From: Ilumatobacteraceae bacterium
Lineage (GTDB): Bacteria > Actinomycetota > Acidimicrobiia > Acidimicrobiales > Ilumatobacteraceae
Assembly (NCBI GenBank): GCA_033344875.1
Contig: JAWPMO010000001.1
Coordinates: forward strand, 3,993,595 to 4,057,594
Direction: 5' to 3'
DNA: 64,000 bases
How positions within the stretch are numbered: position 1 is the stretch's first letter; each line of letters begins with the position of its first letter. Shown one piece after another: positions 1 through 64,000 of the stretch. A model generated the notes under the pieces. The model worked only from the letters and a program-made list of their open reading frames with translations, was not told the DNA's origin and made no database searches. The translations under genes were made by a program, and so were the position numbers.

Positions 1-200
1 GACACCACGCGGGCGAGACCGGCGCCGATGCCCGATGCGACGCCCCACGCGAGCGCGTCGGTCCAGTTGATGCGCCGGTCGGCAGGGTTCAGCGGGGGTT
101 GATTACTGCCCGGCCACATCGTGCTCAGCAGGTTGCGGACGGCGATGGCGGCGGCGGCGCCCGTCACCAGACTCAGGGCTTTCCAGCTGAACGATTCCAT
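1..200 (-). CDS. DUF4235 family membrane protein, 3' end cut by window edge
   Basis: Read on the minus strand from an ATG at 200, the frame stays open to the window edge (66 codons visible). It begins MESFSWKALSLVTGAAAA, has a hydrophobic N-terminal segment, then a polar linker with NPADRRINWTDALAW and a second hydrophobic segment GVASGIGAGLARVV. That order is the signature of the small actinobacterial DUF4235 proteins of about 70-100 aa with two membrane segments. Their function is unknown. It lies 41 nt downstream of the aldolase gene on the same strand, so it may be cotranscribed. Family call is from pattern recognition only; the C-terminus is not visible. Confidence 0.7.
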   Translation of the reverse strand, partial: MESFSWKALSLVTGAAAAIAVRNLLSTMWPGSNQPPLNPADRRINWTDALAWGVASGIGAGLARVV

Positions 201-241
201 GCCACGGCGGTACCCGGCCGCGGCCACCCCGAAACGACGGG

Positions 242-1021
242 TCAGTCGGTCCCGATCGGCCGGTCGACGACGGTCGGGTCGGGGATTCGTGAGCGGATCG
301 CCCAGTTGAACGACTTCCATCCTTGGGTCGGGTCGGCGATCGAGACCTTGCACCGCTCGGCGTCGTCATCGCTGATCGGTTCGGCGCCGGCCGCCTTCAC
401 GTGGACCTCGGCGACCCGCTCGGCCATCAGGAACCACCCGATCGCCTCGTCGATGCTGCCGCCGACGGTCAGGAGGCCGTGGGCGCGGAGGATCGCGAGC
501 TTGGTGTCGCCCAGCGCCGCCGCGATCCGCTTGCCGCCGTCGGTCGACTGGACATCGACCTCACCGTCGGCGAACACGGCGTGGTCACCGTGGAAGGCGA
601 CCGCTTCCTGGCAGATGGTGCGGAACGGCTGCCCGTGCGCCGACCAGGGCGTCCCGTAGCCGGTGTGCGTGTGGGCCGCGCACACGACGTCGGGACGCGC
701 CTCGTGCACCGGCATGTGGATGTAGAAGGCGGTCGAGTTGATCTCGCCACGGCCCTCGATGACGGAGCCGTCGGGGCCGACGAGCAGGAGATCGCCGACC
801 GTCGCGTGGCTGAACGGCACGCCGTAGCGCAACAACCAGAAGCTGTCGGTGCGCTCGGGGTCACGAGCCGTGATGTGGCCGTCGCCCTGTTCGCCCCAGT
901 GGTACGCACCGAACAGGCGGTACGCCAGAGCGAGACGTCGCTGCCGGTGTCGGCGGAGCTCGACGAGGTCGTCGATGACCGGTTCGAAGTCGGCCGGAGC
1001 CAACGGCGGGTGCGAGTTCAC
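242..1021 (-). CDS. Class II aldolase/adducin family protein
   Basis: 259 aa, a typical length for the class II aldolase/adducin fold (zinc-dependent aldolases such as fuculose-phosphate aldolase, and related epimerases and decarboxylases). The HTHT motif at residues 117-120 supplies two of the usual zinc-binding histidines, and His181 in ILRAHGLLTVGG is the expected third ligand. The substrate cannot be deduced; the diverged N-terminal half suggests the adducin-like subgroup rather than a sugar-phosphate aldolase. The start is GTG at 1021; a TACGAT hexamer lies only 6 nt upstream, so the mRNA is probably leaderless. Divergent from copC; the DUF4235 gene follows on the same strand. Confidence 0.85.
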   Translation of the reverse strand: MNSHPPLAPADFEPVIDDLVELRRHRQRRLALAYRLFGAYHWGEQGDGHITARDPERTDSFWLLRYGVPFSHATVGDLLLVGPDGSVIEGRGEINSTAFYIHMPVHEARPDVVCAAHTHTGYGTPWSAHGQPFRTICQEAVAFHGDHAVFADGEVDVQSTDGGKRIAAALGDTKLAILRAHGLLTVGGSIDEAIGWFLMAERVAEVHVKAAGAEPISDDDAERCKVSIADPTQGWKSFNWAIRSRIPDPTVVDRPIGTD

Positions 1022-1062
1022 ACCGCCATCGTACGGGCCGCACCCGTCGGTACAGTTGCCGC
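1022..1062. promoter_or_regulatory. Divergent overlapping leaderless promoters
   Basis: The 41-nt gap between two divergent start codons holds a -10-like hexamer for each: TACGAT on the minus strand (1033-1028), 6 nt before the aldolase GTG, and TACAGT on the plus strand (1051-1056), 6 nt before the copC ATG. Neither gene has a Shine-Dalgarno sequence in this space. Transcription from either would begin at or next to the start codon, and the two promoters would compete sterically. The -35 hexamers are not recognisable. Confidence 0.5.
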
Positions 1063-1725
1063 ATGGCCGCCCGGCACCCGTTCCGTCTCCTGCTCACCGT
1101 GGCGATCGCGGCGCTGATCGGATCGGTGTTCTCCCCGGGGCTCGCCGAGGCGCACACCGACTTCGACTACTCGCTGCCGACCGACGGGGCGTCGGTCGGT
1201 GAGCCGGTGCGCGAGATCACGGTCGCCTTCACCACGCCGGTCACGCTCATCGGCAACGGGTTCGCCGTGCTCGACCCCCAGAACAACGAACTCGAACCGT
1301 TCGCCGTCACCGACGACGACGCCGTTTTCCGGTTGCAGTTCGACCCGCCGCTCGCCGGTGGCACGGTCGCGGTGAAGTACGAGGTGCGCGCCGAGGACGG
1401 TCATGTGCTCACCGGCAACTTCGTGTTCAACGTCGACGCACCCGTACCGACGACGGTGCCTCCGACCACCGAGTCGAGCACCACGCTCGTGACGACGCCG
1501 GTCACCGACGCGCCCACCACGCCGCCGACGACGGCACCTCCCTCCACGTCCGATGGCGTCGACCAGACCACGCCGAGCGCGGCCACCACGCAGCCGATCG
1601 ACGACGTGGTCGATGTGGTCGACGACGACGGTGGATCCGGCAACGGCATCGTGGTGGCCCTCGCAGCCGTGGTCGCCCTGGCGGCCGGCGGCTTCCTGCT
1701 CGTCAGGTCACGCACCTCGACGTGA
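1063..1725 (+). CDS. CopC-domain copper-binding exported protein with C-terminal anchor
   Basis: 220 aa. Residues 1-30 form a signal peptide ending AEA; cleavage would leave His31 as the mature N-terminus, as in CopC proteins where the N-terminal His binds Cu(II). The CopC/YcnJ-type beta-sandwich covers about 31-124; EDGH (Asp112, His114) matches the usual Asp/His copper ligands near its end. A Thr/Pro-rich linker (about 128-190) leads to a C-terminal membrane helix (195-216), so the protein is tethered outside the membrane. The stop overlaps the downstream CopD-like gene, a common copC-copD pairing for periplasmic or extracellular copper handling. Start chosen at ATG 1063 because TACAGT lies 6 nt upstream. 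Confidence 0.88.
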   Translation: MAARHPFRLLLTVAIAALIGSVFSPGLAEAHTDFDYSLPTDGASVGEPVREITVAFTTPVTLIGNGFAVLDPQNNELEPFAVTDDDAVFRLQFDPPLAGGTVAVKYEVRAEDGHVLTGNFVFNVDAPVPTTVPPTTESSTTLVTTPVTDAPTTPPTTAPPSTSDGVDQTTPSAATTQPIDDVVDVVDDDGGSGNGIVVALAAVVALAAGGFLLVRSRTST

Positions 1726-2765
1726 TGCGCGGCATCGCCGTCGTCGGGTCGACGCCACTCGACGACTTCCTGAACGATGCGTCGTCCTCCGACAGGGGCG
1801 AGCTGCTGCAGCGGGTCGGCCTGTTCGGTTCGCTCTTCGGGGTGACGCTGGTCGTCGGCCTGCTCGTGTTCCTCGCGGTCGTGCATCGGGGGAGTCGGGC
1901 CGAGGTCGCGGTCCTCCTCCGCGCCGTCGCCGTCGCCGGTGGGATGACCGTGCTCGGTGCCGCGGTCGAACTCGCGGGCGTGGCGTCGATCGGCGGTCTG
2001 TCGTGGTCGGACGCGTTGACCGACGACACGGGCGCCGCGCCGATGGTCCGTCTGCTCGGCGGCCTGCTCGTCGTGCTCGGGTTGTTCGACCACACCGTCC
2101 CCGTCGACGAACACCACGACGCTCACCAGGACGCACACCATGACGAACACCATGACGAACACCACGAGGTGCTCAGCGACCGGCCGGATGACCAGCCGAC
2201 CCTCGGGCCCGACGGTGACGTCCGGTGGGTTCCGGCCTCGGCATCGGCGTTCGGCATCGTCGGCGCCGCCGTCGGCGTGGTGTCGTTCTGGTTCGACGGC
2301 CACACCGTGTCGCGCGGCCCTCGGGTGGTGCACGCCGTCGTCGACCTCGTCCACGTCACCGCCGGCGGCGTCTGGTTCGGCGGTCTCGTCGGGCTGTGCG
2401 TCGTGGCCCTGCTGCGGCGAGGTTCCTCGGTCGCTCCGATGGTCGTCCGTTTCTCGTCGGTCGCCGCCGGTGCACTGGTCATGGCGACGCTCGCCGGTTC
2501 GCTGATGACCCTGATGGTCATCGACGGCTTCGACGACCTGACCGGCACCGAGTGGGGCCGCCTGCTGATCGTCAAGGTGGCAGCGGTCGGGGCGACGACG
2601 CTGTTCGGCGCCTACAACCACTTCGTCGTCGTGCCGGCCCTCGAGGCGGCACGATCCGCCCGGGCGATGGAGCGTCGGGCCGTCGCGACCATCGGCGTCG
2701 AGGTGGCGCTGTTGGCCCTCGTCGTCGCCGTGACGGTGTTCCTCACGAGCGCGTCGATCAACTGA
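1722..2765 (+). CDS. CopD family copper-resistance membrane protein
   Basis: 347 aa polytopic membrane protein. The CopD domain lies about 185-340 and starts with the typical VVHAVVDLVHVTAGGVWFGG-like segment carrying conserved His residues. Two extra N-terminal helices (about 35-55 and 65-120) precede it. Residues 131-148 are a His/Asp/Glu-rich loop with repeated DEHH units, a likely metal-binding stretch. The GTG start at 1722 overlaps the copC stop by 4 nt (an ATG at 1725 is equally possible), indicating translational coupling. Inferred role: moves copper handed over by the CopC-like partner across the membrane. Substrate and direction are not provable from sequence. Confidence 0.85.
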   Translation: MMRGIAVVGSTPLDDFLNDASSSDRGELLQRVGLFGSLFGVTLVVGLLVFLAVVHRGSRAEVAVLLRAVAVAGGMTVLGAAVELAGVASIGGLSWSDALTDDTGAAPMVRLLGGLLVVLGLFDHTVPVDEHHDAHQDAHHDEHHDEHHEVLSDRPDDQPTLGPDGDVRWVPASASAFGIVGAAVGVVSFWFDGHTVSRGPRVVHAVVDLVHVTAGGVWFGGLVGLCVVALLRRGSSVAPMVVRFSSVAAGALVMATLAGSLMTLMVIDGFDDLTGTEWGRLLIVKVAAVGATTLFGAYNHFVVVPALEAARSARAMERRAVATIGVEVALLALVVAVTVFLTSASIN

Positions 2766-2805
2766 GGCGGGGGATAACCCCACCCCGGATCCGCCGGGGT
2801 GCTCC

Positions 2806-3591
2806 ATGTCGCCGGACGAACGCGATCAGCACGATGGAGGCATGCACGCAACGTCTGTCATCACCGCCGTCCCGGCGGCGCCCTCCGCCGTCGGGACCGC
2901 CCTCATTGAGGCCCACGACCTCACCCGTGTCTGGGGCAAGGGCAGTGCCGCCCAGATCGGCGTCGGCGGGGTCGACCTCACGATCCATCGTGGCGAGGTC
3001 GTGGCCGTCATCGGACCGTCCGGTTCCGGCAAGAGCACCCTCGGTGCGCTGCTCGCCGGGATCGACCGCCCGACGTCGGGGTCGCTCGTCGTCGACGGCA
3101 CCCGTATCGACCGGATGAAGACCGACCAGCTCGCGGCCTGGCGCGGTCGCCACGTCGGCATCGTGTTCCAGGATTTCCACCTGCTGCCCACCCTCACCGC
3201 CGCCGAGAACGTCGAGCTCGCGATCGAGCTGAGCGGCGCCGGCGCAGGACGGCGTCTTCGCCGGTCGGCCGCCAGGGCGGCGCTCGACCGGGTCGGCCTC
3301 GGCGGTCATGCCCGAAAGCTCCCGGCTCAGATGAGCGGTGGTGAGCAGCAGCGCGTCGGGATCGCCCGCGCGATGGTGACGCAGCCACCGCTGATCGTCG
3401 CCGACGAGCCGACCGGCGCGCTCGACCAGGCGAACGGGCACGCCGTGTTCGAGCTCCTGACCGGCGCGGCGAAGTCCGGGACCACGGTGGTGTTCATCAC
3501 GCACGACCTCACACTCGCCGGGGCCGCCGACCGGACGATCTCGATGATCGACGGTGCGGTTGCGTCGAACGTCACCAAGGCAGGTGTGTGA
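2806..3591 (+). CDS. ABC transporter ATP-binding protein (LolD/MacB type)
   Basis: 261 aa ATPase. Walker A GPSGSGKS at 70-77, Q-loop in VFQDFHLLP, signature MSGGEQQRVGIARAM, Walker B with ADEPTGALD, and an H-loop in ITHDLT. The PTGALD form and the FtsX-type partner place it in the MacB/LolD/BceA group, which drives mechanotransmission or lipoprotein/peptide export rather than solute uptake. Start chosen at ATG 2806, preceded by a GGGG tract; ATG 2842 has GGAGG only 1 nt upstream and is less likely. Its stop overlaps the permease start by 4 nt, the first of three such overlaps in the 2806-7833 operon. Confidence 0.92.
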   Translation: MSPDERDQHDGGMHATSVITAVPAAPSAVGTALIEAHDLTRVWGKGSAAQIGVGGVDLTIHRGEVVAVIGPSGSGKSTLGALLAGIDRPTSGSLVVDGTRIDRMKTDQLAAWRGRHVGIVFQDFHLLPTLTAAENVELAIELSGAGAGRRLRRSAARAALDRVGLGGHARKLPAQMSGGEQQRVGIARAMVTQPPLIVADEPTGALDQANGHAVFELLTGAAKSGTTVVFITHDLTLAGAADRTISMIDGAVASNVTKAGV

Positions 3592-5798
3592 TGCGCTCCA
3601 TGCTCCGACAGTTCCGGCGGGCTCCCGGCCGCATCACGGCGAGCATCTTCGCGCTCGCCCTGGCGGTCGGTGCGATCGGTGTGCTGGCGATCCCGACCGT
3701 GGCGGGAGGAACGCTGGATGACGCCGCCGAGCGCGACGGCCTCGCCGACATCGTGGTCGACACCACGCCGCTGGATTCGAAACAGCTCGTCCGGATCAAC
3801 GGGCTCGACGGCGTCGAGCGGGCCGAGGCGCAATCGACGCTGGCGGTTCGCATGGACGACGGATTCCTCACCCGGATGATCGGTCTCGACTTCGAGACGC
3901 AGACGATGGACCGGGTCCAGTTGATCGCCGGTCGGCTGCCGGCCGCTCCCGACGAGGTCGTCACCTCCCCGTCGATGGGAGCGATCGGCTCCGTCGTCAC
4001 CGCCAACGGTGTGCCGTACGAGGTCGTCGGTCACGGTGGCACACTGTGGTGGTCGGACAGCGACGTGCTGTACGCGCCGGTCGCCACGGTGACCGCGCTC
4101 ACGGTCGGGGGTGGCACGAACCGATTGGTCGTGACCGCCGTCGACGATGACGAAGCCTCGCTGCGAACGATCTCCGGTGCGATTCGCGCCGAGCTCGACC
4201 CCGCCGGCGACACCTACACGACCTTTCCGGTCATGATGCCCGACGGCTCGACGCCGATCGACCAGGACATCAGCCAGGTCAGCTCGCTGATCGGCCTGCT
4301 CGGCGTCTTCGCCGGTCTCGTCGCACTCGTGCTGCTCGCCTCGACCACCAACACGCTGATCACCGAACGCACCCGCGAAGTCGCGGTGATGCGAGCCCTC
4401 GGCGGCCGCAGCCGTCAGCTGCGCCGGCGCCTGCGTCGGATCGCGCTGGGGATCACCGGTATCGCACTCCTCGTCGGTCTGCCGCTCGGCATCGTCATCA
4501 GCAACCTGATCGCGCGGATGGTGCTCGAGGAGTTCGTCGGGGTCACCCCGGCGATCGCCGTCGACTGGCGGGTCGTCGCCCTCAGTGCTGTCGGCGCACT
4601 CGTCGGCGCCCGCCTCGTGGCCGCTCGTGCGGCCCGCAAGGTGGTCAAGCTCCCGCTCGCCGAAGCGCTCCGCGACCGCGACGGTCGTCCGTTCGGGCGC
4701 AACCGGGCCCACCGCCTGGTGACCAGGATCCCGACGGGCGGTCTCTTCGGCCGGCTCGCCACGCGGGCGTCGGTGCACCGGCCGGCGCACACCGCGTCCG
4801 TCGTGGCCCAGATCTCGGCCGCCGTCGGTGCGGCGTTCCTCATCGTCAGCCTCACGGCGTCCGTCAACGGCTTCAACACCGCGGCGTACGCCCCGTGGTC
4901 GTGGGAGTCACTCACGATCGCTCGCGATGCCGGTCTGCCATTCGATCGGTCGATCGTCGACGACCGGACCGGCGCCGAAGCCGGCATCTGGATCGACGGT
5001 GAGATCGAAGCGTGGGAGGTCGACGTGTTCGGTCTGTCGAACGACACCGAGTTCTTCGACCCCATGATCAGCGACGGGACGTGGCTGCGTTCCGACACCC
5101 GCGAAGCGGTGATCAGCGCCGGCTTCGCGTCGCGCAACTCGATCGGGGTCGGGGACACCGTCACGCTCGAGTTGGCGGCCGGCCCGACGAGCTTCGACGT
5201 CGTCGGGATGTCCGACGACCACGGCAGAGCGATCTACGTCGATCGGGACGTGCTCGCCGCCGATCTCGGCATGCCAGGACACGCCAACACGGTCTGGTCC
5301 GACCGGGCCGACCCCGACGTGGCGTGGGGCGCCGCCGTTCGGACGAACACCGCTGCCGATCTGGCAGCGGACGACAAGGCCGGCCGTGACGCGATCGTCT
5401 ACATCTTCGGTGCGATCGGGGTGATCGTCGGCGGTGTCGCCGCACTGGCCGTGATGTCGTCGATGACGGTCAGCCTCTACGAACGTCGCCACGAACTCGC
5501 GGCGCTCCAGGCGATCGGGGCGCGCAAGCGGCGACTCCGTGGCCTCGTGATCCGCGAACTCGTCCCGATCGCGACGCTCGGCATCGTCGGTGGACTCGGG
5601 CTCGGGGCGCTCGGGAACCGTGGCATCATCGCTTCGTTCGAGTCGAGCAATGCGATCGACATCGGCGTCGTCGATGCCGTCGGCTCGATCCCGGTCATCG
5701 TGGCGGGGTCGTTCGTCGCCCTCGTCGCGCTCTCGCTGAGCATCGTCCGGACGGCGACCCGGCGTCCGGTCACGGTGACGTTGCGGAGCGCGGCGTGA
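3588..5798 (+). CDS. FtsX-like permease, two MacB/FtsX domains
   Basis: 736 aa membrane subunit of the ABC system. One N-terminal helix (about 15-38) is followed by a large extracytoplasmic domain. A first FtsX block (helices about 235-355) includes a TEVAVMRALGG-like coupling segment (here REVAVMRALGG). After a second extracytoplasmic domain, a second FtsX block at the C-terminus has YERRHELAALQAIGARKR. The duplicated arrangement is usual for actinobacterial single-polypeptide permeases of this type. Start GTG 3588 (or ATG 3591) overlaps the ATPase stop; the stop overlaps the kinase start. Linkage to a two-component pair suggests response to an envelope stress or antimicrobial; the substrate is unknown. 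Confidence 0.9.
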   Translation: MMRSMLRQFRRAPGRITASIFALALAVGAIGVLAIPTVAGGTLDDAAERDGLADIVVDTTPLDSKQLVRINGLDGVERAEAQSTLAVRMDDGFLTRMIGLDFETQTMDRVQLIAGRLPAAPDEVVTSPSMGAIGSVVTANGVPYEVVGHGGTLWWSDSDVLYAPVATVTALTVGGGTNRLVVTAVDDDEASLRTISGAIRAELDPAGDTYTTFPVMMPDGSTPIDQDISQVSSLIGLLGVFAGLVALVLLASTTNTLITERTREVAVMRALGGRSRQLRRRLRRIALGITGIALLVGLPLGIVISNLIARMVLEEFVGVTPAIAVDWRVVALSAVGALVGARLVAARAARKVVKLPLAEALRDRDGRPFGRNRAHRLVTRIPTGGLFGRLATRASVHRPAHTASVVAQISAAVGAAFLIVSLTASVNGFNTAAYAPWSWESLTIARDAGLPFDRSIVDDRTGAEAGIWIDGEIEAWEVDVFGLSNDTEFFDPMISDGTWLRSDTREAVISAGFASRNSIGVGDTVTLELAAGPTSFDVVGMSDDHGRAIYVDRDVLAADLGMPGHANTVWSDRADPDVAWGAAVRTNTAADLAADDKAGRDAIVYIFGAIGVIVGGVAALAVMSSMTVSLYERRHELAALQAIGARKRRLRGLVIRELVPIATLGIVGGLGLGALGNRGIIASFESSNAIDIGVVDAVGSIPVIVAGSFVALVALSLSIVRTATRRPVTVTLRSAA

Positions 5799-7177
5799 CC
5801 ACCTCTGCGACGGACCGGACGCCGGAGCGCGACACTGTGTCGGTGAGCGATCTCCCACCGCCGCCTTCTCCGGCGGCCCCACCGCCCGATTCGGGTGGCA
5901 GCGGCGACGGGTTCGACTTCGACTGGGATCGGGCGAAGGACCTCGCCGAACGCTGGTTCCGTCCGCTGACCGAACGAGAGGGATGGATGGCGCTCGTCTA
6001 CCTGTTCGCCGGCGCCCTGGTCTCGCCGTTCCTGTTCGGATTCATGATGGCGGCGGCGGCGCTCACCTTCGGGCTCAGCTTCGTCGTCGTCGGACTCCTG
6101 CTGATCGTCCCGACATTCCTGTTGATCGAGGTCTTCGTCAAGCTCGAGCGATCCCTGGCCGCGCTCGCCGGACACCGGATCGAGATGCGGCCGACGGCCA
6201 CCCTCGAGGGGTCGCGGATCACGGCGCCGCTGCGAGCGCTCACCGACGAGGTGCGGTGGCGGCAGGCCGGGTTCATCGCCGCCAACGTCGTCATCGCGCC
6301 GGTGCTGTTCGCGTTCGGGAGCTTCCCGTTCTCGTTCGTGACCCAGGTGCTGTTCGGCGATGTCCTCGTCTTCGGACTCGACTTCGGCATCGGCTCCGAC
6401 CTCGGAGTCGGGACGACCGGCATCCTGGCGTTGCCACTCGCCGCGTTCTTCGCCGGCGCGATCCCTCGGGTCGCGATCTGGATGGCGGGGATCAAGGCGC
6501 AGATCGCCGGCTGGTTCGTCGGCACCGATCGTCTGGCGCTCGCCGAGGAGCGGGTCAGCCTGCTGTCGTCACAGCGCTCCGACATCCTCGACGCGGTCGC
6601 GAGCGAGCGGCGCCGGATCGAGCGCAACCTCCACGACGGGGTGCAGCAGCAACTCGTCGCGATCGGCCTCGACCTCGGCATGGCCGAGCAGCAGATCGAG
6701 CAGCATCCCGACCGGGCGAAGGAACTGATCGGGAACGCCCGTTCGAAGGTACAGGGATCGATCGGCGAACTCCGCCAGCTCGGGCGCGGGCTGCACCCGG
6801 CCATCCTCGAAGACCGCGGGATCGACGCCGCGCTGTCGGCGGTCGTCAGCGGTTCGTCGATCCCGATCTCGGTGCAGGTCGACCCCGATCTCGACCTGTC
6901 GACCGACGTGGGCGAGACCGTCTACTTCGTCGCCAACGAAGCGATCGCCAACGTGCTCAAGCACGCGCAGGCGCGTGTCGCCTCCGTCCACGTCGCCAAG
7001 GTCGCGGCCAACGTGCGTGTCACGATCCACGACGACGGCATCGGCGGCGTCGACGCGAGCCGGGGGACCGGGATCGCCGGCATCCGAGCCCGCGTCAACG
7101 CGGTCGACGGGAGCCTCACGATCACGTCACCCTCCGGTGGTCCCACCACCCTGATCGCGGAGATCCCACGAACATGA
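5795..7177 (+). CDS. Sensor histidine kinase, NarL/DesK type
   Basis: 460 aa. A proline-rich cytoplasmic N-terminus is followed by a membrane sensor region (about 65-245) with four hydrophobic stretches, resembling the putative sensor domain common in actinobacterial kinases beside ABC transporters. The HisKA_3 dimerisation segment has IERNLHDGVQQQLV with phospho-acceptor His280. The HATPase has the N-box NEAIANVLKHA and the G-box GGVDASRGTGIAGIRARV. GTG start at 5795 overlaps the permease stop, and the kinase stop overlaps the regulator start (ATGA), so all four genes form one transcript. It probably senses through the permease or membrane and phosphorylates the next gene product. Confidence 0.92.
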   Translation: MTTSATDRTPERDTVSVSDLPPPPSPAAPPPDSGGSGDGFDFDWDRAKDLAERWFRPLTEREGWMALVYLFAGALVSPFLFGFMMAAAALTFGLSFVVVGLLLIVPTFLLIEVFVKLERSLAALAGHRIEMRPTATLEGSRITAPLRALTDEVRWRQAGFIAANVVIAPVLFAFGSFPFSFVTQVLFGDVLVFGLDFGIGSDLGVGTTGILALPLAAFFAGAIPRVAIWMAGIKAQIAGWFVGTDRLALAEERVSLLSSQRSDILDAVASERRRIERNLHDGVQQQLVAIGLDLGMAEQQIEQHPDRAKELIGNARSKVQGSIGELRQLGRGLHPAILEDRGIDAALSAVVSGSSIPISVQVDPDLDLSTDVGETVYFVANEAIANVLKHAQARVASVHVAKVAANVRVTIHDDGIGGVDASRGTGIAGIRARVNAVDGSLTITSPSGGPTTLIAEIPRT

Positions 7178-7833
7178 CCGCCGACCGGATCCGTGCCGTC
7201 GTCGCCGACGACTCCGTGCTGCTCCGCGACGGGGTGGTGCGCCTCCTGACCGACGACGGCATCGACGTGGTCGCCGCGGTCGGTGACGCCGACGCGCTGC
7301 TCGACGCCGTGACCGAGCACGAACCGGACCTGTGCCTCGTCGACGTGCGGATGCCGCCGACCCACACCGACGAAGGTCTGAAGGCGGCGGTCGAGATCCG
7401 CCGCCGCCATCCGGACATCGCCGTGCTCGTGCTGTCGCAGTACGTCGAGGAGCGCTATGCCGGCGAACTGCTGGCCGGTGACGTCGCCGGGGTGGGCTAC
7501 CTGCTGAAGGACCGCGTGATCGACGTCCAGGACTTCCTCGCATCGCTGCGTCGCGTCGCGGCCGGTGGCAGTGCGGTCGACGCCGAGGTGATCAGTCAGA
7601 TCCTGGGGCGGTCGCGCAAGACCGGCGAGCTCGATCGGCTGACGCCGCGCGAACGTGAAGTGTTGAACCTGATGGCCGAAGGGCTCTCCAACGGCGGGAT
7701 CGCGGAGCGGCTCGTCGTGTCGAACGGAGCGGTCGAGAAGCACATCTCCAACGTGTTCATGAAGCTCGGTCTCGACCCCGAGGACGGCAACCACCGTCGG
7801 GTCATGGCCGTCCTGACCTTTCTGCGCGCCTGA
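7174..7833 (+). CDS. LuxR/NarL-family response regulator
   Basis: 219 aa. Receiver domain 1-125 with acidic pocket ADD (11-13), phospho-acceptor Asp57 in CLVDVRMP and a Lys in YLLKDRV. The C-terminal GerE/LuxR helix-turn-helix (about 155-215) contains LTPREREVLNLMAEGLSN and VEKHISNVFMKLGL. It starts at ATG 7174, inside the ATGA overlap with the kinase stop; longer in-frame starts run through kinase coding sequence and are rejected. Likely target: its own operon. Confidence 0.93.
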   Translation: MTADRIRAVVADDSVLLRDGVVRLLTDDGIDVVAAVGDADALLDAVTEHEPDLCLVDVRMPPTHTDEGLKAAVEIRRRHPDIAVLVLSQYVEERYAGELLAGDVAGVGYLLKDRVIDVQDFLASLRRVAAGGSAVDAEVISQILGRSRKTGELDRLTPREREVLNLMAEGLSNGGIAERLVVSNGAVEKHISNVFMKLGLDPEDGNHRRVMAVLTFLRA

Positions 7834-7906
7834 TATCACACGTTTCATGCCGTCCTGACGGGTGACGAGCTCGCCGGGATCTGACACAGACTTGACGCGT
7901 GAGGTC

Positions 7907-7936
7907 TTGAACCCGGTGGGTGGGCGGATGTTAGGT
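7907..7936 (+). promoter_or_regulatory. Candidate sigma-70 type promoter of the subtilase gene
   Basis: TTGAAC (7907-7912) and TTAGGT (7931-7936), 18 nt apart, lie 68 nt before the subtilase ATG. They sit in the only non-coding space upstream of it (7834-8003). A GAAAGGGAG Shine-Dalgarno region follows just before the start codon. Confidence 0.45.
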
Positions 7937-8003
7937 TCGGCCCTCCACGGGTGGATGGAACGTTTGTTTCACCCCGTGTTGTCCACACATCGAAAGGGAG
8001 TCA

Positions 8004-11000
8004 ATGAGTAGGAAGCGGTCAATCCTGTTGGCTGCGGCACTGGGTGTGGCCACGGCCATCCCCGTCGGTGTCGCGCAGTCATCCCCCGCCGCGGTCACCG
8101 CCGCACCGGTCGTCGAGACGAGCACGAGCGGCAGCTACGTGGTCGTCATGCAGGCCGACCCGTTGCTGGGCGAGTTCGCCCAGGGCGAACTCAACTCGAA
8201 GGCGGCGAAGAAGAAGGGTGCGGCGATCGCTCGCGGTCACGCCAAGACCCTCGAGCGGGCCGGCGTCGACGCGAACCGCAAGGTCCAGAGCTTCACCAAC
8301 GCCGTCAACGGATTCTCGGCCGTGATGAGTCACGACGAGGCCGTCGCGGTCGCGCTGCAGAAGGGCGTCGCATTCGTTGCTCCCGACGAACTGCGGCAGC
8401 TCACCACCGACGAGTCCGCCGACTTCCTCGGACTCGACGACGCCGGCGGCATCTACGACCTCGGCTACGACGGCGACGGTGTCGTCGTCGGCGTGATCGA
8501 CTCGGGCATCTGGCCCGAGCACCCGAGTGTCGCCGACGACGGCAGCTATTCGGCTCCGCCGATCAGCCTCTCCGAGGTCACCGACGATCAGGGCAACGTC
8601 TTCCCGGCGTGCGACTTCGGTGGTGGCGACGACCACCTCGCCGACGGGCTCACCGACGACGCGTTCAGCTGCAACAACAAGCTCATCGGCGCCCGTCACA
8701 TGATGCCGACCTACCTCGCGCTCTCCGGTCTCACCGACGTCGAGTACGACTCGGCTCGCGACGAAGACGGCCACGGTACGCACACCGCCACCACGGCCGC
8801 CGGCAACGCCGACGTCGCGGCGTCGGTGTTCGGCGTCGACCGCGGCAGCGTCACCGGTGTCGCCCCGCGCGCCCACGTCGTTGCCTACAAGGCACTCGGC
8901 ACGCTCGGCGGTTACGGCTCCGACCTCGCCGGCGCGATCGACCAGGCCGTCGCCGACGGCGTCGACGTCATCAACTACTCGATCGGCTCGACCTCGTTCG
9001 CGATCGGACCCGACGATGTGGCGTTCATGTTCGCCGCCGATGCCGGTGTGCACGTGGCGACCTCTGCGGGCAACTCCGGCCCCGACGCAGCGACCCTCGG
9101 CTCACCGTCGTCGGTCCCGTGGCTCACGACCGTCGGCGCCTCGACGCACAGTCGGACGTTCGAAGGTTCCGTCACCCTCGGCGACGGAGCGTCGTACTTC
9201 GGCGCTTCGATCACCGGTGGGACCGACGAGGCCCCGCTCGTCGACGCCGAAGACCTCGGTAACCCGCTCTGCCTCCTCGGCGAAGGGTTCAGCGAGGACG
9301 TCGCCGGCAAGATCGTGCTGTGTCAGCGTGGTGCGGTCGCCCGCATCGACAAGTCGCTGGCCGTCTACGAGGCCGGCGGTGCCGGCATGGTGCTGTTCAA
9401 CACGTTCGACGCCGACAGCGAGGTGACCGACAACCACTGGGTGCCGTCGGTGCACATCAACTTCACCGACGGCTCGGCCGTCAAGACGTACATCGACGAC
9501 GAGGGTGCCGCCGCGGTCGCCGAGATCGGCGCCGGCGAGTACACGACGATCGATGCCCCGTGGATGGCTGCGTTCTCGTCACGAGGCGAGAACCTGCTGT
9601 CGAGCGACATCATCAAGCCGGACGTCACCGCGCCCGGTGTGAACATCCTCGCCGGCAACACGCCGACGCCCACCGCGGGTGCCCCCGGGCAGCTGTACCA
9701 GTCGATCTCCGGTACCTCGATGTCGTCCCCGCATGTCGCCGGTCTCATGGCCCTGATCGATCAGGCGCATCCCGACTGGTCGCCGGCCGCGGTGAAGTCG
9801 GCGCTGATGACGACTGCGTACACCGACGTCTTGAAGGAAGACGGCGCCACGCCGGCCGACCCGTTCGACATGGGGGCCGGTCACGTCGACCCGAGCGGTG
9901 CCGCATGGGCCGAGAACTCGCTCTTCAACCCGGGCATCGTCTACGACGCCGGGTTGTTCGAGTACGCCGGCTATTCGTGCGGTGCCGACCTCGGCATCTT
10001 CTCGTCGGGTGACTGTGCGTTCCTCGAAGGAGTTGGTGTCCCGTCCGATCCCAGCGACTTCAACCAGGCCTCGATCGGCATCGGCGAACTCGCCGGTTCG
10101 CAGACGGTCGTCCGCACGATCTCCAACGTGTCCGGCCGGGCGCTGAAGTTCGCCGCCGAAGTCGACGCACCCGCCGGGTACTCGGTCACGGTCTCACCGG
10201 CGATCATCCACGTCCCGGCCAAGAAGTCGGCCACGTTCCAGATCACGATCACCAACGACTCGGCTCCGGTCGGGGAGTGGGCGTTCGGTTCGATGACGCT
10301 CGTCGAGCAGACCCGTGGCAAGGGCAAGGCCTACTCGGCCCGGTCGCCGATCGCCGTTCGTGGCGTGACGCTGGCCGCACCGAGCGAGGTGTCCGGCACG
10401 ATCGCCGCCGGGGGCACGTCGTTCGACATCGACTTCGGGTACACGGGGTCGTACACGGCGGCTGCCCACGGTCTGGCAGCTGCAGCGACCCAGAGCGGCA
10501 CGGTGTTCCAGGACGACGACCAGACGTTCAGCCCGGCCGACCAGGGTGTCGGCGCGACGCTCCACACCGTCGACGTCACCGATGCGGCGTTCCTGCGGAT
10601 CCACGTGCCGCCGGTCGCCAACCCGGACACCGACCTCGACCTGTTCGTGTACGGCCCGGACCTGACGCTCGTCGGCTCGTCCGGCAACGGCGGCACCAAC
10701 GAGACGGTCGACATCCTGTTGCCCCCCGACGGTACGTACTACATCTTCATCCACGGCTGGGGTATCGGCACACCGGGCGAGGTCCCGCCGGCATCGGCCG
10801 ACTACACCTTCGACACGTTCGCCGTGCCGTTGGAGGCCAACACCGGTTCGCTCGACATCGTGAGCGCTCCGGCGTCGGCTGAGCTCGGCACCGTCGGCAC
10901 GGTCGAGGTCAGCTGGCCGTCCGACCTGGCATCGGGGAACTACCTCGGTGCGGTGTCACACACCACCGACGACGGCCTCGCCGGCCTGACGCTGGTGGCC

Positions 11001-11012
11001 GTCGACGGCTGA
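8004..11012 (+). CDS. Secreted subtilisin-like serine protease (S8) with PA and pre-peptidase-type domains
   Basis: 1002 aa. Signal peptide 1-33 (hydrophobic core, AQSSPAAVTA). An inhibitor_I9-like propeptide with SYVVVMQADPL follows to about 135. The S8 catalytic triad is Asp166 in GVIDSGIW, His257 in GHGTHT and Ser572 in GTSMSSPHVAG, with oxyanion Asn in TSAGNSGPD. A PA domain (about 400-490) is inserted in the catalytic domain, as in plant-type cucumisins and bacterial lactocepins. After the catalytic domain come an Fn3-like region (about 690-790) and a pre-peptidase-like beta domain with DTDLDLFVYGPD. It has no sorting motif or C-terminal helix, so it is probably released. It stands alone, ending at a strong bidirectional hairpin. 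Confidence 0.93.
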   Translation: MSRKRSILLAAALGVATAIPVGVAQSSPAAVTAAPVVETSTSGSYVVVMQADPLLGEFAQGELNSKAAKKKGAAIARGHAKTLERAGVDANRKVQSFTNAVNGFSAVMSHDEAVAVALQKGVAFVAPDELRQLTTDESADFLGLDDAGGIYDLGYDGDGVVVGVIDSGIWPEHPSVADDGSYSAPPISLSEVTDDQGNVFPACDFGGGDDHLADGLTDDAFSCNNKLIGARHMMPTYLALSGLTDVEYDSARDEDGHGTHTATTAAGNADVAASVFGVDRGSVTGVAPRAHVVAYKALGTLGGYGSDLAGAIDQAVADGVDVINYSIGSTSFAIGPDDVAFMFAADAGVHVATSAGNSGPDAATLGSPSSVPWLTTVGASTHSRTFEGSVTLGDGASYFGASITGGTDEAPLVDAEDLGNPLCLLGEGFSEDVAGKIVLCQRGAVARIDKSLAVYEAGGAGMVLFNTFDADSEVTDNHWVPSVHINFTDGSAVKTYIDDEGAAAVAEIGAGEYTTIDAPWMAAFSSRGENLLSSDIIKPDVTAPGVNILAGNTPTPTAGAPGQLYQSISGTSMSSPHVAGLMALIDQAHPDWSPAAVKSALMTTAYTDVLKEDGATPADPFDMGAGHVDPSGAAWAENSLFNPGIVYDAGLFEYAGYSCGADLGIFSSGDCAFLEGVGVPSDPSDFNQASIGIGELAGSQTVVRTISNVSGRALKFAAEVDAPAGYSVTVSPAIIHVPAKKSATFQITITNDSAPVGEWAFGSMTLVEQTRGKGKAYSARSPIAVRGVTLAAPSEVSGTIAAGGTSFDIDFGYTGSYTAAAHGLAAAATQSGTVFQDDDQTFSPADQGVGATLHTVDVTDAAFLRIHVPPVANPDTDLDLFVYGPDLTLVGSSGNGGTNETVDILLPPDGTYYIFIHGWGIGTPGEVPPASADYTFDTFAVPLEANTGSLDIVSAPASAELGTVGTVEVSWPSDLASGNYLGAVSHTTDDGLAGLTLVAVDG

Positions 11013-11038
11013 TTCCACCCCGGCCGCCCTGCGGTCGA

Positions 11039-11070
11039 CGGCGAAGGGGCGCTTCGGCGCCCCTTCGCCG
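11039..11070. terminator. Bidirectional hairpin terminator
   Basis: Perfect 14-bp stem (CGGCGAAGGGGCGC with its complement) around a TTCG tetraloop, between the convergent subtilase and lipoprotein genes. It has no U-tract on either side, as is common for terminators in GC-rich actinobacteria. Confidence 0.75.
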
Positions 11071-11079
11071 CGTCCGGGA

Positions 11080-11646
11080 TCAGCGCGAGACGTCGCCGGG
11101 CGGGCAGTAGAAGACGGGGCGTGAGCCGCCCTGGTGGTAGTCGTACGGGAACCCGTCGAGGCGGAGCACGATCTTGGTTCCGTTCACGATGGCCTGCGTG
11201 TACGACATGCCCGGCTGCGGGCAACCGAGGCTGCCGTCGGGCCATTCGACCTCGTCGACGCTCGCCACCTCGATCGCCGACCGGTCGGCGCCGGTCCGCT
11301 CGACGAGGTCGTCGATGGCAGCTTGGACGACGTCGCTCGCGATCACGTCGTCGGGGACGGGGGCGTCGGTCGTCATCGGGTCCTCCGGGGTGCTGGTCGC
11401 CGGGGTGGTCGCGGGCGGGGTGGTCGCGGGCGGTGTGGTCGTCGCGTCGGTCGACGACACGACCGGTGCGGATGTCGAACTCGGCGGAGCCTCGGTCGGC
11501 GTCGGCGGGGTGCCGCTGGACGACGAGGTCGACGAGGGCGACGAGGTCGAGTCGCCGCCGCAGGCGACGATCGCCACCGTGGCCAGCAGGGGCCAGAGTC
11601 GGAGACGGCGTGTGGTGGACCGGCGGGACGGCGTGGGTGCCATCAC
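11080..11646 (-). CDS. Small lipoprotein with Thr/Ser/Pro linker, unknown function
   Basis: 188 aa. N-terminal RRLRLWPLLATVAIVACGGD is a lipoprotein signal with lipobox IVAC. A Ser/Thr/Pro linker (about 35-95) leads to a compact C-terminal domain of about 85 aa with DVVQAAIDDLVERTG, WPDGSLGCPQPGMSY and a terminal FYCPP; the two cysteines could form a disulphide. The WPD-GCP arrangement occurs in uncharacterised actinobacterial lipoproteins; no function is assigned. It starts 6 nt after the desaturase stop on the same strand, so it is probably cotranscribed with it. Confidence 0.75.
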   Translation of the reverse strand: MMAPTPSRRSTTRRLRLWPLLATVAIVACGGDSTSSPSSTSSSSGTPPTPTEAPPSSTSAPVVSSTDATTTPPATTPPATTPATSTPEDPMTTDAPVPDDVIASDVVQAAIDDLVERTGADRSAIEVASVDEVEWPDGSLGCPQPGMSYTQAIVNGTKIVLRLDGFPYDYHQGGSRPVFYCPPGDVSR

Positions 11647-11652
11647 GATGGT

Positions 11653-12576
11653 CTACACCGAAGCGAGTGCGGCTTCTCGTCGCTCGGCGAGGCGCTTGGC
11701 GACCTTCTCGCTCTTGGCCATGCGCTTCATGAGTCGCTCGCGCGCCTCTTCACCTTCCTGGCCGAGGCCTTCGATGCTCTCGACGTTCCAGGTGCGCAGC
11801 ACGACCGGGACGAGGATCTGCTCGTGGTGCACCGTGAGGTCGTAGATGCCGGCGGCCGCGATCTTCTTGGCGTGTTCGATGAAACCGGGGATGCCGGTGC
11901 CCGGCATCGCGAAGTTGCGGACCTCCGCTTCCATCGCGACGACCATGCCGTCGGGGTCGACCTCGATCGCGGCGGCGGCGAGATCGCGGTAGAAGAGCTG
12001 GTGCAGGTTCTCGTCGCCGGCGACGCGCATCATCACGTCGTAGCCGGCGGGGTCGCCCATCATGCGGCCGGTCGACCGGTGCGCGATACGGGTGGCGAGC
12101 TCTTGGAGGGCGAGGTAGATGAAGCCGTGCTGCAGCGTGGCCGGGTCGGGCGTCTCGCCGAGCGACACCTGCGCCATGCGGCAGCGCTCGAGGTGGTGCG
12201 GGTCGATCGCCCGGGTGGCCATCAGGTAGCCGTAGATCGCCATCGCGTGGCGGCCTTCCTCGGCCGTCCATCGACGTACCCACGTGCCCCACGGCCCGTC
12301 GGCGCCGAACAGCCCTTCGACCGTGCGGAAGTAGTAGGGGAGGTTGTCCTCGGTCAGCAGATTGACGAGCAGCGACGAACGGACCGCGTCGTCGATCGTG
12401 TGCCCGGCGAGATCGGCGTCGGCCTCGGACCAGGTCTCCCCGGCGATCGGGTCGCGACCTCGGCCGTAGGGGACGTGTTCGTGGGGGAACCATTCCTTCG
12501 ACGCAGCGAGGTGGCGTTCGAGCAGTTGCTCGACGGTCGGTTCGAGTTCGGCGAGGAGTTTGGTCGAGTCCAGCAC
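11653..12576 (-). CDS. Acyl-[ACP] desaturase, DesA1/DesA2-like
   Basis: 307 aa soluble ferritin-like di-iron protein. The two iron-ligand motifs of this family are visible: EEGRH (in TAEEGRHAMAIYGYL) and DENLH (in AGDENLHQLFYRDL), with an upstream Glu in TEDNLPYYF. The family introduces a cis double bond into ACP-bound fatty acids; mycobacterial DesA1/DesA2 are close in length and motif order. GTG start at 12576: a TACCAT hexamer lies 6 nt upstream and no Shine-Dalgarno is present, so the mRNA is probably leaderless. A palindromic operator-like sequence sits directly upstream. The small lipoprotein gene follows. Confidence 0.88.
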   Translation of the reverse strand: MLDSTKLLAELEPTVEQLLERHLAASKEWFPHEHVPYGRGRDPIAGETWSEADADLAGHTIDDAVRSSLLVNLLTEDNLPYYFRTVEGLFGADGPWGTWVRRWTAEEGRHAMAIYGYLMATRAIDPHHLERCRMAQVSLGETPDPATLQHGFIYLALQELATRIAHRSTGRMMGDPAGYDVMMRVAGDENLHQLFYRDLAAAAIEVDPDGMVVAMEAEVRNFAMPGTGIPGFIEHAKKIAAAGIYDLTVHHEQILVPVVLRTWNVESIEGLGQEGEEARERLMKRMAKSEKVAKRLAERREAALASV

Positions 12577-12582
12577 GGTGTC

Positions 12583-12608
12583 ATGGTAGCTGCCTACCGA
12601 CCAGTAGG
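12583..12608 (-). promoter_or_regulatory. Leaderless promoter with TetR-type operator for the desaturase
   Basis: On the minus strand TACCAT (12588-12583) is a -10 candidate 6 nt before the GTG. Just upstream, CCTACCGACCAGTAGG (12593-12608, plus strand) is a 16-bp pseudo-palindrome with 5-bp perfect ends, the size and shape of many TetR-family operators. A third GGTAG/CTACC arm at 12585-12598 gives an alternative pairing. Position between -10 and -35 would make a bound protein a repressor. Confidence 0.45.
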
Positions 12609-12730
12609 TAGCCCGGGAGCGTGCGAATTCGCGAAGTTCTCACCAATCGCTCCATCGGGTGATGGTGCGACATCGGCAGGGCCGGCCGTCGACGAGACGG
12701 CCGGCCCTGCGGCTCACTGGAGGGGTGACG

Positions 12731-14152
12731 TCAGCTGATGTAGGCGACGACGTCGATCACGACGTCGGTGGCCTTCTCGGTGTACGCCTTCACGGTGCCC
12801 GTGGAGCTCAGCGCCACGGTGATGCCGTTGGCGACGAACTCGCCGGCATCGACCCAGTTGATGCTCGACCCGACCGGGGTCGGGCTGTCGGGGGTGTCGC
12901 CGTTGAAGACGAGCGCGTAGCCGAGTGCGTCGGTGTCGGCGACCGTGATGTTGATGATCGCCCCCGACGCGTTGGCCGGCAGGTCGGTGAACTCGGTGAG
13001 GTCGATCTCGCGGACCTCTCCGGCGGCGTGGCGACCCTTCTGGCCGGCGGGCGCCTCGCCGGCCCGCGAGTCGTAGGCGCGCTGCGAGTCCCACAGCATC
13101 ACGGTGCCGCCGCCGTTCAGCTTCGTGAAGTTCGCGCCGTCGGCGGTGTTGTAGTACAGGTCCCCGGCGCCGTCGACGAACAGCTCGCCGACGAGGTGCA
13201 TCTCGTCCTGCGGCGCACCGACGGCCACGTCGTCACTCGGAATGAGTCGGGCCGAGGCCTTGCCGCCGACGAACTCGCCGCCGTAGCCGCCGACGGAGAT
13301 GCCGCCGATACCGGCACCGGCGCCCCGATGGCGGCCCCACGTGGCGGCGACGGTGTTCGGTGCGTCGGCGGGGGTGTCGCCGGCGACGGAGTGGCCGGCA
13401 CCGCGCGCTTCGCCGTAGACGGCGTGTGAGCCGTTGGTGGCGTCGAGGACGATGCCTTCGACGCCGCGGGCGGGTCCGGCGAGCGGGACGTCGGTGGCGG
13501 TGTTCACGCCGCCGACGCCGGCACCGAGGCCGCCGTGGCGACCCCAGGTGGCGGCGACGGTGTTGTTGCCCTCGCCGTCGGCTCCGGCGGCGTCGGCGGG
13601 GGTGTCGCCGGCGACGGCGTGGCCCCCACCGTTGGTGATGCCGAGCACGGCGTGCGAGCCGTTGGTCGGCATCTCGACGATGCCCTTGACGCCGTTCGCC
13701 GGTCCGGCGATCGGCTGGTTCTCGGCCAGGCTCTGGCCTTCGGTGGCCGCGGCCGGCCCGAAGTGTCGTCCCCAGGTCGCGGCGACGGCGTCATCGGTCG
13801 TGTTGTTGACCACGCCGGCGATCGCGTGACCCTCGCCCTCGGTCACGCCCAGCACGGCATGGCTGTTGTTGTCGGCGTTCGAGAGCGTGCCCTTGATGGC
13901 GTTGTTCGACCGGTCGGACGAGGTCCCCGAGTTCACGATCTCGGTGGTGGAGGAGGACTCGTTGACGCCGCCGTCCGATGCGTCGGCACCCAGGACGACG
14001 TTGTCGCCGTCGGCTGCACTCGCGGTCGAGGCCTTGGTGATCACGGCCGCACCGGCGAGGCCCGCGCCGGCCAGGAACATCCGTCGACGGTTGATCCCAC
14101 CCCGTTCCTCGGTCGTCTCGACGGTGGTGTCGGGGTTGAGTTGGTCGGTCAT
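12731..14152 (-). CDS. Tat-exported repeat protein with C-terminal beta-sandwich domain
   Basis: 473 aa, function unknown. The N-terminus carries a twin-arginine signal (NRRRMFLAGAGLAGAAVI, 21-38) ending ASTASAADG. Residues about 85-275 hold three repeats of about 55-70 aa, each with a G(V/I)KG- or GVEGI-like strand, NGSHAVxG, GHAVAG and AATWGRH. The C-terminal about 115 aa begins RAYDSRAG and ends VVIDVVAYIS. It resembles a domain seen in many secreted acidimicrobial proteins (YDSR ... AIxNxTV ... GYxxVF ... VDVxxY). An AGGAGGA Shine-Dalgarno precedes ATG 14152. It is monocistronic. Adhesive or surface-layer roles are speculation. Confidence 0.8.
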   Translation of the reverse strand: MTDQLNPDTTVETTEERGGINRRRMFLAGAGLAGAAVITKASTASAADGDNVVLGADASDGGVNESSSTTEIVNSGTSSDRSNNAIKGTLSNADNNSHAVLGVTEGEGHAIAGVVNNTTDDAVAATWGRHFGPAAATEGQSLAENQPIAGPANGVKGIVEMPTNGSHAVLGITNGGGHAVAGDTPADAAGADGEGNNTVAATWGRHGGLGAGVGGVNTATDVPLAGPARGVEGIVLDATNGSHAVYGEARGAGHSVAGDTPADAPNTVAATWGRHRGAGAGIGGISVGGYGGEFVGGKASARLIPSDDVAVGAPQDEMHLVGELFVDGAGDLYYNTADGANFTKLNGGGTVMLWDSQRAYDSRAGEAPAGQKGRHAAGEVREIDLTEFTDLPANASGAIINITVADTDALGYALVFNGDTPDSPTPVGSSINWVDAGEFVANGITVALSSTGTVKAYTEKATDVVIDVVAYIS

Positions 14153-14399
14153 TGAAGATGTCCTCCTGGGGTCATGGTTCTCGGGTGGTTGCCCACCGGC
14201 CCTCGGCTGGAACGGCCCGTCGCTGGGAACGACGGCGGTCGCGCCGGAACCGGGATGGTCGTGATTCGGAGTCGCGAAGGAGGTGGATTGGTTCGGACGG
14301 AAAATCTTCCCGACCCGCCACTTCTGTTCGTGCGCTCGTGATCCGAGCGCGGGAGAATTTCGACGTCGGAGGGTTTGGGAACCGCTTCACAACCCCTGG

Positions 14400-14405
14400 T
14401 AGCCT
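14400..14405 (+). promoter_or_regulatory. nuoA: Candidate -10 element of the nuo operon
   Basis: TAGCCT ends 9 nt before the nuoA ATG, and the space between holds no Shine-Dalgarno. The 14153-14414 gap contains no other gene. Transcription would start within a few nt of the ATG, so the operon mRNA may be leaderless. A TTGGGA about 19 nt upstream is a weak -35. Confidence 0.4.
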
Positions 14406-14414
14406 CGCTGCTCG

Positions 14415-14780
14415 ATGTCGCTGTTTCTTCGCGATTACCTCACCATCGTCTGGTTCGGCCTCGCGGCCATCGTCCTCGGCGGTCTACTCCTCGGTCTCGC
14501 TGCCGCGGTCAGGCCGTCGCGCCCCAACGCGCAGAAGCTGATCGCGTACGAATCGGGCGTCGATCCGGTCGGTATGGGCTGGTCACAGAGCCAGATCCGC
14601 TACTACGTGTTCGCGTTGCTGTTCGTCATCTTCGACGTCGAGGCCGTCTTCATCTTCCCGTGGGCGACGTCGATGGAGCGATACGGCTGGTTCGGTCTGA
14701 TCGCCATGCTCGTGTTCATCGTGCTGCTGCTCGATGGTCTCGTCTACGCCTGGAAACGAGGACTCCTCCGATGGGTCTAG
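14415..14780 (+). CDS. nuoA: NADH-quinone oxidoreductase subunit A
   Basis: 121 aa, normal length. Three membrane helices; the conserved loop YESGVDPVG (residues 42-50) and the second-helix motif [18 protein letters not shown] identify NuoA/ND3. This subunit borders the quinone site and the E-channel of complex I. First gene of an eleven-gene operon. It overlaps nuoB by 10 nt. Confidence 0.97.
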
Positions 14781-15331
14781 TCGACAAGGGCCGCATGCCG
14801 GCTCCGCTCACGAAGCTCTTCAACATGGGCCGCTCGTACTCGATGTGGGTGTACCAGTGGGGCCTCGCGTGCTGCGCGATCGAGATGGGTGCGGCCTTCG
14901 CGTCCCCTCGCTACGACGTGATGCGCCTCGGCGTGATCCCGTTGCCAGCGAGCCCGCGCCAGGCCGACCTCGTCGTCGTGTCCGGCACCGTGACCGACAA
15001 GATGGCACCGGCCGTCAAGCGCCTCTACGAGCAGATGCCCGAGCCGAAGTACGTGATCTCGATGGGGTCGTGCGCCAACTGCGGTGGCCCGTACTGGGAC
15101 TCGTACTCGGTCACCAAGGGCGTCGACCAGATCATCCCGGTCGACATCTACGTGCCCGGCTGCCCGCCCCGGCCGGAGGCGCTGCTCGAAGGTATCGTCC
15201 TGCTGCAGCAGCGGATCAAGCACGAAGACATGGCGGCCAAGTGGCGCGGCGACGAGTACACCTCGCTGCAGAAGACCGCCGCCATCGAATCGGCCGAGCC
15301 GATCGTCGTCGGGGGTGGCCCGATTGAGTGA
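14771..15331 (+). CDS. nuoB: NADH-quinone oxidoreductase subunit B
   Basis: 186 aa. ATG 14771 is chosen because it lies inside the nuoA end and gives the family's usual N-terminus; a longer in-frame start runs back through nuoA. The N2 iron-sulphur ligands are seen as tandem Cys34-Cys35 ([10 protein letters not shown]), Cys101 (MGSCANCGG) and Cys131 (VPGCPPRPE). NuoB carries the terminal cluster that reduces quinone. The stop overlaps the nuoC start region. Confidence 0.97.
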
Positions 15332-16397
15332 GACCGACACGCAGGACGAAGCGCCGGCGTTGCCCGGTGACGGCCTGCGCGAGGGCGTCGTCGACGCGCT
15401 GCGCGCCGACCTCGGCGACCAATTGATCGACACCCACCTCCTGCCGCAGGACGACCTGTGGGTGCGCGTCGCCCCCGAGGCCTGGACCTTCGCCGGCCAG
15501 TCCCTCAAAGCTCAGGGTTTCGACTACTTCTGTTTCCTGTCCGCCATGGACTGGATGCCGTCGCCGTACGGCAAGGGCGAAGACGACCCCGACGCCGAGC
15601 CGACCGAGCCCGACACCGAGATCAGGCAGGGGTACGCCGGCGGCGAGAGCCGATTCCAGTTGATCGCCCGACTCACCGACATCGAGCGTCACGTGGGCGT
15701 CACGATCAAGGCCGACGTGCCCGACTCGCTCACGATGCCGACCTGGATCCCGTTGTTCGCCGGCGCGAACTGGCACGAGCGCGAGACCCACGAGATGTTC
15801 GGGATCGGCTTCGACGGCCACCCCGACCTCCGCAACCTCTACCTGCCCGGCGAGTTCGAAGGGTTCCCGCTGCGGAAGGACTTCCCGCTGCTGTCGCGCA
15901 TGGTCAAGCCGTGGCCGGGCATCGTCGACGTCGAACCGATGCCCGACTTCGACGAGCCCGAGGCCCCCAAGGCCGACGACACCGCCGCCGGCGACGCCGT
16001 CGAGGCGGCGACCGAGTCGTCCGCCGACGCCGACGCGCCGAGTAGCGACACCGACGAGTCGGCGAGCGCAACGGTTGTCGACACGCCGCCGACCGACGAC
16101 GTCGCCGCGCCCGCGGCCGACGCCGATGCCGCTGCGACGGGCGACGCCGTGGCTGCCGCCGACGCGACGCCCGACGCCGTCGAGCCGACGTCGGCTCCCG
16201 ACGCTCCCTCGGACGACACCGCAGGCTCGGGCGACGAGCGGCCGGGCGCCGACGGTTCCGTCGAGGCCGACCTCGAGCCCGGCACGACGACCGAGTCGAC
16301 CGACGCCGATGCCGAGGCGCCGACCCCGGGGCCTGCCACCGAGGAGCATCCCGACGGACTCACCGGCGGCGACACCAACGAATCGAGCGCCTCATGA
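15324..16397 (+). CDS. nuoC: NADH-quinone oxidoreductase subunit C with long acidic C-terminal tail
   Basis: 357 aa against about 200-240 usual. Residues 1-205 are a normal NuoC/30-kDa domain: [53 protein letters not shown]. From about 212 to the end runs a low-complexity tail of Asp, Ala, Thr, Pro and Ser with no predicted fold. TTG at 15324 is preferred as the start (MSETDTQD) because GGGGGTGG lies 6 nt upstream; GTG 15315 is possible. It overlaps nuoB by 8 nt and nuoD by 4 nt. NuoC forms the hydrophilic arm with NuoB and NuoD. Confidence 0.93.
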
Positions 16398-17566
16398 CGA
16401 TGCTGAACGAGCGTCAGCAGCTCTCCTACATCGCCGGTCAGGCCGCCGATGCCCGACTCAACGTCGAACTCGAGACCGAGGGCATGACCCTCAACATCGG
16501 GCCGCAGCACCCGGCCACGCACGGCACCTTGCGCATCATCGCCCGCCTCGACGGCGAGCAGGTCGTGTGGGCCGAGCCGGTCGCCGGATACATGCACCGC
16601 GGCTACGAGAAGCTGACCGAGGTTCGCACGTTCCCGCAGGTCACCACGCTGATCAACCGCATCGACTGGCTGGGCAGTTTCGCCAACGAGGTCCCCTTCA
16701 TCCTCGCCGCCGAGAAGCTGATGGAGATCGAGGCGCCACCCCGCGCCCAGTACATCCGCACGATCCTGTTCGAGCTGAGCCGGATCGCGAACGTCGGTCT
16801 GTTCCTCGGCGACCTCGGCGTCCAGCTCGGCGCCGTGACGCCCGTGTTCCTCGCCTTCCGCGACCGCGAGTACGTGCTCAACCTGATCGAAGGCGCCACC
16901 GGCGGCCGCTTCCACCCCAACTTCGACCGGATCGGCGGCCTCAAGGACGACCTGCCGAAGGGCTGGGTCGACGAGACCCGTCAGGTCATGCGCAAGCTCC
17001 GTGGCTTCTGCGACGAGATGGAAGACCTGCTGTTCGGCAACGAGATCTTCCAGTCCCGGACCCGTGGCATCGGCGTGATCCCCGCCGACGTCGCCAAGTC
17101 GTACGGGCTGTCGGGCGCCAACCTGCGTGCCTCCGGCGTCGACTGGGACCTGCGTCGCGACCAGGATCTGCCGATGGTCTGGAACAAGGCCGACTGGAAG
17201 GTCTGGACGCACCCCGACGGTGACTCGTGGGCCCGCTGCTGGGTCCGCCTCCAGGAGACCCGCGAATCGTGCAAGATCGTCGAGCAGTTGATCGACGACA
17301 TCCCCGCCGGCCCGGTCATGGCCAAGGTGCCGCGCATCATCAAGGTGCCCGAGGGCGAGGCCTGGGTGTCGACCGAGAACCCGCTCGGTGAGATGGGCTA
17401 CTACGTGGTCAGCAAAGGCGATCTCGGCCCGTTCCGCGTCAAGATCCGTTCCGCGAGCTTCAACAACATCTCGATCACCCCGTGGGTACTCAAGGGCGTC
17501 TACGTCCCCGACATCATCACGATCCTCGCCAGCCTCTACTTCATCCTCGGAGACATCGACCGGTGA
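16394..17566 (+). CDS. nuoD: NADH-quinone oxidoreductase subunit D
   Basis: 390 aa, full length. NuoD/49-kDa hallmarks: [18 protein letters not shown] near the N-terminus, the quinone-site region [13 protein letters not shown], and the C-terminal LGDIDR. It is the quinone-binding subunit. ATG overlaps the nuoC stop (ATGA), and its own stop overlaps the nuoH GTG. No space remains for nuoE, nuoF or nuoG, which normally follow here. Confidence 0.97.
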
Positions 17567-18618
17567 TCGCCCAACTCGCTGTCGAGGTGCCCTACTGGGG
17601 CCAGTCGCTCCTGCGCGTGCTCGGTGGCATCGTCGCGGTGCTGCTGCCTGCCGGTGGCATCGTCTACCTCTTCCTGTTCAAGATGATGTCGTTCATGCAG
17701 AGCCGTCTCGGTCCGATGGAGGCCGGGCCGTACGGCTCGATGCAGCTCATCGCCGAGGTCGGCAAGTGGCTGCAGAAGGAAGACATCATCCCCGAGAACG
17801 CCGACGCCAAGATCTTCAAGATCGCACCGATCATCGTGCTGGTGTCGACGTTCCTCCTGATCGTCGTCGTGCCGTTCGGTCCCGACGCGCTCTTCACCAA
17901 CTTCTCCGCCGGCGTGTTCTACGCGCTCGCGATCGGTTCGGTCTCGGTGATCGGCATCCTCGTCGCCGGTTGGTCGAGTGCCAACAAGTACTCGCTCCTC
18001 GGTGGTCTCCGTGCCGGTGGCCAGTTGATCGCGTACGAGCTGCCCATGGTGCTGGCCGTCGTCGGTGTCGTCATCCAGGCCGGCTCGATGAATCTCCAGC
18101 AGATCGTCGTCGCCCAGAACACCCAGGAGATCTTCGGGCTCGACTGGATCGGCAACCCGTTCGTGATCACCCAGTTCGTCGGCTTCGTGGTCTTCATGAT
18201 CGCCGTGCAGGCCGAGCTGACGCAGCCGCCGTTCGACATGCCGATCGCCGAGTCCGAACTCGTGTCGGGGTACATGACCGAGTACTCCGGCTTCCGGTTC
18301 CTGATGTTCTTCATCGCCGAGTTCGCCACCGCCGGCGTGTTCGCCTTCATCGCCTCGGTGCTGTTCCTCGGCGGCTGGGGCGTCCCGTTCAGCTGGTTCG
18401 GATGGACCGGCATCGACTCCGTCGACAACTGGATGAACGTCGTCGGTCCGATCATCATGATGTCGAAGATGATGGCGCTCGTCGGCATCATCATGTGGGT
18501 GCGCTTCACCTACCCGCGGTTCCGCGAAGATCAGCTCCAGCGTTTCGCCTGGAAGGTGCTGATCCCCGTGTCGCTCGCCAACATCGTGGTCACGTCGATC
18601 CTGAAAGTCGCGGTGTAA
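17563..18618 (+). CDS. nuoH: NADH-quinone oxidoreductase subunit H
   Basis: 351 aa with about eight membrane helices. The quinone-channel loop is visible: QSRLGPMEAGPYGSMQLIAE, then AELTQPPFDMPIAESELVSGY and the FEEYSG-like MTEYSGFRF. GTG 17563 is chosen as start ([13 protein letters not shown]) because it forms a 4-nt overlap with nuoD. NuoH anchors the hydrophilic arm to the membrane. Confidence 0.97.
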   Translation: MIAQLAVEVPYWGQSLLRVLGGIVAVLLPAGGIVYLFLFKMMSFMQSRLGPMEAGPYGSMQLIAEVGKWLQKEDIIPENADAKIFKIAPIIVLVSTFLLIVVVPFGPDALFTNFSAGVFYALAIGSVSVIGILVAGWSSANKYSLLGGLRAGGQLIAYELPMVLAVVGVVIQAGSMNLQQIVVAQNTQEIFGLDWIGNPFVITQFVGFVVFMIAVQAELTQPPFDMPIAESELVSGYMTEYSGFRFLMFFIAEFATAGVFAFIASVLFLGGWGVPFSWFGWTGIDSVDNWMNVVGPIIMMSKMMALVGIIMWVRFTYPRFREDQLQRFAWKVLIPVSLANIVVTSILKVAV

Positions 18619-18623
18619 CGACC

Positions 18624-19106
18624 ATGCCCAAGCTTCCCGGACTCATCAAAGGCCTCGGCATCACCATGGGCACCATGGCGCGCACGGCCAAGGACGGTGC
18701 CAACACCGTCCAGTACCCGCACGCCAAGGAGACGCCGCCCACCCGGGCACGCGGCGTGATCGCGCTGCACAACGACAACTGCACGGCGTGCATGCTGTGC
18801 TCGCGCTCGTGTCCTGACTGGTGCATCTACATCGAGGCCCACAAGCAGCTCGCCCCGCCTCGCCGCGCCGGCGGCAAGCCGCGCCAGGTCAACCACCTCG
18901 ACCGGTTCGACATCGACTACGCGCTCTGCATGTACTGCGGTATCTGCGTCGAGGTCTGCCCGTTCGACGCGCTGTTCTGGAGCCCCGAATACGAGTACTC
19001 CGAGCCGCGCATCGCCGATCTGCTGCACGACAAGACCAAGCTGGGCGAGTGGATGGAGACGGTGCCAGAGGCGCCGGCGCTCGAAGCAGGAGCACAGACG
19101 AAGTGA
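18624..19106 (+). CDS. nuoI: NADH-quinone oxidoreductase subunit I
   Basis: 160 aa with two 4Fe-4S ferredoxin motifs, CTACMLCSRSCP and CMYCGICVEVCP, the N6a/N6b clusters. The ATG lies 5 nt after the nuoH stop. NuoI passes electrons to the N2 cluster in NuoB. In a complex without NuoEFG these clusters would be the entry point for electrons. Confidence 0.97.
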   Translation: MPKLPGLIKGLGITMGTMARTAKDGANTVQYPHAKETPPTRARGVIALHNDNCTACMLCSRSCPDWCIYIEAHKQLAPPRRAGGKPRQVNHLDRFDIDYALCMYCGICVEVCPFDALFWSPEYEYSEPRIADLLHDKTKLGEWMETVPEAPALEAGAQTK

Positions 19107-19633
19107 GTGCCGTCCTCGCCGCCGACATCAACGTCGCGCAGAACGTCGGGTTCTACATCATCGCCGCGATGATGCTGTGGGGCGCGTTGCGGGTCGTCAC
19201 CACCAAGAACGTCGTGCACGCCGCCCTGTGGCTGGTCGTGGTGCTCGGCGGCGTCGCCGCCCAGTACATCCTCGCCGCGGCGGAGTTCGTCGCCGTGTCG
19301 CAGATCTTGGTCTACATCGGCGCGGTCATGGTCTTGTTCCTGTTCGGCATCATGCTGACCCGGGCCACGATCGGGCAGGAGACCGACCTGAACAACAAGG
19401 GATGGGGCGTCGGCATCCCGGTCGCGCTCCTGCTGTTCGGCATGTTCGCCTGGGTCGTCATCGACCAGTACCGCGACGACGTGATCAGCGACCTGCCCGG
19501 CGACCGGATCGCCACCAGCACGCAGCGCATCTCCGACGGCTATCTCGGCGACTATCTCGTTCCGTTGATCGCACTGTCGTTCGTCCTGCTCGCCGCCGCC
19601 ATCGGCTCCATCGTCCTGGCTCGCAAGGACTGA
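19103..19633 (+). CDS. nuoJ: NADH-quinone oxidoreductase subunit J
   Basis: 176 aa, five hydrophobic helices. The third-helix segment EFVAVSQILVYIGAVMVLFLFGIML is the conserved core of NuoJ/ND6 (shown here by its key residues Q, Y, G, A, V). GTG start 19103 overlaps the nuoI stop by 4 nt. It is part of the proton-pumping arm near the quinone site. Confidence 0.95.
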   Translation: MSAVLAADINVAQNVGFYIIAAMMLWGALRVVTTKNVVHAALWLVVVLGGVAAQYILAAAEFVAVSQILVYIGAVMVLFLFGIMLTRATIGQETDLNNKGWGVGIPVALLLFGMFAWVVIDQYRDDVISDLPGDRIATSTQRISDGYLGDYLVPLIALSFVLLAAAIGSIVLARKD

Positions 19634-19635
19634 CC

Positions 19636-19935
19636 ATGCTGGCTGTCAACTTCTTGCTCCTGAGCGCGGCCCTGTTCAGCATCGGCGTGTTCGGTGTCAT
19701 CGCCCGCAAGAACGCCGTGATGGTGCTGATGTCGATCGAGTTGATCCTCAACTCGGTCAACCTCAACCTGATCGCGTTCGCACTGATGAACGACGACATC
19801 GACGGGCACATCTTCGCCCTCTTCGTCGTCGCCATCGCCGCCGCCGAGGTCGGCGTCGGCCTCGGCATGGTGCTGATGATCTACCGCAACCGCCGCTCGA
19901 TCGCACTCGATGAACTGTCGGAGATGAAGGGATGA
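19636..19935 (+). CDS. nuoK: NADH-quinone oxidoreductase subunit K
   Basis: 99 aa, three helices. Carries the conserved membrane Glu in MSIELILNSVNLN and a second in AAAEVGVGLGMVL, the NuoK/ND4L proton-path residues. The ATG starts 2 nt after the nuoJ stop. A 97-nt spacer with repeat-like sequence separates it from nuoL, the only sizeable gap inside the operon. Confidence 0.96.
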   Translation: MLAVNFLLLSAALFSIGVFGVIARKNAVMVLMSIELILNSVNLNLIAFALMNDDIDGHIFALFVVAIAAAEVGVGLGMVLMIYRNRRSIALDELSEMKG

Positions 19936-20032
19936 GCGAGCGCAGCGAGGGAGTCCCTGTGGTCGAGCGAGCGCCAGCGAGCCGGGCACCGATGGGGTGC
20001 CGGGGGCGCAGCCCCCGAGGAGAAGAGGGCTG
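19936..20032 (+). repeat. Structured GC-rich spacer between nuoK and nuoL
   Basis: Contains the purine-rich track GAGCGAGCGCAGCGAG, a second GAGCGAGCGCCAGCGAG-like copy, the inverted pair GGCACC/GGTGCC (around 19985-20000), and the perfect hairpin GGGGGC-GCA-GCCCCC (about 20002-20016). GAGGAG follows before nuoL. A similar GAGCGAAGCGAGCG track precedes rpmG at about 44999-45015, so this looks like a dispersed intergenic repeat rather than a unique regulator. Confidence 0.5.
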
Positions 20033-22456
20033 ATGTTGCTCGCAGTAGAAGAAGCCGCCCACGCCGGCGGTGTCGCATCAGGCTGGTTCCTCGAGAACGC
20101 GTGGTTGATCCCGGTCATCCCGGCGATCGCGTTCTTCGTCATCATCTTCTTCGGCAAGCGCCTCCCGCGCGGCGGCAGCGAGGTCGGCATCGCCAGCATG
20201 ACCGCATCTCTCGTGATCGCGGCCGGCGCCGCGTTCGAGTGGATCGGCGCCGTTTCCGACCAGACCGACGAAGCCGTGATCCGCCAGGTCGTGTGGTGGC
20301 AGTCGGGCGGCATCGAATTCGGGATCGGTCAGCAGATCGACGGCCTGTCCGTCATGATTCTGCTACTGGTCACCTTCATCTCCACGTTGGTGCAGATCTA
20401 CTCCACCGAGTACGTCAAGGGCGATCGTCGCTACACGCACTTCTTCGCTGCCCTCACGCTGTTCTCCGCCGGCATGTTGGCGATGGTCATCGCACCGAAC
20501 ATGGTCCAACTCATCCTGGGGTGGGAGATCATGGGCCTGTGCTCGTTCATGCTGATCGGGCACTGGTGGGAAGAACGGGCCAACAGCGAGGCTGCGCTCA
20601 AAGCGTTCTGGACCGTCCGCGTCGGTGACGTCGGTCTCCTGGTCGGCACCGCGATGCTGCTCGGCATCTTCGGAACCCTCGACATCCAGGGCATCAACGA
20701 GCTCGCCGCCGCCGGTGAGTTCGAGAGCAAGTCGCTGCTCATGTGGGCGGCGGTGGCCCTGTTCATCGCCTGCATCGGCAAGTCGGGTCAGTTCCCACTG
20801 CACACCTGGTTGCCCGACGCCATGGCGGGCCCGACGCCGGTGTCGTCGCTGCTGCACAGTTCGACGATGGTCGTCGCCGGCGTCTTCCTGGTGGCCCGCA
20901 TCTACCCGGTGTTCCATGTCGGCCTCGAGATCAATGCCGTCGGCCAGTCGTTCAACCTGGTCGCCGTCATCGGCGCCGTCACGCTGGTGGTCGCTGCCGC
21001 CCTGGCGTTCGTCCAAGACGACATCAAGAAGGTGCTGGCGTACTCCACCGTGTCGCAGCTCGGCTACATGATGTTGGGTCTCGGCGTCGGCGCCTGGACG
21101 GGTGCCGTGTTCCACATCGTCACGCACGCGTTCTTCAAGTGCTGCCTGTTCCTGATCGCGGGCTCGATCAGCCACACGGCGAGCCATCACAGCTTCGACA
21201 TGAAGAAGGACATGGGCGGCCTGTGGCGCAAGATGCCGGTGTCGTTCTGGTCGTGGATCGTCGCGACCGCTGCGCTGGCAGGTGTCCCGCTGTTCTCTGG
21301 CTTCTTCTCCAAGGACGAGATCATCGACTCGGCCAAGCACTACGAGTACACGACGCTCTGGATCCTCTCCGTCGTCGGCGCCGGTATGACGGCGGCCTAC
21401 ATGGTCCGTGCGACGTATCTCACCTGGTTTGGTGAGCCCCGCGGCGCCGCCGCACACTTCATGGGCGTCGATCACGGAGCGGGTCACGACGAGCACTCGG
21501 CGCACGCCGACGACGCCGAACACGCCGAGGCTCATCTGCCCGACGCCACCGACGGAGCGGCCATCCACACCGGCCATGGCGACGACCACGGCCACGACGA
21601 CCATGCGGACGAACATCACGTCGTACACGGCAAACCGTTGCCGTTCGCGCCGCACGACTCGCCGTGGAAGATCACCGTCCCGATCATGATCCTCGCGATC
21701 CTGGCGGTTGGCTCCGGCTACCTCAACGCGCCGGCGTTCAACATCCACTGGTTCGAGAACCAGACCGAGTCGTCGATCGGTCTGCCGATCGACCACGGCG
21801 ACGAGGGTGGCGAAGAGAGTCCAGGCGACCACGACGAGGAAGCCGCCGACATCACCGAGTTCGCGTCGGCCGGTTTCCCCATGGCGTCGGCCGAGGGCGA
21901 CGAAGCGCTCCATTACGAAGCCTCCGGCAAGTTCAAGGTGCCCGAACCGCCGACGTTCATGTGGAGCGCCGCCATCTGGCCCGGCCTCACGCTGGTCGCG
22001 CTCGGCGCCGGCCTCAGCCTCATGCTGTCGCTGGCCGTCTTCGGCCGTCGACGCAACCTGTTCTCGCCGCTGGTCGGTTTGACCCAGCGCAGCAAGCCCA
22101 TCGGGGCGTTCCACGCGTTCCTGGTCAACAAGCTCTATCTCGACCATCTCTACGAGAAGGTGATCGTCCGTGGCATCGCCCACCCGATCTCCAACGCGGC
22201 GTACTGGATCAACCAGCACGTCATCGACGGCGTCGTCAACGGTGCCGGCCGGAGCGGCAAGCGCACCGGTGACTGGGTCTACCGCAACATCGACCAGCGG
22301 GTGGTCGACGGCGCGGTCAACGCATCCGGCATGGCCGCCAGCGAAGGTGGTCACGCCCTCCAACCCGTCCAGTCCGGCAAGGTCAACCAGTACGGCGCGC
22401 TGCTGTTCGGCGCCGCCGCGGTCGGCGCCATCGTCTTGATCCTCACCAACGTCTAA
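20033..22456 (+). CDS. nuoL: NADH-quinone oxidoreductase subunit L, enlarged
   Basis: 807 aa against about 610-660 usual. The antiporter-like core is intact: TWLPDAMAGPTPVSSLLHS, a Lys in SVFIACIGKSGQFPLH-type context (IACIGKSGQFPLHTWL), and HIVTHAFFKCCLFL. Extra length lies after about residue 476. Residues 476-542 are rich in His, Asp and Ala (GHGDDHGHDDHADEHH), followed by an acidic segment at about 585-640. The C-terminal lateral-helix and anchor region follows. Start chosen at ATG 20033 after a GAGGAG/AGAGGG tract; an earlier GTG lies in the repeat spacer. Confidence 0.95.
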   Translation: MLLAVEEAAHAGGVASGWFLENAWLIPVIPAIAFFVIIFFGKRLPRGGSEVGIASMTASLVIAAGAAFEWIGAVSDQTDEAVIRQVVWWQSGGIEFGIGQQIDGLSVMILLLVTFISTLVQIYSTEYVKGDRRYTHFFAALTLFSAGMLAMVIAPNMVQLILGWEIMGLCSFMLIGHWWEERANSEAALKAFWTVRVGDVGLLVGTAMLLGIFGTLDIQGINELAAAGEFESKSLLMWAAVALFIACIGKSGQFPLHTWLPDAMAGPTPVSSLLHSSTMVVAGVFLVARIYPVFHVGLEINAVGQSFNLVAVIGAVTLVVAAALAFVQDDIKKVLAYSTVSQLGYMMLGLGVGAWTGAVFHIVTHAFFKCCLFLIAGSISHTASHHSFDMKKDMGGLWRKMPVSFWSWIVATAALAGVPLFSGFFSKDEIIDSAKHYEYTTLWILSVVGAGMTAAYMVRATYLTWFGEPRGAAAHFMGVDHGAGHDEHSAHADDAEHAEAHLPDATDGAAIHTGHGDDHGHDDHADEHHVVHGKPLPFAPHDSPWKITVPIMILAILAVGSGYLNAPAFNIHWFENQTESSIGLPIDHGDEGGEESPGDHDEEAADITEFASAGFPMASAEGDEALHYEASGKFKVPEPPTFMWSAAIWPGLTLVALGAGLSLMLSLAVFGRRRNLFSPLVGLTQRSKPIGAFHAFLVNKLYLDHLYEKVIVRGIAHPISNAAYWINQHVIDGVVNGAGRSGKRTGDWVYRNIDQRVVDGAVNASGMAASEGGHALQPVQSGKVNQYGALLFGAAAVGAIVLILTNV

Positions 22457-22472
22457 GGGCCCAAAGGCAACC

Positions 22473-24074
22473 ATGGAAGTTCTCACCAACGACAACTGGC
22501 TCCTCACGGTCGGCACGTTCCTCCCACTCGTGGGTGTGCTGCTCATGATGTTCACCCCGGGAGCGGAGGAGCGGCTGCAGAAGCAGATCGCCATCGTGAC
22601 CGCGGGCGTCACGATGCTGGTCGGCATCTACACGCTCATCCAGTTCGACTACGGGCAGGCCGAGAAGCTGCAGTTCGCGGTCGACGAGACCTGGATCAGC
22701 GTGATCAAGTCGAACTACACGATCGGACTCGACGGCATCAGCCTGCCGCTGTACTTCCTGTCGATGGTCGTGACCTTCCTGGTCGCGATCTACACGTGGG
22801 ACAACATGCCCGACATCGGGAACCCCAAGGCGTTCCTGATGCTCATGCTGGTGCTCCAGGTCGGCATGGCCGGATCGTTCATCGCCCAGGACCTGATCCT
22901 GTTCTTCGTGTTCTTCGAGCTGGTGCTGCTCCCGATGTACTTCATGATCGGTGTGTGGGGCGGCGAGGATCGCCAGTACGCCTCGCTGAAGTTCTTCCTC
23001 TACACCATGTTCGGCTCGGCGCTCATGCTGGTCGCGTTCCTGGCGCTGTTCTTCCAGGCCGGTGGCGAGAGCTTCGGCTTCGAGTACCTGATGACCAACG
23101 GCGCCCTCATCGACAAGGACGTGCAGATCTGGATCTTCGCCGGCATGTTCGTCGGGTTCGCCGTCAAGGTGCCGATGTTCCCGTTCCACACCTGGCTGCC
23201 CGACGCCCACACGCAGGCGCCGACCCAGGGTTCGGTGATCCTGGCCGCGATCCTGCTGAAGCTCGGCACCTACGGTTTCGTGCGCATCGCGATCCCGATG
23301 TTGCCGCAAGGGGCCAAGGCCTGGGCGCCCGCGATCGCGATCCTCGCCGTCATCGGCATCATCTACGGCGCCCTCGGCTGCCTGGCCCAGACCGACATGA
23401 AGCGCCTCATCGCGTTCTCGTCGGTCGCCCACATGGGCTTCGTCATGCTCGGCATCTCGACCCTGACCCCGATCGGCATCAACGCCGCACTGTTCGGCAT
23501 GGTCGCCCACGGTCTGATCACCGGCATGCTCTTCTTCGTCGCCGGCTCGGTCAAGCACCGGTACCACACGCTCGAGATCAAGCGGCTGTCCGGCATGTTG
23601 ATCCAGATGCCCCGGATGGGCTGGATCCTCGGTTTCGCCGCCATGGCGTCGCTCGGACTGCCCGGTCTCGCCGGGTTCTGGGGCGAGTTCCCGGCGCTGC
23701 TGGCGTCGTGGAATCCCTCCGACGTCTTCTCCAGCGGCCAGGTCGACCTGTTCCGGGTGCTGACCGTCATCGCCGCCCTCGGTACCGTGCTCGCCGCCGC
23801 CTACCTGCTCTGGCTCTATCAGCGCACGGCGTTCGGTGAGCCGAACCCCGAGTTCATGTCGCACGGCACGCCCGCCCACTCGCTGAGCGCCGCCGCCAAC
23901 GCCGATCACGACCACAACGACGAGATCCACGACGTCTCGATCGTCGAGTGGATCGCCTGGACGCCGTTCCTGGTCGCCATCGTCGTGTTCGGTGTCTACC
24001 CGCAGTTGATGTTCAAGGTGATGGACCCGGCTGTGACCCAGCTCGTCGAGCGGGTGGGGGCCGGCATCCCGTGA
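22473..24074 (+). CDS. nuoM: NADH-quinone oxidoreductase subunit M
   Basis: 533 aa, about 14 helices. ND4-type motifs: FFELVLLPMYFMIGVWGG, FHTWLPDAHTQAPTQGSVIL and AHMGFVMLGI. A short His/Asp segment (ADHDHNDEIHD, about 475) near the C-terminus echoes the larger one in NuoL. The ATG is 16 nt after the nuoL stop. Proton-pumping antiporter-like subunit. Confidence 0.97.
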   Translation: MEVLTNDNWLLTVGTFLPLVGVLLMMFTPGAEERLQKQIAIVTAGVTMLVGIYTLIQFDYGQAEKLQFAVDETWISVIKSNYTIGLDGISLPLYFLSMVVTFLVAIYTWDNMPDIGNPKAFLMLMLVLQVGMAGSFIAQDLILFFVFFELVLLPMYFMIGVWGGEDRQYASLKFFLYTMFGSALMLVAFLALFFQAGGESFGFEYLMTNGALIDKDVQIWIFAGMFVGFAVKVPMFPFHTWLPDAHTQAPTQGSVILAAILLKLGTYGFVRIAIPMLPQGAKAWAPAIAILAVIGIIYGALGCLAQTDMKRLIAFSSVAHMGFVMLGISTLTPIGINAALFGMVAHGLITGMLFFVAGSVKHRYHTLEIKRLSGMLIQMPRMGWILGFAAMASLGLPGLAGFWGEFPALLASWNPSDVFSSGQVDLFRVLTVIAALGTVLAAAYLLWLYQRTAFGEPNPEFMSHGTPAHSLSAAANADHDHNDEIHDVSIVEWIAWTPFLVAIVVFGVYPQLMFKVMDPAVTQLVERVGAGIP

Positions 24075-25591
24075 TCGCCGCGCTCCTCGCCCAGGCGTCG
24101 GACTGGATCCGACCCGATGTCGATTGGCATGCGCTCGCGCCCGAGCTCGTCCTGGTCGTCGGCATCAACCTGGTGCTCCTCATCGACCTCTGGCTCGAAG
24201 ATTCCAAGAAGTGGATGATGGGCGCCCTCACCGGCTTCGTGATGCTCGGGGCGTTCATCCCGGTCGTCACCCTCGCCGTCATCGGCGACACGCCGGTCCG
24301 ATCGATGTTCTTCGATCGCTACGTCGTCGACGAGTATTCGCTCATCCTCAAGGCGCTGTTCCTGTTGGTCGGTTACGTCATCGTGCTGATGAGCCAGACC
24401 GAACTCGAAGAGGGCGGCTACTACCAGGGTGAGTTCTACGTGCTGCTCCTGGTCAGTGTGCTCGGCATGGTGATGATGGCATCGAGCCGCGATCTCGTGT
24501 CGGTGTTCGTCGCCCTCGAACTCCTCTCGATCCCCGCCTACATGATGGCGGCGTGGCGCAAGCGTGACCCGAAGTCGAACGAGGCGGGCGTCAAGTACTA
24601 CCTGCTCGGTGTGTTCGCCTCCGGTGTGCTCCTGTACGGCATGTCGTACCTGTACGGCACCACCGGCACGACCAAGCTGACCGAGATCGGTGCCTCGCTC
24701 GCCGACAACCCGATCACGTCGATGCAGGTCATCGCGGTGGTGTTCGTGATCGTCGGGTTCGGCTTCAAGGTCTCGGCCGTGCCGTTCCACACCTGGGCGC
24801 CCGACACGTACGAGGGTGCACCGCTGCCCGTCACGGCGTTCCTGTCGGTGGCCTCGAAGGCGGCCGGGTTCGTCGGTCTGATCTCGATGTTGTTCCTGGC
24901 GCTGTACGCCGCCGACGGCGTTTACGAGCCGTTCCTCTGGGTGCTGGCCGCCCTCACGATGACGGTCGGCAACGTGCTCGCACTCCGTCAGACCAACATC
25001 GTGCGCATGCTCGCCTACTCGTCGGTCAGCCAGGGCGGCTTCATCCTGATGCCGCTCGCGGTGATCGCATCCGGCGACGCGGCCGATCCGGCACTCAAGT
25101 CGGTCGTCATCTACCTCTTGATCTACGCATTCTCGAACCTCGGTGCGTTCGCGGTGATCATGGCGGTCAGCCGCAAGACCGGCAGCGGCCAGATCTCGTC
25201 GTTCGGCGGCTTGCTCAGCTACGCCCCGGCCCACGCACTGCTGATGACGCTGTTCCTGGCGTCGCTCACCGGCATCCCGCCGTTCGGTATCTGGATCGCC
25301 AAGCTCCAGGCGTTCAAGACCCTCATCGACGCCGGCGACGACGCCGCGTACGCCCTGGCGATCGTTGCCGCCGTCAACACCGTCGTCTCCGCGGCGTACT
25401 ACATGAAGGTCATGCGCGAGATGTGGATGAAGCCGGTGCCCGACGGCGACGTCGCCCCGATCTCCACACCGCAGCCGATCTGGGCCGCACTCGGCATCTG
25501 CGCCGCGGGCACCGTGGTACTCGGCATCCTGCCGGGTCTCGTGCTCCGGTTCGCCGATCTGCGCGACCTCACCGGCGCCTTCGGACCGTGA
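24071..25591 (+). CDS. nuoN: NADH-quinone oxidoreductase subunit N
   Basis: 506 aa, about 14 helices. ND2-type motifs: FVALELLSIPAYMMAAWRKRD, KVSAVPFHTWAPDTYEGAP and LAYSSVSQGGFILM. GTG start at 24071 overlaps the nuoM stop by 4 nt; the longer upstream frame is antisense-like noise in nuoM. It is the last gene of the operon, and a large inverted repeat follows within 3 nt of its stop. Confidence 0.97.
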   Translation: MIAALLAQASDWIRPDVDWHALAPELVLVVGINLVLLIDLWLEDSKKWMMGALTGFVMLGAFIPVVTLAVIGDTPVRSMFFDRYVVDEYSLILKALFLLVGYVIVLMSQTELEEGGYYQGEFYVLLLVSVLGMVMMASSRDLVSVFVALELLSIPAYMMAAWRKRDPKSNEAGVKYYLLGVFASGVLLYGMSYLYGTTGTTKLTEIGASLADNPITSMQVIAVVFVIVGFGFKVSAVPFHTWAPDTYEGAPLPVTAFLSVASKAAGFVGLISMLFLALYAADGVYEPFLWVLAALTMTVGNVLALRQTNIVRMLAYSSVSQGGFILMPLAVIASGDAADPALKSVVIYLLIYAFSNLGAFAVIMAVSRKTGSGQISSFGGLLSYAPAHALLMTLFLASLTGIPPFGIWIAKLQAFKTLIDAGDDAAYALAIVAAVNTVVSAAYYMKVMREMWMKPVPDGDVAPISTPQPIWAALGICAAGTVVLGILPGLVLRFADLRDLTGAFGP

Positions 25592-25593
25592 CC

Positions 25594-25741
25594 ATCGCGA
25601 GTTGTGCCTGGAGGTCGAGCGGATAGGTGAGGCTCTGTCGAACCTGGCCGCTCGACACTCCCGATGGATACGGGGAGGAATCAGCGGAATGAAAAGGAGC
25701 GGAGCGACCTATCCGCTGATCCTCCAGGCACAACTCGCGAT
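25594..25741. repeat. 148-bp element with 35-nt terminal inverted repeats
   Basis: Outer arms 25594-25614 and 25721-25741 are perfect 21-bp complements (ATCGCGAGTTGTGCCTGGAG with one further G). After a 3-nt mismatch, a further 11 bp match (AGCGGATAGGT at 25618-25628, complement at 25707-25717). The 78-nt centre contains ATCAGCGGA (25680-25688), which is complementary to TCCGCTGAT (25712-25720) in the right arm. The right arm can therefore pair either with the left arm or with the centre. The element fills the gap between nuoN and the methyltransferase gene. It could be a long terminator/attenuator or a MITE-like element. Confidence 0.8.
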
Positions 25742-25753
25742 CGGACGGCCGGC

Positions 25754-26749
25754 ATGACTGAGCCGATCCCGTTCGACCGGTTCATGGCCGACGCGCTCTA
25801 CGGCCCCGACGGGTTCTACTCGACCGGCGGCCGCGCCGGCCGGCGCGGCGACTTCATCACGTCACCGGAGGTCGGGCCGCTGTTCGGCGCCGTCGTGGCG
25901 CGTTTCCTCGATGCCGAATGGCGCCGGATCGGTGAACCCGACCCGTTCCTCGTCGTCGACGCCGGCGCCGGCCCGGGCACGCTGGCGCGGGCGATCCTCG
26001 GCGCATCACCCGCATGTGCGTCGGCACTACGCTACGTCACGGTCGACGTGTCGGGCCCGCAGCGAGAGCAACATCCGTCGGGTGTCGAGTCGCTGGCCGA
26101 GCTGCCGGCCGGTCCGTTCGACGGCGTGATCATCGCCAACGAGCTCCTCGACAATCTCCCGTTCCGGCTGGCGGTCTTCGACGACGGCTGGCGCGAGGCA
26201 TACGTGATCGCGGGCCCGGACGGACAGTGGGCCGAACACCTGAGCGACCGATTCGACCCGCTGCCGCCCGTCCTGCCGTCGGCAGCGCCCCTGGGCGCCA
26301 GAGCACCACTCCAGGATGCCGCTGCCGACTGGGTCGTAGCGGCACGCGCCCGACTGCGTTCCGGCACCGTCGTCGTCATCGACTATGCCACGCCGACCAC
26401 GGCGGGCCTCGCCGTGCGCCCGTGGCGTGAGTGGCTCAGGACCTATCGTGGCCATCAGCGCGGTGATCACTACCTGCGTGAGCCTGGTTCACAAGACATC
26501 ACGACCGAGGTCGCCCTCGACCAGTTGCCCGAACCCGACGCGGTCCGGTCACAGGCGCACTGGCTGCAGCTGCACGGGATCGATCAACTCGTCGACGAGG
26601 GCAAGCGCCACTGGGCGGAGCACGCATCCCGTCCGGACCTCACCGCCCTGCGCATGCGCAGTCGCGTCGCCGAGTCCGAAGCCCTGCTCGACCTCGGTGG
26701 CCTCGGTGGTTTCACCGTGTGCGAATGGCGAGCGCGTTCGGCGCCGTGA
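25754..26749 (+). CDS. SAM-dependent methyltransferase, MidA/NDUFAF7 family
   Basis: 331 aa. Family hallmarks: FMADALYGPDGFYSTG, RRGDFITSPEVGPLFG (31-45), the SAM-binding loop VVDAGAGPGTLARA (67-80) and NELLDNLPFRL (138-148). Mitochondrial NDUFAF7/MidA methylates an arginine of the 49-kDa subunit (NuoD homologue) during complex I assembly. Location directly after the nuo operon fits the same role here, though that is inference. ATG 25754 is chosen because it lies immediately after the inverted-repeat element and gives the normal N-terminus; upstream in-frame codons run through that element. Confidence 0.88.
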   Translation: MTEPIPFDRFMADALYGPDGFYSTGGRAGRRGDFITSPEVGPLFGAVVARFLDAEWRRIGEPDPFLVVDAGAGPGTLARAILGASPACASALRYVTVDVSGPQREQHPSGVESLAELPAGPFDGVIIANELLDNLPFRLAVFDDGWREAYVIAGPDGQWAEHLSDRFDPLPPVLPSAAPLGARAPLQDAAADWVVAARARLRSGTVVVIDYATPTTAGLAVRPWREWLRTYRGHQRGDHYLREPGSQDITTEVALDQLPEPDAVRSQAHWLQLHGIDQLVDEGKRHWAEHASRPDLTALRMRSRVAESEALLDLGGLGGFTVCEWRARSAP

Positions 26750-26885
26750 CCTGGCGCTTCGATTTCGCCACCGATCGCGGTCAAGTTCACGCCCGCACCT
26801 GCCGATGCAACGTCGGAGAGCCGAGGGAACATGCCAGGCCGTTGGGGCCCAGCCACGGTTCGGAACCGGGAAGTGAAGCGTTGAT
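26750..26885 (+). other. Structured non-coding leader upstream of the anti-sigma-like gene
   Basis: The 136-nt gap contains several possible stems: CCGA-tgcaacg-TCGG (about 26812), a stem-loop in CCGTTGGGGCCCAGCCACGG (about 26839-26858), and CGGTTC-g-GAACCG (26856-26868). They overlap, so they are mutually exclusive in part. I recognise no known riboswitch or ncRNA family, and no confident promoter. Confidence 0.3.
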
Positions 26886-27398
26886 ATGGACAGTTGGTCG
26901 AACGGATCGCCGGCAGCACATGATTCGCACGCGGCCGGAGCAGCCCACGACACCGACGTCATGTCGCGCCCGGCAGGCCATGATGCACGTGATGCCGGTA
27001 TGAGCGATCGCCACGCCACCACGGTCGGCTCCGTTGCGGGCCTCCGAGCGATGCGACGACGACTGGCTGAATGGCTCGGTGAGCTCGGCGTGGACCTGCC
27101 CCTCTTCGTCGCCGACGTACAGTTGGCCACCGTCGAGGTCGTCACCAACGCGTTCGTCCACAGCTCGGCCGCCTCGGTCGACGTGTCGCTCGAGATCGTC
27201 GGCGACGACGTCGTCGCCACGATCGCGCACCAGTCGGCGATCCCCACCCCGTTGAACGAGCCCACCGCTCTGCCCGGAGACGACAGCGCCACTGGCCGCG
27301 GACTCTTCGTCGTCGACCAGATCGCCCGCGCCCGCACGGTGTTCCACACCGCCGGGGCGAGCACGATCCGACTCGACATTCCGCTGCCGTCGGTCTGA
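26886..27398 (+). CDS. RsbW/anti-sigma-type GHKL ATP-binding protein, G1 box degenerate
   Basis: 170 aa. After a 45-residue polar, His/Asp-rich N-terminus comes an HATPase_c_2 domain. The N-box is EVVTNAFVHS (Asn88) and the lid G-box is ATGRGLFVVDQIA (135-148). The G1 box, normally D-x-G-x-G contacting adenine, reads AHQSAIPTP and lacks the Asp. The domain resembles serine kinase/anti-sigma factors of partner-switching systems. A PP2C phosphatase and a STAS antagonist lie within 4 kb, but no sigma factor. The missing Asp suggests weak or no ATP binding, that is, a binding-only role. ATG 26886 start has only a weak Shine-Dalgarno. Confidence 0.75.
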   Translation: MDSWSNGSPAAHDSHAAGAAHDTDVMSRPAGHDARDAGMSDRHATTVGSVAGLRAMRRRLAEWLGELGVDLPLFVADVQLATVEVVTNAFVHSSAASVDVSLEIVGDDVVATIAHQSAIPTPLNEPTALPGDDSATGRGLFVVDQIARARTVFHTAGASTIRLDIPLPSV

Positions 27399-27471
27399 CG
27401 CCGCTGCAGCGTCGGCCGACCGCGCGCTCGGGCACGAACTGTTCAGGGAACCTCAAGAAGCACGAATTCCG

Positions 27472-27498
27472 GTTTTGCATCGATGCGGGCCGGGGAAG
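27472..27498 (+). promoter_or_regulatory. Possible stress-sigma (SigF/SigB-like) promoter
   Basis: GTTT (27472-27475) followed after 17 nt by GGGAAG (27493-27498) resembles the actinobacterial SigF/SigB consensus GTTT-N15-17-GGGTAT. It lies about 58 nt before the EAL gene, in a cluster of partner-switching genes, where such a promoter would make sense. A hairpin ACCCACC-N8-GGTGGGT (27504-27525) follows. Short motif, so chance occurrence is possible. Confidence 0.3.
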
Positions 27499-27555
27499 AG
27501 TGAACCCACCCATCCCGCGGTGGGTGACAGCGATCGACCCACGAGGCGGTAGACC

Positions 27556-28371
27556 ATGTACGAGACCACGAACCCGATGATCGGACGGCCCGCGCCCGGT
27601 CCGTCGTCCGCGCCGACGTCCGACCTGATCCCCGGTGTCGACGAGTTCGTGGGAGCCGAGTTCGACCGGTACCACGACCAGCTGATGACGCTGATGCGGC
27701 ATGCGAATCGGAACGTCGACTTCGACCCGATCGTGCACCTGCAGACAGGTTCCGTCGTGGGGAGCGAGGCGTTGGCGGCCTTTCCGGGTCAACTGTCGAC
27801 CCTGGCGTGGTTCCGGGTCGCGCACGCGATGGGCATCGGTGTCGACCTCGAACTGTCGGTGCTCGATGCCGTCATCGAGCGGTATCGCGAAGAGGCCACC
27901 GGCTTCATCGGGGTGAACGCCTCGGCGGAGGCGCTGGTCGACCCGCGCTTCCTCGAGCGTCTCCACGACGTCGACGACGATCGTCTGGTGGTCGAGCTGA
28001 CCGGGCAGACATCGCTGCCGAGCCTCGGCCGTTTGCGTATGACGATCGACAAGGTCCACGCCACCGGGACCCGACTCGCGATCCATGTCGCCGACCTCGG
28101 GCCGGCGTCGTTGCGGTCGATCACGAGTCTCGAGCCCGACGTGGTCAAACTCGATCCGGTGCTCACCGCACAACTCGCCGCCGACACCGCCGATGTGGCG
28201 GCGGCGCGGAACTTCTTCGAACGCTGCCGCCACGACGGGATCTTCGTCGTCGCCGTCGGCGTCGAGCGTGCCGAGCAGCTGCGGGCGCTCGAGGGCCAGA
28301 GCGTCGATGCGTACCAGGGGTGGTTGGCGCGTGCGGAGCGTCCGCCGTCCTCCCTGGACCGCCTGGGATAA
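27556..28371 (+). CDS. Degenerate EAL-domain protein
   Basis: 271 aa with one EAL-like domain (about 50-265) after a Pro/Ser-rich N-terminus. The EAL tripeptide survives (GSEALA, Glu71), but other catalytic and metal sites are changed. The VNLS position is VNASAEAL, the DDFGTG motif reads HVADLGPAS, the IKID Lys-Asp is VVKLDPVL, and the EGVE motif is VAVGVERAE. Loss of the DDFG aspartates argues against c-di-GMP hydrolysis; such domains often act as ligand-binding or protein-interaction modules. It lies between the anti-sigma-like gene and the MASE1-PP2C gene, all on the same strand. Confidence 0.8.
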   Translation: MYETTNPMIGRPAPGPSSAPTSDLIPGVDEFVGAEFDRYHDQLMTLMRHANRNVDFDPIVHLQTGSVVGSEALAAFPGQLSTLAWFRVAHAMGIGVDLELSVLDAVIERYREEATGFIGVNASAEALVDPRFLERLHDVDDDRLVVELTGQTSLPSLGRLRMTIDKVHATGTRLAIHVADLGPASLRSITSLEPDVVKLDPVLTAQLAADTADVAAARNFFERCRHDGIFVVAVGVERAEQLRALEGQSVDAYQGWLARAERPPSSLDRLG

Positions 28372-28445
28372 CGGGGAGATAGCCACCCGTTTCCAGGGCA
28401 TTCGCCCTCGAAACGAGGGCCGAACGACCCCTCGCGGTCCCAGTT

Positions 28446-28461
28446 AGTTGTTATAACAACT
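28446..28461. promoter_or_regulatory. Perfect AT-rich palindrome upstream of the MASE1-PP2C gene
   Basis: AGTTGTTATAACAACT is a perfect 16-bp palindrome in the 134-nt gap before the phosphatase gene (start 28506). It is far more AT-rich than its surroundings, which is typical of an operator or a recognised binding site. TTATAA at its centre could also serve as a -10. Confidence 0.5.
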
Positions 28462-28505
28462 GTGTTGGTCAAGGCTCGGCGATCACCGGCCGAAGCAACA
28501 GCATC

Positions 28506-30149
28506 GTGACCACTCATCTGACTCGGGCTGCCACCGCGCCCACGACACCAGAGCTGCCACTGCTCCAGCGGATCGATGTCCGCCGCCGCACGCGCGACGC
28601 GCTCCTGTTCTGTGTCGTCCTGATCGGCTATGTGGCGGGCGCCTACTTCGCGTTCTACCTCCTCGACCTCTCCGGGCTCGGCGCCGTCTTCTTCGTGCCC
28701 GCCGGGATCACCTCGGCGGCCCTCCTGCTGAGCGATCGCCGTCAGTGGCCGTTCGTGCTCGCCGCCGCCTTCCTCGCCGAGTTCTACGTCGACATCGATT
28801 CCGGCGGCTTCTCGATGTGGTCGCTCCTCGGTTTCGCCGCCGCCAACACGATCGAACCCGTGGCGGGTGCGCTCATCGCCACCCGGGGGCAACGCCGCCG
28901 GATCGACATCCGTCGCCGGTGGGACCTGTTCGGTTTCATGGCCGGGGCGGTCATCATCGGCCCGACGATCGGCGGCGCGATCGGCGGGTTCACGGTCTTC
29001 ATGGGTGGCGGCCCGTTCCGGAGCATCTGGTGGTCGTGGGGCCTCGGCGACAGCCTCGGCGTGCTGGTCGTCGGTGGCCTCCTCCTCACGGTGTTCACCT
29101 ACGAACGCGGCTCGGTGAACACCGTGGAGACGGTGGTGCTGATCGGCCTCACCACCGCGTTCGGCTTCTTCCTCCACTGGGTCACCGACCTGCCGATCGG
29201 CTTCCTGGCCGTGGTGCCGCTCGTGGTGATCAGTGCTCGGCTCGGGAGCCTCGCCGCTGCGGCCACGAGTGTGCTCGTCGTCGCGGTCGCCGTGACGTCG
29301 TGGATCCCAGAGGACGCGCTCGTGGCCGGCATGGAGGGCTCGCGCGGCATCCTGCTCGTCAAGTTGCAGCTGTGGGCGATGGCGGCCGCCGGCCTGCTGG
29401 TCGCCGCCGAGTCGTCGGAGCGCCAATCGGCATCCGCGCTCGCCGGCTCCCGACTGCGTGCCACCGAGGTGCTCCGCGAAGCGCTCGCTCCCGACCCGTT
29501 GATCCGGTCGGACCATGTCGACGCCGAGGGGATCTCGCAGTCGCCCAACGAGGAGCTGAAGGTGGGTGGCGACTGGTACGACGTCGTCCCGCTCCCCGAC
29601 GGTCGCGTCGCGATCATGATCGGCGACGTGGCGGGGCACGGCGAGGAGGCGCTCATCACGATGGGCAAGTTGCGCTTCGCCGCATCGGCGCTGTCGATGT
29701 TCGCCAGCGAACCGGGCGAGATCGCCGACGCGCTCGACGTGTTCGCCCGCTCGACGATCACACGACCCTACGCGACCGCGTTCTTCGCCATCTTCGACCC
29801 GGCGCGACGTGAGCTCAAGTATTCGACCGCCGGGCACCCCCCGGCGATGCTCGGAGCCGCCGACGGCAGTTGGCGGTGGCTCTACGAGGGTCGTTCGACC
29901 CCGATCGGCCTGCCGTTCCCACGGGCGCGCCCGTCGGCCACCGTGCAGCTGGACGGACCCGCGACGCTGGTGATCTACACCGACGGTGTGGTCGAACGGG
30001 CGGGCGAGATCATCGACAGCGGGCTCGCGAGAGTCTTCGACGCCGTGGTCCGGTCGCCCGATCGGCCGGTCGCCGACCTGGTCGACGAGGTCACGACGTC
30101 GACCAACCACGACGACACGTCGTTCGTGCGGATCCGTCTCCGCTGCTGA
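28506..30149 (+). CDS. MASE1 membrane-sensor PP2C-type (SpoIIE) phosphatase
   Basis: 547 aa. Residues about 35-310 form a MASE1-type integral membrane sensor with eight or so helices (VAGAYFAFYLLDLSGLG..., PAGITSAALLLSDRRQW). The C-terminal about 220 aa are a SpoIIE/RsbU PPM phosphatase with metal-binding VGGDWYDVVPL, IGDVAGHGEEAL, YSTAGHPPAML and YTDGVVERAGE. This class dephosphorylates STAS antagonists to release sigma factors. The STAS gene lies 89 nt downstream on the opposite strand, the probable substrate. GTG start at 28506. Confidence 0.9.
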   Translation: MTTHLTRAATAPTTPELPLLQRIDVRRRTRDALLFCVVLIGYVAGAYFAFYLLDLSGLGAVFFVPAGITSAALLLSDRRQWPFVLAAAFLAEFYVDIDSGGFSMWSLLGFAAANTIEPVAGALIATRGQRRRIDIRRRWDLFGFMAGAVIIGPTIGGAIGGFTVFMGGGPFRSIWWSWGLGDSLGVLVVGGLLLTVFTYERGSVNTVETVVLIGLTTAFGFFLHWVTDLPIGFLAVVPLVVISARLGSLAAAATSVLVVAVAVTSWIPEDALVAGMEGSRGILLVKLQLWAMAAAGLLVAAESSERQSASALAGSRLRATEVLREALAPDPLIRSDHVDAEGISQSPNEELKVGGDWYDVVPLPDGRVAIMIGDVAGHGEEALITMGKLRFAASALSMFASEPGEIADALDVFARSTITRPYATAFFAIFDPARRELKYSTAGHPPAMLGAADGSWRWLYEGRSTPIGLPFPRARPSATVQLDGPATLVIYTDGVVERAGEIIDSGLARVFDAVVRSPDRPVADLVDEVTTSTNHDDTSFVRIRLRC

Positions 30150-30238
30150 TCCGTCGGTCCGGATCGGGCGTCGAACCGGCGGGCGCCGGATCGGTCACGA
30201 GCGGGCTCGGCGAGCACGCCGTCGCCCGCACCGCACGC

Positions 30239-30535
30239 TCAGGCCAGGTTGAAGAACTCTTCGAGGCTGCTGAGTTGGAACAAGCGCAGCACCGCCGGCG
30301 ACGGGTTGCGGATGGTCAGCGTGGCCCCCTGCGCTTCGACGGCCTGCTGCGACGCAATCAGGGCTCGGATGCCGCTCGAGTCGATGAACGCGACGCCGGC
30401 GACATCGATGACGACATCGCCCTCGCGCTCCGCGATCGCGTCGGCGAGCTGACCGGCGGTGGAGGCGTCGATCTCGCCGACGACCTCGATCACACCGTCG
30501 ACCTCGTTGAGTTCCAGTTCTTCTGATTCTTCCAT
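30239..30535 (-). CDS. STAS-domain anti-sigma factor antagonist
   Basis: 98 aa, the whole protein being a STAS domain: VIEVVGEIDASTAGQLADAI, DVVIDVAGVAFIDSSGIRAL (phosphorylatable Ser in DSSG, 53-54) and LRLFQLSSLEEFFNL. ATG 30535 is preceded by AAGGAACC. Upstream, TACCAT (30572-30567 on the minus strand) is a -10 candidate. Convergent with the PP2C gene. Expected to bind the anti-sigma-like protein when unphosphorylated. Confidence 0.9.
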   Translation of the reverse strand: MEESEELELNEVDGVIEVVGEIDASTAGQLADAIAEREGDVVIDVAGVAFIDSSGIRALIASQQAVEAQGATLTIRNPSPAVLRLFQLSSLEEFFNLA

Positions 30536-30615
30536 GGGGGTTCCTTGTCGTGGGCGAAGGCGCCCAATGGTACTGGAATCGCCGCCGCACGCTCCGGAAC
30601 CCGGGGTGGTCGCCG

Positions 30616-32031
30616 TCAGTGCCGGATGGAGAACATCTCCCACGGGCCGATCGTGAACGCGGTGCGGTCGCCGGCGGTCGTCTCGATCTCGACGACCTGC
30701 GACGCGTCGGTGTCGTTGTGACCGAAGACGCCGACGGTGCCGTCGGGGTTGACGAACGCCACGGTCGGAAACCGGTCGACCCGGTTGGTTCCCACACGGA
30801 CGGCACCGGGGTCGGCCGCCCGTGACAGGTGGGCGAGCGTGAAGAACTCGGGGCCGGGTGCGACCGTACCGGCGGCGGGATCGATGGTCAGCAGACCGCG
30901 GCAGTTGTCGCAACCGCCCGGCAACGTGACGGTGTCAGGGGTCTGGGCGAGGTTCCACATGAGCAGCCCCGACGCCCCGGCTCGGATCGATTCGGTGACG
31001 AGCACCCTGCTGTCCCACCCGAACGTGCTCGTCCAGTTGTCGTCGGTGCCGGTGCACTCGGTCACGACGGCCGGCACCGACAGACCTGCCATCTGGTCGG
31101 GGGTGCCCTCGTAGCAGTGGAATGCAGCGGCGTCGAAGTCGGCGCCGTCGATGACGGTGTCGACACGGTCACGGTCGGCCCAGTTGTGGTCGACCGCCCA
31201 GAGGTCGACGCCGTTGGCGTCGAGGGCCGGTCGCACCGTGCGAGCCAGGTCGACCAACTGTTCGTCGGAGATCGTCATCGAGGGGTAGTCGGCCAGGTGG
31301 CCGGGCTCGTTGGCGAGGCTGATGGCATCGATCGGTGCGCCGGTGGCGAGCAACCACTCGACCTGCTGTCGGAGGAGAGCGGCGTAGTCCGCTTGGGCGT
31401 CGGTTGCGAGGCCGCCATCGGAGGCGATCATCGAGTCGGGCGCCGTCCACGGTGTCGCGACGAGGCCGAGGTCGGGCTGCAGCTCGAACGCTGCGATGGT
31501 GACGTCGGCGGCCCTGCGGGCCTCGGCCGTCGGCGTGGCGACCCGGGAGCGGGCGTCCCACCCCCAGGTCCACGCGGTCGCGGAGAAGTCGGTGGCGGAC
31601 AGCGGCAGGCGTCCGAGGTCGAGTTGTGCGCCGTCGGCGCGGCTCGGGTCGAACAGCAGGCCGAGCGCATCGCCGTCGGCGGCGAGCAGGTCGACCGACA
31701 CGTCGGTGAAGGCCCCGCCCACGCCCATCCACTCCTGGCCGATCTCGTCGAGGTCGATCCGCACCGATCGCGTGGCCGGAGCGGAACTCCCGGTACCGAC
31801 GGCGGCGAGACGCCGCGAGCCGTCGATCGGCGACGTGGCCGTGACGGTCCAGCTGTCGACCGGAGCGACTCGTTCGATCCCGTCGGCCGAGGCGACGGCG
31901 GGGCCGTCGGCGAGCGCAGCCTGCGGCTTCACGTGCAGTTCGAGGACGGCGAGCATGAGCACCGCGACCGCCGTCACGAGGACGGAAAACTCGAGGAACG
32001 TGTTCCCTCGTTCGGTCGGCTGCTCGGTCAT
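30616..32031 (-). CDS. Membrane-anchored glycoside hydrolase, GH30-like
   Basis: 471 aa. A single N-terminal helix (12-32, FLEFSVLVTAVAVLMLAVLE) with no cleavage site suggests a type II anchor. The catalytic region shows GH30 features: WMGVGGAFTDVS (101-112), the acid/base Glu242 in ISLANEPGHL, and the nucleophile Glu325 in VTECTGTDDNW. A beta domain ends the protein. GH30 members are retaining glucosylceramidases, beta-glucosidases, xylanases or related; the substrate is not deducible. ATG 32031 is chosen (GGGGGA about 10 nt upstream); a TTG at 32091 would add 20 basic residues with no supporting signal. Confidence 0.85.
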   Translation of the reverse strand: MTEQPTERGNTFLEFSVLVTAVAVLMLAVLELHVKPQAALADGPAVASADGIERVAPVDSWTVTATSPIDGSRRLAAVGTGSSAPATRSVRIDLDEIGQEWMGVGGAFTDVSVDLLAADGDALGLLFDPSRADGAQLDLGRLPLSATDFSATAWTWGWDARSRVATPTAEARRAADVTIAAFELQPDLGLVATPWTAPDSMIASDGGLATDAQADYAALLRQQVEWLLATGAPIDAISLANEPGHLADYPSMTISDEQLVDLARTVRPALDANGVDLWAVDHNWADRDRVDTVIDGADFDAAAFHCYEGTPDQMAGLSVPAVVTECTGTDDNWTSTFGWDSRVLVTESIRAGASGLLMWNLAQTPDTVTLPGGCDNCRGLLTIDPAAGTVAPGPEFFTLAHLSRAADPGAVRVGTNRVDRFPTVAFVNPDGTVGVFGHNDTDASQVVEIETTAGDRTAFTIGPWEMFSIRH

Positions 32032-32139
32032 GGCAGGAACGTCCCCCTGGCGCGCACCGCGTAAACGCGAAACGGCAGGTTGTTTCCTCAAGATCGCGTC
32101 TGGTCGGGCGGGCCGGCTCGGCCGGTCGCCACGGCGGCG

Positions 32140-33012
32140 TCAGCCGAGGTTTCGTCGCACCGATCGGACCGCTTCGTCGGTCGCCGTCGCGTACCCGCCG
32201 CCGAACTTGATCGCGTGGACCGTGAGCGGCGCCAACTGGTGCAGCGGGAGCCGTTCGCGCCAGCCGTCGCCCAGCGCGTACTCCTGGTCGTATGCCTCGA
32301 AGCACTCGATGCCGAAGCCGCCGAACAGCCGCATCATGGCCAGATCGAACTCGCGATGCCCTCCGTGAGCGGCCGGATCGATCAGCCACGACGTTCCGGT
32401 GACGTCGATCAACCGATTGCCGGCCCAGAGGTCGCCGTGCAGACGTGCCGGGGGTTCACGTGGCACGCCGAGTTCGTCGAGGTGCTCGGAGATCCACCGG
32501 ATCCCCTCGAGTGTCGTCGGAGCCAGTGCTCCGGCGTCGGCCGCGAGCCCGATCAGTGGCTGCAGCCGTTGGGTGGACAAGAACTCGGTCCACGTGTCGC
32601 ACGGTTCGTTCGGCAGGGCACGGCTTCCCGTCGTCCGTCGATCGGCGCGCCCGAAGTGTGGGGCGCCCGAGCGGTGCAGCCGGGCGAGCGAGCGTCCGAA
32701 CTCTGCGTCGGAGCCCCGGGAACGGCCCGTCTCGATCCAGGGCAGCGCGAGGTGCGGTGGAACGTCCTCGTCGCCGTCGGACACCGACAGCACCTCGGGC
32801 ACCGACGCGGCCGCCGCCGCCCGGAGCCACTCCAGCCCGGCAGCTTCGGTGGTGAAGAAGTGCGTCGGCGGGTCGCGATGTGTCTTCACGAAGACGGTTC
32901 GACCGTCGGCCAACTCGAATCGGTGGGACTCGGCGACGTCGCCACCCGTGACGCCGGATGTCGCGACGACCGCCACGTCGAGCGTCGCGGCGATGGCCTC
33001 GACGAGGCGCAT
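32140..33012 (-). CDS. Fructosamine/ketosamine-3-kinase family protein
   Basis: 290 aa, normal for the FN3K family within the protein-kinase-like/APH fold. Nucleotide Lys43 in TVFVKTH with Glu56; catalytic HGDLWAGN (192-199); and the family-specific DPAAHGGHREFDLAMMRLFGGF region. These enzymes phosphorylate sugars attached to lysine amines, reversing protein glycation; bacterial members may act on free ribulosamines. Divergent from acs across a 212-nt gap. Confidence 0.92.
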   Translation of the reverse strand: MRLVEAIAATLDVAVVATSGVTGGDVAESHRFELADGRTVFVKTHRDPPTHFFTTEAAGLEWLRAAAAASVPEVLSVSDGDEDVPPHLALPWIETGRSRGSDAEFGRSLARLHRSGAPHFGRADRRTTGSRALPNEPCDTWTEFLSTQRLQPLIGLAADAGALAPTTLEGIRWISEHLDELGVPREPPARLHGDLWAGNRLIDVTGTSWLIDPAAHGGHREFDLAMMRLFGGFGIECFEAYDQEYALGDGWRERLPLHQLAPLTVHAIKFGGGYATATDEAVRSVRRNLG

Positions 33013-33210
33013 CGAATCAGCCGTGACCCACGGCGTCGACGATGATGTCGGCGGTCGTGAGCGTGAACACCGAGGTCGGACGCGGAACGACGGTCGACGG
33101 GGTCATGGTCCATGAGTGTGGCACGCCCGGTGGCGAGGGTCCCGGACGGTGGGGCGCCCAGCTTGCCGATCGGGTGGGAGTGGACCGGACCGAGCTGACG
33201 GTGGCTGTTC

Positions 33211-33216
33211 TACGAT
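33211..33216 (+). promoter_or_regulatory. Candidate -10 element of acs
   Basis: TACGAT ends 8 nt before the ATG at 33225, with no Shine-Dalgarno between. If used, the acs mRNA would be leaderless or nearly so. No clear -35. Confidence 0.4.
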
Positions 33217-33224
33217 GGCATGCC

Positions 33225-35166
<1,942 letters not shown>

Positions 35167-35174
<8 letters not shown>

Positions 35175-37299
35175 CGGTCCCCGACCCGACAGTGGCGAAC
35201 CCGACGACGAACCCCTCGGTGACTCCGATGCGTCCCGTCGGATCGAGCCGCCCAGCCTCAAGGACCTACTGGGCGATGCCGATGACACTGACGTGCTTGA
35301 TGGACCCACCGGACGCCCTCGCCTGACATGGGATGCGGTCACCGATTCCGGTGGCGCGCCCGTGGAGACCGATCACCGACCCTCGCCCCAGCCGTCTCGC
35401 GGCGACTCGTCGTTCCAGTTCGACCTCGGCGGAGCGCTCGCGCGTCTCGCCGGCGATGCGCCGGCCGAGACGCCCGCGGCCGATGAACACCCGACCCCGA
35501 CCGAACCGGTTCCGCCCCCGTCACACGAGGCGGTCCCACCGGTCGCCGAGCCGGCCGCTGCGCCCGACCCCGAACCGTTCGTCGCCCCACCCTCGGCGAC
35601 GCCGCCGCCCCCGTCCCGCCTGACGCGCCCGATCGAGCCGATGACGTACGAATCGGTCGTCCGGGAACCCTCGACGCCGCCCGTCCCGGCACCGCCCGCC
35701 GCCACTCCGCCGCCTGTCGCGCCGCCGCCCGCCGAGGCACCGCAGCCCGACTATCCGCGACGGGTACCGGGCACCCACCTCGAATCACAGATGCGGCCGG
35801 CGCAGGATGCCGTTCCGGAGATCAGGGAGGCCACGCCGGCCGATGCTGCTCCCCGGCCCTTCAGCCGTTCGTCCGTCTTCGACGATCTGGAGTCGGGCAA
35901 TGCCACGGGTGCTCCGAACCTGCCCTCGTCGTCCACTGCCGCGGCACCGAGCGTGCCGACCGCTGCCCCGAGCGTCCCGTCGCCGGCGTTCATGCCGAGC
36001 CTGCCGGCGTCGAACCCGGCAGCGCCGCCGCCGATCGCCGAACCGGTCAGCTCGGCACCGTCCACCCCTGACATCAATGCGCTCCGTTCGGCTCAGCTCC
36101 GGGCCAGCAAGCAGCAGCGCCAGGGCAAGATGTTCGCTCGCTCGCTCCTCGCCTTCGTCGTCATCGGCGGCCTGATCGCCGGAGCCCTCGTATTCGGCCG
36201 ATCCCTGCTCTTCGACACCGAATGGGATGCCCAACTGACGCCGATCGTCAACGAGATCGAAGCCGAGCGTGGATCCTTCGATCGTCCCGTGCCGCTCGTC
36301 GCCGTCCCGGCGGCCGAACTCGGCGAACGTCTGCAGGCCGCGGCGATCGGCGACGCCTGGGTCGAACGCGTCCCGGAATGGCGTGCGCTCGGCGTCGCGA
36401 CCGGATCGGTCGACGCAACGTCGGTCGGTGCTGCGTTGACCGTGTCGACGACCGCCGTGTACGACCCGACCGGTGATCAGATCTATCAACTCGAAGGTGT
36501 CGACCCGGCGGTCGGTGCCGGCGATCTTCGCGTGGCGCTGAACCAGGCCTTCGACGCCCAGTTCGCCGATGCGAACCCTGATGCGAACCCCGATGTGTCC
36601 GACGCGTCGGTCGGCGACGACATCGAGCTCGGCAACGGTCTGACCGGAGTCTCCTCGCTCGAATCGATCGCCACCAGAGCCGTCGACGAGGTGCTCGCGA
36701 CCGGTGGTGCCGTCGGCGCCCGAGAGCCTGCCGACGACGCTCTGCCGCTCCCGATCGCGTACGAACTCGCCGCCGTCAAGGTCCTCGGCGAGCCGATCCT
36801 GTCGGCGATCGGGCTCGACCCCGCCACGTACACGGTCGGTGATCCCTATCCGGCCAGCATTGCAACCGTGCTCGACGACGCCCCGGCCACGGCGGCAGGA
36901 GCGCTGATCCAACCCGGTGAGGTGTCGCTCGCAGCGCCGCGAGCGCTCGGCAACGACGACTGGTCGTTGGCGTGGGGTGCCCGTCTGCCGGGGGCGACCG
37001 TCGATCTGCTGGTCGACCAGGTCGTCGCCGACTCCTACCGGCCGGTCTCGCGGGCCGGCGTGACGTGCTTCGTCGCAGTGTTCGACACCGTCGATGAAGC
37101 GGCCGGCAACAGTGTGTTCGCCTCGCTGCTGACCTGGGCGGCGAACGCCCCTGCTGCATCGCAGGCACTGGCCACCTCGGTCGGGCCGACACGGGTGCAG
37201 CTCGATGCGTGCGACCCGGGCGCCGAAGCGGCATCGCCGGCGAATGCCGGGACGGTCGATGCGTTGATCGATCGCCAGCAGCGCCGACTCACGAACTGA
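35167..37299 (+). CDS. Proline-rich single-pass membrane protein, unknown function
   Basis: 710 aa, no recognised family. Residues 1-315 are an acidic then Pro/Ala-rich, apparently disordered cytoplasmic region. Basic residues ([11 protein letters not shown]) precede one membrane helix at about 323-343 ([18 protein letters not shown]). The remaining about 365 aa are extracytoplasmic and look folded, with a repeated pattern of short strands and Asp-rich loops, including a DANPDANPD stretch. ATG 35167 lies within the end of acs, 8-nt overlap, so translation is coupled to acs. The topology resembles actinobacterial membrane proteins with a large disordered cytoplasmic arm. Confidence 0.8.
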
Positions 37300-37307
37300 C
37301 CGGCCGA

Positions 37308-37325
37308 TCGGGCGTCACGGCCCGA
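37308..37325. terminator. Weak hairpin between convergent genes
   Basis: TCGGGC-gtcacg-GCCCGA, a 6-bp stem in the 40-nt space between the proline-rich protein and YajQ genes. It is short with no T-tract; a terminator role is only plausible. Confidence 0.3.
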
Positions 37326-37339
37326 GCCGACCCGTTGGC

Positions 37340-37828
37340 TCAGTCGCGGAAGTTGTTGAACTGCAGCGGAATGCCGAGATCGCCGTTCTTCAGGAGCGCC
37401 ATGACATCTTGCAGATGGTCACGCTTCTTGCTGGAGACGCGAACCGTTTCGCCCTGCGTCTGACTCTGCACGCCCTTCGGTCCCTCGGCCTTGATCAGCT
37501 TGTTGATCTCCTTGGCCTTGTCGCTGGAGATGCCGACCTTGATCGTGACGACCTGACGGACCGTGTCGTGCGATGCCTCCTGGACGTCGCCGTACTCGAC
37601 GCCGCGCAGGGAGACCCCGCGCTTCACGAGCTTCTCCTCGAGCACCGTCCGGAGCGCGTCGAGGCGGTCTTCGCTGACGGTGGCGAGCGTGAGCACGAGC
37701 TCGTTCTGCTCGATCGACGAGTTCGTGTTCTTGAAGTCGAAGCGGTTCGCGATTTCGCGACTTGCTTGGTCGACGGCGTTGCGGACTTCCTGGCGATCGA
37801 CTTCGGAGACGACATCGAAACTGGGCAT
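37340..37828 (-). CDS. YajQ family (UPF0234) nucleotide-binding protein
   Basis: 162 aa, full length. Starts MPSFDVVSEVDRQEV with NRFDFKNT, then VTIKVGISSDKAKEINKLIK and ends GIPLQFNNFRD, all hallmarks of YajQ. Members bind tRNA/nucleotides, and some bind c-di-GMP. Minus strand. A TAACCT hexamer lies 6 nt before the ATG, suggesting a leaderless mRNA. Confidence 0.95.
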   Translation of the reverse strand: MPSFDVVSEVDRQEVRNAVDQASREIANRFDFKNTNSSIEQNELVLTLATVSEDRLDALRTVLEEKLVKRGVSLRGVEYGDVQEASHDTVRQVVTIKVGISSDKAKEINKLIKAEGPKGVQSQTQGETVRVSSKKRDHLQDVMALLKNGDLGIPLQFNNFRD

Positions 37829-37917
37829 GTCGTCAGGTTAACGGCTGGGGGAATCGGTCTCCTGGCCGGTACGATTCCGGGTCGGTTCGGCGGCAACGTC
37901 GAGTCGACCAACAGATT

Positions 37918-38002
37918 GGGTCGGTGCCCGAGTGGCCAAAGGGAACGGGCTGTAAACCCGTCGGCATTGCCTTCGAAGGTTCAAATCCTTCCCGGCCCAC
38001 CA
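37918..38002 (+). tRNA. tRNA-Tyr (GTA)
   Basis: 85 nt including an encoded CCA. Acceptor GGGTCGG pairs with CCGGCCC (one G-U). Anticodon GTA is at 37952-37954 in CTGTAAA, and there is a long variable arm as expected for bacterial tRNA-Tyr. Its last 15 nt are part of a 16-bp direct repeat flanking an IS481-family element, so insertion took place at the tRNA 3' end but left it complete. Confidence 0.97.
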
Positions 38003-38003
38003 T
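37988..38003 (+). repeat. Left 16-bp direct repeat (target duplication) in tRNA-Tyr
   Basis: CTTCCCGGCCCACCAT, made of the last 15 nt of tRNA-Tyr plus one base, recurs exactly at 39308-39323 on the far side of the insertion element. Read as target-site duplication. Confidence 0.85.
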
Positions 38004-39307
38004 TGTGATGTCGCGAGACATCTGCAACACCCGAACCCTCAGGGGTTCGGGTGTTTGTGTTTTCGGGGTGGGTTCTTTGGTTTGCCGGTGGGTTGGTAGT
38101 CGCGTGTGGGGTCGAGGGTGAGGTGGCGGAGGAGTTCGCCGGTGGTGGCGTGGATGATGCGGATGTCGAGGTTGTGGATGAGCATGGTGATGGGTGTGCC
38201 GGTGTGGGTTCGGCCGATGCCGATGTGGTGGAGGCGGCCGTTGTGGCGGAGGGTGACGCGTCCGGTTGTGTCGACGCGGTCGGTGCGTGTGCGCCAGGTG
38301 TGGGTGGGTTGTCCTGGGCTGGCTTTGGGGAGTGTGGTGTAGGCCTGTGTGGGGGTGCGGCGGTTGAGGGAGCGGTGGGGGCGGTGGTGGTTGTAGATGT
38401 TGGTGAAGGTGTCGAGTTGGTGCTGGAGTTCGTCGAGGGTGGTGGCGGCTGGTTGTTGGGTGAGCCATTTCTTGAGGGTTTGTTGGAAGCGTTCGACTTT
38501 GCCGCAGGTGGTGGGGTGGTTGGGGCGTGAGTGTTTTTGTTCGATGCCGAGGTCGATGAGGTGTTGTTCGAATCGGTTGGGGCCGTTGGTGCCGCCGCGG
38601 GAGAACCGGGCGGTGTAGTAGAGGCCGTTGTCGGAGAGGACGCTGGCGGGGTGTTGGTGCTGGTCGCAGGCGTGATCGAAGGTGGTGACGACGATCGGGG
38701 CGGTGACGGTGCGGTGGGCGGTGACGGAGAGTGCGTAGCGGGAGTGGTCGTCGAGCCAGGTGAGGATCTCGGCGCCGGTGGTGCCGTTGGCGAGGGGCCA
38801 GTGGGTCATGTCGGTTTGCCACATCTGGTTGGGGAGTTCGGCTTGGAACCGGGTGTAGGACGAGCGGGGTCGTTTGCGTGGGTTCGTGGTGATGCGTCGG
38901 GCGGCGATCAGGTGGCGGCGGATCGTGGAGATCGATACGTGTGTGTCGTGGTGTTGTTCGAGGTGCCAGCTGATGGTGGCGGGGCCGGCATCGAGACCAT
39001 TCGAGTCGAGCTGGTCGCGGAGGTTCACGATCAGTTCGATCAGTTCATCTGTGAGCCGGTTCGGTGAGGTGTGTGGGCGGCGTGATCGGGGTTGGAACGC
39101 GGTGTCACCGTCGGTGCGGTAGCGGGCGACCCACCGTGACACGGTGGCTGTCGATACCTGGTAGGAGCGGGCGACCTCAGCTTGAGAGCGGCCCTCGAGC
39201 ACAACGGACAAGATCACCTGCTGACGCTTCGACACCGACCAAGCTCAGCCGAGCCGGCGTTGCAGATGTCGTGATCAGAACCGTTGCACATGTCCTGAAC
39301 TCACACA
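38004..39307 (-). mobile_element. IS481-family insertion sequence, 1304 bp
   Basis: The ends are imperfect 25-bp inverted repeats, both starting TGTG and ending ACAT(C/G)TGCAAC (16 of 25 positions identical). A second internal copy of the GTTGCAGATGTC box lies at 39259-39270 next to the terminal GTTGCACATGTC (39283-39294), a tandem arrangement like transposase-binding sites. The element is flanked by a 16-bp direct repeat. It holds one intact transposase gene and nothing else, so it may be active. Confidence 0.9.
38039..39235 (-). CDS. IS481-family transposase
   Basis: 398 aa, intact. N-terminal helix-turn-helix (RSQAEVARSYQVSTATVSRW, 16-35) and a second HTH region to about 115. The rve integrase core has catalytic Asp142 (QTDMTHW), Asp202 (LSDNGLYY) and Glu248 (CGKVERFQQ). 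The C-terminal region is typical of the family. GTG start at 39235. It lies wholly within the 1304-bp element. Confidence 0.95.
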   Translation of the reverse strand: MSKRQQVILSVVLEGRSQAEVARSYQVSTATVSRWVARYRTDGDTAFQPRSRRPHTSPNRLTDELIELIVNLRDQLDSNGLDAGPATISWHLEQHHDTHVSISTIRRHLIAARRITTNPRKRPRSSYTRFQAELPNQMWQTDMTHWPLANGTTGAEILTWLDDHSRYALSVTAHRTVTAPIVVTTFDHACDQHQHPASVLSDNGLYYTARFSRGGTNGPNRFEQHLIDLGIEQKHSRPNHPTTCGKVERFQQTLKKWLTQQPAATTLDELQHQLDTFTNIYNHHRPHRSLNRRTPTQAYTTLPKASPGQPTHTWRTRTDRVDTTGRVTLRHNGRLHHIGIGRTHTGTPITMLIHNLDIRIIHATTGELLRHLTLDPTRDYQPTGKPKNPPRKHKHPNP

Positions 39308-39323
39308 CTTCCCGGCCCACCAT
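39308..39323 (+). repeat. Right 16-bp direct repeat (target duplication)
   Basis: Exact copy of 37988-38003. The sequence after it is the hairpin that must originally have followed tRNA-Tyr directly. Confidence 0.85.
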
Positions 39324-39324
39324 G

Positions 39325-39353
39325 ACAGCCCGTCAGCGTTGCTGGCGGGCTGT
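39325..39353. terminator. Hairpin terminator, formerly of tRNA-Tyr, now of the BTAD gene
   Basis: ACAGCCCGTCAGC-gtt-GCTGGCGGGCTGT, 13-bp stem with one G-U, followed by TGTCGTT. Removing the insertion element and one repeat places it 1 nt after tRNA-Tyr, so it was that gene's terminator. On the minus strand it overlaps the stop codon of the large regulator. Confidence 0.65.
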
Positions 39354-42300
39354 TGTCGTTGCCGCAGCCGGTTCGGTGAACCGCAGGCGATCCTGCTCGA
39401 TCCGGGCGAGCGCCGGCGGTGCGTCACGGGCCTCGGCGAGGGCCCGTTCGAACTCCGCTTCGGCGGTCGACCGGTCGCCGGCGAGGTCGGCGAGCCGGGC
39501 GAGGACGTGGGCGGTCGGGCCCCATGACGCGCCGCCACCGCCGTAGCACGCGAGGACCACCCAGTGCGCCCGGTACGGCTCGAGCAACACCCGCAACGAT
39601 CGACCGGCCGCTTCGTTGCGCACGGTCGCTGCGACGTGACCGAGCAGCGCCAGCGCCAGGAATCGGTTGGTGTCGGTCGGGAGGTTCGCGTACCCCGTGC
39701 GGTCGAACCAGCGGAGCGTGTCATCGGCCTGGTCGAGGTCGCCGGCCTCGGCGGCGCAGAAGGCGAGCACCGCCCGGTAAGCCGGGATCTCGGGGTGGCG
39801 CTCGACGGCGCCGGCCAACGTCGGCATCATCTCGCCCGGCCGGCCCTGGTACAGGCGAATGTTGACCAGGTTCACCGCGAGACAGGCCTGGGCCTCGGCG
39901 ACCGTGCGACGGGTGGACGCCGCCGCGTGCGCCAGTTCCTCGGCTCCGTCGAGGTCGCCGGCGTGGAGCGCCCGGAGATATCGCCAGGTCGTGATCACCC
40001 AGCGCCAGTACGGCTCCGGATAGCGGTCGGCGATCTCCGACGCGGCGTCGAGTGCCCGGGACGCGCCGGCCAGGTCACCGGTGCGGATCAGATCTTCGTG
40101 CCGGTAGCAGTGTGCGGCGATGAGGGTCTCCGACCCGACCTGTCGCCGCGGCATCGCCAGCACCTCGGCGATGTTCGCCAGTCGCGACTCGACCGCCGGG
40201 GGATCGAGGTGTGCGTACCGCTCGCCGAGGAGGGCCGCCGCCAAGGGGCGTGGCGAAGGTGGATCGAGTACCCGCATCCGGGTGAGCGAGCGCGTCAGGA
40301 GTTCGCAACGCTCCGCGGCGTCGTCGCTCAGCAGCAGGCTGAACGCGAGTTCGCGTTCGAGATCGCTGAGCAGGACGGCGGCCTCGCGCCCGCGCGTGAG
40401 GCTCAGGTGCTCGATGGCCTGTCGCAGCGCGTCGTCGATCGACGACCCGCCGGAACCGGACGCCGCGCCGCGCCCGGCTCGCCCGCTGAGCGCCAGCGCG
40501 CTGGCTCCCTCGATCATCGGGAGGTCGTCGGCGATCGCCGACAGGCGCGCTTCCTGCAACACCACGGCCGCGTCGTCGAACCGTTCGAGGCACACGAGCG
40601 CCCGACCGAGCCCGACGAGTGAGCGGCCACGGGTGCCCGGCGTTCGTACCGCGTCGACCGCGACCCGGAACAACTCGGAGGCGCGTTGCCACGCGCCGTC
40701 GGAGAGTTCTTGTTCGGCGGCTGCGGCGGCGTGTTCGGCTGCCGACTCGGAGCACGGCTCGCCGGCCCGGGACAGATGGTGAGCGATTCGTGCGTGATCG
40801 GGCGCTCCTGCGTCCGCTCGCTCGATCATGGTCTGGCCGATGTGTCGGTGCAGTCTCGCCCGTTCGAGTGGGCCGATGCCGTCGAGCACGATGTCGCGGG
40901 TGATCGCGTGGGAGAACTGCAACGTCGAGACGGTGTCGCCGACTGTGAGGAACCCGTCGGACACGAGTTCGTCGCATCGGGCGGTGACCTCGCCGGGGTC
41001 GTACGGGCTGCAGGCCTCGAGGAGCGCCGGATCGACATGCCGCCCGATCACGGCAGCGAGGCGCAGCAGTCCGGCGTCGGCAGGCGGCAGGGCTCGAATG
41101 CGATGCGTGACCCATTCCCGGATCGCGGTCGGGATGTTCGCAGGATCGATCGGTGAACCGTGCCGTCGTGCGGCACGCGCGATCTCGCTCACGTAGAGCG
41201 ACAGGCCCCCGGTCCGATCGTGGACCACCTCGGCGAGCCGGCGGCCGGCCGGCATGTCCGGACGCTCGATCAACGCCTCCACGTCATCGACCGTCAGCGG
41301 GTCCAGCCAGATCGTCCGTGTCGGCACGATCCGTTCGAGCGCGCCGATCGCGTCGTCGTTGCCGAGGTCGGTCGGACGGCTCGTGGCGATGACGAGGATC
41401 GGGCCCGTCGCCCCGTCGAGGGCCTCCTCGAGCAGCGCGAGCGAATCGGTGGAGGCCCACTGCAGATCGTCGACGAACCAGATCGTCGGTTGCCGGGCGA
41501 TCGTGCGGGTCAGCTCGACCACCGCCCGACGGAGGTCGCGTCCATCGTCGGGATCGGCCGCGTCGCCGATCCGCCCGGCGGCGAGCCGGATCGTTCGTTC
41601 GGTGGCGGCGTGCTCGGCGGCGAGTTCCGGCTCGGACGCGAGCAGTCGGAGGAGGGCCTCGATCAACGCACCGGAGGAGCGTCCGCCGGAGCTGCGATGT
41701 CGGCCCCAGACCAGACGTGTCGCAGCGTTGCGTTCGAAGACCTCATGGCAGAACCGGTCGGCGAGCCGCGTCTTGCCGATGCCGGCGCGTCCCTTGAGGA
41801 TGACGAGCGCCGGCCGCCGCTGCGTGGCGACAGCGTCCCAGGCCTCGTGCAGGTGCGCCAGGGCGTCGGTCCTGCCGACGAACGGTTCGTCGAAGTGAGG
41901 GTGCAGCGTCGGTCGGCCGACGGTCGAGGGGTCGTCCGTGTCGGGGCCGTCGGAGTCGGAGCCGAGGATCGTGCGTTCGAGGTCGACGAGTCGATCGCCG
42001 GGCGGCAGGCCGACTTCGGCGAGGTGCCGGCGAGCGGCATGGCAGGTCAGCAACGCCTGGCGGCGATCGCCGAGCGTGTGCTGAGCCGTGGCGAGGAGCA
42101 CCCAGCGCTGCTCCCGGTAGGGCTCGTCGATCACGGCGGCGTGGAGTCGCTGGATCACGTCGCCGTCGAGGCCTCGGGCGACGGCGATCTCCAGCGCTCG
42201 TTCGTCGTCGGTGAGGATGCGACCGCGGATGCGTTCGCGTTGCGCCTCGACCTCGGGGGTGTCGGCCAGGTCCGGCAACACGGCGGCGCCGGCCGTCGCC

Positions 42301-42626
42301 GACGAGTCATCGATGACGACGCTGGGAGCAAGGGCGTATCCGGTGGCCTCGGTCATCACGGCGTCGCCGGCCGCACGCCGGATGCGGGCGATGTGATTCT
42401 GAATCGACTTGTGCGCCGAACCGGGGACGGCGTGCCCCCAGATCAGCGAGGCGATTCGGTCGGTGTCGGCCGGCACGGGGTGGGTCACGACGAGTGCGGC
42501 GAGGACCGAGCGCTCCTTCGGGCGCAGGTCGACGGGAGTCCCGTCGTGGTCCAGTCGGAGCGGGCCGCGGACGTTGACCGTCCAGCCCACCGTCGCCGGC
42601 GGCGTCGTTTCGTCGTTGTCGTTCAT
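39333..42626 (-). CDS. BTAD/AAA-ATPase transcriptional regulator (SARP-AAA-TPR type)
   Basis: 1097 aa. An OmpR-like winged helix (about 16-100: LRPKERSVLAALVV, SAHKSIQNHIARIRRAAGD) is followed by a BTAD-like region (about 140-225), then an AAA/STAND ATPase from 248. The ATPase has Walker A GRAGIGKT (279-286) and Walker B TIWFVDDLQ (381-389). About 500 C-terminal residues form TPR-like helical repeats. This is the AfsR-type architecture: an ATP-dependent activator of, often, secondary-metabolism genes. ATG 42626 (MNDNDETTPP) is chosen; a longer in-frame start adds 52 unsupported Arg-rich residues. The target genes are not evident nearby. Confidence 0.88.
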   Translation of the reverse strand: MNDNDETTPPATVGWTVNVRGPLRLDHDGTPVDLRPKERSVLAALVVTHPVPADTDRIASLIWGHAVPGSAHKSIQNHIARIRRAAGDAVMTEATGYALAPSVVIDDSSATAGAAVLPDLADTPEVEAQRERIRGRILTDDERALEIAVARGLDGDVIQRLHAAVIDEPYREQRWVLLATAQHTLGDRRQALLTCHAARRHLAEVGLPPGDRLVDLERTILGSDSDGPDTDDPSTVGRPTLHPHFDEPFVGRTDALAHLHEAWDAVATQRRPALVILKGRAGIGKTRLADRFCHEVFERNAATRLVWGRHRSSGGRSSGALIEALLRLLASEPELAAEHAATERTIRLAAGRIGDAADPDDGRDLRRAVVELTRTIARQPTIWFVDDLQWASTDSLALLEEALDGATGPILVIATSRPTDLGNDDAIGALERIVPTRTIWLDPLTVDDVEALIERPDMPAGRRLAEVVHDRTGGLSLYVSEIARAARRHGSPIDPANIPTAIREWVTHRIRALPPADAGLLRLAAVIGRHVDPALLEACSPYDPGEVTARCDELVSDGFLTVGDTVSTLQFSHAITRDIVLDGIGPLERARLHRHIGQTMIERADAGAPDHARIAHHLSRAGEPCSESAAEHAAAAAEQELSDGAWQRASELFRVAVDAVRTPGTRGRSLVGLGRALVCLERFDDAAVVLQEARLSAIADDLPMIEGASALALSGRAGRGAASGSGGSSIDDALRQAIEHLSLTRGREAAVLLSDLERELAFSLLLSDDAAERCELLTRSLTRMRVLDPPSPRPLAAALLGERYAHLDPPAVESRLANIAEVLAMPRRQVGSETLIAAHCYRHEDLIRTGDLAGASRALDAASEIADRYPEPYWRWVITTWRYLRALHAGDLDGAEELAHAAASTRRTVAEAQACLAVNLVNIRLYQGRPGEMMPTLAGAVERHPEIPAYRAVLAFCAAEAGDLDQADDTLRWFDRTGYANLPTDTNRFLALALLGHVAATVRNEAAGRSLRVLLEPYRAHWVVLACYGGGGASWGPTAHVLARLADLAGDRSTAEAEFERALAEARDAPPALARIEQDRLRFTEPAAATTTARQQR

Positions 42627-42642
42627 GTCCCGCTGACCCCGG

Positions 42643-42657
42643 TGACGCTCAGCGTCA
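42643..42657. promoter_or_regulatory. Palindrome in the leader of the BTAD regulator
   Basis: TGACGCT-c-AGCGTCA, perfect 7-bp arms, 17 nt before the ATG. On the minus strand a TACGGT hexamer (42678-42673) upstream could be the -10. A site between -10 and start suggests autorepression or another roadblock-type control. Confidence 0.45.
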
Positions 42658-42745
42658 TCGGGACCCAAGCGCACCGTACGCGGTCGGCACAAGGTCCGTC
42701 CAGACGGACGCGCGTCGTTGGCGCGGGTGGTGTCGGCCCGCGGTC

Positions 42746-43255
42746 TCAGAGCAGGAGTTGCATCACGGCCACGTCGAGCCACCGTTTGAACTTGCGTCCG
42801 ACCTGGCGTTCGATCCCCACGAGTTCGAAGCCGCAGGCGGCGTGCAGTGCTCGTGAGGCCTCACTCGACGCCTCGATGCGGGCGATGATCGAGTGGAACC
42901 CCGACTCGCGGGCGACGCCGATCAGGTGGGTCAACATCTGCTTGCCGACGCCGCGTCCACCGAAGTCCCGGTGGACGTAGATCGAATTCTCGACGGTCGT
43001 GCGGTACGCAGCACGCTCCTTGTACGGCGAGAGCGAGGCGAAGGCCACCACCTGGCGCGTGGCCGGGTCGACACCGACGATCGCGGCGAATGCGCCGCTT
43101 CTCGCAGCGAGCCAGTCGCGCTGTGCCTCGACGGTTCGCGGCACGAGATCGAACGTGGCGGTCGTCTCGGTGACCTCTCGGTTGTAGATCTCGGCGATCG
43201 CTGCCGCATCGACGCCGGTCGCCAGACGGATCGTGATCGCAGGGGTCGAGGGCAT
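42746..43255 (-). CDS. GNAT-family N-acetyltransferase, phosphinothricin-acetyltransferase-like
   Basis: 169 aa. Starts ITIRLATGVDAAAIAEIYN with the NREVTETTATFDL segment typical of PAT/MDD-type acetyltransferases. Acetyl-CoA loop GGRGVGKQML, then EASSEASRALHAACGFELVG. Likely acetylates an amine of a small molecule; the substrate is uncertain. TAGTCT lies 7 nt before the ATG, suggesting a leaderless mRNA. Confidence 0.88.
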   Translation of the reverse strand: MPSTPAITIRLATGVDAAAIAEIYNREVTETTATFDLVPRTVEAQRDWLAARSGAFAAIVGVDPATRQVVAFASLSPYKERAAYRTTVENSIYVHRDFGGRGVGKQMLTHLIGVARESGFHSIIARIEASSEASRALHAACGFELVGIERQVGRKFKRWLDVAVMQLLL

Positions 43256-43410
43256 CGCTCGGAGACTAGCGACCGGCGCCGCCCGTGGAACGTCCGGTTC
43301 GGCCCGCTGCGGACGCCGGAAATCCCGGTTTCTCGCGCGGTGTGATCCCCCTCGCGGCCGCTACACTTGCACGCCGGTCCGCGGCTCCGCCGCGCACCGA
43401 AAGCAAGAGC

Positions 43411-43483
43411 GCCCTCTTAGCTCAGTCGGCAGAGCACAGCCATGGTAAGGCTGGTGTCGTGGGTTCGATTCCCACAGAGGGCT
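43411..43483 (+). tRNA. tRNA-Thr (GGT)
   Basis: 73 nt, CCA not encoded. Acceptor GCCCTCT pairs with AGAGGGC; anticodon GGT at 43444-43446; T-arm GTGGGTTCGATTCCCAC. A TACACT hexamer (43372-43377) upstream is a -10 candidate for the tRNA-tuf transcript. Confidence 0.95.
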
Positions 43484-43528
43484 CGACCAACCGGTCGGGG
43501 TACACACCCCGTCCGGGGGCCAAGGCCT

Positions 43529-43605
43529 GGCGCCGTAGCTCAGTTGGTCAGAGCATCCGGCTCATAATCGGAAGGTCATCGGTTCGATCCCGATCGGCGC
43601 TACCA
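43529..43605 (+). tRNA. tRNA-Met (CAT), elongator type
   Basis: 77 nt with encoded CCA. Acceptor GGCGCCG pairs with CGGCGCT (first pair G-U, unlike the C-A of initiators). Anticodon CAT at 43563-43565. A tRNA-Ile with modified CAT cannot be excluded by sequence alone. It lies 67 nt before tuf, likely in the same transcript. Confidence 0.9.
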
Positions 43606-43671
43606 GGATCCTGCACCCGCAGGATCGTTCAGAACACAGGTCCCATACACCGAAGGCAAAGGGAAAAGGCA

Positions 43672-44856
43672 ATGAGCAAGGCAAAGTTCGAGCGCAACAA
43701 GCCGCATGTCAACATTGGCACGATGGGTCACATCGACCATGGCAAGACGACGTTGACGGCGGCGATTTCGAAGACGTTGTCCGATCGCGGTTTGGCTGAT
43801 TTTGCTGCGTTCGACACGATCGACAAGGCGCCGGAGGAGAAGGCTCGTGGTATCACGATCTCGATTGCTCATATCGAGTACGAGACCGAGAACCGGCATT
43901 ACGCGCATGTCGACATGCCGGGTCATGCCGACTACATCAAGAACATGATCACGGGTGCGGCGCAGGTCGATGGTGCGATCTTGGTGGTCGCGGCGACCGA
44001 TGGTCCGATGCCGCAGACGCGTGAGCATGTGTTGTTGGCCCGTCAGGTCGGTGTGCCGGCGATCGTGGTGGCGTTGAACAAGGCTGACATGGTCGACGAC
44101 GAAGAGCTCCTCGAGTTGGTGGAGTTGGAGATTCGTGAGTTGTTGAACGAGTACGAGTTCCCGGGTGATGATGTTCCGGTGATCCCGGTGAGTGCGTTGA
44201 AGGCGCTCGAGGGTGATGCGGATGCTCAGGAGCAGGTGATGGCGTTGATGAATGCTGCTGATGAGTTCATTCCGGAGCCGGATCGTGATCTGGACAAGCC
44301 GTTCTTGATGCCGATCGAGGATGTGTTCACGATCACGGGTCGTGGCACGGTGGTGACGGGCAAGGTCGAGCAGGGCATCGTGAACACCGGTGATGAGATC
44401 GAGATCGTTGGGTTGCGTGATACGCAGAAGACGACGTGTACGGGTGTTGAGATGTTCCGTAAGTTGCTCGATCAGGGTCAGGCGGGTGACAACATCGGTG
44501 CGTTGTTGCGTGGTATCGACAAGGAGAATGTCGAGCGTGGTCAGGTGTTGTGTAAGCCGGGCAGTATCACGCCGCACACGAATTTCGAGGGTCAGGTGTA
44601 TGTGTTGACGAAGGAGGAGGGTGGTCGTCACAAGCCGTTCTTCAACAACTATCGTCCGCAGTTCTTTTTCCGGACGACGGATGTGACGGGGACGATCGAG
44701 TTGCCGTCGGGGACGGAGATGGTGATGCCGGGTGACAACGTCGAGATGACGGTGGAGCTCGGGAAGGCGATCGCGATGGATGAGGGTCTGCGGTTCGCGA
44801 TTCGTGAGGGTGGTCGTACCGTGGGTGCCGGCCGTGTCACCAAGATCCTCAAGTGA
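43672..44856 (+). CDS. tuf: Elongation factor Tu
   Basis: 394 aa, full length. GTPase motifs GHIDHGKT (usually GHVDHGKT), DMPGHADY and NKADMVDD; domain [14 protein letters not shown]; domain III ends [20 protein letters not shown]. Delivers aminoacyl-tRNA to the ribosome. ATG 43672 has GGGAAAAGG upstream. Codon use differs visibly from neighbours: many TTG, GGT, GAT and CGT codons where the surrounding genes use CTC/CTG, GGC and GAC. Confidence 0.98.
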
Positions 44857-44890
44857 TCAACTGACCTGACGAACGATTCCGTGCGGGTGT

Positions 44891-44917
44891 CGCCCGAGCC
44901 GACCATCGGCTCGGGCG
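44891..44917 (+). terminator. Terminator hairpin after tuf
   Basis: CGCCCGAGCCG-accat-CGGCTCGGGCG, perfect 11-bp stem 35 nt after the tuf stop, no T-tract. Confidence 0.7.
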
Positions 44918-45019
44918 CACTCCGTCTCGGAGGACCGAACACACCGAAGCCCCGCTGGGGCCTCGGAAGATGTGGCGCCGGCGTCCTGCCGGCCCCAGTG
45001 AGCGAAGCGAGCGAACGAA

Positions 45020-45184
45020 ATGGCCAAGTCCGACAAGCGGGTGAAGATCACCCTCGAGTGCACCGAGTGCAAGCGGCGCAACTACATCACGATGAAGTCG
45101 AAGATCAACGACCGTGAGCGCCTCGAGATGAGCAAGTACTGCAGCAACGAACGCAAGCACACGATGCACAAGGAGACTCGCTGA
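45020..45184 (+). CDS. rpmG: 50S ribosomal protein L33
   Basis: 54 aa, standard length: [20 protein letters not shown] ... [14 protein letters not shown]. Zinc-ribbon L33 has two CxxC pairs; here the first is CTEC, but the second reads CSNE, so the fourth cysteine is replaced by Glu. It starts at ATG 45020 after the repeat-like GAGCGAAGCGAGCGAACGAA track. It lies between tuf and tRNA-Trp. Confidence 0.95.
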
Positions 45185-45205
45185 CTCGTCAGGGTGCCTG
45201 ACGAG
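45185..45205 (+). terminator. Hairpin directly after rpmG
   Basis: CTCGTCAGG-gtg-CCTGACGAG, perfect 9-bp stem beginning at the base after the rpmG stop. A TACGCT hexamer (45216-45221) follows and may be the -10 for tRNA-Trp. Confidence 0.6.
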
Positions 45206-45235
45206 GGACCGCTGGTACGCTGGTGATCCCATCCG

Positions 45236-45308
45236 AGGGCAGTAGCTCAGTTGGTAGAGCATCGGTCTCCAAAACCGACGGTCGGGGGTTCGAGTCCCTC
45301 CTGCCCTG
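45236..45308 (+). tRNA. tRNA-Trp (CCA)
   Basis: 73 nt. Acceptor AGGGCAG pairs with CTGCCCT; anticodon CCA at 45269-45271; discriminator G. Precedes secE by 27 nt, the conserved tRNA-Trp/secE/nusG order of many bacteria. Confidence 0.96.
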
Positions 45309-45335
45309 CCCAGACGAGACGCGTAGAAAGAACCC

Positions 45336-45629
45336 ATGTCACTCGATGACCTGAACCGTGAACAGAAGCGTGCTCTGAAGCGCCAAGGCGCTTTGGACGA
45401 GAGCGGCGCGCCCGCGAAGGCACCGCGTGCCCAAGCGACGCGCGAGCGGGTCGGGCCGACGCAGTACCTCCGTGAGGTGCGCGACGAGATGCGCAAGGTG
45501 GCTTGGCCGAGCCGCCCTGAAGTGGTTCGCTACTCGATCATCGTCACCGCCACCGTGGTGGTGTACACCGCTTTCGTCGGCGGTATCGATTTCGGCCTCC
45601 GGTACGTCGCAGATTGGTTCTACGCATGA
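45336..45629 (+). CDS. secE: Preprotein translocase subunit SecE
   Basis: 97 aa. A charged N-terminus is followed by the SecE signature [20 protein letters not shown] and one membrane helix ([20 protein letters not shown]). Single-helix form typical of Gram-positive bacteria; component of SecYEG. The stop overlaps nusG by 4 nt. Confidence 0.96.
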
Positions 45630-46543
45630 GTGACAACGACACCGACCTGGTGACCGACGACGTCCAGGCCGATGGCGACGCCGCGTCCGACTCGACCGAG
45701 GCGCCGGCCGACCTCCTGCCCGTCGGCGATGCCGACATCAGCGAGGGAGCCGAGCCCACCGAGGCCGACGTGCCCGTGCTCGACCAGGCCGACGCCGTCG
45801 AGGCGAGCGAACTCCTGCCGATCGGCGATCTGGCCGACGTCGCCGATGCGGCCGACGCCGAAGCGACCGACGACGCCGAGACCGGCGGTGCGGCAGCAGC
45901 CGCCGAGCCCGACGACGACGTCGAGGTCATCTCCGAAGCCGATGCGGTGGCCGAGACCACCGACGACGTCGAGGAGGACGACCCGTGGACCCGACCGGGT
46001 TCGTGGTACGTCGTGCACACGCAGTCGGGCTACGAGAAGAAGGTCACGGCCAACCTCAACGCCCGCATCCAGTCCATGAACATGGAAGACATGATCTACG
46101 AGGTCGTGATCCCCATGGAAGAGGTCGTGGAGTTCAAGAACGGCAAGAAGCAGACGGTGCAGCGCAAGGTGTTCCCCGGCTACCTGCTCGTTCGTTGTCG
46201 CATGACCGACGAGTCCTGGTACTGCATTCGCAACACGCCGGGCGTCACCGGCTTCGTCGGACAGAGCGACCGCGGTCAGAAGCCCACGCCGCTGCGCCGC
46301 CGTGAGGTCCGCACGTTCCTGTCGACCAAGACGCCCGGTGCCGACGCCGAGGCCGCACGCCCCAAGCCCAAGCTCGATTACGAAGAGGGCGAGAGCGTGC
46401 GCGTCAAGGAAGGCCCGTTCGCCGACTTCCTCGGCACGGTCGCCGAGATCAACGCCGATCACATGAAGCTGAAGGTGCTCGTCAACATCTTCGGCCGCGA
46501 GACCCTGGTCGAGATGGACTTCAGCCAGGTCAGCAAGCTCTGA
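45626..46543 (+). CDS. nusG: Transcription antitermination factor NusG with long acidic N-terminal extension
   Basis: 305 aa against about 180 in E. coli. Residues 1-120 are very acidic, Asp/Ala/Glu-rich and probably disordered, and contain a repeated LLPVGD (30-35) / LLPIGD (63-68) element. NGN domain about 126-235 ([35 protein letters not shown]); KOW about 250-305 ([18 protein letters not shown]). Extensions occur in actinobacterial NusG. ATG 45626 overlaps the secE stop. Confidence 0.95.
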
Positions 46544-46586
46544 CCCGCCGGGTCGAACGATTTCACCGAGATAGAGAGACACCAAG

Positions 46587-47012
46587 ATGGCAAAGAAGAA
46601 AGTCGCTGCGATCGTCAAGATCCAGATCGAGGCCGGCAAGGCGAGCCCCGCGCCGCCCGTGGGTACCGCGCTCGGACCGCACGGCATCGCGATCATGGAC
46701 TTCGTCAAGGCGTACAACGCCAAGACCGAGGCCCAGGCCGGCACCGTGGTGCCGACCGAGATCACGATCTACGAAGACCGCACCTTCGACTTCATCCTGA
46801 AGACGCCGCCGGCCCCCGTGCTGATCCGCAAGGCGCTCGGCCTCGACAAGGCCGCCAACAATCCGGGTTCCGAGACCGTCGGCACGATCACCGACGCGCA
46901 GATCGAAGAGATCGCGAAGATCAAGATGCCCGACCTGAACGCGAACGACATCGAAGCCGCCAAGCAGCAGATCCGCGGCACCGCCCGCTCGATGGGGATT
47001 GCGGTCGGCTGA
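46587..47012 (+). CDS. rplK: 50S ribosomal protein L11
   Basis: 141 aa. [20 protein letters not shown] at the N-terminus and the C-terminal RNA-binding [11 protein letters not shown] are diagnostic. Forms the GTPase-associated centre with L10/L12. Separated from rplA by an unusual hairpin-rich 229-nt spacer. Confidence 0.98.
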
Positions 47013-47020
47013 CGCCGCCG

Positions 47021-47156
47021 GGGCCGACTTCGTCGGCCCTCCAGCGACTCCGTCGCTGGCAATCCTTTCTCCGGGCTTCGCCCGGAATCGTCGGCTCCGC
47101 CGACTCTGCACGTTGGGCACACTCCGGGCTTCGCCCGGAACGTCAGCTCTGCCGAC
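47021..47156 (+). repeat. Array of six short hairpins with a 53-bp tandem duplication, rplK-rplA spacer
   Basis: Five perfect stems with 3-nt loops: GGGCCGAC-TTC-GTCGGCCC (47021-47039), CCAGCGAC-TCC-GTCGCTGG (47041-47059), CCGGGC-TTC-GCCCGG (47071-47085), GTCGGC-TCC-GCCGAC (47090-47104) and CCGGGC-TTC-GCCCGG (47124-47138). A sixth is imperfect (GTCAGC-TCT-GCCGAC, 47142-47156). Hairpins 3-4 and 5-6 form a tandem duplication with a 53-nt period. None has a T-tract, and rplA follows in the same direction. Confidence 0.8.
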
Positions 47157-47241
47157 ACCGCCGAACGTGCGTCATTACACCAACCACAGCTCGGCCTCGG
47201 AGGACCTCGCCGGGGGAGCTCAACCACGAGGGAGACAACCA

Positions 47242-47940
47242 ATGTCCGGTAAGAAGTACACAGATTCACTGAAGAAGTTCGATCGGGAGCAGTTCTACGG
47301 CCCCATCGACGCAGTCCGGCTCGCCAAGGAGACCGCCACCGCGAAGTTCGAGGAGAACCTCGACGTCGTGTTCCGCCTCGGTGTCGACCCCCGCAAGGCC
47401 GACCAGATGGTCCGCGGCACGGTTGCGCTGCCCTCGGGCACCGGCAAGGACGTCCGGGTCGCGGTGTTCGCGCAGGGTGAGGCCGCCGACGCCGCACGGG
47501 CTGCGGGTGCCGACCTCGTCGGTGCCGACGACCTCGCCGCCACCATCGAAGGTGGCGAGATGGAGTTCGACATCGCCATCGCGACACCCGACATGATGCC
47601 GACCGTCGGCCGCCTCGGCCGCGTGCTCGGCCCGCGTGGCTTGATGCCGAACCCCAAGACCGGCACGGTGACCACCGACGTCGGCAAGGCCGTCGAAGAG
47701 TTCAAGGGCGGCAAGGTCGAGTACCGCACCGACCGTTACGGCAACGTCCACGTGCAACTCGGCCGAGCTTCGTTCGAGCAGGAGCAGCTCGACGCCAACT
47801 TCCGTGCCGTGCTCGAGGAGATTCAGCGCGCCAAGCCGGCGTCGGCCAAGGGCCGCTACATCAAGAAGATCACGGTCTCGGCGACGATGGGCCCCGGCGT
47901 CCGCGTCGACATCAACCGCCTCAAGGTCGAGCAGGACTGA
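47242..47940 (+). CDS. rplA: 50S ribosomal protein L1
   Basis: 232 aa, standard. [20 protein letters not shown], then [20 protein letters not shown] and [20 protein letters not shown] 47242 follows GAGGGAG. A longer in-frame reading runs back through the hairpin array and is rejected. Ends at a strong terminator, so rplJL is not cotranscribed with it. Confidence 0.97.
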
Positions 47941-47968
47941 ATCCTCGCCGACACGGCACCCTGAACGA

Positions 47969-48005
47969 ACGGACCCCGGGCACTCGCCCGGGGTCCGTCC
48001 GTTTT
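47969..48005 (+). terminator. Strong intrinsic terminator after rplA
   Basis: 13-bp perfect stem ACGGACCCCGGGC-actc-GCCCGGGGTCCGT (47969-47998), followed by CCGTTTT. It separates rplKA from the opposite-strand operon inserted before rplJ. Confidence 0.9.
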
Positions 48006-48085
48006 CAAGCGAGTTCGATCAGGTGAGGCGACCCTCGTTCGCCACTCGCGGTCAGGTGCCGGCGCGCGGATGACCGTCCGAGGAC

Positions 48086-49846
48086 TCAGGCCGTCGCCGC
48101 GAGTTCGGCGACCGCGGCGCGCCCAGCCTCGTACCCGCGCTCGGCGATCTCCCTGGCCCGCTTCGTGTCGGTCAGCCCGTAGCCACGCACGTCGGGGGTG
48201 ATGACCACGTCGGCGTGGTCGGTCGAGTCCTGCCGACCGAGCTCGGTCAGGCGCATCAGCAGTTTCGACAGCGATGCCCCACCCGGAGCGGTGTTCCGGC
48301 GTCTGAGCCGGTCCCAGCCGTTGAGGATCCCCGACCCGTCGAGGCCACCGACCTCGAGCCCCGTCGGGTCGCCGACCTCGACCGCGATGAGGCGAGCGTT
48401 CGGATGCCGGTTCCGGGCGATCTCCGATGGCATGTTGGCCACCAGCCCACCGTCGACCAGCAGCATGCCGTCGACGGCGAGCGGCGGGAAGAGCCCGGGA
48501 ACCGAGCCGCTCGCACGAAGCGCCTGCCACATCGGACCACGGTCGTGGACGAACGGCCGAGCGGACACGAGGTCGCACGAGACCGCGGCGAAGTTGATCG
48601 GGAGTTCCTCGATGTTCATGCCGCCACCGAGTTCTTGGAGCCCGGTCGTCATCGTGCGCCCCGACATCAGGGCGACGCTGGGTGGTGTGAGGTCGCGCCG
48701 CCAGCGGGCGGCTTCGAACCACTGCAGCATCTGGCGTTGGGCGTCGACCGGGTCGCCCAGCCGGGCGAGGAGGCCCCCGACGACGGCGCCGGCACTCGTG
48801 CCGATGATGCCGTCGATCGGCACGCCGGCCTCGACGAACGCGCGCGCCACGCCGAAGTGCGCGAAGCCACGGGCCCCGCCGCCCCCGAGCACGAGCACGT
48901 TCGAGGTCCCCGTCATCACCCGGGCGAGGCGCGCGAGATCGTCGGCGTCGGTCGCCGAGACGTTCACGTGCGAGACGAGGGTTCGCCGGCGGATCCACTC
49001 GGTCGTCGGTGGGCGTCCGGCCGTGCGCATGATCAGGTGGGTCGGCACCTCGGCGATACGGGCCGCGCACGCCGGATCGCGTTCGGTCTCGGTGAGTTCG
49101 GCGCTCGCCCTGTCGTTCGCGACGATGTTGACCCGATCCGCGTGGCGCAGACAGAGGCGGGTCCACGCGGTCGGTCCCCGGTCGGCGATGAGCAGCGAGA
49201 TCTGGACGCGGTTCTCGATCTCGAGGAGCCAGGCTGCCGGGTGGGTGACGCCGACGACATCGTCGGCCCCGAGCACCACCGTCTCGTAGTCGGTCAGCCG
49301 TTCAGCGAGTTGGTGCGCGAAGGTCGACAGGTCGTCGTCGTCGACCGGGAGCAACACGATGGTCGCCGGCAGCGAGGGCCGGGCGGGCTGCGTCATCGCG
49401 GTGCGGAGTCGATCGACGACGACCGAGGCGAACGGGCGGAGCATCGCCGGGTGGTGCTGGACGAGGCGAGCGAACGACTCGGCCGGGAGCCGGAACAGGT
49501 CGGTGTCGCGCATCGCCCGGACCGTGGCGGCCCGATCCTGGTCGGTCATCACGGCCATCTCGCCGACGACTTCGCTCTTGCCGATCTCGCCGACGAGGAC
49601 GTCGGCGCCGTCAGGCCCCACCACCGTGGCCCGCAATCGACCGTGTCGAACGATGTACAGCTCGGCGGCCGGTTCGCCCTCGACCATCAGCGTCTGTCCG
49701 GTCGTCAACCGGACGCCGTCGAAGGCGTTCCGGAGTTCGTCGAGCGCCTCGTCGGTGACCGAGGCGAACAGGCCGCACTCGGCGACGGCTCGCGCGACAT
49801 CGCTCGGGTCGACGTCGAAACGTTCGAGTGGCTCAGAGGTCGCCAT
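48086..49846 (-). CDS. Cyclic-nucleotide-binding patatin-like phospholipase (NTE family)
   Basis: 586 aa. An N-terminal cyclic-nucleotide domain (about 20-150) has a phosphate-binding cassette VVGEMAVMTDQDRAATV retaining Glu96 and Arg105. A linker region (160-310) follows, then a patatin domain: oxyanion loop GGGGARG (320-326), nucleophile Ser351 in GTSAG and Asp465 in DGG. The same layout occurs in mycobacterial and eukaryotic NTE-type lysophospholipases. Probably a membrane-associated lipid hydrolase gated by cyclic nucleotide. The start overlaps the preceding ABC gene by 14 nt; last gene of a three-gene operon. Confidence 0.92.
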   Translation of the reverse strand: MATSEPLERFDVDPSDVARAVAECGLFASVTDEALDELRNAFDGVRLTTGQTLMVEGEPAAELYIVRHGRLRATVVGPDGADVLVGEIGKSEVVGEMAVMTDQDRAATVRAMRDTDLFRLPAESFARLVQHHPAMLRPFASVVVDRLRTAMTQPARPSLPATIVLLPVDDDDLSTFAHQLAERLTDYETVVLGADDVVGVTHPAAWLLEIENRVQISLLIADRGPTAWTRLCLRHADRVNIVANDRASAELTETERDPACAARIAEVPTHLIMRTAGRPPTTEWIRRRTLVSHVNVSATDADDLARLARVMTGTSNVLVLGGGGARGFAHFGVARAFVEAGVPIDGIIGTSAGAVVGGLLARLGDPVDAQRQMLQWFEAARWRRDLTPPSVALMSGRTMTTGLQELGGGMNIEELPINFAAVSCDLVSARPFVHDRGPMWQALRASGSVPGLFPPLAVDGMLLVDGGLVANMPSEIARNRHPNARLIAVEVGDPTGLEVGGLDGSGILNGWDRLRRRNTAPGGASLSKLLMRLTELGRQDSTDHADVVITPDVRGYGLTDTKRAREIAERGYEAGRAAVAELAATA

Positions 49847-50819
49847 CGTGTCGGATCAGATCGGTGAGGCGCTCGGCGCCGACGTGGGACCGGAACTGTT
49901 CGGGTGTGTACCCGGTGACGACCGTGGGGCCGCCGGCGCGGGCGGTGGCGGACCTCGGGAGATCGAACAGTGGGCCCATCTCGCCGAAGTGCTCGCCAGG
50001 GCCGAGCGTCGCGAGCAACTCGGTGTGATGGTCGGGCCGCTCCCGCTCGATTCGGATCTCACCGGCATCGATCAGATAGATCAACTGGCCGCGCGATCCC
50101 TGCTCGAACAGCAGGTCGCCGGTTGCGAGTTCGGTCACGACCGGCTCGGACGCATGCTCGTGGAAGCGGGGGACCATCTCGATGATCCGGTCGGCCAGGG
50201 GGAGCAGTCGGTCGTCGTGGGTGGCCACGACGACCACACGTCCCGGCGCCGCGAGCTCGCGGAGGAGCCGGAGGACGCCCTCGACCTGGATGTAGTCGAG
50301 GCTGGCGGTCGGTTCGTCGGCGATGATCAGCGACGGATCGTGCGCGAGCGCCCGTGCCAGCGACACGCGCTGTTGCTGACCTCCCGACAGCTGCGACGGC
50401 CGGTGGTGCATCCGCTCGCCGAGACCGACGTGGTCGAGCAACTCGGTGCCGCGGGCGGTCGCCCGTTTCGACGACCACCCGGCAGCTCGCAGGGGTGCGG
50501 TGACATTGCCGAGGGCGTCGAGGCTCGGGACCAGGTTGAACGACTGGAACACGATGCCGACCTCGCTCTGCCGGTAGGTCGTGAGCTCGGTTCCGGTGAG
50601 GGCCGCCACGTCGGTGTCGCCCCAGCGGATCGTGCCGGCCGACGGCGTGAGGATGCCGCCGAGGCAGGACAGCAAGGTGGTCTTGCCGCACCCGCTCGGA
50701 CCGAGCAGCACCGCCAGCTCACCGTCGTCGGCGTGCATGGAGAATCCGTCGAGTGGTCGCACGCTGTACTCGCCGGCGTCGTACTCGACCGTCAGGTCGT
50801 CGATGATCAGATCGGACAT
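49833..50819 (-). CDS. ABC transporter ATPase fused to a cyclic-nucleotide-binding domain
   Basis: 328 aa. Residues 1-215 are a MacB/LolD-type ATPase: Walker A GPSGCGKT (40-47), signature LSGGQQQRVSLARAL (144-158), Walker B ADEPTASLD (167-175). Residues about 225-328 are a cyclic-nucleotide-binding domain with cassette EHFGEMGPLFDLPRSATA (Glu280, Arg289 retained). The fusion of an FtsX-type ATPase to a cNMP domain is unusual. Partner permease is the upstream gene, 9 nt away; downstream is the cNMP-patatin protein, so two gene products in one operon share the same sensory domain. Confidence 0.9.
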   Translation of the reverse strand: MSDLIIDDLTVEYDAGEYSVRPLDGFSMHADDGELAVLLGPSGCGKTTLLSCLGGILTPSAGTIRWGDTDVAALTGTELTTYRQSEVGIVFQSFNLVPSLDALGNVTAPLRAAGWSSKRATARGTELLDHVGLGERMHHRPSQLSGGQQQRVSLARALAHDPSLIIADEPTASLDYIQVEGVLRLLRELAAPGRVVVVATHDDRLLPLADRIIEMVPRFHEHASEPVVTELATGDLLFEQGSRGQLIYLIDAGEIRIERERPDHHTELLATLGPGEHFGEMGPLFDLPRSATARAGGPTVVTGYTPEQFRSHVGAERLTDLIRHDGDL

Positions 50820-50828
50820 GCCGTCACC

Positions 50829-51893
50829 TCACCCGAACGCCTGGCTCGGGTCGACTCGGATCGCGCGGCGGACACCCACGATGCTCGACAGGACAGCGAT
50901 CACCACGGCCACCGGGATGACCGGCCAGGCGACACGGAGTGGGAGCGACAGCAGCCCGGGGTACACCGGCTTCATGAGGTGCGCCAGGCCGATGGAGAGC
51001 ACGCCGGCGATCGCGCCGACCATCGCCGCCTGCAGCCCGAGCCCGACCACGAGGTCGAGGTCGGAAGCGCCGGTGGCCTTGAAGATCGCGAAGTCGCGAA
51101 TGCGTTCGATCGCAGCCAGGTAGAGGACAGCACCCACGATCACGATCGCGAGTGCCCACAGCGTGAACGTGAACGAGTCGATCGACCGCTTCGCGGCAGC
51201 GGTCCGATTCAGGACGTCGTCGAATCCGTCGGCCCGGGTCTGGACTTCGACGCCGGCGGGAAGTGCACCGATCTCGCCGTCGCCGTCGACGGCGACCGCG
51301 GTGACGACGTCGGCGCCGCCGGCGAACAGGTCGAGAGCTTGTCGCCGATCGATGAACACCCCGGCGTTCGCGATGTCCCACGTCGCGTGTTCGGATCGAC
51401 CGACGACGGTGAACTCCTCGCCGGCCAGGACGAACCGCTCACCGGTCGCGAGCCCGAGGATCTCTTCGTCGACGACGGCCTCGCCGGGGCCGCCGACGCG
51501 TCGGCCGTCGACGAGTCGGAAGCCGGGCTCGTCGCCGTTCGACCCCACGACGATGACACCCTGCGGAGCTCCCCCGGTGAGGATCGCGGTCGGGATCAAG
51601 AACAGCGAACGGGTCTCGACCCCGTCGGCCTCGGCGATCTCGCCGACGAGCGACGCCGGCAGGGGAGTGGTCGCGGTCATCGGGCCGGAACTCCCACTCG
51701 CGACGACGTACCGGTCGGCGTCGAAGACGTCGAGGAGTCGCTCACTGCGCAGCCGGAAGCCTTCGGAGAACGCGGCCAGCAGCAGCGTGACCGCCATCAC
51801 CAGGGCCATGCCCAGCCCGATCACCATGAATCGCGTCAGGCGTGACCGGAAGTCCGGCCATGCCACCATCCACACGAATCCCCAGTTCAGCAC
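50829..51893 (-). CDS. FtsX/DevC-like ABC transporter permease
   Basis: 354 aa. One N-terminal helix (about 22-42, MVIGLGMALVMAVTLLLAA), an extracytoplasmic MacB-type domain, then three C-terminal helices with ERIRDFAIFKATGAS, the FtsX coupling motif. GTG 51893 is chosen for GGAAGGGG 4-10 nt upstream; the longer frame to 52271 crosses the rplJ leader region and is rejected. It is the single-FtsX form and would work as a dimer with the cNMP-fused ATPase. First gene of the operon. Confidence 0.88.
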   Translation of the reverse strand: MLNWGFVWMVAWPDFRSRLTRFMVIGLGMALVMAVTLLLAAFSEGFRLRSERLLDVFDADRYVVASGSSGPMTATTPLPASLVGEIAEADGVETRSLFLIPTAILTGGAPQGVIVVGSNGDEPGFRLVDGRRVGGPGEAVVDEEILGLATGERFVLAGEEFTVVGRSEHATWDIANAGVFIDRRQALDLFAGGADVVTAVAVDGDGEIGALPAGVEVQTRADGFDDVLNRTAAAKRSIDSFTFTLWALAIVIVGAVLYLAAIERIRDFAIFKATGASDLDLVVGLGLQAAMVGAIAGVLSIGLAHLMKPVYPGLLSLPLRVAWPVIPVAVVIAVLSSIVGVRRAIRVDPSQAFG

Positions 51894-52234
51894 GTCGCCC
51901 CTTCCGCCGCACGACGAACTGTAGCCATCACGATCGGACCGTCGTCGCCCCGAGGGCGCTCGAGGGCCCGACGGATTCGATGCACGAGGTCGAGGGAACC
52001 GATCGAGCGGTCGGTATCGTTGCCCGCTGACATACATCCGGTTGCTCGCCGAAGACCGCTGGCCCCGCACCCGATCGAAGATCGGGGAACGGAGAATGGG
52101 TTCGCCCCACCAGCCGAGGTGCACGCTCCTACGGGAATCGTTCGTTCCACGTGAACGGTCGCTCCTCGTGGCGTCGCCCACCCCGACACGTTCGGGAGCG
52201 AGCCACGAGTTGAAGCGAAAGGAGGTGCACACAC
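51894..52234 (+). promoter_or_regulatory. rplJ upstream region with probable L10 leader
   Basis: This 341-nt gap separates the divergent permease gene from rplJ. CCCGATC-gaa-GATCGGG (52070-52086) is a perfect hairpin. Nearer rplJ, an outer stem CTCGTGGC (52165-52172) / GCCACGAG (52202-52209) encloses an inner stem CCCGA (52182-52186) / TCGGG (52192-52196). This nested structure directly before an AGGAGGTG Shine-Dalgarno is where L10 leaders bind the L10-L12 complex for autoregulation. Promoter hexamers are not clear (TATCGT at 52014-52019 is one candidate). Confidence 0.45.
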
Positions 52235-52783
52235 ATGAGTGAAACAGACACCCCGTCGACACGCGAACCACGTGCCGACAAGGTTGCCATCGTCGAGGAG
52301 ATCACCGCCAAGCTGAACGACGCTCGGGCGGTCTTCGTGACGGAGTATCGCGGGATGACCGTGCCAGCGATGGCCGAGGTCCGCAACGCGCTTCGCCCCG
52401 CCGACGCCCAGCACGTGATCTACAAGAACACGCTGACGCGTATCGCGGTGAAGAACGCCGGCATCGAGGGTCTCGACGAACACCTGCTCGGCCCCACGGC
52501 CCTGACGTTCGTCAACGGTGACGTCGCCGGTGCCGCGAAGGCGCTGCGTGACACGGCCAAGACCCAGCCTGCCCTGATCATCAAGGGTGGCGTGCTCGGC
52601 TCGGCCGCGCTGTCGGCCGACGACGTCAAGGCCCTGGCCGATCTGCCGTCGCGCGAGGAGTTGCTGGCGAAGTTCGCCGGTGCGCTGCAAGCGCCGCTGG
52701 TCAAGACCGCCGGCCTGTTGCAGGCCCTGCCACGCAACTTCGCCTACGGCCTCAGCGCCCTCATCGAGAAGCAGGACGCCTGA
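52235..52783 (+). CDS. rplJ: 50S ribosomal protein L10
   Basis: 182 aa. ARAVFVTEYRGMTVPAMAEVR and NTLTRIAVKNAGIEGL are typical. Binds L7/L12 dimers at the stalk base. Excellent Shine-Dalgarno AGGAGGTG. Separated from rplKA by an opposite-strand operon, with its own leader. Confidence 0.97.
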   Translation: MSETDTPSTREPRADKVAIVEEITAKLNDARAVFVTEYRGMTVPAMAEVRNALRPADAQHVIYKNTLTRIAVKNAGIEGLDEHLLGPTALTFVNGDVAGAAKALRDTAKTQPALIIKGGVLGSAALSADDVKALADLPSREELLAKFAGALQAPLVKTAGLLQALPRNFAYGLSALIEKQDA

Positions 52784-52869
52784 CGCCCCGCCTCTGACAC
52801 CCATCCGTCAACAACAACCGATTTCCGCACCACCACGGTGCAACCACTTTCAACAAGGAGACCAACACC

Positions 52870-53250
52870 ATGGCAACCAAGGACGAGATTCTCGACGCCA
52901 TTTCCAACATGACCGTCATCGAGCTCAAGGAGCTCCTCGACGCCTTCGAAGAGAAGTTCGAAGTCACCGCAGCCGCCCCCGTGGCGGTCGCAGCAGCCGG
53001 TGCGCCGGCCGCTGGTGGCGAAGAAGCCGCTGCCGAGCAGGACGAGTTCGACGTTGTCCTCACCGAGGCCGGCGGCCAGAAGATCCAGGTGATCAAGGCC
53101 GTGCGCGAGCTGACGAGCCTGGGCCTCAAGGAGGCCAAGGACCTCGTCGACGGCGCACCGAAGCCGATCCTCGAGAAGGCCGACAAGGCAGCCGCCGATG
53201 CGGCCAAGGCCAAGCTCGAAGAGGCCGGCGCCACCGTCGAACTCAAGTGA
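52870..53250 (+). CDS. rplL: 50S ribosomal protein L7/L12
   Basis: 126 aa. N-terminal dimerisation helices, Ala-rich hinge (about 37-58) and C-terminal domain [20 protein letters not shown] with [14 protein letters not shown]. Stalk protein recruiting translation factors. An 86-nt gap follows rplJ; AAGGAG precedes the ATG. Confidence 0.98.
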
Positions 53251-53281
53251 GCCGAGCGCCATCGGCGCTCACCTGAATTGA

Positions 53282-53309
53282 CGGAGCCCCGGGGAGACCC
53301 GGGGCTCCG
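53282..53309 (+). terminator. Terminator after rplL
   Basis: CGGAGCCCCGGG-gaga-CCCGGGGCTCCG, perfect 12-bp stem 31 nt after the stop, without T-tract. It ends the rplJL unit well before rpoB. Confidence 0.8.
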
Positions 53310-53468
53310 CCGCGTCTCCGAGCCGGCCGACCGTCGATTCGGGCCTGCTACCGGGCTGTTACCCGCCGTGTCTACGGTGATCGACATGAATCGGAGCGGG
53401 ACGACAGGTCGGACTCGAACGCGCGCCGTGCCGGCCGAACGCCACGATCCCGTCCTCGTTGCGGCGAC

Positions 53469-55922
<2,454 letters not shown>

Positions 55923-56042
55923 CGCCGTTCGCAACCAGACCGTCGTCGACCGGTCGGGTATCGGTGCGCGGCCGATTCTCCGCGCGACGAGGTCGTCGCG
56001 AGCGGTCCCGCCGATGTGCGTCGTTCTGCGTTCGGACGCGAT

Positions 56043-56072
56043 GAACCCCCGGGCTGTACAACCCGGGGGTTC
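56043..56072. terminator. Bidirectional terminator hairpin
   Basis: GAACCCCCGGG-N8-CCCGGGGGTTC, perfect 11-bp stem between the convergent lipoprotein and Ser/Pro/Ala-repeat genes. Confidence 0.75.
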
Positions 56073-56116
56073 GAGGCGCCGACTCGCAGGCGGACGCGGT
56101 CGACGAGTTGGCTCGG

Positions 56117-56758
56117 TCAGCTGCTGTAGCCGCTCCCTGGGGAGCCAGGGCTGGCCGGGCTGGCCGCACTCTGAGCGCTGACTGGGCTCGCGGGGCTGTC
56201 TGCGCTGTCGGTTGCCGGGGTCGGAGCTGGAGCAGGTGCTTGTGTGCCCGGCGTATCGGGAGAGTCAGGGCTGGCAGGCGATGCCGGGCTGTTCACCGAG
56301 ACGGGACTCTCGGCGCCGGCCGGTGTCGCCGGGCTGGCCGGTGATGTCGGGCTGTCGGGTGTCGCCGGGCTGGCCGGTGAAGCCGGGCTGTCGGGGCTGG
56401 CGGGCGTTGTCGGGCTGTTCGGCGAGTCCGAACTCCCGACCGAGTTCATCTCGGCGACGGGCGGCGCCGGCCGCTCGTCCGTGCGGCCGGTCACGGCGGG
56501 CGACCGGGGCGACAGGTTCACCGAGGCCGCGGAGGCCAGCGACGTCGACGTCGGCGGGATCACGACCGGGGCCGAGAGCCGGGGTGCACTGTTGGGTGCG
56601 TCCTGCAACTCGACCTGACCCGGGGTGAGACCCCCGGTGTCGTTGCCGGCGAGTGCGAACCCGCCGAGGCCGACGCCGGCCACTGTGCCGACGGCGGCGG
56701 CGACCTTCCAGTTGAGCCTCGTGGTGGTCGTCGTGCTGGTCTTCGCTGGGGTGTTCAT
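56117..56758 (-). CDS. Membrane-anchored Ser/Pro/Ala-repeat protein
   Basis: 213 aa, no known family. A Thr-rich start and one hydrophobic helix (about 17-37, WKVAAAVGTVAGVGLGGFAL) are followed by an extracytoplasmic region. From about 108 on it is built of S/T-P-A/D tripeptides (SPASPDSPASPASPATP), expected to form an extended polyproline-II-like stalk. It lacks charged residues and cysteines in the repeat. A strong AAGGAG Shine-Dalgarno precedes the ATG. An OmpR-type direct repeat shared with two other genes lies upstream (56877-56891). Confidence 0.75.
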   Translation of the reverse strand: MNTPAKTSTTTTTRLNWKVAAAVGTVAGVGLGGFALAGNDTGGLTPGQVELQDAPNSAPRLSAPVVIPPTSTSLASAASVNLSPRSPAVTGRTDERPAPPVAEMNSVGSSDSPNSPTTPASPDSPASPASPATPDSPTSPASPATPAGAESPVSVNSPASPASPDSPDTPGTQAPAPAPTPATDSADSPASPVSAQSAASPASPGSPGSGYSS

Positions 56759-56847
56759 CTCGATCGTTCTCCTTCGAGTTCGGACGGGGTCGATCCGTTC
56801 GACCGGCCCCCTGGGGTGTCTCGATCGGGTTGCCCGATCAGGAGTTC

Positions 56848-56902
56848 ATGGTGCGCAGCGGCTCGTGTGAGGGTCGTGAGTCATGTCTGAGACTTCTCTC
56901 AT
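56848..56902 (-). promoter_or_regulatory. Regulon site C, upstream of the Ser/Pro/Ala-repeat gene
   Basis: On the minus strand CTCAGACATGACTCA (56891-56877) is a direct CTCA repeat with 11-nt period. Twenty-three nt after the second half-site comes CACCAT (56853-56848), a -10 candidate. An adjoining partial inverted repeat TGAGA-cttc-TCTCA lies at 56888-56901. Spacing and sequence match sites A and B. Confidence 0.55.
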
Positions 56903-58170
56903 CTTCGTTCGCACGTCCCATCTCGTCCGCAGTCACCGATCGGTCCGACCCCCGCCGTGTCGAGCAGCCGCTCGGCGAGGTCGAGCCGTCCGCGGACGAC
57001 CGTGGCCCAGTCGTCCTGCTGGATGCGGAACGGTCCGGTGGCGAGGCCGACGAGCACGGCTGCGGTGACCGTGTCGAGTTCGACGGGGTCGGTGCGGACC
57101 GTGAACCCTCGCCACAGTTCGTCCGCATACCTGTCGATCGCGGGCCCGGTGCCGTCGACGGCCGCGCCGGCGCGATACCGGAGGTGGCCGATCACGGTCG
57201 CCATGTCGTCGACGGGGTCGCCGGGACCGACGTCGTCGATGTCGAGCACACCGATGATGCTGTCGGTGTCGACCACCAGTTGCCCCTCGTGAAGGTCGCC
57301 GTGCACCGTCGGGCCGTGCCGGGCGAGTGCCTGTTCGGCGAGTGGCTCGAAGCGCTCGATCAACTCGTCGAGGCGGTGCCGTTCGGCCGGCATGACGCTC
57401 GCGAGCATGCGGGCATGACCGCCGGCGTCGAGGCACCGTGGCCGTCGGGGAGCGGCATCCGTGAGCTCGACCGATCGAATCCGCTCGATCACGTCGACGA
57501 ACCCCTCCGGCCGCGGCCAGGGCGGCGTGCCCGTCTTCAGCCGTTCGCGCAACGTCGGTCCTGCGAGTTCGGTCATCGCCAACCAGCCGAGCTCGAGGTC
57601 GGCGGCCAGCACCTCCGGGACGGGGACCCCGGCGCCACCGAGTCGGACGTGGCGATCGACGAGCGCGGCCGTCGTGTCGGGCGCGGTGAGCTTGACGTAC
57701 CGCACGCGTCCCATGGCATCGGTCGTCCGTACGACTGCTCGTTCGGTCGGTCGATAGGCGACCACCTCGAGTGCGACCGGGCCAGAGACCACCTCGCCGA
57801 GCAGCGCCTCGGCGCGACCGGGCGTCACGGCACGTTCGAGCGCCGTCAACATGGGGTCGAACGGCCACCGCCAGACCCCGACGATCAGGTGGTCGCCCGC
57901 GTCGGTCGTGGCCTCGACCGGCACGGTGCCGGGCGGGGGACCGGCGGCGGTGGTGGCTGCGATCAAGGTGTCGTGGTGTTCCCGACCGTGGCGACGGATC
58001 GTGGCGTCGTAGCGCACGATCAGATCGAACCCGGGTCGGTACTGCACGTGGCGTGGGCGGCAGGCGACCAGCTCGGCGCCACTCGACTCGACGGCGGCAC
58101 CGAGTGCATCCGCCGCTGCGGCACTCGTCAGATGCGCGGCCGCGGGGAGCACGGGGTCATCGATGAGCAC
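56899..58170 (-). CDS. APH-family phosphotransferase (aminoglycoside-phosphotransferase-like)
   Basis: 423 aa from GTG 58170 (443 from ATG 58230). Protein-kinase-like fold: catalytic HGDLHEGQ (residues 290-297 in the short form) and metal-binding LDIDDVGPGDP. The N-terminal half includes a second diverged lobe (LIVRYDATIRRHG), so the protein may carry an extra substrate-binding region. The GTG start is preferred: CACGCT lies 6 nt upstream, and ATG 58230 falls inside a palindrome that matches the regulator-binding sites of neighbouring genes. Members phosphorylate small molecules; the substrate is unknown. It follows the response-regulator gene. Confidence 0.8.
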   Translation of the reverse strand: MLIDDPVLPAAAHLTSAAAADALGAAVESSGAELVACRPRHVQYRPGFDLIVRYDATIRRHGREHHDTLIAATTAAGPPPGTVPVEATTDAGDHLIVGVWRWPFDPMLTALERAVTPGRAEALLGEVVSGPVALEVVAYRPTERAVVRTTDAMGRVRYVKLTAPDTTAALVDRHVRLGGAGVPVPEVLAADLELGWLAMTELAGPTLRERLKTGTPPWPRPEGFVDVIERIRSVELTDAAPRRPRCLDAGGHARMLASVMPAERHRLDELIERFEPLAEQALARHGPTVHGDLHEGQLVVDTDSIIGVLDIDDVGPGDPVDDMATVIGHLRYRAGAAVDGTGPAIDRYADELWRGFTVRTDPVELDTVTAAVLVGLATGPFRIQQDDWATVVRGRLDLAERLLDTAGVGPIGDCGRDGTCERR

Positions 58171-58176
58171 GTCATC

Positions 58177-58234
58177 AGCGTGCGCTGCCGAGATGGGAAC
58201 GTGGTGACGACCGGATGAGAACTCTCTCATCCGG
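58177..58234 (-). promoter_or_regulatory. Regulon site B, upstream of the APH-like gene
   Basis: On the minus strand CTCATCCGGTCGTCA (58219-58205) is an 11-nt-period direct repeat (CTCA/GTCA). Twenty-two nt after the second half-site is CACGCT (58182-58177), 6 nt before GTG 58170. A perfect inverted repeat CCGGATGAGA-actc-TCTCATCCGG (58211-58234) overlaps it and could also act as a hairpin between the regulator and APH genes. Confidence 0.6.
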
Positions 58235-58252
58235 AGCGGGTGCCGGGCTCGG

Positions 58253-58912
58253 TCAGGTCTCGAGCCGGTACCCCATCCCGCGGACCGTGTTGATCACGCC
58301 GTCGCCGAGCTTCTTGCGCAGGTAGCGAACGTAGACGTCGACGACGTTGGAACCCGGGTCGAAGTCGTAGCCCCAGACGTGACTGAGCAGCTGCTCGCGA
58401 TCGAGCACCTGGCCGGGATGGCGGAGGAACGTCTCGAGGAGTGCGAACTCGCGTGCGGTCAGCTCGATCGTGCGGTCGTCCGCGGTGGCCCGTCGGGAGC
58501 GAAGATCAAGCGACACCCCACCCGCGCTCAGGACGGTGGTGTCGTCGGCCACGTCGTCACGCAGGCGGAGGCGGACGCGAGCCAGCAGCTCCTCGAACCG
58601 GAACGGCTTCGTGACGTAGTCGTCGGCGCCTTCTTCGAGGCTTCCGACGGTGTCGTCGACGCCGTTGCGCGCGGTCAGCACGATCACCGGGAGGCGTTCG
58701 CCTCGGCCGCGGACGGCGCGCAGCACCTCCCGACCGTCGAGACCGGGCAGACCGAGGTCGAGGATCATCAGGTCGAACGCTTCGTCGCGGGCGAGGGCGG
58801 CGGCGTCGGTACCGCTCGTGACCGCGACCGTGCTGTACCCGTTCGACCGCAGTCCTTTCTCGAGGAACGACACGATTCGGGACTCGTCCTCGGCGATCAG
58901 GATGCGTGTCAT
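58253..58912 (-). CDS. OmpR-family response regulator
   Basis: 219 aa. Receiver with acidic AEDE (7-10), phospho-acceptor Asp52 in LDLGLPGLDG and Lys in DYVTKPF. The C-terminal winged helix contains LTAREFALLETFLRHPGQV, REQLLSHVWGYDFDPGSNVVDVYV and TVRGMGYRLE. ATG overlaps the kinase stop (ATGA). OmpR-type regulators bind direct repeats with about 10-11-nt period, matching the three sites found around this gene set. Confidence 0.95.
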   Translation of the reverse strand: MTRILIAEDESRIVSFLEKGLRSNGYSTVAVTSGTDAAALARDEAFDLMILDLGLPGLDGREVLRAVRGRGERLPVIVLTARNGVDDTVGSLEEGADDYVTKPFRFEELLARVRLRLRDDVADDTTVLSAGGVSLDLRSRRATADDRTIELTAREFALLETFLRHPGQVLDREQLLSHVWGYDFDPGSNVVDVYVRYLRKKLGDGVINTVRGMGYRLET

Positions 58913-60366
58913 CGGGATGGCTCCTCGGGGGGTTCGATGGGGAGGTGGATCGTGAATCGTGCACCACCGTCGGTTTCGTGCGACGCCGCGGCGTAGCCGC
59001 CGTGGGCCCGGGCGATGGCGTCGACGATCGACAGGCCGATGCCCATGCCCTCGGCCCGGCGCGACCGGCTCGCCGCGCCCCGGAAGCGACGTTGGAAGAG
59101 TTGTTCGAACGCCGCCGGTTCGATGCCCGGTCCGGTGTCGCGGATCCAGATCCGGACCGGTGTGGCGGCCGGACCGTCGGCCGCCACACCGATGCCGATC
59201 TCGTCGCCCGATTCGGTGTGCTGGACGGCGTTGGCGGCCAGGTTGAGGACAGCCTGCACCAGGCGGTCCCGATCGCCGATGATCGCGAGCTCACCGGCCC
59301 GTGGCGCCATGTCGATGACCCATCGGCGTTCGTCGAGTCCGTCGACCTTCTGCTCCACCGCCTCGACGAGGTCGGCGAGGTCGATCGGGCCGAGGTGGAG
59401 GAACGCGTGCACCTCGGCTGTGGCGAGGAGCAGCAGGTCGTTCACGTACCGGTTCATCCGGTCCAGCTCGTCGGTGATGACGGCGACCGTCTCGGCGCGT
59501 TCGTCGGGATCGTCGCCGAGGAGATCGAGATGGCCCTGCGCGATCGTGATCGGCGTGCGCAGTTCGTGGGCGACGTCGTCGAGGAATTGGCGCTGGTGCA
59601 CGAAGCTCACCTCGAGTCGCTCGACCATGTCGTTGAACGTGGTCGTGAGCTCGGCCAACTCGTCGTCACCCTCGACCGGGATGCGGCGCGACAGGTCCGT
59701 GTCCGTCACGCCTCGCGCGGCAGCGGTGAGTTCACGGACCGGGCGGAGTACCCGTCCCGCGAGTGACCAGGCGAGCGCCCCCGAGATCACCAGCACGACA
59801 CCGCCCGCGATCAGGAGCACACGAACAACGTCCAGGATTTCGCGCCGGTCGATCTCGGGGAAGTGAGCCACCACGAACACGCCGGTGGTCTCGCCGTCGG
59901 CGACGAGTGGCGTGGCCAGATACCGCATCTCGCCGACGGCGGTGTCGACGGTCGCGCGCTGCGGACCCGTGCCCGATGTCCATGCCGCGACGATCGCCTC
60001 GTCGGTGAAGACCGCCGGCGGTGCATCGAAGCTCGAGAAGTACGGCCGCCCGTCGACGACGGTGTAGAAGGCCTCGTTCTCGGCGGGCACGCTGCGCTTC
60101 AGGAACACGTCGAAGATCGCAGCGGCGTCGGTGCCGAACGGCTGGCCGGTCGCCGGGTCGGTGCCATCGGCGAGCAGTCGGAGTTCCTCGACCTCCTGCG
60201 CGAAGGCGCGTTCGATCTCGCGGTCGAGCCGGGCGAGCAACACCTGATGGGTGACGAGGATCGAAATGCCCAGCGCCGCGGCGAGTAGGCCGACGTAGCC
60301 CAGCACCACCCGGGTCCGAATGCCGATCCGTACCCGGCGATGTCGCCGCTGCTCAACCGTCGTCAT
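58909..60366 (-). CDS. Sensor histidine kinase, HAMP-HisKA type
   Basis: 485 aa. Helix about 19-42, extracytoplasmic sensor domain about 43-180, helix about 181-203, HAMP about 204-258, HisKA with His267 in FLDDVAHELRTPI, and HATPase with LNLAANAVQHT and DTGPGI. ATG 60366 (MTTVEQRRHRR) is chosen: it overlaps the end of the upstream poly-Asp gene by 14 nt; longer in-frame readings would translate that gene's Asp-codon repeats in another frame. Signals to the downstream OmpR-type regulator. Confidence 0.92.
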   Translation of the reverse strand: MTTVEQRRHRRVRIGIRTRVVLGYVGLLAAALGISILVTHQVLLARLDREIERAFAQEVEELRLLADGTDPATGQPFGTDAAAIFDVFLKRSVPAENEAFYTVVDGRPYFSSFDAPPAVFTDEAIVAAWTSGTGPQRATVDTAVGEMRYLATPLVADGETTGVFVVAHFPEIDRREILDVVRVLLIAGGVVLVISGALAWSLAGRVLRPVRELTAAARGVTDTDLSRRIPVEGDDELAELTTTFNDMVERLEVSFVHQRQFLDDVAHELRTPITIAQGHLDLLGDDPDERAETVAVITDELDRMNRYVNDLLLLATAEVHAFLHLGPIDLADLVEAVEQKVDGLDERRWVIDMAPRAGELAIIGDRDRLVQAVLNLAANAVQHTESGDEIGIGVAADGPAATPVRIWIRDTGPGIEPAAFEQLFQRRFRGAASRSRRAEGMGIGLSIVDAIARAHGGYAAASHETDGGARFTIHLPIEPPEEPSR

Positions 60367-60859
60367 CGTCATCGTCATCGTCATCGGGATCGTCGTCATC
60401 GGGATCGTCATCGGGATCGTCGTCGTCGTCATCGTCATCGTCATCGTCATCGGGATCGTCGTCGTCGTCATCGTCATCGTCGTCGTCGACCGGTGCCGGC
60501 TGCGGCGGCGGCGGGGCGGCGGTCGGCGGGGGTGGGGGCGGCAGACCGATCGTGGTGACGGGGGCGTTGCCGGGCGGCGGTGAGGTGGTGGGAGCGGTCG
60601 TGGACGGGGTGGTCGGTGATGTCGTGGTCGCCGCGGGGTTCGAGGTGGGCGCGGGCGAGGACCGCGTGGTCGTGGTGCTGGTTGTGGTCGTGGTCGTCGT
60701 CGTGGTCGTGGTCGTGGTGCTGGCGGCGACGGGCCCGACGAGTTCGATCGGGTCGACTGGAGCCGGATCACCCCGGAACGCGCCGAGCGCCAGGTAGACC
60801 AGTCCGACACCGAACGCGACCGAGATGGCGAACACCGTGATCACCTGACCCACGCGCAT
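60353..60859 (-). CDS. Membrane protein with Thr-rich, Pro-rich and poly-Asp tail
   Basis: 168 aa, no known family. Helix 7-28 (ITVFAISVAFGVGLVYLALG), Thr-rich linker (about 48-65, runs of Thr), Pro-rich stretch (107-123), then about 43 residues of almost pure Asp broken by single Pro residues (125-167). The tail DNA is a GAT/GAC microsatellite, prone to length change. Topology suggests the acidic tail lies outside the membrane. The histidine kinase start overlaps its end, so the two are translationally coupled: a possible accessory sensor for cations or polycations (inference). ATG 60859 is used; ATG 61000 lies inside site A. Confidence 0.7.
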   Translation of the reverse strand: MRVGQVITVFAISVAFGVGLVYLALGAFRGDPAPVDPIELVGPVAASTTTTTTTTTTTTTSTTTTRSSPAPTSNPAATTTSPTTPSTTAPTTSPPPGNAPVTTIGLPPPPPPTAAPPPPQPAPVDDDDDDDDDDDPDDDDDDDDDDDDPDDDPDDDDPDDDDDDDDDG

Positions 60860-60946
60860 CAGCCCGGAACGGCTCACGACGGACGGCACGCCCGATCGGT
60901 CGGATGACCGGTCGCAGGTCGGGACGAACGGAACTGCACCAGGTCG

Positions 60947-61000
60947 AGTGTGGCGGGTCTCACGGAGGATCCCGTGAGATCCAGATGAGAACCTTCTCAT
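60947..61000 (-). promoter_or_regulatory. Regulon site A, upstream of the poly-Asp/kinase/regulator operon
   Basis: On the minus strand CTCATCTGGATCTCA (60989-60975) is a direct CTCA repeat with 11-nt period. Twenty-two nt after the second half-site is CACACT (60952-60947). Two inverted repeats overlap it: ATGAGAA-cc-TTCTCAT (60985-61000) and TCTCACGG-aggatc-CCGTGAGA (60958-60979). Matches sites B and C in sequence and spacing. Confidence 0.6.
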
Positions 61001-61038
61001 GACGGACCGTCCCGAGCGACTCCCGCGAACGTGGATCC

Positions 61039-61067
61039 TTGACAGGGGCGGTCGATTTCCGTACCGT
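61039..61067 (+). promoter_or_regulatory. rpoB: rpoB promoter P1
   Basis: TTGACA (61039-61044), 17 nt, TACCGT (61062-61067): near-consensus sigma-70/SigA promoter in the 400-nt gap (60860-61258) between the divergent poly-Asp gene and rpoB. Leader to the start codon about 185 nt. Confidence 0.7.
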
Positions 61068-61135
61068 GTGCCTCAATTCGGGCAGGAGGCCGGGAGGCCG
61101 CCTTCGATCCGATCCAGAGCGCTCCGTTGCGACGG

Positions 61136-61165
61136 TTGACGATCCTGTGACGATCAGGATAGGCT
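61136..61165 (+). promoter_or_regulatory. rpoB: rpoB promoter P2
   Basis: TTGACG (61136-61141), 18 nt, TAGGCT (61160-61165), about 95 nt before the start codon. A second SigA-type promoter is usual for rpoBC when it is uncoupled from rplJL. Confidence 0.6.
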
Positions 61166-61258
61166 CGTCTGTTGCCGTGCGTCTCCTTGCCCTTCACCAG
61201 AATTCCGGTGTGGCTCTGGCGCGCCCAACAAACCGTGCCAACAACATCGAGGTGATCT

Positions 61259-64000
<2,742 letters not shown>

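Follow-up and report, generated by a model that had tools for sequence, protein, structure and literature searches.

A composite operator shared by three promoters and a predicted self-regulating two-component module in an Ilumatobacteraceae bacterium

Introduction

Do three similar sequences lying upstream of neighbouring genes in an Ilumatobacteraceae genome define a local regulon, and if so, which protein would read them? The question is raised by a window (the whole stretch of 64,000 nucleotides analysed here) in which the first-pass annotation described three minus-strand repeats of the form CTCA-N7-(C/G)TCA, each followed at a set spacing by a -10 element, and interpreted them as 15-bp direct repeats recognised by an OmpR-type regulator. 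Judged from the identity of the sites, their genome-wide exclusivity, their positional conservation, their co-occurrence with the response regulator (RR), the conserved -10 columns, and the placement of start codons, the cluster very probably represents a closed, self-regulating two-component module whose own RR activates three promoters in class II fashion.

Genes and proteins of the cluster

All genes concerned lie on the minus strand. The operon encodes a small membrane protein with a poly-Asp tail (60353..60889, starting at GTG 60889 or ATG 60859), a sensor histidine kinase (HK; 58909..60330) with a HAMP-HisKA-HATPase architecture according to Pfam, and the RR (58253..58912). The small protein combines an N-terminal hydrophobic segment, a VxPIxL-type motif, a Thr/Pro linker, and the poly-Asp tail, and 22/36 kinase-selected loci (see below) have an open reading frame (ORF) with an Asp/Glu-rich tail that terminates shortly before the HK. 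The best NCBIfam match of the HK is TIGR01386 (heavy-metal sensor kinase; 202.4 bits, below the curated cut-off of 292.55), and its structure search was dominated by the kinase core, with CusS and HprS among the core matches. The OmpR-type regulator previously proposed at 58253-58912 is borne out by Pfam, as both PF00072 (93.8 bits, cut-off 30.2) and the winged-helix domain Trans_reg_C, PF00486 (98.7 bits, cut-off 26.2), score above their cut-offs and place the protein in the OmpR/PhoB family; its best NCBIfam model, TIGR01387 (heavy-metal RR, CzcR/SilR/CopR), reaches 211.4 bits, below the curated cut-off of 279.2. Its recognition-helix segment reads SNVVDVYVRYLRKKL.

Downstream lies an APH/methylthioribose-kinase-fold kinase (hereafter the APH-like kinase; 56899..58170), assigned by PF01636 at 51.4 bits (gathering cut-off 23.2), whereas NF033068 (APH(3') aminoglycoside kinases) gives 27.4 bits and does not reach its curated cut-off of 205. 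The gene most likely starts at GTG 58170, and its mRNA is probably leaderless. In its alignment K160, H290-G291-D292, and D310 are invariant, with HGD present in 11/11 aligned proteins. The predicted model (pLDDT 89.5) matches 5-methylthioribose kinase 2olc (Z 22.4, 4.0 Å over 296 residues), and the kinase part shares the fold of 5-methylthioribose kinase, APH(4), and LxmK, including the HGD motif and the Lys/Asp residues; unlike these enzymes, to which identity is 9-18%, it carries about 105 additional N-terminal residues that the fold matches barely cover. The last gene (56117..56758) encodes a Ser/Pro-repeat (SPA) protein with a W[KR]...GGFA-like N-terminus and an SP/DSP repeat tail, for which no Pfam or NCBIfam family was found at E <= 0.001; its start is leadered, with AAGGAG at 56769-56774.

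Structure of the operator

Direct inspection of the window located the three repeats exactly where they had been reported, and the TGAGA/TCTCA inverted arm said to neighbour each of them is present at every site as ATGAGA-N4-TCTCA. The 11-nt period of the proposed direct repeat stands, but the 15-bp direct repeat is not the unit, which consists of an inverted repeat plus phased repeats: ATGAGA-N4-TCTCA is followed by TCTCA-like direct repeats with a period of 11 nt (columns 21-25 and, with more variation, columns 32-36) and further on by a cAnnnT -10 element. The 6-4-6 inverted repeat is perfect (ATGAGA-N4-TCTCAT) at two sites and ends in TCTCAG at the third; its right arm recurs once at the 11-nt period at all three sites, and two more copies in the same phase are recognisable at two of them.

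Operator 1 (60964..61000, minus strand, as are the others) precedes the operon for the poly-Asp protein, HK, and RR, a position kept in relatives, and comprises the inverted repeat ATGAGAAGGTTCTCAT (60985-61000), the direct repeat TCTCA (60975-60979), and a degenerate third phased position, CCTCC (60964-60968). Operator 2 (58194..58230), before the APH-like kinase gene, contains the inverted repeat ATGAGAGAGTTCTCAT (58215-58230) followed by CGTCA (58205-58209) and TCCCA (58194-58198). Operator 3 (56866..56902), before the Ser/Pro-repeat protein gene, contains ATGAGAGAAGTCTCAG (56887-56902) followed by ACTCA (56877-56881) and TCACA (56866-56870). The ATGs at 61000 and 58230, likely ORF-caller choices, fall inside operators 1 and 2.

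Promoters and predicted transcript starts

Each operator is followed by a putative -10 element: CACACT (60947..60952) for the operon, with a predicted +1 at about 60940; CACGCT (58177..58182) for the APH-like kinase, with a predicted +1 at 58170, the G of its GTG start; and CACCAT (56848..56853) for the Ser/Pro-repeat gene, with a predicted +1 at about 56841. These -10 elements and start positions, suggested in the first-pass annotation, are backed by the 73 site matches of the kinase-selected loci, in which ANNNT occupies columns 49-53 in 44/73 (8/73 for the next best column) and an ATG or GTG that starts an ORF of 80 aa or longer falls at columns 60-62 in 38/73, compared with 1-8 in five other three-column windows. 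In the latter 38 matches no more than 2 nt separate the start codon from the predicted +1, which implies leaderless transcription; for the window's own poly-Asp gene, +1 does not coincide with an in-frame start codon. In one relative (L038), CACACT itself is found at the same columns. Across an alignment of 21 promoters (hand-picked, some with 2 or 3 mismatches), conservation is confined mainly to the operator and -10 columns and does not extend to the flanks. The repeats, which stop some 11 nt before the -10 element, occupy the -35 position, and no further conserved hexamer was seen there; on the predicted promoter positions, this placement is a class II activator layout.

Rarity in the window and the genome

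The pattern CTCA-N7-STCA-N22..24-CANNNT has exactly three matches in the window, against 0.11 expected, and none of 100 shuffles reached three. A scan of the full 4,968,626-base genome, as the first-pass annotation had suggested, with the 13-base core TGAGA-N4-TCTCA-N8-TCA returned three exact matches, all within the cluster, where about 0.019 would be expected from the window's base composition; a single further place matched with one mismatch (C1:1168239), and the reversed control gave 0. That further site, between an ORF whose transposase-like look is a reading of its sequence without a family search and another ORF, was left out of the regulon. The inverted core TGAGA-N4-TCTCA by itself has four exact places genome-wide, three of them in the cluster, and 29 when one mismatch is allowed, against 14 for the reversed control; the exact or the longer pattern is thus the only informative one.

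Conservation in relatives

The regulon reading had been made to depend on the sites persisting in relatives that keep the cluster, and at two levels they do. At the order level, where an RR ortholog was defined by E <= 1e-85 and the best ten candidates per genome were scored, exact sites occur in 14/16 genomes with an ortholog versus 21/282 others (Fisher p = 6.6e-13, uncorrected for kinship). The exact site lies within about 5 kb of the RR in 13/16 of these genomes, and the remaining three have 1- or 2-mismatch sites at the expected positions. A second view is given by 52 loci (638,541 bases) chosen solely by similarity to the APH-like kinase: 34/36 of those having an RR of at least 50% identity carry the site with at most one mismatch (L150 and L174 do not), and it falls in the set position window before the operon in 22/36 and before the kinase in 20/36. 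The 52 loci hold 73 such matches (63 distinct palindromes, 40 exact), compared with 0 for the reversed pattern and 1 for a TGACA version; these counts are not independent, because the sequences are related and the palindromic core can be matched on both strands. In this set, most Nitriliruptoraceae loci lack a site or have one that is displaced or carries one mismatch.

Site positions are also conserved in same-genus genomes, 6/10 of which lack an exact site. Three of these six (G001, G004, G008) have no RR match at E <= 1e-45, and two (G006, G009) have only RRs of 40-49% identity. The sixth, G007 (RR 66%), was rejected as a counter-example, its operon having a 2-mismatch site in place, a -10 element CATGCT, and a GTG at column 60. 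In G032 the kinase and repeat genes are on a contig without HK or RR, and another contig encodes a 61%-identical RR whose operon is preceded by an exact site. In 8/20 fetched relative regions (L079, L080, L084, L085, L088, L089, L091, L094) and on contig C17 of G005, exact sites occur without a matching HK, RR, or kinase in the vicinity; either the module does not form a closed regulon in every genome, or chance accounts for some matches. In two relatives, sites precede glycosyltransferase-28-like genes.

Weighing alternative explanations

It is scarcely credible that the three sites are functionless copies of a short repeat or a product of chance. GC-rich genomes do have short repeats, and the off-cluster 1-mismatch site adjoins the transposase-looking ORF, but the operator and -10 columns are conserved where the flanks are not, placement is retained in many genera, and the expected count is 0.019; this reading was rejected. 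A coding origin, in which the conserved sequence would specify an N-terminal peptide MRxFSS common to the poly-Asp protein and the kinase, was rejected as well and is highly improbable: long ORFs do run in frame from the ATGs at 61000 and 58230, with translations that start MRRFSS and MREFSS, yet the same site stands before the Ser/Pro-repeat gene and is cut off from its product by a stop codon. Moreover, in the L038 operon, L042, and the L039 kinase the long ORF begins at column 61 or 62, in a different frame from the operator ATG, and what is conserved is the 11-nt spacing and the -10 element, not codons.

If the sites are operators, a DNA-binding protein other than the cluster's RR might bind them. 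Similar sites occur beside other RR subfamilies, so a related RR could also bind, and in some relatives they lie away from any matching RR. Against this, no site was found within 1.5 kb of the 11 other OmpR-type RRs detected in the genome (best 3-5 mismatches), which show at most 47% identity and a different helix segment; site and RR co-occur strongly, and the recognition-helix segment is strongly conserved among site-associated RRs, which makes another binder very unlikely. Somewhat less remote, though still unlikely, is that the same RR acts on the same sites mainly as a repressor, or in a mixed fashion, at least at one of the three promoters. Where a site lies does not by itself determine the sign of regulation, and in CutRS one RR both activates and represses (excerpts of PMC12802291); however, repeats that cover -35 and end about 11 nt before the -10 element match the class II layout reported for AgrR (excerpts of PMC7380067).

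Proposed mechanism and implications

Three shared sites that are nearly absent elsewhere and conserved in relatives make the cluster look like a self-contained signalling unit. In the activator model, the HK, probably together with the membrane-anchored poly-Asp protein, would control RR phosphorylation. The RR would bind ATGAGA-N4-TCTCAT through its recognition helix, as well as the phased TCTCA repeats that extend downstream onto the -35 position. It would thereby activate the promoters of its own operon, in positive autoregulation, of the APH-like kinase gene, giving a leaderless mRNA with GTG at +1, and of the Ser/Pro-repeat gene, giving a leadered mRNA. The signal and the phosphorylation target of the APH-like kinase are inferred parts of this model. 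An envelope-signalling role is suggested by the membrane and exported-type proteins, with glycosyltransferase-28-like neighbours as one further hint. A fuller reading, doubtful as a whole, would see an undescribed module that is spread among Actinomycetota and apparently also has members in Chloroflexi MAGs. In it, the membrane-anchored poly-Asp tail would assist a CusS/HprS-like kinase in sensing or tuning (with divalent cations competing against polycationic compounds, for instance), and the dedicated output would be a kinase of antibiotic/small-metabolite kinase fold, possibly inactivating the sensed polycation, joined in Acidimicrobiia by a Ser/Pro/Asp-repeat exported-type protein.

For an uncharacterised two-component system, the analysis yields a defined operator, a predicted five-gene regulon, and three predicted sites of transcription initiation. 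Shared predicted regulation also ties to it two protein types that lack a Pfam family, namely membrane proteins with a poly-Asp tail and W[KR]-GGFA Ser/Pro-repeat proteins. The joint occurrence of sites, start codons, and RR in many genera makes it possible to predict from sequence which RRs probably recognise ATGAGA/TCTCAT boxes and to correct gene starts that were set within operators.

Relation to known systems

A search of the open-access literature with few terms returned no description of the module or of a TCTCA operator for it. The 11-nt period agrees with the OmpR-type direct repeat originally proposed, but the composite layout is closest to AgrR/CusR boxes rather than to a plain OmpR/PhoB repeat. 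The 6-4-6 inverted repeat is that of AgrR/CusR-type operators, whereas the half-site is ATGAGA instead of the ATKACA of AgrR from Cupriavidus metallidurans, a member of a different phylum; in addition, the direct repeats here lie on the promoter side, with one to two extra copies relative to the AgrR box, and no silver or copper genes are among the three targets (comparison based on excerpts of PMC7380067). In the Escherichia coli CusR palindrome, TGACAA-nn-TTGTCA, the half-sites are spaced as they are here but differ in sequence (excerpts of PMC11195947). The best-scoring NCBIfam models are cztR_silR_copR for the RR and cztS_silS_copS for the HK, each below the curated cut-off, and a very small regulon is common to the present cluster, CusRS, and the Pseudomonas CopRS, CusRS, and CzcRS systems, although no metal-efflux target genes were seen in the cluster (as far as excerpts of PMC11195947 describe them). 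For the secretion-stress systems CutRS and CssRS of Streptomyces, excerpts of PMC12802291 give TAWATAAA as the CutR motif, an element absent from the shared sites on inspection, and HtrA-family genes as the main conserved targets; like the module described here, they are two-component systems of Actinomycetota with small regulons.

Shared operator of the three promoters

On the minus strand, the cluster spans 61000-56117 and comprises, in order, operator 1, a poly-Asp protein gene, a sensor histidine kinase gene (HK, 58909-60330), an OmpR-family response regulator gene (RR, 58253-58912), operator 2, the gene of an APH-fold kinase (56899-58170), operator 3, and a Ser/Pro-repeat protein gene (56117-56758). 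The first-pass annotation had proposed a local regulon with a CTCA-N7-STCA repeat and a CAnnnT -10 element at three promoters. The three repeat sequences and their spacing to CAnnnT are present as described, and the proposed pattern has three matches in place of the 0.11 expected. The form TGAGA-N4-TCTCA-N8-TCA matches exactly three times in the whole 4.97-Mb genome, always in the cluster (about 0.02 expected from composition), with one additional place when one mismatch is allowed. The core TGAGA-N4-TCTCA alone is exact at four places, three of them in the cluster, and occurs with one mismatch at 29 places versus 14 for the reversed control. Read as a local regulon with predicted RR-bound sites, the cluster has good comparative support.

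An alignment of 21 hand-picked promoters from the clusters of eight genomes (five operon, eight kinase, and eight repeat-protein promoters, some sites having two to three mismatches) yields the conserved pattern aTGAGA-N4-TCTCA-tc-N4-yCTCA-yc-N4-tCnCA, in which an inverted repeat is extended by copies of its right arm at an 11-nt period. It is followed by a cAnnnT element, with A at column 49 in 17 and T at column 53 in 16 of the 21. When +1 is set at column 60, the inverted repeat lies at about -60 to -45, the second TCTCA at about -39 to -35, the third at about -28 to -24, and the -10 at about -12 to -7; this predicted geometry is that of a class II activator. At locus L086 (6617-6652, genome G093), two divergent overlapping operators with one common inverted repeat lie between the kinase and the poly-Asp operon, and L082 (6446-7226, minus strand, G185) carries an apparent tandem duplication of the operator and the 5' part of the HK gene.

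Association of the site with the regulator

Independent evidence comes from 52 loci fetched by kinase similarity, in whose choice the motif had no role, several belonging to genomes already seen. An RR at least 50% identical is encoded in 36, and 34 of these carry a site that is exact or has one mismatch (none in L150 and L174); sites stand at the expected position before the operon in 22 and before the kinase in 20 of the 36. Among the 16 loci lacking such an RR, three carry a site: L166 and L134, contigs of G005 and G032, both of which encode the RR on another contig, and L136, which begins at the kinase. The pattern is matched 73 times in these 638,541 bases, 40 times exactly; merging opposite-strand readings leaves 63 distinct palindromes. 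The reversed pattern is matched nowhere and a TGACA version once.

Within the order, an RR ortholog (E <= 1e-85) is found in 16 of 298 genomes and exact sites in 35. An exact site occurs anywhere in 14 of the 16 genomes with the ortholog versus 21 of the 282 others (p = 6.6e-13, relatedness ignored), and within about 5 kb of the RR in 13 of the 16; the other three (G123, G210, and G261) have sites with one or two mismatches at the expected places. The RR segment SNVVDVYVxYLRxKL or a close form, which we take to be the recognition helix, is strongly conserved among site-associated RRs. The genome's 11 other OmpR-type RRs (E <= 1e-20, at most 47% identical) all differ in this segment, and no site lies closer than 1.5 kb to any of them, the best candidates showing three to five mismatches. 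A CTCAG-type operator variant directly precedes OmpR-type RR genes in L052, L069, L070, L071, and L072; in the four of these RRs that were aligned (all except that of L071) the segment is slightly different.

Promoter and gene starts

Of the 73 matches, 44 have ANNNT at columns 49-53 (8 at the next best column) and 38 have, at columns 60-62, an ATG or GTG that opens an ORF of at least 80 aa, versus 1-8 in five other three-column windows. This placement of gene starts near the predicted +1 lends independent support to the -10 elements and start positions of the first-pass annotation. With starts no more than 2 nt from the predicted +1, these genes would have leaderless mRNAs. The kinase GTG at 58170 fits such an mRNA; the repeat-protein gene has a leader, in which AAGGAG precedes the ATG (56758). 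The poly-Asp gene in the window has no in-frame start codon at +1 and probably starts at GTG 60889 or ATG 60859. In-frame ATGs lie within operators at 58228-58230 and 60998-61000, which would make gene callers add a probably spurious MRxFSS N-terminus.

Distribution and genomic context

Exact sites are present in four of ten same-genus genomes, including this one, and G007 retains a drifted site in place with two mismatches. By count, the 298 order genomes hold 52 exact sites, compared with seven reversed-control matches; in eight of 20 regions fetched around order-level sites, no match to HK, RR, or kinase was found near the site. A stricter TCTCA version occurs in 15 of 396 phylum genomes, with none seen for its reversed control in the corresponding table. 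Kinase, RR, and sites occur together in named organisms such as Ilumatobacter nonamiensis, Phytohabitans, Pseudonocardia, Saccharomonospora, Modestobacter, and Klenkia, along with Chloroflexi MAGs (L159, L162).

The cluster is flanked by what we take, from the protein sequences, to be an rplL-like gene (52870-53250) and an rpoB-like ORF (start near 61259, plus strand); the module splits this normally tight rplL-rpoB junction (53251-61258). In G005, rpoB lies on one module contig (L039) and rplL on the other (L040); in G032 (L041) the kinase and repeat genes sit between the two, and in G155 (L127) rplL shares a contig with the module. Neither gene was found in the fetched stretches of G002, G003, and G021. 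An 817-aa ORF with pentapeptide repeats (PF00805; 53469-55922, plus strand) adjoins the module on the opposite strand, and the window search found no operator-type site before it.

Relation to known systems and possible additional targets

Viewed as two-component biology, the cluster varies on a known theme. PMC7380067 describes, for AgrR, a 6-4-6 inverted repeat plus in-phase direct repeats, both contributing, with Type II activation and positive autoregulation; this operator layout equals that of the cluster's sites. Half-site spacing is also the same as for E. coli CusR, whose half-site is given as TGACAA in PMC11195947, whereas that of the cluster is ATGAGA. The cluster would therefore work in the manner of an AgrR/CusR-type local regulon, but its membership of that type is only a candidate assignment because of this half-site and because RR and HK do not reach the curated cut-offs of the heavy-metal families. 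The literature searched yielded no description of this conserved set of poly-Asp membrane protein, two-component pair, and kinase.

Although local in this genome, the regulon would have extra members in some relatives, since these have off-cluster sites. In L088 (6424-6448) and L091 (6428-6452), which belong to the eight regions lacking a nearby HK, RR, or kinase match but come from genomes with an RR ortholog (G261 and G299), a minus-strand site precedes glycosyltransferase-28-like genes that are 52% identical to each other, the L091 gene falling just below the Pfam cut-off; in L094 (6416-6440, minus strand, G196) the site is followed, as second gene, by a 37% relative. The regulator may thus repeatedly reach such distant genes, which hints at a link to cell-envelope sugars.

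Partner proteins

The poly-Asp protein is small and combines a hydrophobic N-terminal segment with a long poly-Asp tail. In 22 of the 36 RR-bearing loci, an ORF with an Asp/Glu-rich tail terminates directly before HK, and 21 of these ORFs have a clear hydrophobic segment (exception, L141); no such ORF was obtained at 14 loci, in at least one case owing to a contig end. Of 16 ORFs selected behind operon-type or similar sites, 15 encode acidic-tailed proteins of this kind (exception, L081). In the 16 repeat proteins selected behind third-operator sites, the N-terminal part has a common segment that contains W[KR] and in most cases ends GG-like/FA-like; these proteins have low-complexity Ser/Pro/Asp/Ala or Ser/Asn tails. 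Five membrane and two repeat proteins matched no Pfam family at cut-off. HK is a HAMP histidine kinase; many kinases, CusS and HprS among them, resemble its core.

The kinase model (pLDDT 89.5) best matches 5-methylthioribose kinase (2olc; Z 22.4, 4.0 A over 296 residues); the matches next in rank include PsiK, LxmK, and APH(4). The enzyme is probably active, because HGD and the presumed ATP-site residues are invariant in all 11 aligned proteins. In the G021 kinase (L043, 7066-8484, minus strand), tandem DRGD/DRND-like repeats are inserted between the N-terminal and kinase parts.
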